Made by a program: the position numbers and the translations under genes
Shown here: piece by piece, positions 1 to 46,194 of the stretch
How the letters are laid out: each line of letters opens with the position of its first letter
Numbering within the stretch: position 1 is the first letter of the stretch
NCBI GenBank assembly: GCA_002701365.1
Contig: NZUK01000002.1
Location: 1-46,194, forward strand
Length of the DNA: 46,194 nucleotides
Direction of reading: 5' to 3'
From: Flavobacteriales bacterium
GTDB lineage: Bacteria; Bacteroidota; Bacteroidia; Flavobacteriales; TMED113
Notes under the pieces: model-generated
What the model was told of the DNA's origin: nothing
Database searches by the model: none
What the model saw: the letters and a program-made list of their open reading frames with translations, nothing else

Positions 1-25
1 ACTTTCGTAGATGCTTTATCTGTTG

Positions 26-99
26 CTCCCCCTCTAGGACTCGAACCTAGGACCCTCTGATTAACAGTCAGATGCTCTAACCAACTGAGCTAAGGAGGA
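26..99 (-). tRNA. tRNA-Asn (anticodon GTT)
   Basis: Read on the minus strand, the segment folds as a cloverleaf. The seven-base acceptor stem starts TCCTCCT and pairs with AGGGGGA (one G-T pair). The D-arm contains TAGCTCAGTTGGTTAGAGC and the T-loop contains GGTTCGAGTCC. The anticodon stem TCTGA/TCAGA encloses loop CTGTTAA, so the anticodon is GTT (plus-strand bases 63-65), which decodes AAC/AAU. The discriminator base is G, and the 3' CCA is not encoded (CAA follows), so it must be added after transcription. Confidence 0.96.
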
Positions 100-119
100 A
101 TTTTATTATATTCGAGCAG

Positions 120-127
120 CAAATATA
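120..127 (-). promoter_or_regulatory. putative -7 box upstream of tRNA-Asn
   Basis: On the minus strand the bases read TATATTTG, an exact match to the Bacteroidota primary-sigma -7 consensus TAnnTTTG. The box ends about 20 bases before the tRNA 5' end, which fits a short leader removed by RNase P. No clear -33 TTG is seen, so support rests on the -7 box and its position. Confidence 0.45.
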
Positions 128-178
128 AAAAATTATTAAGTTTTATTTGTTACTTGCATAATATAAATTTAGACTACT

Positions 179-1087
179 ATGAGTTTACTAATTATTGGAA
201 CTGTTGCTTTTGATGGCATAGAAACACCTTTTGGAAAAGTTAATAAAATACTAGGCGGATCTGCTACCTATATAGGTATTTCGTCTTCTTACTTTAATAA
301 ATCTTCCAATCTTATATCTGTTGTAGGAGGAGATTTTGAAAAAGAAAACATTACTTTACTTGAGGATCATAATATTAATTGTGAGGGATTGGAAATTATT
401 GAAAATGAAAAAACATTTTTTTGGTCTGGAAAATATCATGAAAACATGAATTTTAGAGATACAATAGAAACTCAGTTAAATGTTTTAGAAAAATTTACCC
501 CCAACATCCCTGATAAATATCAAAATTGCAAGTGTTTAATGCTAGCTAATTTAATGCCATCCATTCAATTAGAGGCTATCAGTAAATTAAAAAAATCACC
601 TAAATTGATTGTTACAGATACCATGAATTACTGGATGGATAATTGTATGGAAGATTTATTATTGGTTATTAAAAAAACTGATGTTTTAATAATTAATGAT
701 GAAGAATCTTTACAATTATCAAAAAAGAAAAATTTAATGGATGCTGCCACTAAAATTTTAACTATGGGACCATCTTTTTTAATAATTAAAAAGGGCGCGC
801 AAGGGGCTCAGCTATATGGTAAAAATAAGTTTTTTGAGTGCCCTTCTTTTGATGTAAAAAAGTGTATTGACCCTACTGGAGCGGGAGATACGTTTGCTGG
901 AGCTTTTATTGGCCATTTAAATAATGTCAAAACATTGTCATTTAATGAAATGAAGCTAGGCGTTGTAAAAGCATGTGCAATGGCCTCTTTCTGTGTTGAA
1001 GATTTTGGGGTTAATAATATTATTCGCAAAAAGGTATCTGAATTGGAAAATCGAATTCAGTATTTGAAAAAATTAATCAATATTTAA
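179..1087 (+). CDS. PfkB-family sugar/nucleoside kinase
   Basis: This 302-residue protein belongs to the ribokinase/PfkB fold. The N-terminal sheet (MSLLIIGTVAFDGI) is followed by the substrate-loop motif GGSATYIG near residues 26-33. The C-terminal PfkB signature DPTGAGDTFAGAF (residues 231-243) holds the anion hole and the probable catalytic base Asp237. Such enzymes phosphorylate a sugar or nucleoside hydroxyl with ATP. The substrate cannot be read from the sequence. From memory, related Bacteroidota often encode such a kinase next to a long amidophosphoribosyltransferase, which here lies 37 kb away. The ATG start is clear. The stop overlaps that of convergent rnhA through a shared TTAA. 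Confidence 0.9.
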   Translation: MSLLIIGTVAFDGIETPFGKVNKILGGSATYIGISSSYFNKSSNLISVVGGDFEKENITLLEDHNINCEGLEIIENEKTFFWSGKYHENMNFRDTIETQLNVLEKFTPNIPDKYQNCKCLMLANLMPSIQLEAISKLKKSPKLIVTDTMNYWMDNCMEDLLLVIKKTDVLIINDEESLQLSKKKNLMDAATKILTMGPSFLIIKKGAQGAQLYGKNKFFECPSFDVKKCIDPTGAGDTFAGAFIGHLNNVKTLSFNEMKLGVVKACAMASFCVEDFGVNNIIRKKVSELENRIQYLKKLINI

Positions 1088-1566
1088 TCAAATAAAGTGC
1101 TTGAGGCATTCTTGGTCTGCTCATAATTAACATCTATTTCTAGCTTAGTCTTTGTTGATGCCGAAACAGCCAGTTGATCACATCTTTCATTAAAGATATG
1201 CCCCGAGTGTCCCTTTATCCAGTGTAACGTGACATTATGTTCTCTATATATTTTTAAAAACCTTTTCCATAAGTCCGAATTTTTCTTTTTTTTATAATTT
1301 ATTTTTTCCCACTTAAAAACCCATTTTTGATTTATAGCTTCAACTACATATTTAGAGTCTGAAAAAATTTTAATTTTATAACCTTTTTGTTTTATATTTT
1401 CTAACCCAATAATTACTGCCAGTAATTCCATTCTGTTATTTGTTGTTAATCTAAAACCTTCTGAAATCTCCTTTTGCATGCCATTATATTCCAAAACTAC
1501 TCCATAGCCGCCTGGACCCGGATTGCCTTTGGCAGCGCCATCTGTATATATATTAATTTGGTTCAT
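1084..1566 (-). CDS. rnhA: ribonuclease HI
   Basis: The 160-residue protein matches type I RNase H, which cleaves the RNA strand of RNA-DNA hybrids in the cytoplasm. The carboxylate residues are visible: Asp9 in YTDGAAKGNPG, Glu47 in NNRMELLA, Asp70 in FSDSKY and Asp130 in NERCDQLA, with the handle-region histidine in KGHSGH. Length is normal for the bacterial enzyme (about 155). Its start lies 14 bases inside the 3' end of purN, so the two genes are probably cotranscribed and translationally coupled. It converges on the PfkB kinase gene. Confidence 0.97.
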   Translation of the reverse strand: MNQINIYTDGAAKGNPGPGGYGVVLEYNGMQKEISEGFRLTTNNRMELLAVIIGLENIKQKGYKIKIFSDSKYVVEAINQKWVFKWEKINYKKKKNSDLWKRFLKIYREHNVTLHWIKGHSGHIFNERCDQLAVSASTKTKLEIDVNYEQTKNASSTLFD

Positions 1567-2122
1567 TTAATAAATTTTCTATTATAATAGGAAAGAATTT
1601 TAACTCTAACTTATGTACTTTTTTTTGAATTTGTTTGGGAGGCGTGTTAGGTCGAAGACCGCACTTAGCTTGAAAAATAACAGCTCCTTTATCATATGAC
1701 TGATTAACAAAATGTATTGTTATTCCTGTTTCTGTATCTTTCGATTCAAAAACTTTTTTGTGAACATTTATTCCAAACATGCCTTTCCCTCCATGTAAAG
1801 GCAGTAAACTGGGATGAATATTTATAATTTTATTTTTATATGTGGTTATCATATTTAATGGGATTTTAATTAAAAACCCCGCTAATACAATAAAGTCAAC
1901 TTCTAATTTTTTTAATTTTTTTAAAACTATACCATTATTTAATTCATTTTTATTAAAAACAAATGTATCAATACTATGTTTTTTTGATCTAAGTAATACC
2001 TGCGCGGAGGGATTATTAGAGGCAACACTGATTACTTTTATCTGTTCACTGGACTGAAAATACTTAATTATATTTTCGGCATTTGAGCCATTTCCAGAAG
2101 CAAATATGGCTATTTTTTTCAT
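1553..2122 (-). CDS. purN: phosphoribosylglycinamide formyltransferase
   Basis: This enzyme transfers a formyl group from 10-formyl-tetrahydrofolate to GAR, the third step of purine synthesis. The N-terminal loop FASGNGSNAENI binds the phosphate. The catalytic triad is visible as Asn and His in INIHPSLLPL (Asn101, His103) and Asp144 in QSYDKGAVIF. The frame stays open to a TTG at 2134, but the ATG at 2122 gives the family-typical start MKKIAIFASG, so I chose it; length is 189 residues. It overlaps downstream rnhA by 14 bases and is divergent from acpP. Confidence 0.95.
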   Translation of the reverse strand: MKKIAIFASGNGSNAENIIKYFQSSEQIKVISVASNNPSAQVLLRSKKHSIDTFVFNKNELNNGIVLKKLKKLEVDFIVLAGFLIKIPLNMITTYKNKIINIHPSLLPLHGGKGMFGINVHKKVFESKDTETGITIHFVNQSYDKGAVIFQAKCGLRPNTPPKQIQKKVHKLELKFFPIIIENLLNEPN

Positions 2123-2176
2123 TGCAATTATCAATTAAAATGTTGAAAACCTTGTAAATAACGCTGTAATGTATTA

Positions 2177-2208
2177 TTGTTTATGCATAAATAAATTACA
2201 TATATTTA
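2177..2208 (+). promoter_or_regulatory. putative promoter of acpP-fabF
   Basis: A TTG at 2177-2179 is followed after 21 bases by TATATTTA at 2201-2208, one mismatch from the TAnnTTTG -7 consensus. The distance of 40 bases from the end of the box to the acpP start is reasonable for a primary promoter. Assignment is by motif only. Confidence 0.35.
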
Positions 2209-2248
2209 CTCGTTAAAGAAACAATTTTTTAAATTAAATTATATTATT

Positions 2249-2482
2249 ATGTCCGAAATTTCCGCAAAAGTAAAAGCAATTATAGTTGAAAAGTTAGTAA
2301 TTGACGAAAGTGAAGTAACTAATGATTCTAATTTTATGTCTGATTTGGGAGCTGATTCCCTTGATACTGTTGAATTAATTATGGAGTTCGAAAAAGAATT
2401 TGATCTTCAAATTCCAGATGATGAAGCAGAAAAAATAACTACTGTTGGCGAAGCCATTAAATATATTGAAGATAAATCTTAA
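2249..2482 (+). CDS. acpP: acyl carrier protein
   Basis: This acidic 77-residue protein has the invariant [10 protein letters not shown] motif. Ser37 is the site where 4'-phosphopantetheine is attached by holo-ACP synthase. It carries growing acyl chains during type II fatty acid synthesis. The four-helix pattern and the length are typical. It lies 11 bases upstream of fabF, which uses acyl-ACP, and the pair is conserved in most bacteria. The ATG start is unambiguous. Confidence 0.98.
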
Positions 2483-2493
2483 AAAAATAAAAG

Positions 2494-3738
2494 ATGCTTA
2501 ACAGGGTTGTTGTTACGGGCCTTGGTTCATTAACTCCTCTAGGAAATAATATTACGGATTATTGGGATAATCTAATTTCTGGAAAGAGTGGGGCTGGGCC
2601 TATATCTCATTTTAATCCAGAAAAATTTAAAACAAAATTTGCTTGTGAATTAAAAGATTTTGATCCCTTGTCTTATTTAGATCGAAAAGAGATTAGAAAA
2701 TATGATAATTACACAATTTATGGCTTAGTCGCGGCAGCTGAAGCTATTAAAAATTCGAACATAAATATCGATACTGTTGATAAGACAAAGATTGGTGTTA
2801 TCTGGGGTTCCGGGATTGGCGGAATAAAAACCTTTTCCGATGAAATTAAAAGTTTTGTTGAAGGCAATGGAATACCTAGATTTAGTCCATATTTTATTCC
2901 AAAAATGATTGCAGATATTGCTGCTGGAATTATATCCATTAAATATGGATTTCAAGGTCCTAATTTTGCTACTGTTTCTGCATGTGCATCATCCGCTCAT
3001 GCCATTATTGATGCATTTAATTATATTAGGCTAGGAAAAGCTGATATGTTTGTTTGTGGAGGTTCTGAAGCATCTATTCATCCTGCTGGAGTTGGTGGAT
3101 TTAATGCGCTTAAGGCGTTATCAACAAATAATGAAACCCCCGCAAAAGCCTCCAGACCATTTGATGTTAATAGGGATGGGTTTGTACTTGGAGAGGGTGC
3201 AGGGGCATTAATTTTAGAAAATTATGAATCAGCTTTAAAGCGCAATGCAAATATTTACGCTGAAATTATTGGGGGTGGTATGTCGGCAGACGCTCATCAT
3301 ATCACAGCTCCGCATCCTGAAGGAGTCGGGGCAATTTCTGTTATGAATAGTTGCTTGCTTGATGCAAAAATAGATCCTAAAAAAATTGATTACATTAATG
3401 TCCACGGCACATCAACACCGCTAGGTGATTTGTCAGAAATGAAAGCTATACATCATGTTTTTAAAGATAGTATTTACGACCTAAGTATCAGTTCAACAAA
3501 ATCTATGACGGGTCACCTTTTAGGTGCTGCAGGGGCGATAGAGAGCATTGCCTGCATATTAGCTATGAAAAATCACACTGTTCCCCCAACGATCAACTTA
3601 AATGAATTAGATCCAATGCTAGATAAAAAAGTTGATTATACTGCCAATCAAGCAAAATCTAAAACAATAAATTATTCACTGTGTAATACTTTTGGTTTTG
3701 GTGGGCATAATGCATCTATTGCATTTAAATCTTTATAA
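2494..3738 (+). CDS. fabF: beta-ketoacyl-ACP synthase II
   Basis: The 414-residue condensing enzyme elongates acyl-ACP with malonyl-ACP. The nucleophile is Cys164 in VSACASSAHA. The two catalytic histidines are in NVHGTSTPLGD and KSMTGHLLGAAGA, and the glycine-rich C-terminal loop NTFGFGGHNA is intact. Length fits FabF. It follows acpP directly. The next gene, 14 bases downstream, is the IPExxxVDY-family gene; in the flavobacterial genomes I recall, rnc sits between them, and it is missing here. Confidence 0.98.
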   Translation: MLNRVVVTGLGSLTPLGNNITDYWDNLISGKSGAGPISHFNPEKFKTKFACELKDFDPLSYLDRKEIRKYDNYTIYGLVAAAEAIKNSNINIDTVDKTKIGVIWGSGIGGIKTFSDEIKSFVEGNGIPRFSPYFIPKMIADIAAGIISIKYGFQGPNFATVSACASSAHAIIDAFNYIRLGKADMFVCGGSEASIHPAGVGGFNALKALSTNNETPAKASRPFDVNRDGFVLGEGAGALILENYESALKRNANIYAEIIGGGMSADAHHITAPHPEGVGAISVMNSCLLDAKIDPKKIDYINVHGTSTPLGDLSEMKAIHHVFKDSIYDLSISSTKSMTGHLLGAAGAIESIACILAMKNHTVPPTINLNELDPMLDKKVDYTANQAKSKTINYSLCNTFGFGGHNASIAFKSL

Positions 3739-3752
3739 AGATTATTGTAAAT

Positions 3753-4220
3753 ATGAGTAAACTGCAAGTTTATTATGATTTAAATTATACGTTAATTGCT
3801 ATTCGGTCGCAAATACAAGACTATCAAATTGCATATTTTCTTAATAAATCTCCTTTTTTTGCATTTAAACGAATGTCAAAAGATATTAGTTTTATAATTA
3901 ATAATACGACGATTTATTTCTCTACTTTTTATGACTATGACAATGATCTTAAACGAGATAGTTTTTTAATACAGAATAAATCCATTTATAATTCTGAATC
4001 TATTGGATATAATGAATTGTTTTTTAAAAAAATTATAAGCAATACTGCTTTTCTTGTCCCTGAATTGAAACAATTTGATTATTTTATAAAGTTAGCAGGT
4101 GTTTGGAAAAAAAACGACCTTTCTAAATTGAAAGAGTGTTTAAGTAGGATGCCAATTATTGAATCGGAAACAAGTATTAATTTAAATAAAATACCCTCCG
4201 CTAAGAACTTAGTTATATAA
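3753..4220 (+). CDS. IPExxxVDY-family protein
   Basis: This 155-residue protein belongs to a small family seen mainly in Bacteroidota, named for a C-terminal IPExxxVDY motif. Here the motif appears as VPELKQFDYFIKL near residue 113, a variant with V for I and F for V. There is no signal peptide or membrane segment. The function is unknown. Its conserved place just before pyk, and normally after rnc, is the main clue to identity. It lies 14 bases after fabF and 7 bases before pyk, consistent with one operon. Confidence 0.8.
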   Translation: MSKLQVYYDLNYTLIAIRSQIQDYQIAYFLNKSPFFAFKRMSKDISFIINNTTIYFSTFYDYDNDLKRDSFLIQNKSIYNSESIGYNELFFKKIISNTAFLVPELKQFDYFIKLAGVWKKNDLSKLKECLSRMPIIESETSINLNKIPSAKNLVI

Positions 4221-4227
4221 ATTTATT

Positions 4228-5664
4228 ATGATAGAACGTAAATACCGACTGAAGAGAACAAAAATTGTAGGTACAATTGGACCAGCTTCTCAAGCCAAAA
4301 AGAAAATAAAAAAAATGATTCAGGCAGGTCTAAATGTCTGTAGAATAAATTTTTCACATTCGAACCATGAAGATGCTCTAAAAATTATTAAAACTGTTCG
4401 GGAATTAAATACCGAACTTCCATCTCATGTAGCAATCATGGGAGATTTAAGAGGACCCAAGTTAAGAATTGGAACCGCCTGTGAAAATACAGAATTAATT
4501 AAAGGCAATTTAATTGCTGTGATGGGGGAGTCTGGTGACTCTAATCAAAGTAATATATTTGTTAACTACCCCGAGATTATTAACGATGTACGATTGGGTG
4601 AAAAAATACTTATTGATGATGGTAAAATTGTATTACGAATAATTAACACTGAAAGTTCGAAAGTAATGTGCGAAGTTTTACAGGGTGGAATTTTACTTTC
4701 AAACAAGGGTGTAAACCTCCCAAATACAAAAATATCTTTGCCTACAATTACCCAAAAAGATAAGCAAGACCTGTTGTTTTGTATTGAAAATAATATCGAA
4801 TGGGTCGCGCTATCCTTTGTAAGAAGTGGTTCAGATATAATAAGTTTAAAAAACTTAATTCGAGATAATAATGGTAAGTGTAGAGTTATAGCCAAAATAG
4901 AAAAGCCCGAAGCTATTAAAAATTTAAACTCAATTGTTAAAAATTCAGATGCCTTAATGGTCGCGAGGGGTGACTTAGGTGTTGAACTGCCTACACAAAA
5001 AGTTCCTGTTTTACAAAAAAAAATTGTTCGAACAGCAAGAAGAAATGCTAAACCCGTAATTATTGCAACACAGGTTATGGATAGTATGACATCTAGCTTG
5101 TTACCAACTCGAGCTGAAACAAATGATGCGGCAAATGCAGTTTTTGATGGGGCAGATGCACTAATGCTATCCGGAGAAACATCTGTTGGAAAATACCCAA
5201 CAAGAGTTGTTCGAACTATCTCTAAAATTATTTTAGATGTTGAGGCGTCGGATGAAAAAAAAGATTTAAAAAAATTATTGCCTCGTAAATCTAATAAAAG
5301 ATACATTTCTGATTGTATTTGTTACCAAGCTTCTGAAATTGCAAATCAAGTTGAGGCTAAAGCTATATTGGCATTTACAGCCTCTGGATACAATGCTCAA
5401 AAAGTTTCATCTAATCGTTCCAATGCGCATATTTGCGTGTTTACACATAACCGACAGATACTAAATACTCTTAGCCTTGTTTGGGGTGTAATTGGTTTTT
5501 ATTACAATAACTTAGAAAGTACCGATAATACAATAAAAGAAACTCAATTAATATTGCAAAATGAAAAAATTATAAAAACCGGTGACTTTGTAATAAATAT
5601 AGCAAGTGTTCCTATAAAAGAAACGGGCATGACTAATATGATGAAACTTGCAAAAATTAATTAA
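4228..5664 (+). CDS. pyk: pyruvate kinase
   Basis: This 478-residue glycolytic enzyme makes pyruvate and ATP from phosphoenolpyruvate and ADP. The start (TKIVGTIGPAS, then RINFSHS) and the metal/substrate region MVARGDLGVELP are canonical. So is the helix IATQVMDSM...PTRAETNDAANAVFDGADALMLSGET. The B domain spans roughly residues 75-170, and the C-terminal allosteric domain starts near 360. Length is typical. Its last 8 bases (TTAATTAA) overlap the end of convergent pheS. Confidence 0.98.
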   Translation: MIERKYRLKRTKIVGTIGPASQAKKKIKKMIQAGLNVCRINFSHSNHEDALKIIKTVRELNTELPSHVAIMGDLRGPKLRIGTACENTELIKGNLIAVMGESGDSNQSNIFVNYPEIINDVRLGEKILIDDGKIVLRIINTESSKVMCEVLQGGILLSNKGVNLPNTKISLPTITQKDKQDLLFCIENNIEWVALSFVRSGSDIISLKNLIRDNNGKCRVIAKIEKPEAIKNLNSIVKNSDALMVARGDLGVELPTQKVPVLQKKIVRTARRNAKPVIIATQVMDSMTSSLLPTRAETNDAANAVFDGADALMLSGETSVGKYPTRVVRTISKIILDVEASDEKKDLKKLLPRKSNKRYISDCICYQASEIANQVEAKAILAFTASGYNAQKVSSNRSNAHICVFTHNRQILNTLSLVWGVIGFYYNNLESTDNTIKETQLILQNEKIIKTGDFVINIASVPIKETGMTNMMKLAKIN

Positions 5665-6670
5665 CTTGAAATTGTTTCAGAAATCTTAAGTCGTTTTCAA
5701 AAAACAACCTTAAATCATCAATTTGATGTAATAACATCGTTATTCTCTCGATGCCCATCCCAAATGCAAAGCCAGAAAATTTAGTGGGATCAATATTTGC
5801 ATTTTCAAGAACATTAGGATCAACCATGCCACAGCCCATAATTTCTAACCAACCTGTTCCTTTGGTTATGCGGTAATCTGTTTCTGTCTTTAACCCCCAA
5901 TAAATATCTACTTCTGCGCTTGGCTCAGTAAATGGGAAAAAAGACGGTCTAAACCTAGTTTTAACCTCTTTCCCAAATATACTTTCCACAAAGTATGCAA
6001 TCATTTTCTTTAAATCTGAAAAACTAACATCTTTGTCAATATATAAGCCTTCTATTTGGTGAAAAATACAATGTGCTCTTGATGAAATATCTTCCTTTCT
6101 GTAAACTCTTCCAGGAGATATAATTCTAATTGGTGGAGTGTTCTCTTTCATGTATCTTATTTGAACTGAGGAAGTGTGTGTTCGCAACAATACATCTGGA
6201 TCTATTTTAATAAAAAATGTATCCTGCATATCTCTTGCAGGATGATCCTTTGGCATGTTTAAGGCTGAAAAATTATGCCAATCATCTTCTATTTCTGGAC
6301 CCTCTGAAAGGCCAAACCCCACTTTTTTAAAAACACTAATAATTTGATCTTGTACTTTCGTAAGTGGATGTGTTGCCCCAACTTGATCATAGATAGCGGG
6401 CATTGTTAAATCAATTTTGGATTGTTCTTTTTTCGTGTTTTCTGATTTTTGCAGACTTTTCAATTTACCCAAGGCCATAACCTTAAGTTGATTTAATAAT
6501 TTTCCAACTTCTTTTTTTTCAGAATTTGGTAAAGCCTTAAATTCATTAAAAAGATCGTTTAAAATTCCCTTTTTACTTAAATACACTTTTTGAAAATTTA
6601 TAGCATCTTCATTACTATGAATAATAGTATTATTTACATCATTTATTGTTTTATTTAATTTTTCCTGCAT
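5657..6670 (-). CDS. pheS: phenylalanine-tRNA ligase alpha subunit
   Basis: The 337-residue class II synthetase subunit contains the catalytic core that joins phenylalanine to tRNA-Phe with PheT. The N-terminal coiled-coil region (about residues 1-90) binds tRNA. Motif 2 is seen around ISPGRVYRKEDISSRAHCIFHQIEG, the FPFTEPSAEVDI segment is present, and motif 3 is GFAFGMGIERITMLLHQIDDLR. Length and C-terminus are typical. pheT is not in the window. The ATG start lies 23 bases downstream of a TAnnTTTG box. Confidence 0.98.
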   Translation of the reverse strand: MQEKLNKTINDVNNTIIHSNEDAINFQKVYLSKKGILNDLFNEFKALPNSEKKEVGKLLNQLKVMALGKLKSLQKSENTKKEQSKIDLTMPAIYDQVGATHPLTKVQDQIISVFKKVGFGLSEGPEIEDDWHNFSALNMPKDHPARDMQDTFFIKIDPDVLLRTHTSSVQIRYMKENTPPIRIISPGRVYRKEDISSRAHCIFHQIEGLYIDKDVSFSDLKKMIAYFVESIFGKEVKTRFRPSFFPFTEPSAEVDIYWGLKTETDYRITKGTGWLEIMGCGMVDPNVLENANIDPTKFSGFAFGMGIERITMLLHQIDDLRLFFENDLRFLKQFQVN

Positions 6671-6693
6671 TTATATATATATTTGCTAGTAAC

Positions 6694-6701
6694 CAAATTT
6701 A
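6694..6701 (-). promoter_or_regulatory. putative -7 box of pheS
   Basis: On the minus strand the bases read TAAATTTG, an exact match to TAnnTTTG, 23 bases before the pheS ATG. A -33 TTG is not obvious, so this is a motif-based suggestion. Confidence 0.4.
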
Positions 6702-6725
6702 CATTATATTAAAATAATTGTTGGT

Positions 6726-7130
6726 ATGTTGATACAGAAATTACATAAATTGCTACTCATTATTTCGCTTTTGTTTATGGCTCAGTGTTATAAGGCTCCT
6801 ATTTTTGAATTAAATATTACCATTCAAGACCAAGACTTTAATCCTGTTGCTAATAGTACCGTAAGAATCACAATAACTGACCCTGAAACAGGAGATATTA
6901 TTCCAAATGATTTAGATGAAGAGAGTTTCATAGAAATAACTGGGACGGATGGTTCATGTAGTTTTTCTTTTGAAAAGAAAGCTTTTGTTACTATTCAGGC
7001 ATGTGTATCCTCTTCAGAATCCAATAATCCTTTTTCATGCCAAGAAGCGTATGCTTATCTAGAAGAAAATGAAACTGTTTCCAAGACTTTAATGATTGTT
7101 GATGGTGACTGTGATTATTGTTCTTTTTAA
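6726..7130 (+). CDS. small lipoprotein of unknown function
   Basis: I do not recognise this 134-residue protein. It starts with a lipoprotein-type signal: basic n-region, hydrophobic core LLLIISLLF, then the lipobox-like MAQC with Cys21 as the candidate lipidated residue. The rest reads like an Ig-like or carboxypeptidase-regulatory-like beta domain (ITIQDQDFNPVANSTVRIT, then an EITGTDGSCSFSF turn). Mature-part cysteines in GSCSF, QACVS, FSCQE and the terminal CDYC could form disulfides. It converges on the next gene with a shared TTAA stop. Surface or periplasmic location is inferred. Confidence 0.75.
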   Translation: MLIQKLHKLLLIISLLFMAQCYKAPIFELNITIQDQDFNPVANSTVRITITDPETGDIIPNDLDEESFIEITGTDGSCSFSFEKKAFVTIQACVSSSESNNPFSCQEAYAYLEENETVSKTLMIVDGDCDYCSF

Positions 7131-7489
7131 AAATCTACTCCAGCTTCTGAAAAATATAAAATTGCAGATTCTTTAATTAATTCCGTTTGTTCATCTGGGT
7201 TTAATTTAGGTAATTTCGAATTTGTTTTCCAATGAGGCCAGCCATCTTCATCGCGACCTAAAAATTCATAATAACCATATTTGCTTAATAATTTACAAAT
7301 TGCAATGTGTAGTAGATTTAATTTATCTTCCTTCGAAAATTCTTTATATCCTTTTCCTAGCTCATTTAGGCCAATTAAAAAAAGAATTGCTTGTAAATCT
7401 AAAATATTTCCATCTCCAAAATGTTTACTTACAAACGTTACTAATGAATCCCAATTTTCGTGTTTTTTAACAGTTTGATTATTTTTCAT
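7127..7489 (-). CDS. conserved hypothetical protein next to pgk
   Basis: This 120-residue soluble protein has no recognised domain, signal peptide or membrane segment. It has a helical central part (GNILDLQAILFLIGLNELG, KEDKLNLLHIAICKLLSKYG) and a Trp/Gly-rich stretch, YEFLGRDEDGWPHWK. The sequence feels like a uniform protein found across Bacteroidota, but I cannot name a family. It lies 9 bases downstream of pgk on the same strand, so the two are probably cotranscribed. Confidence 0.75.
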   Translation of the reverse strand: MKNNQTVKKHENWDSLVTFVSKHFGDGNILDLQAILFLIGLNELGKGYKEFSKEDKLNLLHIAICKLLSKYGYYEFLGRDEDGWPHWKTNSKLPKLNPDEQTELIKESAILYFSEAGVDF

Positions 7490-7498
7490 TTTATTATT

Positions 7499-8656
7499 TT
7501 ATTTAAGCGATTCTAAACCTGCAATACCTGGTAAATTCTCATTTTTAAAAAAATCTAACATAGCCCCCCCCCCAGTTGACAAATAAGAAAAACTTTTTTT
7601 ATGTCCAAATCTCGTTATGTCCGAAACTGTATCTCCTCCCCCAATTAAACTATAGCATCCATTTTGTGTTCTCTTTTTAACATGTTCTGCTAAACGTTTT
7701 GTTCCATTAGAAAACTCTTTTATTTCAGATATTCCCATTGGACCATTCCACATAATTAAATTAGATTTACTTATGATTTCATTAAAGCTCTCTAAGCTTT
7801 TAGGTCCAATATCAACGCCTAAAAATTCATCAGGAATATTATAAATATCTGTTATTTTCAAATTAGATTTGTTATCTATATTATTAGTTATTAAGCAGTC
7901 TTTTGGAAATATAATTTGTGTCTTGCTATCTGCTGACTCTTTTAAAAATGATTCAACAATATTTAGCTCCTTGTCTTCACAAATTGAATTTCCTATTTTG
8001 CCTCCAAGATATTTAATAAAGGGGAAAGCCATGCCTCCTCCAATAATAATATTATCTGCAATATCTAAGAAGGTTTTTAAAAGATGGATTTTTGACCCTA
8101 TTTTTGACCCCCCCACAATTATTGTATATGGATTAATAACATTATTTTTTAATTTTTTTAATTGTGTTAACTCTGTTTCTAACAAGAACCCTTTAAAAAT
8201 TTTGTTTGTAAAAAATGCATGAATCCCAGACGTAGATGCGTGAGCCCTATGACAAACCCCAAAAGCATCATTAACATATATATTTCCATACCTTGATAGT
8301 TTTTTGCAAAAATTGATATCATTTTCTAATTCCCCTTTGTAAAATCTTAAATTCTCTAATAAGCCTACTTTTCCGGGACCTATATTTTCAATATTCTCTT
8401 TATCAATATCCTTTAAAAAAATAATTTCTCTGTTTAACAATTTCTCTAAGGGTTTAATTAATGATTTTAACGATAGTGTTGTGTCTTTTCCTTTTGGTCT
8501 CCCCAGATGGGACATTAACACAATTTGACACTTATTTTTTAATAAGTAATTAATTGTTGGCAATGTGGATTCTATTCTAGTTAGGTCCATAATCATTCCG
8601 TTTTTAATTGGAACATTATAATCTACTCGCATTAAAACTTTTTGTGATTCTATCAT
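7499..8656 (-). CDS. pgk: phosphoglycerate kinase
   Basis: This 385-residue glycolytic enzyme interconverts 1,3-bisphosphoglycerate plus ADP and 3-phosphoglycerate plus ATP. The N-domain signature is LMRVDYNVP, with MSHLGRPKG following. Nucleotide-site features include GGSKIGSK, MWNGPMG and GGGDTVSDITRFG. The protein begins closer to the RVDYNVP strand than most homologues, but an in-frame stop two codons upstream fixes the ATG at 8656 as the first possible start. A run of ten guanines (7564-7573 on the plus strand as C10) encodes the Gly-Gly-Gly near the C-terminus, an unusual homopolymer in this AT-rich DNA. The frame is intact. Confidence 0.97.
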   Translation of the reverse strand: MIESQKVLMRVDYNVPIKNGMIMDLTRIESTLPTINYLLKNKCQIVLMSHLGRPKGKDTTLSLKSLIKPLEKLLNREIIFLKDIDKENIENIGPGKVGLLENLRFYKGELENDINFCKKLSRYGNIYVNDAFGVCHRAHASTSGIHAFFTNKIFKGFLLETELTQLKKLKNNVINPYTIIVGGSKIGSKIHLLKTFLDIADNIIIGGGMAFPFIKYLGGKIGNSICEDKELNIVESFLKESADSKTQIIFPKDCLITNNIDNKSNLKITDIYNIPDEFLGVDIGPKSLESFNEIISKSNLIMWNGPMGISEIKEFSNGTKRLAEHVKKRTQNGCYSLIGGGDTVSDITRFGHKKSFSYLSTGGGAMLDFFKNENLPGIAGLESLK

Positions 8657-8744
8657 ATTTTAATCCATCTTAATTTTTATTTTTTTGCAAACTCCCCAAT
8701 AAAGATATCCATTTTTAATTAATGTATTTTGTACATTTAAGTTA

Positions 8745-9944
8745 ATGTATTTTAAAAGTATCCTTGGAAATAAAAATATAAAAAGCTTTCTATTAAAGGA
8801 GGTTGCGTTAAACCGGATTCCTCATGCTCAATTATTTACAGGAGCAAAAGGTAGCGGGAAACTAGCCATGGCATTAGCCTTCACAACATATTTGTTCTGT
8901 AAAAAAAGAACAAATAATGATTCTTGTGGAAAATGTGATAGTTGTGTAAAAATGTTCAAGCTAACTCATCCTGATTTGCATTTTGTATATCCAACCATTT
9001 CTCCTGCTAGTAAAAACACTAAAAAAATAATTTCGGAAAGTAAAAAAAGATTTCCAGAATTTCAAAACGCGCTGATTAACAACCCTTATCTCAGGCTTGA
9101 AAATTGGGAACAAGCAATGGGCGGTAAAAATAAAAAATCTGGTATTAGAAAAAGTGACACGCTGGTTATGTGTAAAATGGCGACACTTAAACCTTATGCC
9201 GGAATATTTAAAGTCTTTATTGTATGGTGTGCTGAAAAAATGAACGAAGAGGCAAGCAATGCTTTTCTTAAGAGCCTTGAGGAGCCCGGTCTTAATACAA
9301 TATTTATATTGATTTCTAATTATCCTGAAAAACTCATGCAAACAATTCAATCAAGACTGCAGGTTAAAAGTTTTAATTCAATAAGTTCTGATTTAATTAT
9401 TGATAATATGGTTGAAAAATATCCAGATTTAGATTTTAATTTTATCAAAGAATCTGTATTAACAGGTGAGAATAACTATAGTCTTATTATTGATAAATTA
9501 GATGGTAATCTAAATGATTCACATGCTTATAAACTTTTTGTTGAATGGATAAGGTTGTGTTTTTTGTCGATTAACGGAAAATCTAAATTCATAGATCCAG
9601 AAACAAATCAAAATAAAAGTGTTATTCCAGAGTTAATTAATTGGTGTGAAAAAATTGATAAATTAGAACGAGATTTACAAATTGATTTTCTTTTCAAGGC
9701 TTCAGATATTTTTCGACTAAGTTTTTTATTAAATTATCAGGAAAATGAATCTAAAACATCTATTTTAAATAGATTGAATTTTAATACTGCAAATTTTTCG
9801 AAGCACGTCCAGAATTACAACATCTTTGATATTTTCAAGTTATTAAATAACACTCTATATTATTTAAATAGGTATGCTCATTCAAAAATATTATTTTTAG
9901 ATTTATCGTTTTCTTTAGGAAAATTATTACATGACAAAAAATAA
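8745..9944 (+). CDS. holB: DNA polymerase III delta' subunit
   Basis: This 399-residue protein is a clamp-loader AAA+ subunit. It begins with FKSILGNKNIKSFLLKEVALNRIPHAQLF. A Walker A-like loop GAKGSGK (residues 33-39) follows, then a zinc-binding module with Cys52, Cys61, Cys64 and Cys67, the same spacing as in E. coli delta'. The sensor/SRC region reads NEEASNAFLKSLEEP and is followed by QSRLQ. The C-terminal part is divergent, as usual. It is divergent from pgk and 26 bases upstream of gldH. Confidence 0.93.
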   Translation: MYFKSILGNKNIKSFLLKEVALNRIPHAQLFTGAKGSGKLAMALAFTTYLFCKKRTNNDSCGKCDSCVKMFKLTHPDLHFVYPTISPASKNTKKIISESKKRFPEFQNALINNPYLRLENWEQAMGGKNKKSGIRKSDTLVMCKMATLKPYAGIFKVFIVWCAEKMNEEASNAFLKSLEEPGLNTIFILISNYPEKLMQTIQSRLQVKSFNSISSDLIIDNMVEKYPDLDFNFIKESVLTGENNYSLIIDKLDGNLNDSHAYKLFVEWIRLCFLSINGKSKFIDPETNQNKSVIPELINWCEKIDKLERDLQIDFLFKASDIFRLSFLLNYQENESKTSILNRLNFNTANFSKHVQNYNIFDIFKLLNNTLYYLNRYAHSKILFLDLSFSLGKLLHDKK

Positions 9945-9970
9945 CTCTCTATATTAAAAATTATTTTAAA

Positions 9971-10432
9971 ATGAACCCTATTTACTTTATTCAACTTAAT
10001 GTCTTGGTCGTTTTTTTCTTAGTCTTTTTTGGGTGTAACAATAATACTAATTATCTCCATGATTTTGACAAAAACAATTGGAACTTTAAAGATACCGTTG
10101 CCTTTAAATTTAATATCCCGGACTCATCTGAGACTAAACATATTACATTTTTTTTAAGAAATACTTTAGAATATCCTTATCAAAATATTTTCTTAATGAC
10201 AACGATATCACATAAAGGAAGCATTGTTCAAAATGATACAGCTGAATACATGATCGCTGATAAATTTGGAAAGTGGTTAGGACGTGGGTTTGGAGAGAAT
10301 CGGGACAATTATTTTATTTTTAATGAAAAAATGTCTTTTGAAAACTCTGGAGAATATGTAATCACAATAGGGCATGGGATGCGAAAAAACCCGCTAGTTG
10401 GAATAAATAAAATAGGTCTTAAAATTCAATAA
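9971..10432 (+). CDS. gldH: gliding motility lipoprotein GldH
   Basis: The 153-residue protein has a lipoprotein signal with lipobox VFFGC (Cys22) and matches GldH. Recognisable pieces are FFLRNTLEYPYQNIFL, DTAEYMIADKFGKWLGRGFG and the C-terminal SGEYVITIGHGMRKN with VGINKIGLKI. GldH is an outer-membrane or periplasmic lipoprotein required for gliding in Flavobacterium johnsoniae. Gld lipoproteins of this kind can also be kept in non-gliding members. Its single-base spacing to the penicillin-binding protein gene matches the gldH-PBP order I know from flavobacteria. Confidence 0.88.
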   Translation: MNPIYFIQLNVLVVFFLVFFGCNNNTNYLHDFDKNNWNFKDTVAFKFNIPDSSETKHITFFLRNTLEYPYQNIFLMTTISHKGSIVQNDTAEYMIADKFGKWLGRGFGENRDNYFIFNEKMSFENSGEYVITIGHGMRKNPLVGINKIGLKIQ

Positions 10433-10433
10433 T

Positions 10434-12677
10434 ATGAATGTTAAAAATAATCTTATTTTGACAAAAAAATTAGTTCTATATTTTTTACCCGTATTTTTTT
10501 TAAGCCCCATTTTCATAATTGTCGGATGTTTGTTTTTAGCTGGAAGTGGCGCATGGGGCCCTTTACCAGATTTTAAACAATTAGAAAACCCGGAAACTAA
10601 TTTAGCTACTGAAATTATTTCTTCGGACAAGAAAATTTTAGGTAGTTTTTTTTACGAAAATCGAACACATGTTAACTATGATGACTTGTCCGTTGATTTA
10701 ATAAATGCATTGGTTGCTACAGAAGATGAACGATTCTTTAGCCATTCGGGGATCGACTTTATTGCACTAGTAAGAGTTCTAAGAGGTGTTTTGACCGGAA
10801 ATAAGAATTTAGGAGGAGGTAGTACAATAACTCAACAATTAGCAAAAATGTTTTTTTCTAAAAGACCTTCCTCAAAATTAGATCGTATAAAACAAAAATT
10901 TAAAGAATGGATTATTGCTACTCGAATTGAGAGACAATACTCTAAGCAGGAAATAATTGCAATGTATTTAAACCGTTTTGACTTTTTAAATTTAGCTGTT
11001 GGAATAAAATCTGCTGCTAGTATTTATTTTAATACAACACCTCAAAATTTAACCATTGAACAATCCGCAACATTAATAGGCATGGCGAAAAACCCCTCCC
11101 TTTATAACCCGTTGAGAAGATTAGAAAAAACTACAACTAGACGAAATATTGTTTTAAATCAAATGGTCAAAAATAAATACTTGGACAACGATGTTAGAGA
11201 CTCTTTAGTCGCTATGCCAATTATTTTAAACTATAAAAAAGCCGATCACAATGAAGGTATTGCTACATATTTTCGAGAAAAACTAAGGGCATTTATGACA
11301 GACTGGGCGAAAAAATATGGTGAAAAAACGGGTGAAAAATATAATATATATAAAGATGGGTTGAAAATTTATACAACTATTGATTCTGAAATGCAAGAGT
11401 ATGCTGAAAGCTCTATGAAAGAGCACCTTAAAAATCTGCAAAATAAATTCTATAAACATTGGGAGGGGATTGAAAATGCTCCTTATGATACAAGTTGGCG
11501 AGTAGGCCAAATAGATACTTTAATATTATTGCCAGCAATTAAACGCTCTGAGCGCTATCGAAAAATTAAAAAAAATAAACTTTCCGATGAAAGATTACTT
11601 GAAATTTTTAATGACCCCGTTGAAATGAGTATCTTTTCATGGGATGGTTTAAGAGATACTGTAATTAGTCCTTTAGACTCTATAAAATACTATAATTATT
11701 TTCTGCACTCTGGCCTAGTTTCAATAGAGCCAGCAACTGGACATGTCAAGGCTTGGGTTGGAGGAATTAATCATGAGCAATTTAAATATGATCATGTTGC
11801 TGAAGGGAAGAGGCAGGTGGGATCGACCTTTAAGCCATTTGTATACGCAACCGCCATTGACCAATTTAAATACTCCCCATGTTTTAAGGTTCCTAATATT
11901 CAAGTAATATTTGAAAAAGAAAAGTGGGGTCTTGACGAGGATTACATTCCTGAAAATGCAAATAAAAAATATGGTGGAGAGTTTACACTAATTGAAGGAC
12001 TTGCAAAATCAAAAAATACTGTTTCAGCTTATTTAATGAGTCGAGTAAAGCCTCGAAAGGTTATTAATTTAGCTAGAAAAATGGGGTTAAGTAGTTATCT
12101 GCCCGCCGTTCCATCTTTATGTTTAGGAACAGCTGAAGTCTCTTTATTGGAAATGACTGGGGCATATGCTACATTTGCTAATGAGGGTATGCATATAACG
12201 CCTTCTTTTATACATCGTATTGAAGATAAAAATGGTGTAGTATTAGAAACTTTTTCAAATACTCCTGTAGAAGTGTTAAGTCAAGAAAAAAATTATATTA
12301 TGGTTAATTTGCTTGAGGGAGTAATTAATAGGGGCTCTGGTGCTCGATTAAGATGGAAATATGGCTTTAATAACCCTATTGCTGGTAAAACAGGTACAAC
12401 CCAAAATCACTCTGATGGCTGGTTTATTGCATTTGTACCTAACTTAGTAACTGGCGTTTGGACGGGAGCAGATAATAGATCTGTTAGATTTAGGGATTTA
12501 CATTTAGGGCAAGGGGCTGAAATGGCTTTACCAATATGGGGAGAATACATGCAAAAGATTTATAATAGCCCTCGATTAAATGTATCTAATGAGGCATTCC
12601 CTTTTCCAGAAAACGGAGTCTCTGTTACATTAAATTGCGATAAAGAAAAAGAATTTAATAATGATGATGAATTTTAA
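10434..12677 (+). CDS. mrcA: class A penicillin-binding protein (PBP1A)
   Basis: The 747-residue bifunctional enzyme polymerises and cross-links peptidoglycan. A single membrane anchor lies at residues 12-36. The glycosyltransferase-51 domain shows catalytic Glu97 in ATEDERFFSHSGID and GGGSTITQQLAKMFF. The transpeptidase domain has the three penicillin-binding motifs: Ser464 in GSTFKPF, Ser526-Lys-Asn in AKSKNTVSAY and Lys652-Thr-Gly in AGKTGTTQ. The long stretch between the two domains (about residues 340-425) is lysine-rich. It follows gldH by one base and probably shares its transcript. Confidence 0.97.
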   Translation: MNVKNNLILTKKLVLYFLPVFFLSPIFIIVGCLFLAGSGAWGPLPDFKQLENPETNLATEIISSDKKILGSFFYENRTHVNYDDLSVDLINALVATEDERFFSHSGIDFIALVRVLRGVLTGNKNLGGGSTITQQLAKMFFSKRPSSKLDRIKQKFKEWIIATRIERQYSKQEIIAMYLNRFDFLNLAVGIKSAASIYFNTTPQNLTIEQSATLIGMAKNPSLYNPLRRLEKTTTRRNIVLNQMVKNKYLDNDVRDSLVAMPIILNYKKADHNEGIATYFREKLRAFMTDWAKKYGEKTGEKYNIYKDGLKIYTTIDSEMQEYAESSMKEHLKNLQNKFYKHWEGIENAPYDTSWRVGQIDTLILLPAIKRSERYRKIKKNKLSDERLLEIFNDPVEMSIFSWDGLRDTVISPLDSIKYYNYFLHSGLVSIEPATGHVKAWVGGINHEQFKYDHVAEGKRQVGSTFKPFVYATAIDQFKYSPCFKVPNIQVIFEKEKWGLDEDYIPENANKKYGGEFTLIEGLAKSKNTVSAYLMSRVKPRKVINLARKMGLSSYLPAVPSLCLGTAEVSLLEMTGAYATFANEGMHITPSFIHRIEDKNGVVLETFSNTPVEVLSQEKNYIMVNLLEGVINRGSGARLRWKYGFNNPIAGKTGTTQNHSDGWFIAFVPNLVTGVWTGADNRSVRFRDLHLGQGAEMALPIWGEYMQKIYNSPRLNVSNEAFPFPENGVSVTLNCDKEKEFNNDDEF

Positions 12678-12679
12678 TT

Positions 12680-13369
12680 ATGAATAAAGTATTTAAAAAC
12701 GCTGATGAAGCAATTTTCGATGTTGAAAATAATAACACTATTATGTTGGGTGGGTTTGGTTTATGTGGCATTCCTGAAAATTTAATTTCTGCTTTAGTTA
12801 AAAAGGGCTCCAATGGTTTAACTTGTATATCAAATAATGCGGGAGTTGATGATTTTGGAATAGGCTTGTTGTTAAAAACTCGACAGGTAAAAAAAATGAT
12901 CTCATCATATGTTGGAGAAAATGCCGAATTTGAAAGACAATTATTAAGCGGGGAATTAGCCGTAGACTTAATCCCTCAGGGCACATTGGCAGAAAGATGT
13001 CGTGCTGCCGGCGCAGGGATACCTGCTTTCTATACTCCTGCAGGAGTTGGGACAGAAATAGCTGAAAATAAAGAAGTTAAAATTTTTAACAATCAAGAAT
13101 ACTTGCTAGAATATGCTTTTGAATCAGACTTTGCATTTGTAAAGGCTTGGAAAGGTGATCATTTGGGAAATTTAATCTACCGAGGAACTGCACGAAACTT
13201 TAACCCAATGATGGCTGCGGCGGGAAAAATAACAATTGTAGAAGTTGAAGAATTAGTGCCAACAGGAACCTTAGATCCAAATCACATTCATACCCCAAGC
13301 GTATATGTGGATAGAATATTTGAGGGAAAAAACTATGAAAAACGGATTGAAAAAATGACAATACAATAA
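12680..13369 (+). CDS. scoA: succinyl-CoA:3-ketoacid CoA-transferase subunit A
   Basis: This 229-residue subunit works with the next gene to move CoA from succinyl-CoA to acetoacetate, letting ketone bodies and some amino acid skeletons enter central metabolism. Family motifs are IMLGGFGLCGIPENLI near the N-terminus (CoA-transferase signature 1), TCISNNAGVDDFG, and the segment GAGIPAFYTPAGVGTE. It starts 2 bases after the PBP gene stop and is followed 9 bases later by scoB. Confidence 0.96.
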   Translation: MNKVFKNADEAIFDVENNNTIMLGGFGLCGIPENLISALVKKGSNGLTCISNNAGVDDFGIGLLLKTRQVKKMISSYVGENAEFERQLLSGELAVDLIPQGTLAERCRAAGAGIPAFYTPAGVGTEIAENKEVKIFNNQEYLLEYAFESDFAFVKAWKGDHLGNLIYRGTARNFNPMMAAAGKITIVEVEELVPTGTLDPNHIHTPSVYVDRIFEGKNYEKRIEKMTIQ

Positions 13370-13378
13370 ATTTATACT

Positions 13379-14035
13379 ATGGCATTAACAAAATTTGAAA
13401 TTGCACAAAGAATTGCTAAAGAATTAAAAAATGGATACTATGTAAACCTAGGGATTGGTATTCCAACATTAATTTCTAATTATATACCTAATGACATCTC
13501 TGTAATTATGCAATCTGAAAATGGTTTATTGGGGATGGGGCCTTTTCCTAAAAAGGAAAATGTAGACGCTGACTTAATTAATGCCGGGAAAGAGACCATC
13601 ACCACTTTAGATGGATCTTCTTTGTTTGATTCTGCTGAAAGTTTTGCAATGATTCGTAGAGGACGTGTTAATTTAACTGTTTTAGGCGCAATGGAAGTTT
13701 CCCAAAATGGTGATATTTCAAATTGGAAAATTCCGGGAAAAATGGTGAAAGGAATGGGTGGAGCTATGGATCTTGTAGCTTCGGCAAAAAACATAATCGT
13801 TGCTATGATGCACACTAATAAACAGGGTGAATCTAAATTGCTTTCAAATTGTACTCTGCCAATTACTGGAATAAAGTGTGTAAAAAAAGTTGTAACTAAT
13901 TTAGCTGTAATTGATGTTGTCAATAGTCAGTTTGTACTAAAGGAGCGTGCGCCAGGAGTAACCACACAAGAAATTGTAAGTGCAACTGAAGGAGATCTTT
14001 TAGTTCCTGAATTTGTCCCTGAAATGAATTTCTGA
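13379..14035 (+). CDS. scoB: succinyl-CoA:3-ketoacid CoA-transferase subunit B
   Basis: The 218-residue beta subunit carries the catalytic glutamate, Glu47 in MQSENGLLGMGP, which forms the covalent enzyme-CoA intermediate. Other family segments are YVNLGIGIPTLISNYIP, SAESFAMIRRGRVNLTVLGAMEVS and the C-terminal APGVTTQEIVSATEG. It is adjacent to scoA, and xth starts 3 bases after its stop, so all three may be on one transcript. Confidence 0.96.
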   Translation: MALTKFEIAQRIAKELKNGYYVNLGIGIPTLISNYIPNDISVIMQSENGLLGMGPFPKKENVDADLINAGKETITTLDGSSLFDSAESFAMIRRGRVNLTVLGAMEVSQNGDISNWKIPGKMVKGMGGAMDLVASAKNIIVAMMHTNKQGESKLLSNCTLPITGIKCVKKVVTNLAVIDVVNSQFVLKERAPGVTTQEIVSATEGDLLVPEFVPEMNF

Positions 14036-14038
14036 TAT

Positions 14039-14797
14039 ATGAAAATTATTTCCTATAATATAAATGGTATTCGTGCAGCTATGCGAAAAGGATTAATTAA
14101 TTGGCTAAAATCATATAGTCCGGATGTAGTCTGTTTTCAGGAAATTAAAGCCAATCATGACCAGTTTGATGTATCTGAGTTTGAACAATTGGGTTATAAT
14201 TGCTACTGGCACTCTGCACAAAAAAAGGGTTATAGCGGTGTTGCAATACTATCTAAAATTAAGCCCAATAATATTATTTATGGCTGTGGCGTTGAAAAAT
14301 TTGATTGTGAAGGAAGAGTTATAACTGCAGAATTTAATAACATTAGTGTTTTGTCTTGCTACTTTCCTTCCGGTACAAGTGGCCAAGAACGACAAGCTTT
14401 TAAAATAGAATTTTTAAATTTCTTTTATAAATTTATTGAAGCACAAAAAAACACTAGACATTTGCTGGTTTGTGGAGATTATAATATCTGTCACAAAGCT
14501 ATTGATATACATAATCCTATTAGAAATAAAAACACGTCTGGATTTCTTCCGGAGGAAAGAAATTGGATCACCAATTTTTTAAATTTAGGATTTGTCGACA
14601 CTTTCCGAATATTAAACCCTCAGCCACATTATTATTCTTGGTGGAGCTATCGTGCACAATCAAGAAAAAACAACAAAGGTTGGAGAATTGACTATCATAT
14701 GTTAAGCGAAGATATAAAACAAAATATTAAAAAAGCTGATATATTAAGCGAAGTCTACCACTCTGATCATTGTCCGATTTTATTAGAGATATATTAA
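14039..14797 (+). CDS. xth: exodeoxyribonuclease III / AP endonuclease
   Basis: The 252-residue enzyme belongs to the exonuclease-endonuclease-phosphatase family and cleaves DNA at abasic sites in base excision repair. Visible active-site parts are Asn7 in YNINGIRAA, Glu35 in CFQEIKA, Asp and Asn in CGDYNICH, and the terminal SDHCPI with its Asp-His pair. Length is typical. Its stop shares a TTAA with the convergent collagen-like gene. Confidence 0.95.
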   Translation: MKIISYNINGIRAAMRKGLINWLKSYSPDVVCFQEIKANHDQFDVSEFEQLGYNCYWHSAQKKGYSGVAILSKIKPNNIIYGCGVEKFDCEGRVITAEFNNISVLSCYFPSGTSGQERQAFKIEFLNFFYKFIEAQKNTRHLLVCGDYNICHKAIDIHNPIRNKNTSGFLPEERNWITNFLNLGFVDTFRILNPQPHYYSWWSYRAQSRKNNKGWRIDYHMLSEDIKQNIKKADILSEVYHSDHCPILLEIY

Positions 14798-15813
14798 GGA
14801 CATGGAACTTCTTCCCCCAGGCTTAGAACCATAGATAAATTAAAACTCAACTGAACAGCATAACATGTTCCTGTTCCGTCGTCAATAGTTAAATTGTTCA
14901 AATTAAAGTGAGTAGGAGTCTCTCCTTGTTCACCAACTAAATTATTTAAAAAATCTTGTTCTGATCCGGTGTTTCCTTCGTTTAGCCAAATTTCATATGC
15001 GCTCATGCCAGTCATCCCTGTTTGTCCGGGAGGTCCTTGCTGTAAAAAGGTGAAAAAATCATTGATGGTTCCTGGATTGCCATCAAGGTCTCCGTCACTT
15101 GAATTATTACCCTGATTTAACCAAAACTGATACGTATTTTGACCTAGCATAAATTCATCTATCGTACCCCCTTCATTGTCTGGTATTCCATCTGCATTGC
15201 TATCAATTGTTAACCAAACTTCATATGCGCTCATGCCGGGAGCACCATCTTCCCCGTCTTCCCCGTCTTCCCCGTCTTCCCCGGGTATGCCTTGTATCCC
15301 CGATGGGCCTGTGTTTCCTTGAGGACCCATAGGGCCTGTGGGACCTGAAGGACCCATTTCACCTGGCAAGCCTTGCGGGCCTGGATTTCCCGGATTTTCA
15401 CTAGACTCGGCAAATAATGCATATGGGACACTTCTAAGCTGCGTTGACCCAATAATTAAGTAGTCAGTTTCTGAATTTGATGATGATGTTTCTGCAATTC
15501 CTATAGTCAAAAAGTGAGTATGATTACCCCAATCTATATCTGAAAAACTAGATGTCGGTGTTGGTTGTCCTCCGCCAATAGCTAAATTTACAAGACCTAT
15601 GGCGTTCGTTGTAACAGAAAAATGTTCTTCCCTGTAAACTGGAAAATTATCAGGGCTATCGGCAGATATACTTGCTGAAATATTAATTGTTTCATTAACT
15701 CGGGGTTGCCAGTTAGCGTCTCTTATGACTGTCTGGTAAGAAAATGTGTGTGGAGCCTGTGCTTCACAAAGTAATGTTAAGAACATTAAACAAACGCTAA
15801 ATATATTTTTCAT
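14794..15813 (-). CDS. secreted collagen-like surface protein
   Basis: The 339-residue protein has a signal peptide ending near LLCEAQA. Residues ~20-135 form the N-terminal beta domain common in Bacteroidota surface proteins (FSYQTVIRDANWQPRVNETI ... STQLRSVPYALFAES). A collagen-like Gly-X-Y stretch follows (about 140-193), then three related units starting SAYEVWL, NTYQFWL and SAYEIWL. The last of these, GNTGSEQDFLNNLVG, resembles repeats in phage-tail-like and bacterial adhesin proteins. A surface fibre or adhesin role is inferred; no enzymatic motif is seen. It starts 1 base after the stop of the T9SS protein gene upstream. Confidence 0.8.
   Translation of the reverse strand: MKNIFSVCLMFLTLLCEAQAPHTFSYQTVIRDANWQPRVNETINISASISADSPDNFPVYREEHFSVTTNAIGLVNLAIGGGQPTPTSSFSDIDWGNHTHFLTIGIAETSSSNSETDYLIIGSTQLRSVPYALFAESSENPGNPGPQGLPGEMGPSGPTGPMGPQGNTGPSGIQGIPGEDGEDGEDGEDGAPGMSAYEVWLTIDSNADGIPDNEGGTIDEFMLGQNTYQFWLNQGNNSSDGDLDGNPGTINDFFTFLQQGPPGQTGMTGMSAYEIWLNEGNTGSEQDFLNNLVGEQGETPTHFNLNNLTIDDGTGTCYAVQLSFNLSMVLSLGEEVPCP
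15251..15286 (-). repeat. 9-bp tandem repeat coding Gly-Glu-Asp
   Basis: Three perfect copies of the 9-base unit tccccgtct (15251-15277) are flanked by two degenerate ones. On the minus strand they encode the Gly-Glu-Asp triplets of the collagen-like region. In-frame slippage would lengthen or shorten the Gly-X-Y rod without breaking the frame. Confidence 0.85.
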
Positions 15814-15814
15814 A

Positions 15815-16309
15815 TTAATTGAGTTTTTGTATTTGATAAACTTGTTTTTGATTGTTAGTTATTAAAATCTCTAAAAAATAAACCCCTGATGTTAAGTTTT
15901 TTAAGTCAAGAGAGTAATTATTATTGATTTTTATATTAACCTGACTATAAACAACACTCCCCTTTATATCTTTTAGATTTATATCTACATCATTATTTAA
16001 ATCACTATTAATGTATAAAATATCCGGACTGGGATTGGGATAAATCATTATTTTATAATTGTCTATAGCTGGAATCAATGTTGTTATTTGGTAATTGCTT
16101 TCTTGGTGAAAGCCTTGCGTGAGAATAATATCTTGTGGTGTATGTGTATCTATTGCTATTTCTCCAACAGAAAAACATAAATTATAATTATCCGTGATCC
16201 ATTCGCCACCTGAGTTAGAAATTAAAAACGGGCTATTAATAATATCTGTTTGCGCACAAATCATTTGCGAAAAAATTAAAACTATAGTTAATACCCTCAT
16301 AAAAATCAT
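15815..16309 (-). CDS. small T9SS-sorted secreted protein
   Basis: The 164-residue protein has a signal peptide (ending near MICAQ), a short domain with the pattern GGEWITDNYNLCFSVGEIAI ... LTQGFHQES, and a type A T9SS sorting domain from about residue 90 (IMIYPNPSPDILYI ... LTSGVYFLEI). Proteins of this pattern often stand beside collagen-like surface proteins in Bacteroidota, as here. Their function is not known to me. The ATG at 16309 overlaps the upstream TGA stop as ATGA, which supports this start and suggests translational coupling. Confidence 0.82.
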   Translation of the reverse strand: MIFMRVLTIVLIFSQMICAQTDIINSPFLISNSGGEWITDNYNLCFSVGEIAIDTHTPQDIILTQGFHQESNYQITTLIPAIDNYKIMIYPNPSPDILYINSDLNNDVDINLKDIKGSVVYSQVNIKINNNYSLDLKNLTSGVYFLEILITNNQKQVYQIQKLN

Positions 16310-17925
16310 TCCTTAATAAAACTCTTTGTCAACAATCCGGCCTCTGATTGTATATTAACAAAATATGTGCCTGGTGACAACGAAGAAATATCTAATTTAA
16401 CACTATTTGCTTCTGATTGAAAATTTTCATTCAAAATTATATCAATAATCCTTCCTTTACTATCATATAATTTTACATTTAAATTATTTTGATCTTTATG
16501 GGCATAGCTTATCTCTATTTGATCCTGTGCAGGATTTGGGAATATGTCAAAAAGCGGGTTTGTGTTCTCTAAAATGCTGGTTGTTTGCTCAATCCCTAAA
16601 TAAATGTTTTCATCCCCCTCTTGATAAGGTACATAGTAAATAGGGCAAAAAAACATTTCATCCGTTGTCAACTCCCCCCATCCCATATTAAAATCATTAG
16701 TATTGTCATATGTTGCAATAGCTTCAATTCGTGAGCCCGCTGGAATATGCTGCATGTATTCTGGGTAATAAAAGCCCTGCCAATCAAAATCCCAATTTGG
16801 TATTTTAATAATAGGCAGCGTCTCTCCGACTGGAGTTTCAGCATAAACTTCCCAAGATTTTCCCATTAAGTGAGAGTGAGGCAAAATTCCTAAAAGACTC
16901 CAATCTTCTGGTACTTCACAGTTCTGCTCCCCATAAAAACCTGTTGGTTGTCCAAATTGATAAATTTCTCCCGGACCATATAAGTCCGCAAATGACCCTG
17001 AGAAATTTAAACACGCCTCGATCTGTGTCTCCGTATTTGCCGGAATTTCTATATCTAATCTAAGCCACATTTTCATTTGAACTTCTCTCTCAACTTCAGA
17101 CGCTGGTTTTGTGAAAATATTTATTGATGACCTGTCCCATTCATTCACAGACGATGGGGCATAATGAATCTGACACAATAGGTCCGCGCCAGCTGGTATT
17201 TTCATGCCCAATTCACCATTCCAAACCACAGGATTCATTCCAGGAGCATACCCTCCTAAAAAAACATAATCATTTGGGCTTACACCCTCAAGATTAAAAC
17301 CTCCAAAAGCTTCATAGCCCAAAACGTCTGGTGATTCTGCATCTTGCTGCGCTCCAGTTCCCGTAACGTCTACCATCATAAGAGCATGGTGAACAGCCTC
17401 TCTGTTGTCAGGTCTAAATTCAATTGCCTTAATATAAGTGTCCTCTGTAAATCCCGTGGGAAATACAAATACTCTATAATCATCCTGGTTATTGCCTTCA
17501 ATAAAATACTCTTCTTCTAGTTGAAAAACAAAGTCCGGCTCTCCTATTGCAGAACCCTCTGTAAAAATAGGCATTTCCGATTCTAATTCTGGATCTCCCT
17601 CTGGAAGACCTTGTGAAACCCATTCGCCTATTAAGTTCTTTTCATTTTCTGTTAAAAACCTCTCGTCAAGCATGGAGTGAGAAGTATAGCCTGGATCTGG
17701 TGGCCATGGTGGCATGTAGTCATTTTGTGTAACATACTCTATCATCGAGCCCAAAGATGCAACCTCTTCATAAGATGTGAAGCTCATGGGGCCTGACTCG
17801 CCTAAACGATGACAAGATGTGCATTTGTTATATATAATTGGTGATATATCTTTTGTAAAAGTGACTTCGTTAGACTGACTAAAAACATAGCCACTTATTA
17901 AAATTAAAAAAATAAAAAATCTCAT
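16306..17925 (-). CDS. haem c / copper type II monooxygenase-like protein, T9SS-sorted
   Basis: This 539-residue exported protein has a signal peptide (to about residue 16), a c-type haem site CTSCH (Cys35, Cys38, His39) in a cytochrome-like N-terminal domain, and a core resembling copper type II ascorbate-dependent monooxygenases. Candidate copper ligands are His179-His180 and His254 (CuA-like) and His350-x-His352 plus Met424 in TTDEMFF (CuB-like), matching the peptidylglycine monooxygenase pattern. A type A T9SS sorting domain (FPNPAQDQIEI to SPGTYFVNI) occupies residues 460-539. The substrate is unknown. The gene before it encodes a thioredoxin-fold lipoprotein. Confidence 0.82.
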   Translation of the reverse strand: MRFFIFLILISGYVFSQSNEVTFTKDISPIIYNKCTSCHRLGESGPMSFTSYEEVASLGSMIEYVTQNDYMPPWPPDPGYTSHSMLDERFLTENEKNLIGEWVSQGLPEGDPELESEMPIFTEGSAIGEPDFVFQLEEEYFIEGNNQDDYRVFVFPTGFTEDTYIKAIEFRPDNREAVHHALMMVDVTGTGAQQDAESPDVLGYEAFGGFNLEGVSPNDYVFLGGYAPGMNPVVWNGELGMKIPAGADLLCQIHYAPSSVNEWDRSSINIFTKPASEVEREVQMKMWLRLDIEIPANTETQIEACLNFSGSFADLYGPGEIYQFGQPTGFYGEQNCEVPEDWSLLGILPHSHLMGKSWEVYAETPVGETLPIIKIPNWDFDWQGFYYPEYMQHIPAGSRIEAIATYDNTNDFNMGWGELTTDEMFFCPIYYVPYQEGDENIYLGIEQTTSILENTNPLFDIFPNPAQDQIEISYAHKDQNNLNVKLYDSKGRIIDIILNENFQSEANSVKLDISSLSPGTYFVNIQSEAGLLTKSFIKE

Positions 17926-17936
17926 AATATTGTTCT

Positions 17937-18563
17937 TTAGTAATTAATAACACACCCTACTGCTGTAGTCTCTAACAAATTTATACTTTCTCCATCAACA
18001 ATTTGGTGTAAAACGTTTATTAAATAATGTTCTGTTGGCGAACTCCATTGTCCAAGCTGCTGATAACTGTTATCAATCATGCCTCTATATACTAGCTCAT
18101 TATTCGTCTCAACAAATACTTCGGGGGTAACAACTGGTTGATAATACTGAGTATATGAGCCGTGCTGATTATTAATATGATTATAGTCCAAGCTCACATT
18201 AAACGGGATGTCATATTTATTCATAAATTGAATTAAACTTTCCTCTGTTGAAAAAGAGTTGGGCGAAAAACCTCTAAATAAAATACTTTGATTTAACGTG
18301 TCACAAAAGTACCTGCTTGCCTCTCGAAGCGGACCACACATGTACTGAGCAATAGGGCAGTTCTCGTAAAGAAACACTGTAACGACGGCTAAGTTTGACG
18401 TTGGCTTTCCACAATGCAGTTCACAGTCTGAAATGGTTGCAAATGATCCATTAGAATCTTCAACACATCCACCAATATCTCCCAAGCAGATAAAACTGTT
18501 TGCTTTTTCTTTTTCACAACCAAGTGAAAAAAATAACATTAATAAAATTGATAAGCGCATCAT
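17937..18563 (-). CDS. thioredoxin-fold (redoxin-like) lipoprotein
   Basis: With the ATG at 18563 the protein has 208 residues. A lipoprotein signal ends in the lipobox FSLGC. A small Cys-containing segment follows, then a thioredoxin-like domain: VTVFLYENCPIAQYMCGPLREASRYF (CPIAQYMC carries the candidate redox Cys), the cis-Pro segment VVTPEVFVE, and YRGMIDNSYQQLG. It ends TTAVGCVI, a tail I associate with redoxins found beside or fused to haem/copper monooxygenases. The open frame continues to a TTG at 18623, but that would nearly reach tRNA-Thr, so an ATG at 18563 or 18560 is preferred. Confidence 0.75.
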   Translation of the reverse strand: MMRLSILLMLFFSLGCEKEKANSFICLGDIGGCVEDSNGSFATISDCELHCGKPTSNLAVVTVFLYENCPIAQYMCGPLREASRYFCDTLNQSILFRGFSPNSFSTEESLIQFMNKYDIPFNVSLDYNHINNQHGSYTQYYQPVVTPEVFVETNNELVYRGMIDNSYQQLGQWSSPTEHYLINVLHQIVDGESINLLETTAVGCVINY

Positions 18564-18570
18564 AATAATA

Positions 18571-18578
18571 CAAAAATA
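18571..18578 (-). promoter_or_regulatory. putative -7 box of the redoxin/monooxygenase operon
   Basis: The minus strand reads TATTTTTG, an exact TAnnTTTG, ending 7 bases before the ATG at 18563. If used, the mRNA would be almost leaderless. No -33 TTG is clear. Read-through from tRNA-Thr is an alternative source of transcripts. Confidence 0.35.
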
Positions 18579-18625
18579 GTAAATTATTGGGGCTTGAGGG
18601 GGGCTTGGAAAAAGTAATGGCAACG

Positions 18626-18697
<72 letters not shown>

Positions 18698-18728
18698 ATA
18701 ATATAATTATAGTAATATCTATTGGTAT

Positions 18729-18736
18729 CAAATTTA
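18729..18736 (-). promoter_or_regulatory. putative -7 box upstream of tRNA-Thr
   Basis: The minus strand reads TAAATTTG, an exact TAnnTTTG, 31 bases before the mature tRNA 5' end. No -33 element is obvious. Confidence 0.35.
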
Positions 18737-18775
18737 ATAATTTAAACTATATTGGCCCTTAATCGAAGTTCTCTT

Positions 18776-20866
18776 ATGAAGCAAAAATATAGCTTGAATT
18801 TGGTGAAAAATGCAATTATCGATGTCTTAAAAAGTCGCCCCGATAGCTTAAATCAAAAACAAATTGCTTGGGCAATAAATTTAAAAGGCAGCGAATATCA
18901 AAAATTAGTGTCACGTTCAATCAAAGAATTAAAAAAAAAGGGCACATTAAGCGAATTATCTAATTATAAATATCGCTATAATTATACTACAAATATAATA
19001 ACTGGTATTGTTGACATAAACAAGTCTGGAAATGGATATGTTAAAACTGATTTATTTCAATCTGACGTTTTTGTTTCAAAAAAAAATATGTCCAACACTC
19101 TAAATAACGATTTAGTAAGTGTGCAAATAATAAAAAAATCTAATAAACGCGTTGAGGGTAAAATTATACAAATAAAAGAAAGGGGGCAGGTTCGATTTAT
19201 TGGGATAATCGAGAGGTTTAATGATGATGGTTTTTTTATTCCTGAAGACAAAAAAATAAACACCCATTTTTTTGTTCCAAAAAAGAAACTTAATAACGCT
19301 AAAAATAAGGATCGAGTTATTTTAAAATTTACTGATTGGCCGTTATCTACAAAAAATCCTTTTGGAGAGGTGGTAAAAATTTTAAAAACCCAAACATCTT
19401 TAACAGAGGAGATTAAAAATAATATTGAGTTATTTAATATTCGCACAACCTTTAATTCTAAAATAGAGAAAGAATTATTAAAAATCACCAATAATATTAA
19501 TGATGAAAGTGTAAAAAACCGCACCGATTTTCGAAAAGAAAAAACATTTACTATTGACCCTGATGATGCTAAAGACTTTGATGATGCTTTATCTATAAAA
19601 ATAAACTCTGATTCAATAACTATCGGTATTCATATTGCAGACGTTTCTCACTATATCCCGGCTAATTCAGAGATTGATAAAGAGGCCGCTTTACGGGCCT
19701 TTTCTGTATATTTCCCCGGATTGGTAATACCAATGATTCCCGAAAAGCTATCTAATGAAATATGTTCCCTAAATCCTAATGAAGATAAATTATGTTTTTC
19801 TGTTGTTATTACAATTGATCCTAGGTCATACGATATTGCATCTCATTGGGTTGGTAAGACTATTATCAATTCTAACAAAAGATTTACATATGGTGAAGCC
19901 GAAAAAATCATTTTAGAAAATGTTCAGTCTGAATTTAGTACAGAAATTAAACTACTAAACAATATTGCTAAACATATGCGAGAAGAGCGAATCAAAAATG
20001 GATCTATAGATTTTGAAAGACGTGATACCTCTTTTATACTAGATAGTGACAATGAGCCAATAGACATTGTTGAAAAGCCAGCGCTATCCACACACAAATT
20101 AGTAGAAGAATTTATGTTATTAGCAAATAAAATTGTTGCTCAAAAATTAAGTAAAAAACACTTCTCTATATATCGAATACATGACCTTCCAAATAAGGAA
20201 AAAATAAATGACTTAATTGACTACCTTTCACAGCTTAAATTAAAAAATATTAATCTTAAAATTGATCATAAAAAATTTCCAAAAATAATAAACTTCTTAT
20301 TAAAAAATAAAGAAATTAAAGATCAAAGAAATTGTGTTGAGAATCTAGTTTTAAGAGCAATGTCAAAGGCTAATTATAGTACAAAAAATATTGGTCACTA
20401 TGGTTTAGGTTTTGAAAAATACACTCACTTTACATCACCAATAAGAAGATATGCTGACCTTCTAGTACATAGATTAATTGGCAATATAAATAACTGCACC
20501 CTTCCTGTGTTAAATGATCGTTGCGAGCATTTTTCAAGAACTGAAAAATCTTATTTAAACATTGAACGAAAAACTAATAAATTTATACAGCTTAAATTGC
20601 TCGAAAAATCTGTTGGAAAAATATTTAATGGCGTTATTACAGGGATTGTTAATTGGGGCATATACATTGATGTAGATGGATATCGGGGGGAAGGGCTTTT
20701 CCCTGTTAATAAGTTAAATAATAAAAAATACTATTACAATGATTCTCTTCATACTTTTATAGGGAGAAAAAGTGGGAAAAAATATATTTTGGGTCAAAAG
20801 TTGATAATAAAAATTTTGTCTATTAATTTATTTAAGCTTGAAATGGATCTAGAAATTGTTGAATAA
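18776..20866 (+). CDS. rnr: ribonuclease R
   Basis: The 696-residue 3'-5' exoribonuclease degrades structured RNA. An N-terminal winged-helix-like segment (LNQKQIAWAINLKG) and cold-shock domains precede the RNB catalytic domain. The latter shows the aspartates of FTIDPDDAKDFDDALSI and IGIHIADVSHYI, plus HFTSPIRRYADLLVHR. A C-terminal S1 domain reads FNGVITGIVNWGIYIDVDGYRGEG. The frame is open back to a TTG at 18752, but the ATG at 18776 is preferred. The next gene starts 10 bases downstream. Confidence 0.95.
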   Translation: MKQKYSLNLVKNAIIDVLKSRPDSLNQKQIAWAINLKGSEYQKLVSRSIKELKKKGTLSELSNYKYRYNYTTNIITGIVDINKSGNGYVKTDLFQSDVFVSKKNMSNTLNNDLVSVQIIKKSNKRVEGKIIQIKERGQVRFIGIIERFNDDGFFIPEDKKINTHFFVPKKKLNNAKNKDRVILKFTDWPLSTKNPFGEVVKILKTQTSLTEEIKNNIELFNIRTTFNSKIEKELLKITNNINDESVKNRTDFRKEKTFTIDPDDAKDFDDALSIKINSDSITIGIHIADVSHYIPANSEIDKEAALRAFSVYFPGLVIPMIPEKLSNEICSLNPNEDKLCFSVVITIDPRSYDIASHWVGKTIINSNKRFTYGEAEKIILENVQSEFSTEIKLLNNIAKHMREERIKNGSIDFERRDTSFILDSDNEPIDIVEKPALSTHKLVEEFMLLANKIVAQKLSKKHFSIYRIHDLPNKEKINDLIDYLSQLKLKNINLKIDHKKFPKIINFLLKNKEIKDQRNCVENLVLRAMSKANYSTKNIGHYGLGFEKYTHFTSPIRRYADLLVHRLIGNINNCTLPVLNDRCEHFSRTEKSYLNIERKTNKFIQLKLLEKSVGKIFNGVITGIVNWGIYIDVDGYRGEGLFPVNKLNNKKYYYNDSLHTFIGRKSGKKYILGQKLIIKILSINLFKLEMDLEIVE

Positions 20867-20876
20867 ATATTTATAT

Positions 20877-22340
20877 ATGAAAAACTATATGTGTTTTTTG
20901 TTTGTTTTTTTGTGTGGGTGCGCAAATATTGTTCCTCCCTCTGGTGGAGAAAAAGATACTGTCCCGCCAAAATTAATTTTTTCAAGCCCAGAAAATAAAA
21001 AAACTAATTTTTTAAGTAATGAAATAATTTTAAGATTTGATGAATATGTTCAAATTAAAAATTTGAATGAAATAAATCTTTCTCCTCCCTGTAAAAATAA
21101 AATTGAAGTTATTCAAAAAGGAAAAGAATTGAGACTTTTGTTAAACTGTGTTCTAGATAGTGAAACTACATATACAATTAATTTTGGCAACTCCATTGTT
21201 GACCTCAACGAAGGAAATGTGTTAAAAAATTTTAAATATATTTTTTCTACAGGATTTAAAATTGATTCTTTAAAATTAATTGGTGCAACTTATGATTTAT
21301 ACTCTTCTAAAATTATCCCAAACTCACTCGTCGGGCTGTATCAGCACGCGGACTCATTAAATCCATATTATTATACTTTTTCAGAAAAAGATGGTCATTT
21401 TGAAATAAATAATATAAAGTCTGGAGTTTATTTATTATACGCTATAGTAGACAAGAATGGTAATTTGAAACATGATCAGGGAGAATTAATATCATTTCCT
21501 AAAACAATAGAGAATTTTAACACTGATTTGCAGCTAAGTCTTTTTAATGAGCGAGCCTCATTTAATATCTTAAATGTAGAAAATACAAGCTATAGTTCAA
21601 TCGCATTTAATCACACTTCTGTTAAAGACTCAATTAAAATACTTAATTCAAAAGGCATTTGGAAAAGAGGCGAAACAAAATCTGAATTTTGGTTTAAAAA
21701 TGGTTCTAATAATATTAAGTATCAACTTGGAAGCACAATTGATTCTATTGAGATATATAATACTGACACCATTCCTCTAAAGCTACATGGCTCCGTTGAT
21801 TTTCATAAATTAAATAAATACGCTGTAGTTAACTGTAATAAACCGATAAGCGCTGTTGATCCCAAGCTATTTAAATGGCATGCCCAAGTTGATTGTGTTG
21901 ATGTTAATTTAATCGATGCATTTAGTATTAAAATCCCTGTATTTGATGAAAATAATTCTCGCGAATTAATTATACCGTCTGGTGCCATAAAAACAATTTT
22001 TGATGAAGAAAATGATTCAGTGGTGTTTAATTTTGATTTCAATAGGAGCAATTACGCTATCCTAAATATTAAGCACTTTAATCCTCTAAATAAAACTATT
22101 GTGGAAATTTTTAAAGAAACCGAAACTAGTTATAAAAAATTAATAGTCGACACAATTACATCTTTTAACTACATTAAACCTGGAACATATAGTGTTCGAT
22201 TATTTCAGGATATAAATAATGATGGTGCTTGGAGTGCTGGCTCTATTTCTAAAAATATAAAACCTGAACCTCTACAAATATATCCTCAGCAAATTAGCCT
22301 AAAAGCAAACTGGGAACTAGATATAGAGCTGCAAGATTAA
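20877..22340 (+). CDS. Ig-like (SbsA-type) domain lipoprotein
   Basis: This 487-residue exported lipoprotein starts MKNYMCFLFVFLCGCANI, with a lipobox LCGC. The sequence after it, PPSGGEKDTVPPKLIFSSPENKKTN, and the following ILRFDEYVQI match the SbsA Ig-like domain found at the front of many Bacteroidota lipoproteins, at about residues 25-120. The later region contains a carboxypeptidase-regulatory-like beta segment (DGHFEINNIKSGVYLLYAIVD). The C-terminal part has the repeat-like NYIKPGTYSVRLFQDINNDGAW. Its role is unknown, probably at the outer membrane. The open frame begins earlier at a TTG (20856), but that would overlap rnr; the ATG gives a proper signal. Confidence 0.85.
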   Translation: MKNYMCFLFVFLCGCANIVPPSGGEKDTVPPKLIFSSPENKKTNFLSNEIILRFDEYVQIKNLNEINLSPPCKNKIEVIQKGKELRLLLNCVLDSETTYTINFGNSIVDLNEGNVLKNFKYIFSTGFKIDSLKLIGATYDLYSSKIIPNSLVGLYQHADSLNPYYYTFSEKDGHFEINNIKSGVYLLYAIVDKNGNLKHDQGELISFPKTIENFNTDLQLSLFNERASFNILNVENTSYSSIAFNHTSVKDSIKILNSKGIWKRGETKSEFWFKNGSNNIKYQLGSTIDSIEIYNTDTIPLKLHGSVDFHKLNKYAVVNCNKPISAVDPKLFKWHAQVDCVDVNLIDAFSIKIPVFDENNSRELIIPSGAIKTIFDEENDSVVFNFDFNRSNYAILNIKHFNPLNKTIVEIFKETETSYKKLIVDTITSFNYIKPGTYSVRLFQDINNDGAWSAGSISKNIKPEPLQIYPQQISLKANWELDIELQD

Positions 22341-22437
22341 TATATATTGTTTTGCGCTTATTTTTTATAATTACCACTCATTATCTTGTTTTATAGTTAT
22401 TTGTATTTTAAATTAGATTTATTGAAAAATAATATTT

Positions 22438-23085
22438 ATGCAATCTTCGATAGTTAAAAAAGTTTTAATGGCCTTGTCTGGCATTTTTTTAATGATTTTT
22501 TTACTACAACATTTATCTATTAATTTAACATCTCTGATTCCTGATAATGGCAAAACATTTAATACAATATCTCACTTTATGGGATATAACCCTCTCGTAC
22601 AGTTTGTTTTGCAGCCGATACTTATTTTTGGTGTTTTTTTCCACTTTATAATGGGGCTCGTTTTAGAATATGAAAACCGTGCTGCCAGAAAACAAAAATA
22701 TGTTTATTCAAATACACGTAGCTCCTGGATTTCAAGAAATATGATTATAACTGGATTAGTAATACTATCATTTCTCATGCTACACTTTTATGACTTTTGG
22801 GTACCAGAAATACAATATAAATATATCGATCACGGTATTCACAATTCTTCTAAATACTTTCATGAATTACAAGAAAAGTTTCATGGACAAACATTGCGAA
22901 CGATCCTTTATTGTGTCTCATTTATTTTGCTTGGCCTTCATTTAAATCATGGTCTTTCTTCCTCTGCTCAGTCGGTTGGTGCTGTTAAAAAAGAAAATGG
23001 TCGCATACGATTACTTGCAAATATTTATTCTATTTCAATTACATCTGGATTCATTATAGTTGCTTTATATCATTATTTCGTTTAG
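22438..23085 (+). CDS. sdhC: succinate dehydrogenase cytochrome b subunit
   Basis: The 215-residue integral membrane subunit anchors SdhA and SdhB to the inner membrane and passes electrons to quinone. Five hydrophobic segments are visible (about residues 8-28, 53-76, 98-118, 150-170 and 188-212), the layout of the single-subunit, di-haem type B enzymes. Candidate haem-ligand histidines are His25 (LLQHLSINL) and His69 (FFHFIMG), plus others in the third and fourth segments. It precedes sdhA by a 146-base gap that contains repeats and a promoter-like box, unlike the 1-base gap between sdhA and sdhB. Confidence 0.94.
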   Translation: MQSSIVKKVLMALSGIFLMIFLLQHLSINLTSLIPDNGKTFNTISHFMGYNPLVQFVLQPILIFGVFFHFIMGLVLEYENRAARKQKYVYSNTRSSWISRNMIITGLVILSFLMLHFYDFWVPEIQYKYIDHGIHNSSKYFHELQEKFHGQTLRTILYCVSFILLGLHLNHGLSSSAQSVGAVKKENGRIRLLANIYSISITSGFIIVALYHYFV

Positions 23086-23140
23086 ACTCTGTCTTTATTT
23101 TAATCTGTTAAAATGGGATTTTCCGCACCCTATTTAGAAT

Positions 23141-23170
23141 TGGTCAAAATATGACAATGATGGACATTTA
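23141..23170 (+). promoter_or_regulatory. distal cluster of three 10-bp direct repeats upstream of sdhA
   Basis: Three consecutive decamers read TGGTCAAAAT, ATGACAATGA and TGGACATTTA. The conserved (T/A)(G)GACA core recurs with exact 10-base spacing (the C at 23145, 23155 and 23165). They match the proximal cluster near the start codon, and the spacing between clusters (C 23165 to C 23217) is 52 bases, five helical turns. This looks like an operator for a protein that binds direct repeats on one face of DNA. Function is inferred. Confidence 0.7.
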
Positions 23171-23206
23171 TTATAATTTTTTCTTTAGCAATCAATAATA
23201 AATTAT

Positions 23207-23214
23207 TATATTTG
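23207..23214 (+). promoter_or_regulatory. putative -7 box of sdhA-sdhB
   Basis: TATATTTG is an exact TAnnTTTG match. Nineteen bases upstream lies TTTA (23184-23187), a weak -33 element. Transcription would begin near 23220, inside the proximal repeat cluster. The overlap of the box's last two bases with the first repeat means a bound protein should block the polymerase. Confidence 0.55.
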
Positions 23215-23252
23215 GACTATATTAGACAAATATGGACAATAAAGGACAAATG
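23213..23252 (+). promoter_or_regulatory. proximal cluster of four 10-bp direct repeats (putative operator)
   Basis: Four consecutive decamers read TGGACTATAT, TAGACAAATA, TGGACAATAA and AGGACAAATG. Their conserved C is at 23217, 23227, 23237 and 23247, exactly 10 apart. With the distal cluster the consensus is TGGACAAATA. The array runs from the -7 box through the presumed transcription start to the ATG at 23250. Arrays of direct repeats one turn apart suit small MerR/excisionase-type helix-turn-helix proteins that load head to tail. The sdhA product itself carries such a domain. Confidence 0.75.
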
Positions 23253-25445
23253 TTAAGTATCAAAGAGCTAGCAGATATGCTCAACGTGTCTCAAAAAACA
23301 ATAAGAAGACATATTAATTCGGGCAAAATAAAGTCTGTTAAGCTGGGTGGCGTTCATAGAATTTCAAGAGAAGAGGTTTCAACAATTCTTGAGGGAGAAG
23401 AGATTATAGAAGATCAAATAATTAATAGTGGTCCGGCGCAAGAATTCCCCTTTCCAAGCAAAGTGCCAAGCGGGGAGCTTAAAAATAAATGGAGCAACCA
23501 CAAGGGCACAATAAACTTAGTAAGTCCTGCTAATAAAAGAAATATTGATGTGATTGTAGTTGGAACAGGGCTTGCTGGAGCTTCGGCATCTGCAACTCTA
23601 GCTGAGCTTGGCTATAACGTAAAGGCTTTTTGTTTTCAAGACTCTCCAAGAAGAGCCCACTCTATCGCGGCTCAAGGTGGCATTAATGCATCAAAAAATT
23701 ATCAAGGTGATGGTGATTCTGACTACAGACTGTTTTATGACACCATAAAAGGAGGGGATTACAGATCAAGAGAGGGGAATGTTTATCGACTTGCGGAGGT
23801 TTCGGCAAACATAATTGATCAGTGTGTTGCCCAAGGTGTTCCTTTTGCAAGAGATTATGGTGGCCTTCTAGACAATAGATCTTTTGGTGGAGTCTTGGTT
23901 TCAAGAACATTTTATGCCAAGGGCCAAACCGGACAACAACTATTGCTTGGCGCATACTCGGCGTTAAACCGTCAAATAAATAGAGGCAAAGTTGAAATGT
24001 TCTCTAGACACGAGATGATGGACCTGGTTATTAAAGACGGAAAAGCACGAGGGATTATTTCACGCAATCTTATTAATGGAAAAATAGAACGACATGGAGC
24101 ACATGCAGTTGTTATCGCAAGCGGTGGTTATGGAAATGTTTTTTATCTTTCAACAAATGCCATGGGCAGTAATGTAACTGCAAACTGGAAAGTTCATAAA
24201 AAGGGCGCTTTTTTTGCCAACCCCTGCTTCACTCAAATTCATCCAACATGTATCCCTGTTTCTGGCGATCATCAATCTAAGCTTACTCTGATGTCCGAGT
24301 CTTTACGGAATGATGGAAGGATCTGGGTGCCAAAGATAAAAGAAGACGCTGAAAAAATTAGAAAAAAAGAAATCAAACCAACTGAAATTGCTGAAGAAAA
24401 TAGAGACTATTACCTAGAAAGGAGATATCCTGCATTTGGGAACTTAGTGCCCAGAGATGTTGCTTCAAGGGCAGCAAAAGAGCGTTGCGATGCGGGATAT
24501 GGGGTAAATAAAACCGGACAAGCTGTTTATTTAGACTTTGCGGCTGCTATCGAAAGATATGGCGAAGAGAAAGCCGTGTCTTCAGGTCAAGATAAAAACA
24601 ATCGTGAATTAGTAAAAAAACTTGGAAAAGAAATTATCAAAGCCAAATATGGGAACTTATTTCAAATGTATGAGAAGATAGTAGATGAAAATCCATACGA
24701 AACTCCTATGCAAATTTTTCCAGCAGTTCACTATACTATGGGTGGAATATGGGTGGACTATAACTTAATGACCACAATTCCTGGTTGTTTTGCAATTGGT
24801 GAAGCAAACTTTTCAGACCATGGTGCAAACAGGCTGGGCGCCTCAGCCCTAATGCAGGGTTTGGCTGACGGATATTTTGTTCTACCTTATACTGTCGGGG
24901 ACTATTTAGCTAATGATATAAAAACTGGAAAGATTAACACAGACACTAAAGAGTTCGATGAGGCAGAATTAAGCGTCAAAGCTTTTATAAAAAAAATTAT
25001 GTCTAATAAAAGTGGCAAATCTGTTGACTATTATCACAGGAAGCTTGGAAAAATAATGTGGGAGAAATGTGGAATGTCTAGAAACGCTAAAGACCTAAAG
25101 ACTGCAATTAAAGAAATAAGGAAATTACGACACGATTTCTACGCAGGTGTTTTTGTGCCTGGCAGTGCTGACAACTATAATGAAGAACTTGTTAAAGCTG
25201 GTCGTGTATCTGATTTTTTAGAGCTTGGAGAACTCTTTGCAATAGACGCCCTGGAAAGAAACGAGTCTTGTGGCGGGCATTTCCGAGAAGAGTATCAAAC
25301 TCCTGAGGGAGAGGCCCTAAGAAATGACGAAGAATTTACATTTGTTTCTTGTTGGGAGCACATGGGTAAAGATAATAGGCCAAAATTAAACAAGGAAGAA
25401 CTTAAGTTCGATTCTGTTGAATTAAAATCTAGAAGCTATAAATAA
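23232..25445 (+). CDS. sdhA: helix-turn-helix/succinate dehydrogenase flavoprotein fusion
   Basis: The 737-residue frame joins two parts. Residues 7-55 ([20 protein letters not shown], then a wing with [13 protein letters not shown]) match the excisionase-type HTH_17 DNA-binding domain. After a linker (about 56-76), residues 77-737 are a complete SdhA of the Bacteroidota type. It has FAD loop [12 protein letters not shown] (109-120), [11 protein letters not shown] with the flavin-linking His, the HPTCIPVSG active-site region, [11 protein letters not shown] and [10 protein letters not shown]. Usual flavobacterial SdhA is about 665-670 residues. No stop separates the parts, and no ATG lies between residue 16 and the enzyme; a GTG at 23463 is the only nearby alternative. 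ATG 23250 may be the true start, because 23232 lies within the operator repeats. sdhB follows after 1 base. Confidence 0.93.
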
Positions 25446-25446
25446 T

Positions 25447-26193
25447 ATGGAATTACTACTAAAGATTTGGCGGCAAGCTAATGGTCAAAAAAAGGGATCG
25501 ATGGTAAATTATGAAGTAAAAAACATAGAGCCTGACATGTCGTTTTTAGAAATGCTCGACATATTAAACCAAGGCCTTATTGAAACCGGTGAAGAGCCAG
25601 TTGCTTTTGATCATGATTGCAGAGAAGGTATTTGTGGGATGTGCTCTTTAGTTATTAATGGCTCTCCTCATGGCCCAGACAGAGGAACAACCACGTGTCA
25701 GCTGCATATGCGGAGATTTAAGTCTGGGGACACGATTTATATTGAACCTTTTAGAGGAACTGCTTTTCCTGTTGTAAAAGATCTTGTTGTTGACAGGTCG
25801 GCCTTTGACAGAATACAGCAATCTGGTGGATATGTGTCTATAAACACATCTGGCAATACGGTTGATGCAAATGCTGCCCCAATACCCAAGCCGGATGCAG
25901 ATGAAGCTTTTAATGCTGCGGCTTGTATCGGTTGTGGGGCATGTGTTGCTGCATGCAAAAATTCATCAGCTATGTTGTTTGTGGGGGCAAAGGTTTCACA
26001 ATATTCTCGTCTTCCCCAAGGCAAGGTTGAGGCAAAAGAACGTGTAATTAATATGGTGAAACAAATGGATAAAGAGGGTTTTGGAAACTGCACAAACACA
26101 GGGGCCTGTGAAGCACACTGCCCAAAAGGAATATCGCTAGAGAATATTCTAAATTTAAATAGAGAATACTTGAAGGCGAAAATAATTAAATAA
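25447..26193 (+). CDS. sdhB: succinate dehydrogenase iron-sulfur subunit
   Basis: The 248-residue subunit relays electrons from SdhA to SdhC. The 2Fe-2S ligands are in CREGICGMC with a further Cys in TTTCQLH. The 4Fe-4S and 3Fe-4S clusters use [11 protein letters not shown] and [15 protein letters not shown]. Length and motif order match the Bacteroidota type B enzyme. It begins 1 base after the sdhA stop, so the two are cotranscribed, separately from sdhC if the promoter at 23207 is real. Confidence 0.97.
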
Positions 26194-26218
26194 ATTGTAG
26201 TCTATAATTAATGAATTC

Positions 26219-27505
26219 ATGAGATATAAAACTATGCCTTCCGAACTATTTTCTAAGAACCGGTCACAGTTTTGGAAAAATATGACCGATAATTCTATTG
26301 CCATATTCCATTCTAATGATTTAATGCCTAAGAATGCTGACCAGCTTATGCCTTTTGTTCAGAATAGTGACTTGTTTTATTTGTCTGGAATTGATCAAGA
26401 AGAAACTGTTCTTGTTATTATTAAAACACGTCAAGCGATTGAAGAAGTGCTCTTTATTAGAGAAACTAATGATCTGATAAAAGTTTGGGAGGGAAACAAA
26501 CTAACCAAGGAGCAGGCCAAGCAAATATCTGGTATAAAAAAAATATATTGGGAGAGTGATTTTAAAAAATTACTTCCAAAGCTTATTAAAAATAAAAAAC
26601 ATGTTTATTTGAATAGTAACGAACATCCTCGGGCTAACGTTGTGGTGGAAAGCAGAGATGCTAGGTTTAAAAAATGGGTTGAAAAAAATTATCCCAATCA
26701 TATTTATAAAAAATCCGCAAACTTACTATACGGGATCAGGGCTGTAAAACAAAAAGAAGAGATAGATTTAATACAAACAGCATGTAACATAACTAAAAAA
26801 GGTGTTGAGCGAGTTTTTAATAAATTACAGCCTGGAATATATGAATATGAACTGGGCGCCGAAATACTGCACGAGTTTTTAATAAACAGGGCCTCTGGAT
26901 TTGCATACGATCCAATTATTGCCTCCGGAGAAAACGCTTGTGTTTTACATTATTGCACAAATAACAAGCAATGTAAGGACGGTGATGTAGTGTTGATGGA
27001 TTTTGGAGCAGAATATGGAAACTATGCCTCTGACCTAACCCGTTGCTTCCCTGTAAATGGGCGTTTTTCTAAAAGGCAAAAGGCCGTTTACAACAGCGTT
27101 TTAAGGGTAATGAAGGGGGCTAAAAAATTGTTAAAACCTGGATGTTTTCTACAAGAATATGAAAAATCCGTTGGTGCGTTAATGGAGAAAGAACTTGTAG
27201 ACCTGGGCCTTATTTCTGTTAAGGAAATAAATAAACTTAAAAATCACCCCTCCCCCGCATACAAAAAATACTATATGCACGGAACATCTCACCACCTTGG
27301 GCTAGATGTCCATGATGTGTCTAACCCACAATTGCCCTTGTCTTCTGGCATGGTTCTAACTTGTGAGCCAGGAATATACATACCTGAAGAAGGGTTGGGA
27401 ATTCGTCTAGAAAATGACATACTAATTGGGGAAGATAAAAATATTGACCTAATGGAAGATATTCCTATTGAGCCTGATGAAATCGAGCTCCTATTAAATA
27501 TATAA
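26219..27505 (+). CDS. pepP: Xaa-Pro aminopeptidase (aminopeptidase P)
   Basis: The 428-residue M24B metallopeptidase removes an N-terminal residue preceding proline. The N-terminal domain (about 1-170) is the creatinase-like half. The pita-bread catalytic half shows the dimetal ligands Asp and Asp in LMDFGAEYGNYASDLTR, His in HGTSHHLGLDVHDV, and the glutamates of LTCEPGIYIPEEG and GIRLENDIL. No signal peptide is seen, so it is cytoplasmic. It is convergent with thiL, 4 bases apart. Confidence 0.95.
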   Translation: MRYKTMPSELFSKNRSQFWKNMTDNSIAIFHSNDLMPKNADQLMPFVQNSDLFYLSGIDQEETVLVIIKTRQAIEEVLFIRETNDLIKVWEGNKLTKEQAKQISGIKKIYWESDFKKLLPKLIKNKKHVYLNSNEHPRANVVVESRDARFKKWVEKNYPNHIYKKSANLLYGIRAVKQKEEIDLIQTACNITKKGVERVFNKLQPGIYEYELGAEILHEFLINRASGFAYDPIIASGENACVLHYCTNNKQCKDGDVVLMDFGAEYGNYASDLTRCFPVNGRFSKRQKAVYNSVLRVMKGAKKLLKPGCFLQEYEKSVGALMEKELVDLGLISVKEINKLKNHPSPAYKKYYMHGTSHHLGLDVHDVSNPQLPLSSGMVLTCEPGIYIPEEGLGIRLENDILIGEDKNIDLMEDIPIEPDEIELLLNI

Positions 27506-27509
27506 AAAA

Positions 27510-28559
27510 CTATATGTGTTTTTTCGAGGAAAGGAAAGAGTCCCATCCTTCACTTTTTAAATCTATTACACTTTTATCTTCTCTAACCAGCTCAAAACTA
27601 CGGTCTTCAACCATGTGACCTATGGCTTTTATTTCATTCTGTTTCTCTATTTTTTTGTACTCTTTGGGAGAAACCGTAAATAACAACTCATAGTCTTCGC
27701 CGCCGTGTAGTGCGCAAACCGCAGGGCTTATTCTTAATTCTTCGCATGTGGCACGAGCCTCCGGCGAGATTGGTAATTGTTCTTCAAAAAGCCTGAACCC
27801 TATTTTTGACGCATTACAAATGTGTATTAAATCTGAACTTAGGCCGTCTGAAATGTCGATCATGGAGGTTGGTATTACATTAATTTTGCTCAATAGCTCT
27901 ACTACGTCTACTCTGGCCTCTGGCTTTAATTGTCTTTGCAGAAGATATTGGTAGTTTTCTAGCTCGGGCTGAGAATCACTCTTGTTAAAAATCTGCTTTT
28001 CTCTTTCTAGTATTTGTAATCCTAAATAAGCTGCGCCAAGGTCTCCTGAAACAAACACTATGTCATTCGGTTTTGCCCCCCCCCTATATGTTATGTCGTT
28101 CGTTTGGGCCTCTCCAATTATAGTAATATTAATAATAAGACCCGTTGAGCTACTTGTCGTATCTCCACCAACTAGATCAATGTTATAATTTCTGCAAGCC
28201 ATTTTAATGCCTGAGTACAGTTCGGTAATATGTTCAACACTATATTTGTTAGGTATGCCCAAGCATACTATGGCGTGCGTGGCTACCCCATTCATTGAGC
28301 ATATATCAGAGACATTCACAACTATTGACTTATATCCGAGGTGCTTTAGCGGTGTGTAAGTAGGATCAAAGTGCACATTTTCTACAAGCATATCAGAAGT
28401 GATTAGCCGTCCTTCTTCATTTCCCTGGCTTAGCACCGCAGAATCGTCTCCTATGCCCACAATCGTAGACTTATGTTTAGGCTTAATGTCATTTGTGACT
28501 TTATCTATTAACCCAAATTCTCCCACACTAGAAATTGGAGTAAAAATTTTTTTTGCCAT
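27510..28559 (-). CDS. thiL: thiamine-monophosphate kinase
   Basis: The 349-residue enzyme phosphorylates thiamine phosphate to thiamine pyrophosphate, the last step of the pathway. Family features are GEFGLIDKV, the metal-binding IVGIGDDSAVL, TSDMLVENVHF, the VNVSDICSMNG motif, GGDTTSS, MIDISDGLSSDL and HGGEDYELLF. No TPP riboswitch is visible upstream. A run of nine guanines on the coding strand (28076-28084 on the plus strand as C9) encodes part of YRGGAKP; the frame is intact. Confidence 0.97.
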   Translation of the reverse strand: MAKKIFTPISSVGEFGLIDKVTNDIKPKHKSTIVGIGDDSAVLSQGNEEGRLITSDMLVENVHFDPTYTPLKHLGYKSIVVNVSDICSMNGVATHAIVCLGIPNKYSVEHITELYSGIKMACRNYNIDLVGGDTTSSSTGLIINITIIGEAQTNDITYRGGAKPNDIVFVSGDLGAAYLGLQILEREKQIFNKSDSQPELENYQYLLQRQLKPEARVDVVELLSKINVIPTSMIDISDGLSSDLIHICNASKIGFRLFEEQLPISPEARATCEELRISPAVCALHGGEDYELLFTVSPKEYKKIEKQNEIKAIGHMVEDRSFELVREDKSVIDLKSEGWDSFLSSKKHI

Positions 28560-28611
28560 ATTTTTTTTTAATTATCTGTGAATGTATCCATAAAAAATAA
28601 AATAATCTCTG

Positions 28612-28619
28612 TAAATTTG
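28612..28619 (+). promoter_or_regulatory. putative -7 box of the suf operon
   Basis: TAAATTTG is an exact TAnnTTTG match ending 12 bases before the first suf ATG. A run of twelve adenines (28621-28632) follows, an A-rich leader of the sort that helps translation initiation in Bacteroidota. The -33 element is not clear. Confidence 0.45.
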
Positions 28620-28631
28620 TAAAAAAAAAAA

Positions 28632-28955
28632 ATGGTTATTGTCTCTGATTCTGCAAAAAACAAATTGATCTCCTTAATGAAGGAGGGAGATGACACAAAT
28701 AGGTATGTTCGGGTGGGGGTTACTTCTGGTGGCTGTTCAGGTCTCTCATATAATTTAGATTTTGACTCTAAAATTTTATCAACAGACAAGGTTTTTGAGC
28801 ACAATGAAATTACCCTACTAGTTGATAATAATAGTTATTTATATTTAATTGGAACTACATTAACATATTCTGGGGGGCTAAATGGAAAGGGGTTTATTTT
28901 TGAAAACCCCAATGCCTCCAGAACTTGTGGTTGTGGAGAAAGTTTTGCTGTTTAA
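28632..28955 (+). CDS. sufA: A-type iron-sulfur carrier (SufA/IscA/HesB family)
   Basis: The 107-residue protein has the three conserved cysteines of A-type carriers: one in [10 protein letters not shown] and two in the C-terminal RTCGCGESF. These proteins accept iron-sulfur clusters from the SufBCD scaffold and hand them to targets. It is the first gene of the suf run, 17 bases before sufB. I chose sufA from context; the ErpA or IscA subtypes cannot be told apart with certainty. Confidence 0.92.
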
Positions 28956-28972
28956 GATCTTGTTTAATAGAG

Positions 28973-30421
28973 ATGGAAAAAAAAGACGAAAAAAAAATAA
29001 TTAAAGAATTTACTGAAAAAAGCTATAAATACGGCTTTGTTTCTAACTTTGATTCTGACACAATTCCAAAAGGATTAAGTGAGCAAACCATAAAACTAAT
29101 ATCAAAGAAAAAGAAAGAGCCTAAATGGATGTTGCAAAAAAGGCTGGAAGCCTTTGGCATTTTAAAAGAGATGCCTCCTCCACAATGGGCTAAGCTTAAA
29201 TTCAAGGAAATTGATTTACAGAAAATTATTTATTACTCTGCGCCAAAGCAAAAAGTTTCATTAAAAAGTCTTGATGAGGCCGATCCCGAATTAATTAAAA
29301 CCTTTAACAAACTTGGAATTTCAATTGAAGAACAAAAACGACTTGCTGGGGTTGCTGTAGATATTGTAATTGATAGCGTCTCAGTTTCTACCTCATTTAA
29401 AGACAAACTTGCCGAATTAGGAATTATATTTTGTTCTATGTCTGAAGCTGTTAAGAATCATGGAGACTTGGTTAAAAAATATATTGGATCTGTTGTTCCT
29501 CCAAAAGACAATTATTTCGCAGCATTAAATTCTGCTGTTTTTAGTGATGGGTCTTTTTGCTATATTCCCAAGGGGGTGAAGTGCCCTATGGAGTTGTCTA
29601 CTTATTTTCGAATAAATGAGGCTGGAACTGGTCAATTTGAAAGAACATTGATCATTGCTGAAGAAAATAGCACCGTAAGTTATTTAGAAGGCTGTACCGC
29701 TCCCCAGAGAGACGAAAACCAGCTCCACGCGGCTATTGTAGAAATCGTTGCCCTAGACTCTTCAGACGTGAAATACTCAACGGTTCAAAACTGGTATCCC
29801 GGAAACAAAGATGGCAAGGGAGGGGTTTATAATTTTGTAACAAAACGAGGTATTGCTTATAGGAATGCTAAAATCTCTTGGACGCAAGTGGAGACTGGAT
29901 CTTCTATTACTTGGAAATACCCCTCTTGTATATTAAAAGGGGACGGATCTATCGGAGAATTTTTTTCGATTGCTGTTACAAAAAATTATCAACAAGCAGA
30001 TACCGGAACCAAAATGATTCATATGGGCAAAAACACTAAAAGTACTATTATTAGCAAGGGTATTTCTGCCGGTTTTAGTAACAATAGTTATCGAGGGTTA
30101 GTAAAAATAAACCGAAGTGCTAAAAAAGCACGAAATTTTTCACAATGTGACTCTTTGCTAATGGGAGACAAGTGTGGTGCCCATACATTCCCATATATTG
30201 ATGTTAAAAACAATTGTTCTATCGTTGAACATGAGGCAACTACTTCAAAAATTGGAGAAGATCAGCTGTTTTATTGCAACCAAAGAGGAATACCCGAACA
30301 AGAGGCCATCGCTCTAATTGTGAATGGTTATTGTAAGGATGTTTTGCAAAAACTCCCCATGGAATTTGCTGTAGAGGCAAGGAAATTATTAGAGATAACG
30401 CTCGAAGATAGCGTTGGATAA
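28973..30421 (+). CDS. sufB: Fe-S cluster assembly protein SufB
   Basis: The 482-residue scaffold subunit assembles clusters with SufC and SufD. Typical segments are [18 protein letters not shown] at the start, [41 protein letters not shown], and a C-terminal core with [39 protein letters not shown]. The frame is open back to a TTG at 28925 that overlaps sufA. The ATG at 28973 restores the usual N-terminus. Confidence 0.97.
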
Positions 30422-30432
30422 AATTAAAAAAT

Positions 30433-31170
30433 ATGTTAAAAATAGAAAACTTACACTGCGAAATTGAAGGAAACAGTATTTTAAAGGGCATTAACCTCTC
30501 TATTGGATCTGGTGAAACACATGCTATTATGGGGCCAAATGGATCTGGGAAAAGTACGCTTTCTTCAGTAATTGCTGGAGACGAAAGTTATGAAATAACT
30601 TCAGGTTCTATCCAGTTTCTAGGAAAAGACCTACTGGACTTTTCGGCGGAAGAAAGGGCTCACTTGGGTGTTTTTCTATCATTTCAATATCCCATAGAAA
30701 TTCCTGGCGTAAGCGTGAGTAATTTTTTAAAAACTGCTCTTAATGAGTGCCGTAAGGCCAATGATCTGCCGCCTCTAAGTGCAAGGGATATGCTGGCCTT
30801 AATGAAGTCTAATTTAGAATTGTTGCAGATGAATTCTGATTTTTTATCTCGATCAATGAATGCTGGGTTTTCTGGCGGAGAAAAAAAAAGAAATGAAATA
30901 TTTCAATTAGCAATGCTTGAGCCCAAGATATGTGTTTTAGATGAAACCGACTCGGGTCTAGACATAGATGCTCTTAAGGTTGTTGCCAACGGAGTTAACA
31001 AGCTGAGAAATAATAGCCGGTCTTTTTTGATTATCACACACTACCAAAGACTCTTAGATCATATTTCACCCGACCACGTTCATGTTTTGGTGGGCGGAAA
31101 AATTATAAAGTCTGGTGGTCCTGAGCTGGCATTAGAATTAGAAAAAAATGGATATGATAAACTCTGTTAA
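30433..31170 (+). CDS. sufC: Fe-S cluster assembly ATPase SufC
   Basis: This 245-residue ABC-type ATPase powers the SufBCD scaffold. Walker A is GPNGSGKST, the Q-loop is in FLSFQYPIEIPG, the signature is FSGGEKKRNE, and Walker B is CVLDETDSGLDIDAL with the switch His in IITHYQRLL. There are no membrane segments, as expected for a soluble scaffold partner. Its last 23 bases overlap the start of sufD. Confidence 0.98.
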   Translation: MLKIENLHCEIEGNSILKGINLSIGSGETHAIMGPNGSGKSTLSSVIAGDESYEITSGSIQFLGKDLLDFSAEERAHLGVFLSFQYPIEIPGVSVSNFLKTALNECRKANDLPPLSARDMLALMKSNLELLQMNSDFLSRSMNAGFSGGEKKRNEIFQLAMLEPKICVLDETDSGLDIDALKVVANGVNKLRNNSRSFLIITHYQRLLDHISPDHVHVLVGGKIIKSGGPELALELEKNGYDKLC

Positions 31171-32452
31171 AGATTTAGTTAGTTTTTTCTTGCACAGAAT
31201 AGGTGAGCAAAATTTGCACGAAGATATTGGTGATAAAAAAATGGCTCTTCGAAAAAGTGCCATTGAAAAAATTTTAGAAAAAGACCTCAATAAAGACGCC
31301 TACAGTTATTTTGGAAATGACGACCTGCAAATAGACCTCAAGTTAATAGAGGAAAAAGAGGGTGTCGATAAAATAATAAAAACAATAAAGCTTAAAATTC
31401 CTCATCTTTTTAATAATCCTGGTTTTTGTGCTACGATAATTGACGGTGAATTTTGTGAGTCCCTGTCGTGTCTGCCTAAAAATGTGAAAATTATTCCTTT
31501 TAAGGATTTTGGTGAAAAAGAATTTGCATATTCTTTAAAGAAAGAAAAAGCTTGGGATAATCCTGTTGCCTTAATAAATATTGCCCTAGCAAACAGTGGA
31601 TTTTTACTTGAAGCTAAAAAATCAAGCTCTCAAGAAAAAATCATTATTAATCATATCAATTCTTCTAGTGTTTCAACCGTTGAACATATACGAAACATTT
31701 ATCGTTTAGGAGAGGGCGCAAAATTAACCATAGTTGAAAACTTTTATAATTTACACGAGCCCCAAACGCGAGTTAATAATACGGTTTCTGAGTGGATTTT
31801 GGAGGAGGGTGCTGTTGTTAATTTATACAGTCTTGATTATTGGGTGTGCAAAGCTGGCTCAAAAAATATTACAAACTCTTTTGTTCATCAGAAAAAAAAT
31901 AGTGTTCTTTCGTTATTTAATTGTTATACTAATGTAAACTCTGTTAAAAACAACATGCATGTTTGGCTTGAGGATGAATATGCTAATTGTAATTTATATT
32001 CCATATCACTGCTAAACAAGTCTAGTTGTGTAGAAGACAATATCCTTATAGAACATTTGAAAAAAAATTGCCAAAGTCAGCAAGTTTACAAAAGCGTTAT
32101 TAGTGATAGCGCTAAGGGGTGTTTTGATAGCCTTGTTTTGGTGCACAAAGATGCCCAAAAAACATCTGCAATTCAACAAAATAACAATATTTTGCTCTCT
32201 GAAAATGCAGTTGCACAGTCGAACCCACAATTAGAAATATTTGCAGACGACGTTGTGTGTGCACACGGATCTACTGTTGGTCAAATTGATTCTGAGGCCT
32301 TATTTTATTTAAGGTCTCGTGGAATAGGTCAACGTGCAGCATATAATATTTTATTAAAGGCGTTTCTTCATGAGGTTCTTGATAAAATTAATGACCCTCT
32401 GGCTCTCAAAATAACTGAAGATGCAATAAATCAAAAACTAAAAAACTTATGA
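31148..32452 (+). CDS. sufD: Fe-S cluster assembly protein SufD
   Basis: The 434-residue partner of SufB shares its beta-helix core. The C-terminal block reads QSNPQLEIFADDVVCAHGSTVGQID, then EALFYLRSRGIGQRAAYNIL, diagnostic of SufD. The N-terminal half is divergent, as in most Bacteroidota. The start may be ATG 31148 or 31154; both overlap the sufC end. The TGA stop overlaps the sufS start as ATGA. Confidence 0.95.
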   Translation: MDMINSVKDLVSFFLHRIGEQNLHEDIGDKKMALRKSAIEKILEKDLNKDAYSYFGNDDLQIDLKLIEEKEGVDKIIKTIKLKIPHLFNNPGFCATIIDGEFCESLSCLPKNVKIIPFKDFGEKEFAYSLKKEKAWDNPVALINIALANSGFLLEAKKSSSQEKIIINHINSSSVSTVEHIRNIYRLGEGAKLTIVENFYNLHEPQTRVNNTVSEWILEEGAVVNLYSLDYWVCKAGSKNITNSFVHQKKNSVLSLFNCYTNVNSVKNNMHVWLEDEYANCNLYSISLLNKSSCVEDNILIEHLKKNCQSQQVYKSVISDSAKGCFDSLVLVHKDAQKTSAIQQNNNILLSENAVAQSNPQLEIFADDVVCAHGSTVGQIDSEALFYLRSRGIGQRAAYNILLKAFLHEVLDKINDPLALKITEDAINQKLKNL

Positions 32453-33681
32453 TGGACCTTTTTGATACTGCACAAACCCGTAAGCTTTTTCCGTATTTCT
32501 GCTCAGGAAATCGAGGGGCCAATGTTTATTTTGACAATGCTGCCACCACCCATAAGCCCAGTTCTGTTATAAGCAGAATCTCTGATTTTTACACACAAGA
32601 AAATAGTAATATTCATCGCGGTGTTTATGAGCTGGGAATGTCTGCAACGGATCAATATGAAAGTACCCGAAAGTTAATTCATGAATTTATTGGATCCAAT
32701 AGTGCTAAAGAAATTGTTCTCACTAGTGGGGCGACTGAATCCGTTAATCTTGTTGCTCAAACTTATGGTAAAAAGTTTGTTAAGAAAGGTGATATTATAT
32801 TAGTTTCTCCAATTGAGCATCACGCAAACTTAATTCCTTGGCAGGTAATTGCTAAAGAAAATGGCGCTAAAATAAAAGAAATTCCTATTAGTAAAGACTT
32901 GACCATCAACTTTGATGAACTTGATAGCGTTTTATCTGAAAAGGTTAAATTAATTGCGATTAATCATGTATCTAACGTAACCGGCATGTCCCAAGACATT
33001 GGCCTGCTTGTTAAAAGTTGCAAAAAATTTAAAATTCCTGTCTTTGTAGATGGAGCACAAGCCGGCTCTCATATAAAAATTAATGTTTCGGAGTTAGGAT
33101 GTGATTTTTACTGTTTTTCGGGACATAAGCTTTTCGGGCCAACTGGAACAGGTGCGCTGTTTATTAAAGAAGAATTTATGCGCGAAATGCCTCCTTATAA
33201 AACCGGTGGTCAAATGGTTTCTAAAGTTGGGTTTCAGGACTCTACTTGGACGGATTATCCTCTTAAATTTGAAGCGGGCACGCCCAATATAGCCGGAATT
33301 ATTGGCCTAGGAGAAGCTATTAAATTTATCCAAAATATAGATTTTCAACAATTAGCTAGCTACGAGAATTACTTATCTGTTTTAATGACGGAAAAGCTGG
33401 CAGAAGTTCCCTTTTTAGAGCTGTATGGCAATTCTAAAAAGGCTGCTCCCATATTTGCTTTTAATATTAAAAATATTCACCACTACGATCTAGCGGCATT
33501 GCTTTCTGAAAATGGTGTATTGGTGCGCTCTGGTCATTTATGTAATCAAAGTTTAATGGATTTTTTAAACATTGACGGATGTGTTAGAGCCTCCTTGTCT
33601 ATATATAACTCAGAAGAAGAAGTCTATAATTTTATCCAGGCGTTAAAAAAAGTTGTCAAATTCTTAAGTAAATCCGTTTGA
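32449..33681 (+). CDS. sufS: cysteine desulfurase SufS
   Basis: The 410-residue class V aminotransferase-fold enzyme takes sulfur from cysteine for cluster assembly. Lys227 in FSGHKLFGPTG binds PLP. Cys365 in RSGHLCNQSL is the persulfide-forming residue, in the shorter loop typical of the SufS group. Other motifs are YFDNAATTHKP, SGATESVNLVAQ and EHHANLIPW. It is followed by sufE with a TTGA stop/start overlap. Confidence 0.97.
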   Translation: MMDLFDTAQTRKLFPYFCSGNRGANVYFDNAATTHKPSSVISRISDFYTQENSNIHRGVYELGMSATDQYESTRKLIHEFIGSNSAKEIVLTSGATESVNLVAQTYGKKFVKKGDIILVSPIEHHANLIPWQVIAKENGAKIKEIPISKDLTINFDELDSVLSEKVKLIAINHVSNVTGMSQDIGLLVKSCKKFKIPVFVDGAQAGSHIKINVSELGCDFYCFSGHKLFGPTGTGALFIKEEFMREMPPYKTGGQMVSKVGFQDSTWTDYPLKFEAGTPNIAGIIGLGEAIKFIQNIDFQQLASYENYLSVLMTEKLAEVPFLELYGNSKKAAPIFAFNIKNIHHYDLAALLSENGVLVRSGHLCNQSLMDFLNIDGCVRASLSIYNSEEEVYNFIQALKKVVKFLSKSV

Positions 33682-34097
33682 AAAATCGAATAAAACAAAT
33701 AATAAGCGACTTTAGCCTGTTTGAATCATGGGAAGACAAGTATGAGCATCTCATTGAATTTGGCCAAGAGCTTTTGGAGGTTGACAACAAGTCGCTTAGA
33801 TCTGATTCTAATTTAATACATGGTTGCCAGTCAAAAGTTTGGCTCTTTTGTAGAGCAGAAAATAAAAAACTTTATTTTTACGCTGATAGTGACGCTTTAA
33901 TTACAAAAGGACTTGTTGCTATAATTGTGTTTATATATTCTGGCGCTTCTGCGGCGGAAATAATTAAAGAAAAGACTGATGTTTTTTTATCTATTGGTCT
34001 TCGAAAAAAACTATCTATGAATAGATCTAATGGATTAGATATGATGCTAGAAAAAGTGAATGATTGTGCACTTAATTATTTAAAAAATGAAAAATGA
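33678..34097 (+). CDS. sufE: sulfur acceptor SufE (TTG start)
   Basis: The 139-residue protein accepts sulfur from SufS on Cys50 in NLIHGCQSKVWL and passes it to SufB. The usual start (family pattern FxxFExWxxRYxxLIxxG) appears as FSLFESWEDKYEHLIEFG. Only a TTG at 33678 can begin it: an in-frame TAA lies at 33669, and the next ATG is near the 3' end. The TTG overlaps the sufS TGA, suggesting coupled translation. It overlaps sufT by 11 bases. Confidence 0.95.
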   Translation: MKNRIKQIISDFSLFESWEDKYEHLIEFGQELLEVDNKSLRSDSNLIHGCQSKVWLFCRAENKKLYFYADSDALITKGLVAIIVFIYSGASAAEIIKEKTDVFLSIGLRKKLSMNRSNGLDMMLEKVNDCALNYLKNEK

Positions 34098-34404
34098 ATT
34101 GGAATCAATAGGAGAAGAGGTTGTTAAAGCCTTGTGTCAAATATATGACCCCGAAATCCCTGTTAATATATATGAATTGGGGTTAATTTATGATGTTCAA
34201 ATTAGTGAAGATTTTGATGTTAAAATTTTAATGACATTTACCGCCCCTAACTGTCCGGTTGCCGAATCTTTGCCGCTGGAGATAAAGGAAAAAGTCGAAA
34301 AGGTCAAAAAAATCAACAAAGCAATTGTTGATATCACTTGGGACCCCCCGTGGAATAAGACTATGATGTCAGAAGAGGCTAAGTTAGAATTAGGTTTTTT
34401 ATAG
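34087..34404 (+). CDS. sufT: SufT / MIP18-family protein (DUF59)
   Basis: The 105-residue protein belongs to the MIP18 (DUF59) family, which assists iron-sulfur maturation. Family signatures are CQIYDPEIPVNIYELGLIYDV and the Cys motif TFTAPNCPVAE, with WDPPWNKTMMSEEAKLELG near the end. Placement after sufE is the common Bacteroidota arrangement. It overlaps sufE by 11 bases and precedes the DUF2480 gene by 3. Confidence 0.95.
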   Translation: MKNELESIGEEVVKALCQIYDPEIPVNIYELGLIYDVQISEDFDVKILMTFTAPNCPVAESLPLEIKEKVEKVKKINKAIVDITWDPPWNKTMMSEEAKLELGFL

Positions 34405-34407
34405 ATT

Positions 34408-34911
34408 ATGACGAGTAAAATAGAAAATAAGGTTGAGAAAGCTGGTCTTTTAACCCTGGACATAAATAAATTTTTTGTGCCCGGAAAACGAGCTTCAGTG
34501 GATATCAATAAATTTATTGGGGAAGAATTAATCGTGAGGGAGTCGGTGTTTAAGAAAAACCTAGATGCTGCAAATTGGGAAAATATGACCTCCGCATTTG
34601 TTGCTATTTATTGTTCAAAAGACATTATTGTGCCTCCCTGGGCATATCTTTTCGTTCAAGTTAAATTGATGAATATTGCTCAAGAAGTTTTTTTCTCTGA
34701 ACCCGAAACCATGAATGCGATCCTTTTTGAGCGAGGATTAAATAATTTGGAGATAGCTGAATATAAAAATAAACGTGTATTTTTGAAGATTTGTAGCAAT
34801 AATCAATTGCCTTTGTGTGCAATATCATTGTGTGCTCAAAAACTTATACCACACGTAAAAAGTTTGTTTTATGGAGAGCCCTGCTCTAGTATACCTTTAA
34901 TTAAAAATTGA
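34408..34911 (+). CDS. DUF2480 family protein
   Basis: This 167-residue protein matches DUF2480, a Bacteroidota family of unknown function often encoded at the end of suf operons. Matching parts are GLLTLDINKFFVPGKR, the start VRESVFKKNL with ANWENMTSAFVAIYCSKDIIVPPWAYL, and ISLCAQKLIPHVKSLFYGEPCS. There is no signal peptide. Context suggests a link to iron-sulfur assembly, but nothing in the sequence proves it. It starts 3 bases after sufT. Confidence 0.88.
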   Translation: MTSKIENKVEKAGLLTLDINKFFVPGKRASVDINKFIGEELIVRESVFKKNLDAANWENMTSAFVAIYCSKDIIVPPWAYLFVQVKLMNIAQEVFFSEPETMNAILFERGLNNLEIAEYKNKRVFLKICSNNQLPLCAISLCAQKLIPHVKSLFYGEPCSSIPLIKN

Positions 34912-34917
34912 AATATT

Positions 34918-37239
34918 ATGAAAAATTTACTTACACTTATTTTATGTCTTTTATTTTGTTTGCCACAAAAATCTTCAGCTGATGAAGGTATGTGGCTTCC
35001 TATGTTTATTAAAAAGCTTAATATGGGCGACATGCGAGAAAAAGGTCTTCAGTTAACAGCTGATGAAATTTATAGTATTAACAACTCGTCTCTAAAAGAT
35101 GCTATCATTAATTTTAATGGCTATTGTACTGGTGAGGTGATTTCTTCTAGTGGGCTAATTTTAACAAACCATCATTGTGGATTTGATGCAATTCAAAACC
35201 ATAGTTTAGGCGAAAATGATTATTTGGGTGAGGGTTTTTGGGCCAAAAATTACAAAGAAGAATTACCCAATGAAGGTTTTTTTGTGAAGTTTTTAATAAG
35301 CATGAGTGATGTTTCAAAAGAGGTGCTAGATAGTATTGACTATAGTGCTGACGAGTCTGCTAGAGAAGAACTTGTACGCGAGAGAATTGAAAATATTAAA
35401 AAAAGAGAAATCGGTGATTCTAATTATGAGGCTGAAATTAAATCCTTTTTTGGAGGAAACGAATACTACCTCTTTGTTTATGAAAAATATAGTGATATTA
35501 GGCTGGTTGGCGCGCCCCCTGAGTCAATTGGTAAATACGGTGGTGACACTGATAACTGGATGTGGCCAAGACACACTGGAGACTTTGCTTTGTTTAGGAT
35601 TTATACTGCCCCGGACGGCTCTCCCGCAGAATATGATGAAAAAAATATTCCGCTTGTTCCCAAACATCATTTACCAATTTCATTAGACGGTGTTCAGGAG
35701 GGGGATTTTACAATGATTATGGGTTACCCTGGTGGTACCGATAGATACTTGTCTTCTTTTGGAGTAAAATCTGCTATTGACACATATAATCCAACTGTTG
35801 TTAAAATTAGGGAAGAGAAACTTAATATTCTTAACCGGTACATGCGGGCAGATAGAGATGTTAATATTATGTATGCTAGTAAAAAAGCCAGAATATCAAA
35901 CTATTGGAAGTATTACATTGGTCAAACGCGCGGACTAAAAAGGCTTAATGTTTATCAAAAAAAGCAAGATTTAGAAAATTTATTTTCAAAGTTTGCTAAT
36001 TCAACAAAGATCAATCAATCTATTTATGGGGATGTTTTAGGTACTATTGAGAATGCTCATAAAAAACTAAGCGAAACCACTCTTTCTAGGGTTTACTTGA
36101 ATGAGGCTGCTTGGTCTGGACCAAGCTTTGTTAGATTGGCTCGCCGATCTGAGCGTTTTATTAGGGCCTTAGAGTCTGGAGATGAAGCTAAAATAATTAA
36201 AGCAAAAGAAAACTTTAAAGAATTAATTCATGATAATTTTAAGGAATACAAACAAGAAATTGAAAAAGAAATTTTTGTTAAAATGATGGAAATGTATTCC
36301 GAGGGGGTTCCTTCTGATCAAGCGCCTGAAGCAATTACCTCTTTAACAAAAAAATATCGTGGCAATTTTCAAAAATGGGGCAACGACTTGTATAATAAGT
36401 CTGTTTTTGTTGATGAGAATAAAATAACCGCCCTATTAGACAATTTAAATATGAATTTTTTAGACCTAACCATATCCGAGCTAAAAAACGATCCAGCATA
36501 TAAAATTCAAAAGTCTATCTTAGATAATTACTTTTCTAAAATCAGGCCTCAAAACGCTGAGGCGGAAAAGTCCCTCGCAGTTGCTCAAAGACTATTTATT
36601 GATGGATTAAGAAAAATGTCTCCTAATAAAAAGTTTTATCCTAACGCGAACTTCACTATGAGGCTAACATATGGAAGTGTAGGCTCGTATAGTCCTGGTA
36701 ACGCTGTAGAATATGATTTTATAACTACTCTAGACGGTGTCTTTGAAAAAATGGACAACGACAATCCTGAATTTATTGTTCCTGAAAAATTAGTGGAACT
36801 ACACAAAGACCGTGACTATGGTCAATATGGTAATCCCGACGGATCACTAAGTGTTTGTTTTATCTCAAACAATGATATTACTGGTGGAAACTCTGGGTCC
36901 CCTGTTATAAATTCAATGGGGCATTTAGTTGGGTGCGCTTTTGACGGTAACTGGGAAGCTATGAGCGGAGATATTGCTTTTGAAAATCAATTACAACGCA
37001 CAATCTCGGTTGATGCTAGATATATTTTATTTATAATTGATAAGTTTGCAGGAGCGTCGAATATTATAAATGAGCTTACTTTATTTAAGGGTAAAAAGTT
37101 GGGGCAGAAAAAAGAAAATAGTCGAGTTAAAAAAACATACCGATCGATTTGGAGTGAAAATTCTAACGTTAGAAAAAAATATAGAACATATAAAGCTTTT
37201 AGAAAGGCTGCTATAGAATGGAACGATCAAAATAGTTAA
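34918..37239 (+). CDS. S46 family peptidase (dipeptidyl-peptidase 7/11 type)
   Basis: The 773-residue protein has an N-terminal signal (ending about residue 20, SSADEGMWLP). It carries the S46 serine-protease triad: His in ILTNHHCGFD (residues 85-86), Asp in YGGDTDNWMWPRHTGDF, and Ser in ITGGNSGSPV. Such enzymes release dipeptides in the periplasm. Eighteen residues after the Ser lies Gly in AFDGNWE, the residue I associate with DPP7-like (broad, hydrophobic) rather than DPP11-like (Asp/Glu) specificity. It starts 6 bases after the DUF2480 gene. Confidence 0.93.
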   Translation: MKNLLTLILCLLFCLPQKSSADEGMWLPMFIKKLNMGDMREKGLQLTADEIYSINNSSLKDAIINFNGYCTGEVISSSGLILTNHHCGFDAIQNHSLGENDYLGEGFWAKNYKEELPNEGFFVKFLISMSDVSKEVLDSIDYSADESAREELVRERIENIKKREIGDSNYEAEIKSFFGGNEYYLFVYEKYSDIRLVGAPPESIGKYGGDTDNWMWPRHTGDFALFRIYTAPDGSPAEYDEKNIPLVPKHHLPISLDGVQEGDFTMIMGYPGGTDRYLSSFGVKSAIDTYNPTVVKIREEKLNILNRYMRADRDVNIMYASKKARISNYWKYYIGQTRGLKRLNVYQKKQDLENLFSKFANSTKINQSIYGDVLGTIENAHKKLSETTLSRVYLNEAAWSGPSFVRLARRSERFIRALESGDEAKIIKAKENFKELIHDNFKEYKQEIEKEIFVKMMEMYSEGVPSDQAPEAITSLTKKYRGNFQKWGNDLYNKSVFVDENKITALLDNLNMNFLDLTISELKNDPAYKIQKSILDNYFSKIRPQNAEAEKSLAVAQRLFIDGLRKMSPNKKFYPNANFTMRLTYGSVGSYSPGNAVEYDFITTLDGVFEKMDNDNPEFIVPEKLVELHKDRDYGQYGNPDGSLSVCFISNNDITGGNSGSPVINSMGHLVGCAFDGNWEAMSGDIAFENQLQRTISVDARYILFIIDKFAGASNIINELTLFKGKKLGQKKENSRVKKTYRSIWSENSNVRKKYRTYKAFRKAAIEWNDQNS

Positions 37240-37247
37240 TTTATTCT

Positions 37248-38141
37248 ATGATTGATTTGGCTCTATTGACAGAGAAGAGATATTTAAATCCTGAATTAGA
37301 AAGTTGGTATGTTAAAAATATTCTTCATGAAGACCAATTAATCCAAGACGAGCTAAACAGGCTTGGTGTTTCATCTAAAAGAGTTGCGTGGGACGACTGT
37401 TTTAATCCTTCTTTGTTTCGTTTTTCACTATTTCGCACAACTTGGAATTATTTTGAAAAAATTGATCAGTTTTATAGTTTTTTAAATAACTGCCGCGGAA
37501 AAACTAAATTTATTAATCCTCTAGATTCAATAACTTGGAATCTTGATAAAAATTATTTGATCGAACTAGAAAGCGCTGGAATTAATATTGTAAAAACACA
37601 TCTAACAAAAAAATCTTCCCCCCTAAGCCTTTTCTCAATTACCAAGCAACATAATTGGGGTGATATTGTCATTAAACCTCGTGTTTCGGCTGCAGGCTGG
37701 AACACTCATTATATTAAAAAAACCAGCCTACAACAAAATGAATCTTTATTTCAAAAATTGGCACAAAAATACGATATGATAGTTCAGCCTTTTCAAGAAA
37801 ATATTATTTCTTTTGGAGAGTTGTCACTGATGGTGATAAACGGTGTGTTTACCCATGCTGTTTTAAAGAGGGCAAAACATGGGGACTTTAGGGTTCAGGA
37901 TGATTTTGGAGGCTCTGTAGAGCCCTACAGCCCCACAAAAGATCAAATTGTTTTTGCAGAAAAAATCCTCCAAAAAATCCCATTTAAATGTTTATATGCA
38001 AGGATTGATGTCGTTTTAGATAATAATAATAATCTTGCTCTTTCAGAATTGGAGTTGATTGAGCCCGAAATGTGGTTTAGGTATAACCGCGACGCAGCCG
38101 TTAGGCTGGCTGAGAGTGTTAGGTCTTATATTAAGTCCTAA
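37248..38141 (+). CDS. ATP-grasp family protein, substrate unknown
   Basis: The 297-residue protein resembles the glutathione-synthetase-like ATP-grasp group. Supporting parts are VIKPRVSAAGWNTHYI (ATP-lysine region), the hinge VQPFQENIISFGELSLMVING, and the C-terminal metal-binding CLYARIDVVLDNNNNLALSELELIEPEMWFR. The N-terminal part (SLFRTTWNYF) fits a substrate-domain of this subfamily. These proteins ligate a carboxylate to an amine or thiol; the substrate here is not known to me. It follows the S46 peptidase by 8 bases, so a link to peptide metabolism is possible. It converges on the purF-like gene. Confidence 0.82.
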   Translation: MIDLALLTEKRYLNPELESWYVKNILHEDQLIQDELNRLGVSSKRVAWDDCFNPSLFRFSLFRTTWNYFEKIDQFYSFLNNCRGKTKFINPLDSITWNLDKNYLIELESAGINIVKTHLTKKSSPLSLFSITKQHNWGDIVIKPRVSAAGWNTHYIKKTSLQQNESLFQKLAQKYDMIVQPFQENIISFGELSLMVINGVFTHAVLKRAKHGDFRVQDDFGGSVEPYSPTKDQIVFAEKILQKIPFKCLYARIDVVLDNNNNLALSELELIEPEMWFRYNRDAAVRLAESVRSYIKS

Positions 38142-40027
38142 TATGCCCTAGAGTCTCTACCCTCTATATAATATACTAGGGACTTATTAGCCACCTTGTT
38201 TCCTCCGGGCGTTGGATAATTTCCTGTAAAATACCAGTCCCCCGTATGCTCCGGGCATGCTTGGTGAAGGTCTTCCACTCTTTGAAATATAATGTCAAAT
38301 TCTGTTGATAAATTATCTGTTTTTAAAAGGAGGGCTATTTCTTTTGAAATTTCTTCATTTGTAAACCAGGAATATAGTTCTTTGAGGTGGTTTTGCTGAT
38401 TTTCTTTTGGTTGTTTAAGAGCTTTTTTACATTTTTCATAAATAGTGGATATGTGTTTTTTTCCTTCAGGTGTTTTGTTTAACAATGAAATAACTCCCTT
38501 AAAAGCAATAAAGTCTCCTAGTTTTGCCATGTCTATTCCATAACAATCTGGGTACCTTATTTGAGGAGCCGAAGAAACTACTATTATTTTTTTGAGATTT
38601 AGTCGATCTAAAATTCTTAATATACTTTTTTTCAAGGTTGTTCCCCTCACAATACTATCATCTAGTATTACTAGTGTATCTTTACTTGTTGACGCTCCAT
38701 ATGTAACGTCATAAACGTGCCCCACTAAACCATCCCTGTCGCTATCCGAGGTAATAAATGTTCTAAGTTTAGCGTCTTTAACCGCCATCTTCTCTATTCT
38801 TATTTTTTGGGAAATAATCTTTTGCAGCTCTTCATTATTTCCGCGCTTTAATAGGTTTAGTTTTTGTTTGCCCAATTCTTCCTCGAGCGAAGAGACTAAG
38901 CCCAAGAAGGCTGTTTCTGCCGTGTTTGGTATGTATGAAAAAATAGTGTTATCTAAATCATTATTAATTTTTCGCAGAACAAGATTTTTTAAAAACGCTC
39001 CTAGTTTTTTTCTTTCATTATATATTTCAATATCGTTTCCTCTTGAGAAATATATTCTCTCGAAAGAACATGCAGACCTTTTTTGGGGATCTATAATTTG
39101 ATTAAATTCTATTTCTCCATTTTTTTTGACAATAATCGCCTGCCCTCTTGGAAGCTCTTTTATTTTATCTGAACTAACATTAAATGCTGTTTGAATAACC
39201 GGTCTTTCTGATGTTACAACTGCTATTTCGTCGTCATGGTAATAGTATGCTGGCCGTATGCCGTTTGGATCTCTTAATGCAAATGCATCACCGTGACCGA
39301 TAATGCCCCCTAAAACATAGCCACCATCCCATTTTTTTGAAGCATTAATTAATATGTTTGAGATGTTTAAATTGTCTTCTATTAATTTTGAAATTTCAAT
39401 ATTGCTTTTAGACTGCGCCTTATACTGATTATATAGCCTTGAATTTTCTTCGTCTGTAAAATGACCTATTTTTTCTAAAATTGTAACGGTGTCGGACTTT
39501 TCTTTTGGATGTTGACCAAGTTCAATTAATTGATTAAGTAATTCATCTACATTTGTCATATTAAAGTTTCCTGCCAAAACTAAATTTCTTGATTTCCAGT
39601 TGTTTTGCCTTAAAAATGGGTGACATTGTGAAATGCTGTTTTTACCATATGTTCCATATCTCAAGTGGCCTAAAAAAAGTTCGCCCATAAATGAGCAATT
39701 TTGTTTCATCCAATTAGGGTCGTTAAATTCGGAGGGGTAATTTTTTTTGATACTTTTAAAGTTATCGCTGATTTTTGAAAACAAATCTTGAATTGCATTT
39801 TGATTTACAGACCTCCTGCGACTAATATAAGGTTTGCCTGGTTTCGTTTGCAGTTTAATATTAACTAACCCAGCCCCATCTTGACCTCTATTTACCTGCT
39901 TCTGCATTAATAAATACATTTTATTTAACCCATACAAAGAGGTTCCGTATTTTTCTTGATAATAACTTAAGGGTTTTAATAGCCTTAATAAGGCTATACC
40001 ACACTCGTGTTTTATTTTGTCGCTCAT
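38138..40027 (-). CDS. purF: long amidophosphoribosyltransferase (PurF-type)
   Basis: The 629-residue protein combines a class II glutamine amidotransferase domain and a phosphoribosyltransferase domain. The nucleophile is Cys9 after a short propeptide (MSDKIKHE), followed by CGIALLRLL, RGQDGAGLV and ELFLGHLRYGTYG. The PRPP loop is VILDDSIVRGTTLKK. It differs from standard PurF (about 500 residues) by insertions, for example around residues 170-230 and 370-410, and by an extended C-terminus. Bacteroidota often carry this long form beside a standard PurF, so its exact role is uncertain. Confidence 0.88.
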   Translation of the reverse strand: MSDKIKHECGIALLRLLKPLSYYQEKYGTSLYGLNKMYLLMQKQVNRGQDGAGLVNIKLQTKPGKPYISRRRSVNQNAIQDLFSKISDNFKSIKKNYPSEFNDPNWMKQNCSFMGELFLGHLRYGTYGKNSISQCHPFLRQNNWKSRNLVLAGNFNMTNVDELLNQLIELGQHPKEKSDTVTILEKIGHFTDEENSRLYNQYKAQSKSNIEISKLIEDNLNISNILINASKKWDGGYVLGGIIGHGDAFALRDPNGIRPAYYYHDDEIAVVTSERPVIQTAFNVSSDKIKELPRGQAIIVKKNGEIEFNQIIDPQKRSACSFERIYFSRGNDIEIYNERKKLGAFLKNLVLRKINNDLDNTIFSYIPNTAETAFLGLVSSLEEELGKQKLNLLKRGNNEELQKIISQKIRIEKMAVKDAKLRTFITSDSDRDGLVGHVYDVTYGASTSKDTLVILDDSIVRGTTLKKSILRILDRLNLKKIIVVSSAPQIRYPDCYGIDMAKLGDFIAFKGVISLLNKTPEGKKHISTIYEKCKKALKQPKENQQNHLKELYSWFTNEEISKEIALLLKTDNLSTEFDIIFQRVEDLHQACPEHTGDWYFTGNYPTPGGNKVANKSLVYYIEGRDSRAY

Positions 40028-40048
40028 TTGTATTGCTTTAATATAAAT

Positions 40049-41089
40049 TTATAAAAAATCTTCTTTTTTCTTTCCCAGCCAACTAAGTACATTCTTGCAC
40101 CAAATTTCTGTGACCTCTTTATTAGTTAAAATGCCCAGCTCTAACGCTTGGTCTAAAACTTTTCCTGGATAAGACGATCCCACCCCGTCAACTTCTCCCA
40201 GAGGAAAGGGGTCGTCCAGCCCCATTATTATTTGACCTGCGCCTACACGTTTCTTTAACAAATTTAATGTGTGTGGATCATGCACTAGTGTATCAAAGTA
40301 TATGTTTTTTTGTCCCAAGGTTTTTCTGGGGTCTTGTAGGCCTTTAAATAAGTCTGGCCTGCCCTCAAAACCCTGAACCCTTCTGCCATGGTTAGCGGCG
40401 CCAAGCATGCCTCCATGAGCAAAACTGGTTCTTATGTTTGGATATTTATTTGGCAAATCTCTAAGACTAAAAACGTGTAGTGCGTCTGCACACTGTGCCA
40501 TCATCCAAACCAAATGAAATCTCCAATACTGATTTTTTAAAGCAATCATTTTATCGCCGTCATATGGATGAATTTGAATTGATAAACTATGTTTATTAGC
40601 TAGTTCAAATATCGGATCCACGTCCGATTCAGCAATGGTCATCCATTCTCCTTTTTTATTTAAAAAATGTGTGGGTAAACAAAGTAGTTTTAATCCTAGC
40701 TTATTGACGCATCGGTCTATTTCTTTCAAAGAGTGATCTATGTATAGTGGCTGAACCACAAAACCACAAGTAAATTTTTCTGGATAATCATTCTGAATAC
40801 GAGCATTAAAATTATTTTGAAAGTTAATTGCATCAATACAATCTTGTTTTTTCCACCCATTACAATATAGTTGCGAAAGACTCAGCATAACACCATGATC
40901 AATATTGTGTTGAGTCATCCATTGTATTTTATCTTTAATAAAGTAATTAGGGCTGGTAATTGGCCTGGTCCAACTTCCTTGTCTCATGAACCTCTTGTCT
41001 TCATCAATCCAAAAAAGCTTCTTGTCTTTCATGAATTGAGGGATCTGATGGGGCTCTGGCAGAATATGTCCGTGTCCATTTATTCGCAT
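40049..41089 (-). CDS. nbaD: 2-amino-3-carboxymuconate-6-semialdehyde decarboxylase (ACMSD)
   Basis: The 346-residue amidohydrolase-fold enzyme decarboxylates ACMS to 2-aminomuconate semialdehyde. Zinc-ligand positions are recognisable: His6 and His8 in INGHGHILPEP, His in IQIHPYDGD, His in SFAHGGMLGAANHGRR, and Asp in MGLDDPFPLGE. Length is typical. It lies 28 bases downstream of the gene for the dioxygenase that makes its substrate, on the same strand, which strongly supports ACMSD over other amidohydrolases. Confidence 0.94.
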   Translation of the reverse strand: MRINGHGHILPEPHQIPQFMKDKKLFWIDEDKRFMRQGSWTRPITSPNYFIKDKIQWMTQHNIDHGVMLSLSQLYCNGWKKQDCIDAINFQNNFNARIQNDYPEKFTCGFVVQPLYIDHSLKEIDRCVNKLGLKLLCLPTHFLNKKGEWMTIAESDVDPIFELANKHSLSIQIHPYDGDKMIALKNQYWRFHLVWMMAQCADALHVFSLRDLPNKYPNIRTSFAHGGMLGAANHGRRVQGFEGRPDLFKGLQDPRKTLGQKNIYFDTLVHDPHTLNLLKKRVGAGQIIMGLDDPFPLGEVDGVGSSYPGKVLDQALELGILTNKEVTEIWCKNVLSWLGKKKEDFL

Positions 41090-41117
41090 GACATAGTTTT
41101 AAATTTACTATATTTTC

Positions 41118-41648
41118 CTAAATATACCTTTCGTCTACGTCCATAATTTCTCCTGAAATTGGGCACGTTCTTAGCTTTTCGTTTTTATAAAATTTTTTAA
41201 AAACTGGTAAAAAATCCTTTTCTATGTTAGTTAAGTGAAAATACTCTTCGTATAAAAGCGCATTTTCTTTCTCTGAAAACCACATAAGACCATCCTTGTG
41301 GTGTGGCTCTCTTTTTCTTTCTATAACAAGACCCACTGAGCCCGCTGGCCTAATGGGCGAGTGTGGAATTTTTGGGGGCAACAAAAACATTTCACCCTCA
41401 TTAATTACAACCTCTGTCTTTTTTCCTTTCTGTTGTGTTTTAACAATAATATTTCCCTTTATTTGATAAAACAACTCCTCTGTTTCGTTGTAATGATAAT
41501 CTTTTCGTGAGTTTGGTCCGCCAACTATCATCACAATGTAATCTTCTGAATCAATATATAAATTTTTGTTACCAACAGGCGGCTTTAAAAGATGTTGATT
41601 TTCTTTGATCCACCGACTAAGATTAAATGGTGCGCGAATATTTCCCAT
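41118..41648 (-). CDS. nbaC: 3-hydroxyanthranilate 3,4-dioxygenase
   Basis: The 176-residue cupin enzyme opens the ring of 3-hydroxyanthranilate to give ACMS. Iron ligands His52, Glu58 and His96 lie in DYHYNETEELFYQIKG and PPKIPHSPIRP, with substrate residues Arg48, Arg100 and Glu110 also present. Bacterial enzymes usually carry a C-terminal rubredoxin-like site with two CxxC pairs. Here positions 125, 128 and 165 are Ser, Glu and Ser, and only Cys162 (RTCPISG) remains, so that site cannot form. It is divergent from the SDR gene. Confidence 0.95.
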   Translation of the reverse strand: MGNIRAPFNLSRWIKENQHLLKPPVGNKNLYIDSEDYIVMIVGGPNSRKDYHYNETEELFYQIKGNIIVKTQQKGKKTEVVINEGEMFLLPPKIPHSPIRPAGSVGLVIERKREPHHKDGLMWFSEKENALLYEEYFHLTNIEKDFLPVFKKFYKNEKLRTCPISGEIMDVDERYI

Positions 41649-41689
41649 AGTTTCAAATTATTTATCATAAACAATGAATGTAAAATAGT

Positions 41690-41697
41690 TATATTTG
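41690..41697 (+). promoter_or_regulatory. putative -7 box of the SDR-nbaE-nbaF run
   Basis: TATATTTG is an exact TAnnTTTG match in the 56-base gap between divergent nbaC and the SDR gene. It ends 7 bases before the SDR ATG, so transcription would start at or just before the start codon, a nearly leaderless mRNA. A clear -33 TTG is lacking. Confidence 0.45.
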
Positions 41698-41704
41698 AGA
41701 CAAT

Positions 41705-42490
41705 ATGGAAATAAATCTAAAAAATAAAACTGCCTGGGTCTTTGGTGGCTCTAAAGGAATTGGTCGCGCAATCGCAATTCAACTATCTAGGTCTGGTGCG
41801 AATATCTTATTAGTTTCAAGAAACAAAACAGATTTAATTAAAACAAAAGACGAGCTCTGTGTTAAACATAATCAAGATCACGATTTTATTTCTGTTGATA
41901 TGTCAAATATAGTGTTGTTAACAAAAACAATTAAAAACTATATAAACCTTAATAGTGTTGATATTGTTGTTAATAATTCGGGTGGCCCTGCTGGTGGTCC
42001 TGCTCACACGGCAGAGGCTGATGAATATTTGTCAGCATTTAATCAACATGTTTTATCTGCACAAATAATAAATCAAATTGTTTTGCCTATAATGAAACGA
42101 AAGCAATTTGGTAGAATTATAAATATTATATCCACTTCTGTTAAACAGCCTATTGAAGGATTGGGGGTGTCTAATACTGTTCGTGGGGCCATGGCGAGTT
42201 GGAGCAAAACACTATCTGTGGAATTGGGTCAATTTGGCATAACTGTAAACAATATTTTGCCCGGTGCCACAAAAACTGATAGATTAATACAATTAATCCA
42301 AAGTAAGGCTAATAAAAACGGTGTCTCATCTGAATTGGTTGCAGAAACAATGAGAAAAAATATTCCTATCGGAAGGTTTGCTGAGCCTAATGAAATTGCA
42401 TACACTGTTGTATTTCTTTGTTCTGGTTTTGCCAGCTATATAAATGGTGTAAATATTCCTATTGACGGTGGACGAACTAAATCACTTTAA
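41705..42490 (+). CDS. atypical short-chain dehydrogenase/reductase-fold protein
   Basis: The 261-residue Rossmann protein has the nucleotide motif FGGSKGIGRA (residues 13-22) and VVNNSGGPAGG. The usual catalytic Tyr-x-x-x-Lys is replaced: after INIISTSVKQPIEGLG comes SNTVRGAM, giving Ser156 and Arg160. A subgroup of SDR proteins with an SNxxR-like motif exists, and its chemistry is not well defined. The C-terminus ASYINGVNIPIDGGRTKS is normal. It heads the gene run for aminomuconate oxidation, so a role in that pathway is likely, but the reaction is unknown. Confidence 0.88.
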   Translation: MEINLKNKTAWVFGGSKGIGRAIAIQLSRSGANILLVSRNKTDLIKTKDELCVKHNQDHDFISVDMSNIVLLTKTIKNYINLNSVDIVVNNSGGPAGGPAHTAEADEYLSAFNQHVLSAQIINQIVLPIMKRKQFGRIINIISTSVKQPIEGLGVSNTVRGAMASWSKTLSVELGQFGITVNNILPGATKTDRLIQLIQSKANKNGVSSELVAETMRKNIPIGRFAEPNEIAYTVVFLCSGFASYINGVNIPIDGGRTKSL

Positions 42491-42511
42491 TTAATATATG
42501 GTTTTTTATAT

Positions 42512-43957
42512 ATGTTGAAAATTAAAAATTATATTGGTGGCTCCTTTTTAGGCCCTAAAAACAAAAAATATATCAATAATACTAGCCCTACAAATGGTGT
42601 TAAGTATTCTTTGATTCCTGACAGCAATTCTGTTGATGTGAGTCTGGCTATTAAATCTGCAAAAATAGCCTTTAAGTCTTGGGGGTCCTCTACAAAAGAG
42701 CACCGTTATGGCTGGCTGATGAAATTGGCAGATGCTATTGATAATCACGCTGAAGAGCTTGTTGTTGCAGAAAGCTATGATAATGGGAAACCTGAGTGGC
42801 TAGCTAAAAGCGTTGATATTCCAAGGTGTTCCGCAAATATTCGGTTTTTTGCAACGGCATTGCTTCATTTTGACTCTGACTCACATAGCATGGATGGGTC
42901 AGCCTTAAATTATACTCTAAAACAGCCTATTGGGATTGCCGGCTGTATTTCTCCTTGGAATTTACCGCTATACTTGTTAACGTGGAAAATTGCGCCCGCC
43001 ATTGCCTCTGGAAATACTGTTGTTGCAAAGCCATCAGAGTTGACTCCATACACCGCGTACCTTTTAAGTAAAATTTGTGATGAAATTAATTTTCCCAAAG
43101 GAGTTATAAATATTGTTCATGGCTATGGCGCAACAGCAGGAAATGCGATTGTGGAAAAAGCCGATGTTATTTCGTTCACCGGGGGGACGGATACAGGAAA
43201 AATTATTGCCTCCAAGGCTGCTAAAAACTTTAAAAAATACTCTCTTGAGCTTGGTGGCAAAAACCCAACACTTGTGTTTGGAGATTGTGATTTTAATTTA
43301 GCGGTAAACAATGCTGTAAAATCGGCATTTTTGAATCAAGGTCAAATTTGTCTTTGTGGATCACGAATTCTTGTAGAAGATTCTATTTATGATAATTTTT
43401 TATCTGCTTTTTTAGAAAAAACCAAACAACTTGTTGTTGGTGACCCTAAAAATAAAACTAGTAATCTTGGCTCTATTGTTTCCGAAGAACATTTAAATAA
43501 AATAATCTTAAAAATTGAACAGGCAAAAAAAGAAGGTGGAAAGGTTCTTGTGGGGGGAGAAAGGGTCTTTTTAAATGGTGATTTGAAAAATGGTTATTAT
43601 TTGTCGCCCACCATAATTACCCACACGAAAAACACAGACAAAATAAATCAAGAAGAAGTTTTTGGACCTGTTGCAACAGTAATGCCTTTTAAAAATGAAG
43701 AAGAAGCAATAAGTCTTTGTAATGGCACTAAGTATGGTTTATCTGCTTCAGTGTTTACTAATAATGTTTCTAGGGCTCATAGGGTTGCCTCTAAAATTGA
43801 CGCAGGTGTAATTTGGATTAATACTTGGCTATTAAGAGACCTTAGGATTCCATTTGGAGGAATGAAGCAGTCGGGTTTTGGAAGAGAAGGGGGTTATTAT
43901 TCTTTAGACTTTTTTACAGAGACAAAAAATGTGTGTGTTAAGATTGAAAAGGATTAA
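42512..43957 (+). CDS. nbaE: 2-aminomuconic 6-semialdehyde dehydrogenase
   Basis: The 481-residue NAD-dependent aldehyde dehydrogenase has Cys280 in FLNQGQICLCGSR as nucleophile. Glu246 in SLELGGKNP is the general base, Asn150 in ISPWNLPLYLL stabilises the oxyanion, and Lys173 in VVAKPSELTP contacts NAD. Sequence alone gives only the family. The neighbours (dioxygenase, ACMSD and aminomuconate deaminase) identify the substrate as 2-aminomuconate semialdehyde, made by ACMSD, with 2-aminomuconate as product. Confidence 0.92.
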   Translation: MLKIKNYIGGSFLGPKNKKYINNTSPTNGVKYSLIPDSNSVDVSLAIKSAKIAFKSWGSSTKEHRYGWLMKLADAIDNHAEELVVAESYDNGKPEWLAKSVDIPRCSANIRFFATALLHFDSDSHSMDGSALNYTLKQPIGIAGCISPWNLPLYLLTWKIAPAIASGNTVVAKPSELTPYTAYLLSKICDEINFPKGVINIVHGYGATAGNAIVEKADVISFTGGTDTGKIIASKAAKNFKKYSLELGGKNPTLVFGDCDFNLAVNNAVKSAFLNQGQICLCGSRILVEDSIYDNFLSAFLEKTKQLVVGDPKNKTSNLGSIVSEEHLNKIILKIEQAKKEGGKVLVGGERVFLNGDLKNGYYLSPTIITHTKNTDKINQEEVFGPVATVMPFKNEEEAISLCNGTKYGLSASVFTNNVSRAHRVASKIDAGVIWINTWLLRDLRIPFGGMKQSGFGREGGYYSLDFFTETKNVCVKIEKD

Positions 43958-43997
43958 ATATGTGATATATTTATTGTTAAAATAATATCCTCTCAAT

Positions 43998-44411
43998 ATG
44001 GAAAAAAACTTTAATTCAGAAAAAGCCCCAGAGGCTGTTGGTCATTATCCCCACGCTAAAAAGGTTGGTGGTTTGCTTTTTTTATCTGGAGTGGGGCCCA
44101 GAAAAAGGGGCTCAAAAATAATTCCTGGAGTTAATTTATCTGAATCTGGTGAAATTATTAGCTATGATATAAACGTGCAGTGTCAAGCTGTTTTTGAAAA
44201 CATTAAATTAATTTTAGAGGATTCTGGGTCTAAATGGGAAAATATTGTTGATGTTACGGTGTTTTTAACAAATATGAGTTCTGATTTTCCAAAATATAAT
44301 AAGATTTACAAGGAGTATTTCTCGGTTCCGTTCCCAACAAGAACCACCGTAGAGGTGCTCTCGCTACCTACGCCTATTGCTATTGAATTAAAAGTTATTG
44401 CAACAATATAA
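43998..44411 (+). CDS. nbaF: 2-aminomuconate deaminase (RidA-like)
   Basis: The 137-residue RidA/YjgF-fold protein matches characterised aminomuconate deaminases rather than general RidA. Matching parts are APEAVGHYPHAKKVGGLLFLSG, GPRKRGSKIIPGV, SYDINVQCQAVFENIKLILE and VDVTVFLTNMSSDFPKYN. It releases ammonia from 2-aminomuconate to give 4-oxalocrotonate. It lies 40 bases after nbaE and 10 bases before ileS. Confidence 0.92.
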   Translation: MEKNFNSEKAPEAVGHYPHAKKVGGLLFLSGVGPRKRGSKIIPGVNLSESGEIISYDINVQCQAVFENIKLILEDSGSKWENIVDVTVFLTNMSSDFPKYNKIYKEYFSVPFPTRTTVEVLSLPTPIAIELKVIATI

Positions 44412-44421
44412 AACCCCTGTA

Positions 44422-46194
44422 ATGTTTCCTGAGTATCAAAAATTAGATTTATCAAAAATTAGCAAAGAAAAAGAATTAGCGTGGAAAAAAAATAATGTTT
44501 TTGAAAAAAGTGTTAAGCTAAATCCTTCCGACAAAAGGTTTGTATTTTTTGAGGGCCCCCCCTCTGCGAATGGGCTTCCCGGAATACACCACATTATGGC
44601 AAGATTAATTAAAGATATTTTTTGCCGCTATAAGACACTCTGTGGTTACCGTGTAGACAGAAAGGCCGGCTGGGACACGCATGGGCTGCCTGTTGAATTA
44701 AGCGTTGAAAAGGAGTTAAAAATAACAAAAGAGGACATAGGTAAAAAAATATCTATTTCTGACTATAATAAAGCGTGTAAGAAAACGGTCATGAGGTACA
44801 CTGAATCGTGGAACGATCTTACTGAAAAAATGGGCTATTGGGTTGACACAAAAAACCCATATATAACATATGACAATAAATATATTGAAAGTGTTTGGTT
44901 TTTGTTAAAACGCCTATTTGAAAAAAAATTAATTTATAAAGGCTATTCGGTTCAACCATACTCTCCTGCCGCGGGAACTGGTTTAAGTTCTCACGAGTTA
45001 AATCAGCCGGGCTGCTATAAGCTGGTAAAAGACTTGAGCGCTGTTGTTTTGTTTAAAGCTATTGATTTTGAAAAAAAAATAAAAACTAATCTTCCTGTGT
45101 TTTTTATGGCCTGGACCACCACCCCCTGGACGCTATTTTCAAACACGGGATTGGCTATTGGAAAAAACATTGCTTATGTTGGGATTGAAACAATTAATCC
45201 CCACACTTTTAAAGAAGTTTTTTTAATTTGTGCCGAAAACTGTATTTCCTCTATTTTTGATAAAAAAACTGTTAAAAAAATATCGGATTTTCGTGATGAT
45301 TTAGTCGATGGTTACAGAATTATTGAACGCTATAATGGAAGAGATTTAATTGGATTAAGATATGAGCAATTATTACAATATGTTCAGCCTTATAATTCAC
45401 CTAAAGAAGCCTTTCGGGTCGTTGATGCTGATTTTGTAAACACCGCCGACGGAACAGGATTGGTACACTTGGCCCCAACCTTTGGGTCAGATGATTTTAA
45501 TGTCGCTAAAAAAAGAGGGCTTCCATTAATGTTGGTGGAAGATTCTAACAAGAATCTTGTTCCTCTTGTAAATTTAAAAGGCCAATTTGTTGATGGACTG
45601 GGAGAATTTTCCGGTCGTTTTGTAAAGACCGAGTTTGATAACTCTGACCAACAGTCTGTAGATATCGATATTGTGGTTAAGTTAAAAAGGGGTGGGCTTA
45701 TTTTTAAATCTGAAAAGTATGAACACAACTATCCTCATTGCTGGAGAACTGACAAACCCATTCTTTATTATCCGCTAGACTCTTGGTTTGTTCGCTCAAC
45801 CGAGTATCGTGATCGGATGATTGAAAAAAATAACGAAATAAATTGGAAGCCCAAAAGCACTGGAGAGGGTCGTTTTAAGAACTGGTTAGAAAACATTAAT
45901 GACTGGAACCTTTCAAGGTCTCGTTTTTGGGGAATTCCTTTGCCTATTTGGAAAAGTGTCGATGGCTCTGAGGTTATTTGTATTGGCTCTGTTGAGGAGT
46001 TAAAGAAATTGTGTGAAGAATCTGTGGCAAGCGGCAATATGCAAAATAATCCACTAGAAACATTTGATCCAAATGACATGAGCGAGTCTAATTATAATCT
46101 ATTTGATTTACATAAAAATTATGTAGACAATATTGTATTGACAGGTAGCGATGGTTCTCCTATGTATAGGGAGTCTGAGGTTATAGATGTTTGG
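44422..46194 (+). CDS. ileS: isoleucine-tRNA ligase (partial, 3' end beyond the window)
   Basis: An open frame from ATG 44422 runs to the window edge (591 codons). It begins MFPEYQKLDLSKISKEKELAWK and contains the class I HIGH-type site in PPSANGLPGIHHIMARLIKDIF. The region GWDTHGLPVELSVEKEL and the editing-domain start FMAWTTTPWTLFSNTGLAIG follow. The segment WNLSRSRFWGIPLPIW, then the segment leading to DVW, confirm isoleucyl specificity type. The KMSKS loop and C-terminal domain lie outside. It loads isoleucine onto tRNA-Ile. Confidence 0.95.
   Translation, partial: MFPEYQKLDLSKISKEKELAWKKNNVFEKSVKLNPSDKRFVFFEGPPSANGLPGIHHIMARLIKDIFCRYKTLCGYRVDRKAGWDTHGLPVELSVEKELKITKEDIGKKISISDYNKACKKTVMRYTESWNDLTEKMGYWVDTKNPYITYDNKYIESVWFLLKRLFEKKLIYKGYSVQPYSPAAGTGLSSHELNQPGCYKLVKDLSAVVLFKAIDFEKKIKTNLPVFFMAWTTTPWTLFSNTGLAIGKNIAYVGIETINPHTFKEVFLICAENCISSIFDKKTVKKISDFRDDLVDGYRIIERYNGRDLIGLRYEQLLQYVQPYNSPKEAFRVVDADFVNTADGTGLVHLAPTFGSDDFNVAKKRGLPLMLVEDSNKNLVPLVNLKGQFVDGLGEFSGRFVKTEFDNSDQQSVDIDIVVKLKRGGLIFKSEKYEHNYPHCWRTDKPILYYPLDSWFVRSTEYRDRMIEKNNEINWKPKSTGEGRFKNWLENINDWNLSRSRFWGIPLPIWKSVDGSEVICIGSVEELKKLCEESVASGNMQNNPLETFDPNDMSESNYNLFDLHKNYVDNIVLTGSDGSPMYRESEVIDVW

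Follow-up and report, generated by a model that had tools for sequence, protein, structure and literature searches.

A PHM-like copper protein with a cytochrome c-type segment and a thioredoxin-like lipoprotein head a conserved four-gene unit in a Flavobacteriales bacterium

Introduction

What does a thioredoxin-like lipoprotein (hereafter redoxin) do beside a copper protein of the PHM type that seems to carry its own haem and to be marked for export through T9SS? The question is raised by a 46,194-nt stretch of contig NZUK01000002.1 from a marine Flavobacteriales bacterium (hereafter the window), in which an original prediction described two adjoining genes as an envelope redox pair, one product lipidated and the other sent through T9SS, of a kind often fused in other phyla. 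PHM and DBH are known from animals, where they use ascorbate in making hormones and transmitters, PHM being the one that amidates neuropeptides. In the open-licence PMC literature, with subscription papers mostly outside the scope of the search, we found no account of bacterial systems that combine cytochrome c, PHM and a redoxin.

Results

The pair heads a four-gene unit

Four genes run head to tail on the minus strand of the window from 18563 down to 14794; the first two are 11 nt apart, the next two overlap by 4 nt and the last two are 1 nt apart. The redoxin gene (17937–18563) starts with an ATG at 18563 and encodes 208 aa, the ORF listing having a longer TTG-start form to 18623, and the PHM gene (16306–17925) encodes 539 aa. 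The third gene, TAIL (15815–16309), overlaps the PHM stop and encodes a small T9SS-tailed protein of 164 aa with an SVGE...LTQGFHQ segment. The fourth, COL (14794–15813), encodes a collagen-like (GXY) protein of 339 aa, the sole PF01391 match in the source genome. The N-terminal domain of COL is of the FSYQTVIRD type. A tRNA-Thr gene (18625–18697) lies immediately upstream of the redoxin gene, and the divergent gene upstream of the unit is presumably RNase R, judging by its sequence.

The source genome (G000; 1.55 Mb in 39 contigs) was compared with the other members of its taxonomic family, 12 genomes in all (hereafter the host family); among the matches listed, the closest named contigs were Flavobacteriales MAGs. 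The order redoxin-PHM-TAIL-COL is found in 8/12 host-family genomes. Thus, the redoxin-PHM pair is the head of a conserved four-gene unit, which is a new finding.

The PHM-like protein has a PHM/DBH fold and a complete set of copper ligands

The AlphaFold model of the 539-aa protein (pLDDT 90.6, pTM 0.88) was compared with the PDB using Foldseek, and the top 31 matches were all PHM or DBH (best 1.9e-13). The VIA Z score to rat PHM (3mic) was 22.6, with 258 residues aligned at 2.8 A, of which about 16% are identical. Z scores ranged from 18.7 to 22.6 for PHM/DBH as against at most 8.5 for PNGases and viral capsid proteins, and the double jelly roll is common to all of these according to PMC8812541. 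A profile search of PDB sequences found a single protein, human DBH (E 1.5e-10), with HH, HY and HxH in register. The Pfam profile Cu2_monoox_C gave 19.1–21.6 bits on the window protein alone, below the cut-off of 23, and matched 73/87 relatives at E<=0.01.

The proposed copper ligands were followed through 87 aligned cores, the set that remained when 135 candidate cores were thinned at 78% identity. The CuH ligands would be His179-His180 (17386–17391, minus strand, as are all features below), aligned to HH of human DBH, and His254 (17164–17166), aligned to VHY. The CuM ligands would be His350 and His352 (H350-S-H352; 16870–16878), aligned to HTH, and Met424 in a DEM motif (16654–16656), which lies within the structural alignment to PHM. 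All six are present in 87/87 diverse relatives and in 18/18 family members, and five of the six are also in register with DBH in the profile search. Only 18 columns of the 87-core alignment are invariant, and the six ligands are among them, as is Met71 (see below). From the fold and the ligands together, it is very probable that the protein belongs to the PHM/DBH-type class of copper enzymes; it is a putative hydroxylase.

Rat PHM R240, N316 and Y318, which we take to be the residues that bind the peptide carboxylate, have no counterparts in the window protein at the positions compared (H350-2, M424+2 and M424+4, placed by motif spacing), where L348, F426 and P428 stand. Since these residues lack counterparts, the protein should not be counted strictly as a peptidylglycine enzyme.

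A cytochrome c-type segment and a T9SS sorting tail flank the PHM core

The N-terminal 100 residues of the PHM protein fall outside most structural matches. This segment contains a c-haem attachment site, C35xxC38H39 (17809–17823), kept in 86/86 rows that reach the region, and Met71 in a YMPPW motif (17713–17715), kept in 87/87 and probably the distal haem ligand. Together with the matches of Cytochrome_CBB3 to 45/87 relatives at E<=0.01, these features identify it as a predicted cytochrome c-type domain. At the other end lies a type A T9SS C-terminal sorting domain (16318–16545; PF18962, TIGR04183). Por_Secre_tail scores 61.4 bits against a cut-off of 27, and TIGR04183 scores 49.7 against 23. 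Among PHM relatives, PF18962 matches 59/61 long tails at E<=0.01. By its profile matches, the PHM protein is marked for export to the cell surface through T9SS.

The neighbor is a redoxin of the 2cvb/2ywi/3u5r family

In the redoxin, the lipid Cys16 is followed by a short four-Cys insert and then by the thioredoxin fold. The redoxin alone had no match in Pfam or NCBIfam, including AhpC-TSA, which matches 46/55 of its relatives at E<=0.01. The model (pLDDT 93.8) gave VIA Z of 17.8–18.2 to 2cvb/2ywo, 2ywi and 3u5r, aligned through the extreme C-terminus, as against 11–12 to ResA-like/CcmG-type proteins, where the alignment ends before the GCxI tail; ResA, CcmG and Sco are all among its fold neighbors. 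A profile search found the Cys-Pro nucleophile and the GCxI tail to be common to the redoxin and 2cvb, 2ywi and 3u5r. The two cysteines concerned, both invariant in 55/55 relatives, are the active-site Cys69 (18357–18359; ENCPIA here, CPxC in most relatives) and Cys204 (17952–17954; AVGCVI), aligned to GC of 2cvb, 2ywi and 3u5r. The 55-relative profile and the predicted fold place the 208-aa protein in this family of thioredoxin-like proteins.

Two familiar assignments were rejected. A classical thioredoxin/TlpA oxidoreductase would have CxxC, where the window has CPIA with an extra Cys at +7 (ENCPIAQYMC). A peroxiredoxin (AhpC/TSA) has the motif PxxxTxxC, where the window reads VFLYENC. The Cys/His set of the Sco copper site was likewise not seen among the invariant columns of the 55-row redoxin alignment.

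At the level of the single proteins, the original prediction holds up well. C35-T-S-C38-H39, H179-H180, H254, H350-S-H352 and M424 all lie where it had placed them; one c-haem site, a PHM-type copper protein, a T9SS sorting tail (both profile scores being above cut-off) and a redoxin-type lipoprotein as neighbor are all borne out. It had also proposed structure prediction as a check on both copper sites, to be refuted by ligands that do not converge; the predicted PHM fold was recovered, and the refuting case was answered only indirectly, by the fold match and total conservation.

The lipid anchor carries an acidic tag in the host family

The lipoprotein signal peptide of the redoxin (18501–18563), read from the sequence, ends at Cys16 with the tag EKEKA at +2 to +6. 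Acidic residues at these positions form the lipoprotein export signal that marks surface lipoproteins in Bacteroidetes, according to PMC5080379. EKEKA has two acidic residues and departs from the K-(D/E)2 motif in its strict C. canimorsus form. At least two acidic residues were found in 8/8 redoxins of PHM-containing host-family units vs. 1/17 in a comparison set of redoxins adjoining PHMs that are themselves lipoproteins (Fisher 8e-6), and in 9/10 host-family redoxins once PHM-less loci were added (Fisher 2e-5), although these values are not independent and reflect few events because the ten tags come from one clade. The exceptions are L138 (CSEEQ) among the 17 and G007 (VNDFN), with one acidic residue, among the 10. 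Among background lipoproteins, picked by eye from 30 regex matches, 1/14 had at least two acidic residues. Base composition is an unlikely cause of the tag, since the same ten genomes supply 4/17 comparison tags. The lipid Cys was set by eye for the window (Cys16), L029 (CDSDV) and L138, and the lipobox of the L035 PHM likewise; the 17 exclude L082, L094, L114, L165, L166, L167, L169 and L176, which are tail-less with a PHM not called a lipoprotein.

We read the acidic tag as likely surface exposure of the host-family redoxin. Outside the host family, redoxins beside T9SS-tailed PHMs are mostly soluble or unsigned by sequence, without a lipobox, and would sit across the membrane from the exported PHM; a periplasmic role therefore fits better there. 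The proposed division, one partner lipidated and the other exported through T9SS, thus stands by sequence at the window and does not extend to most T9SS-tailed pairs beyond the host family.

Pairing is recurrent and fusion is rare

A PHM-like protein occurs in 12/12 host-family genomes, in 49/196 genomes of the order (E<=1e-10), in 25/394 of the phylum (E<=1e-30) and in 17/99 genomes of a second phylum-level sample, centered on G551 of the Acidobacteriota. The relatives on named contigs are the best 80 of 527 confirmed (79 loci), and so this set leans to close relatives. Pairing was counted over 142 distinct PHM genes, mainly from Bacteroidota, whose cores reach 300 aa or more. A redoxin gene lies on the same strand no more than 300 nt away for 65 of them and within 6 kb for 6, and is fused in 3; none was found nearby for the other 68, a figure that is an upper bound because many loci had flanks of only 1.5 kb. 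Across Bacteroidota, pairs also occur without TAIL or COL.

Split genes are the usual state in the Acidobacteriota-centered sample as well, with 1 fusion in 34 loci, and no redoxin was seen in the long N-terminal stretches of L202, L211 and L212. Fusion as the usual state is thus rejected for what was sampled (3/142 and 1/34), where phyla with divergent proteins are under-sampled since both samples used the profile of one Bacteroidota family. Split pairs are found in both large clades of the PHM tree (quick search, SH-aLRT only). The fused L036/L037 are placed, with full support, among split pairs from their own family, and in 3/4 such loci the redoxin and PHM frames overlap, so that a split pair was probably the origin of this fusion.

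The source genome holds a second split pair on contig 24 (L035), with PHM at 4697–6052 and redoxin at 6031–6603, both apparently lipoproteins. Their frames overlap by ~22 nt; the cysteine motif of this redoxin reads CPLC, and its tag is non-acidic.

The redoxin outlasts the PHM in two genomes

In G007 (L218, 3036–5198) and G004 (L220, 6393–8401), redoxin, TAIL and COL stand in order, the PHM gene is gone and both redox cysteines of the redoxin are kept. A tblastn search of the PHM protein on L218 and L220 recovered only the sorting domain of the TAIL gene. G005, of the same genus as G004, keeps the PHM gene, with near-identical AAAACACWTATG starts on both of its borders, through which the gene could easily be lost cleanly. 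G007 retains two other PHM genes and G004, which is 62% complete, retains a fused one. In G002 the contig ends within the unit, whereas all that G003 shows is a distant COL relative. COL-like matches occur in 12/12 host-family genomes, with PHM adjoining or not; together with the pairs elsewhere that stand without TAIL and COL, this led us to reject a collagen-specific link of the pair.

Since an intact redoxin remains after PHM loss, it may serve several PHMs or another client; the redoxin is not tied solely to the window-type PHM. Of the original account of the locus, recurrent pairing is well supported (65/142), while the two-gene module overlooked the TAIL and COL genes of the unit, the account missed the second split pair of the source genome, a strict pair is weakened by G007 and G004, and frequent fusion in other phyla was not supported by the counts in our samples.

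Discussion

Taking the evidence together, we tentatively favor, as the best overall explanation, that the redoxin is the PHM's working partner on the same outer-membrane face. In this scheme, a copper hydroxylase of the PHM/DBH fold would leave through T9SS to the cell surface, its N-terminal cytochrome c domain would pass single electrons to CuH and onward to CuM, and O2 would be activated at CuM. Such an enzyme would have no need for ascorbate because its own cytochrome c domain would supply the electrons. The redoxin, via Cys69 and Cys204, would supply reducing equivalents or keep the metal sites reduced and loaded. It would also serve paralogous PHMs, which would explain its survival after loss of the window-type PHM. 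Weighing against the scheme are the PHM-less units of G007 and G004, the mostly unlipidated redoxins beside T9SS-tailed PHMs outside the host family, and the 68/142 PHM genes for which no redoxin was found nearby.

A possible, if rather doubtful, alternative is that the redoxin acts in the periplasm as a factor for PHM maturation, reducing cysteines or apo-copper sites or delivering copper before export, and not a catalytic electron donor. Attachment of c-haem is periplasmic (cytochrome c biogenesis), so cofactors should precede export, and ResA, CcmG and Sco are among the fold neighbors. In T9SS-tailed pairs outside the host family, moreover, the redoxin lacks a sorting tail and has a lipobox only in L156, probably inside the signal peptide. 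Against this, redoxin and enzyme stay permanently joined in the natural fusions (3/142), the lipid tag of the host family suggests a surface location (9/10) and no Sco-like Cys/His set was seen among the invariant columns.

We consider it unlikely that the host-family redoxin is part of a surface unit with TAIL and COL, or serves several clients, with the PHM as an optional passenger. The PHM-less loci of G007 and G004, with order and redox cysteines intact, and the presence of COL-like genes in every host-family genome are what such a unit would leave, but redoxin-PHM pairs occur across Bacteroidota without TAIL or COL, and both genomes still have other PHMs, fused in the 62% complete G004.

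Least plausible among the rivals is a PHM-like domain that binds copper without hydroxylating, as a copper/redox binding protein or in other O2 or peroxide chemistry: the peptide-binding residues of PHM are absent and the double jelly roll also serves PNGase-type hydrolases, but an electron donor in the form of a built-in haem is in keeping with an oxygenase, and conserved two-copper chemistry is favored because the six catalytic ligands are kept in 87/87.

A more far-reaching reading, to which we give very little credence, is that a surface PHM, haem-wired, ascorbate-free and fed by a surface redoxin lipoprotein, hydroxylates the surface proteins encoded with it, either COL or TAIL (the SVGE/T9SS protein). 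If true, hydroxylation of COL or TAIL would be a copper-based counterpart of animal collagen hydroxylation.

Comparison with known systems

Rat PHM (1sdw, 3mic) has the same double jelly roll and the same pattern of CuH (HH, H) and CuM (HxH, M) ligands. Unlike it, the window protein has a built-in cytochrome c, a T9SS tail and a bacterial host, with L and F at the positions of R240 and N316. DBH (4zel) has the same fold, and its HH, HY and HxH columns align; however, the haem domain of the window protein stands where DBH has its N-terminal domain, which we take to be DOMON, and nothing points to a catechol substrate. For the redoxin, 2cvb/2ywo (Thermus), 2ywi (Geobacillus) and 3u5r (Sinorhizobium) share the fold through the C-terminal tail, and their PDB titles name no specific function; the window protein differs in being lipid-anchored, in its four-Cys insert before the domain and in pairing with a PHM gene. 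The ResA/CcmG-type thiol-disulphide oxidoreductases share the thioredoxin fold and an extracytoplasmic location, whereas the redoxin has CPIA in place of CxxC and a GCxI tail beyond the alignment.

A large bacterial branch of haem-PHM, redoxin and T9SS would show two-copper chemistry running without ascorbate. Bacteria with haem-PHM proteins also offer simple organisms in which to ask what PHM/DBH-type enzymes first acted on.

Other arrangements of PHM genes

A third PHM type, with no redoxin nearby, is found on contig 35 of the source genome (L034, 4752–7094) and in host-family relatives; it has a Cys/Asp-rich C-terminal extension of 200–550 aa, with a DDG...KKI-type end in several. In the Acidobacteriota-centered sample, G551, G561, G629 and G641 have large expansions of haem-PHM paralogues, the highest count in one genome of the sample being 13 matches at E<=1e-40, and several of the proteins in this sample have C-terminal TPR-like repeats; by eye, L197, L198 and L215 end in long stretches that resemble TPRs. 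One redoxin gene lies between two PHM genes in L068, L069, L070, L073, L074, L075, L081 and L083, the first PHM ending in a dockerin-like repeat and the second in a T9SS-like tail. In L060, L061, L064, L067 and L086, mostly Neomarinimicrobiota MAGs, a dockerin-like tail replaces the T9SS domain of the PHM.
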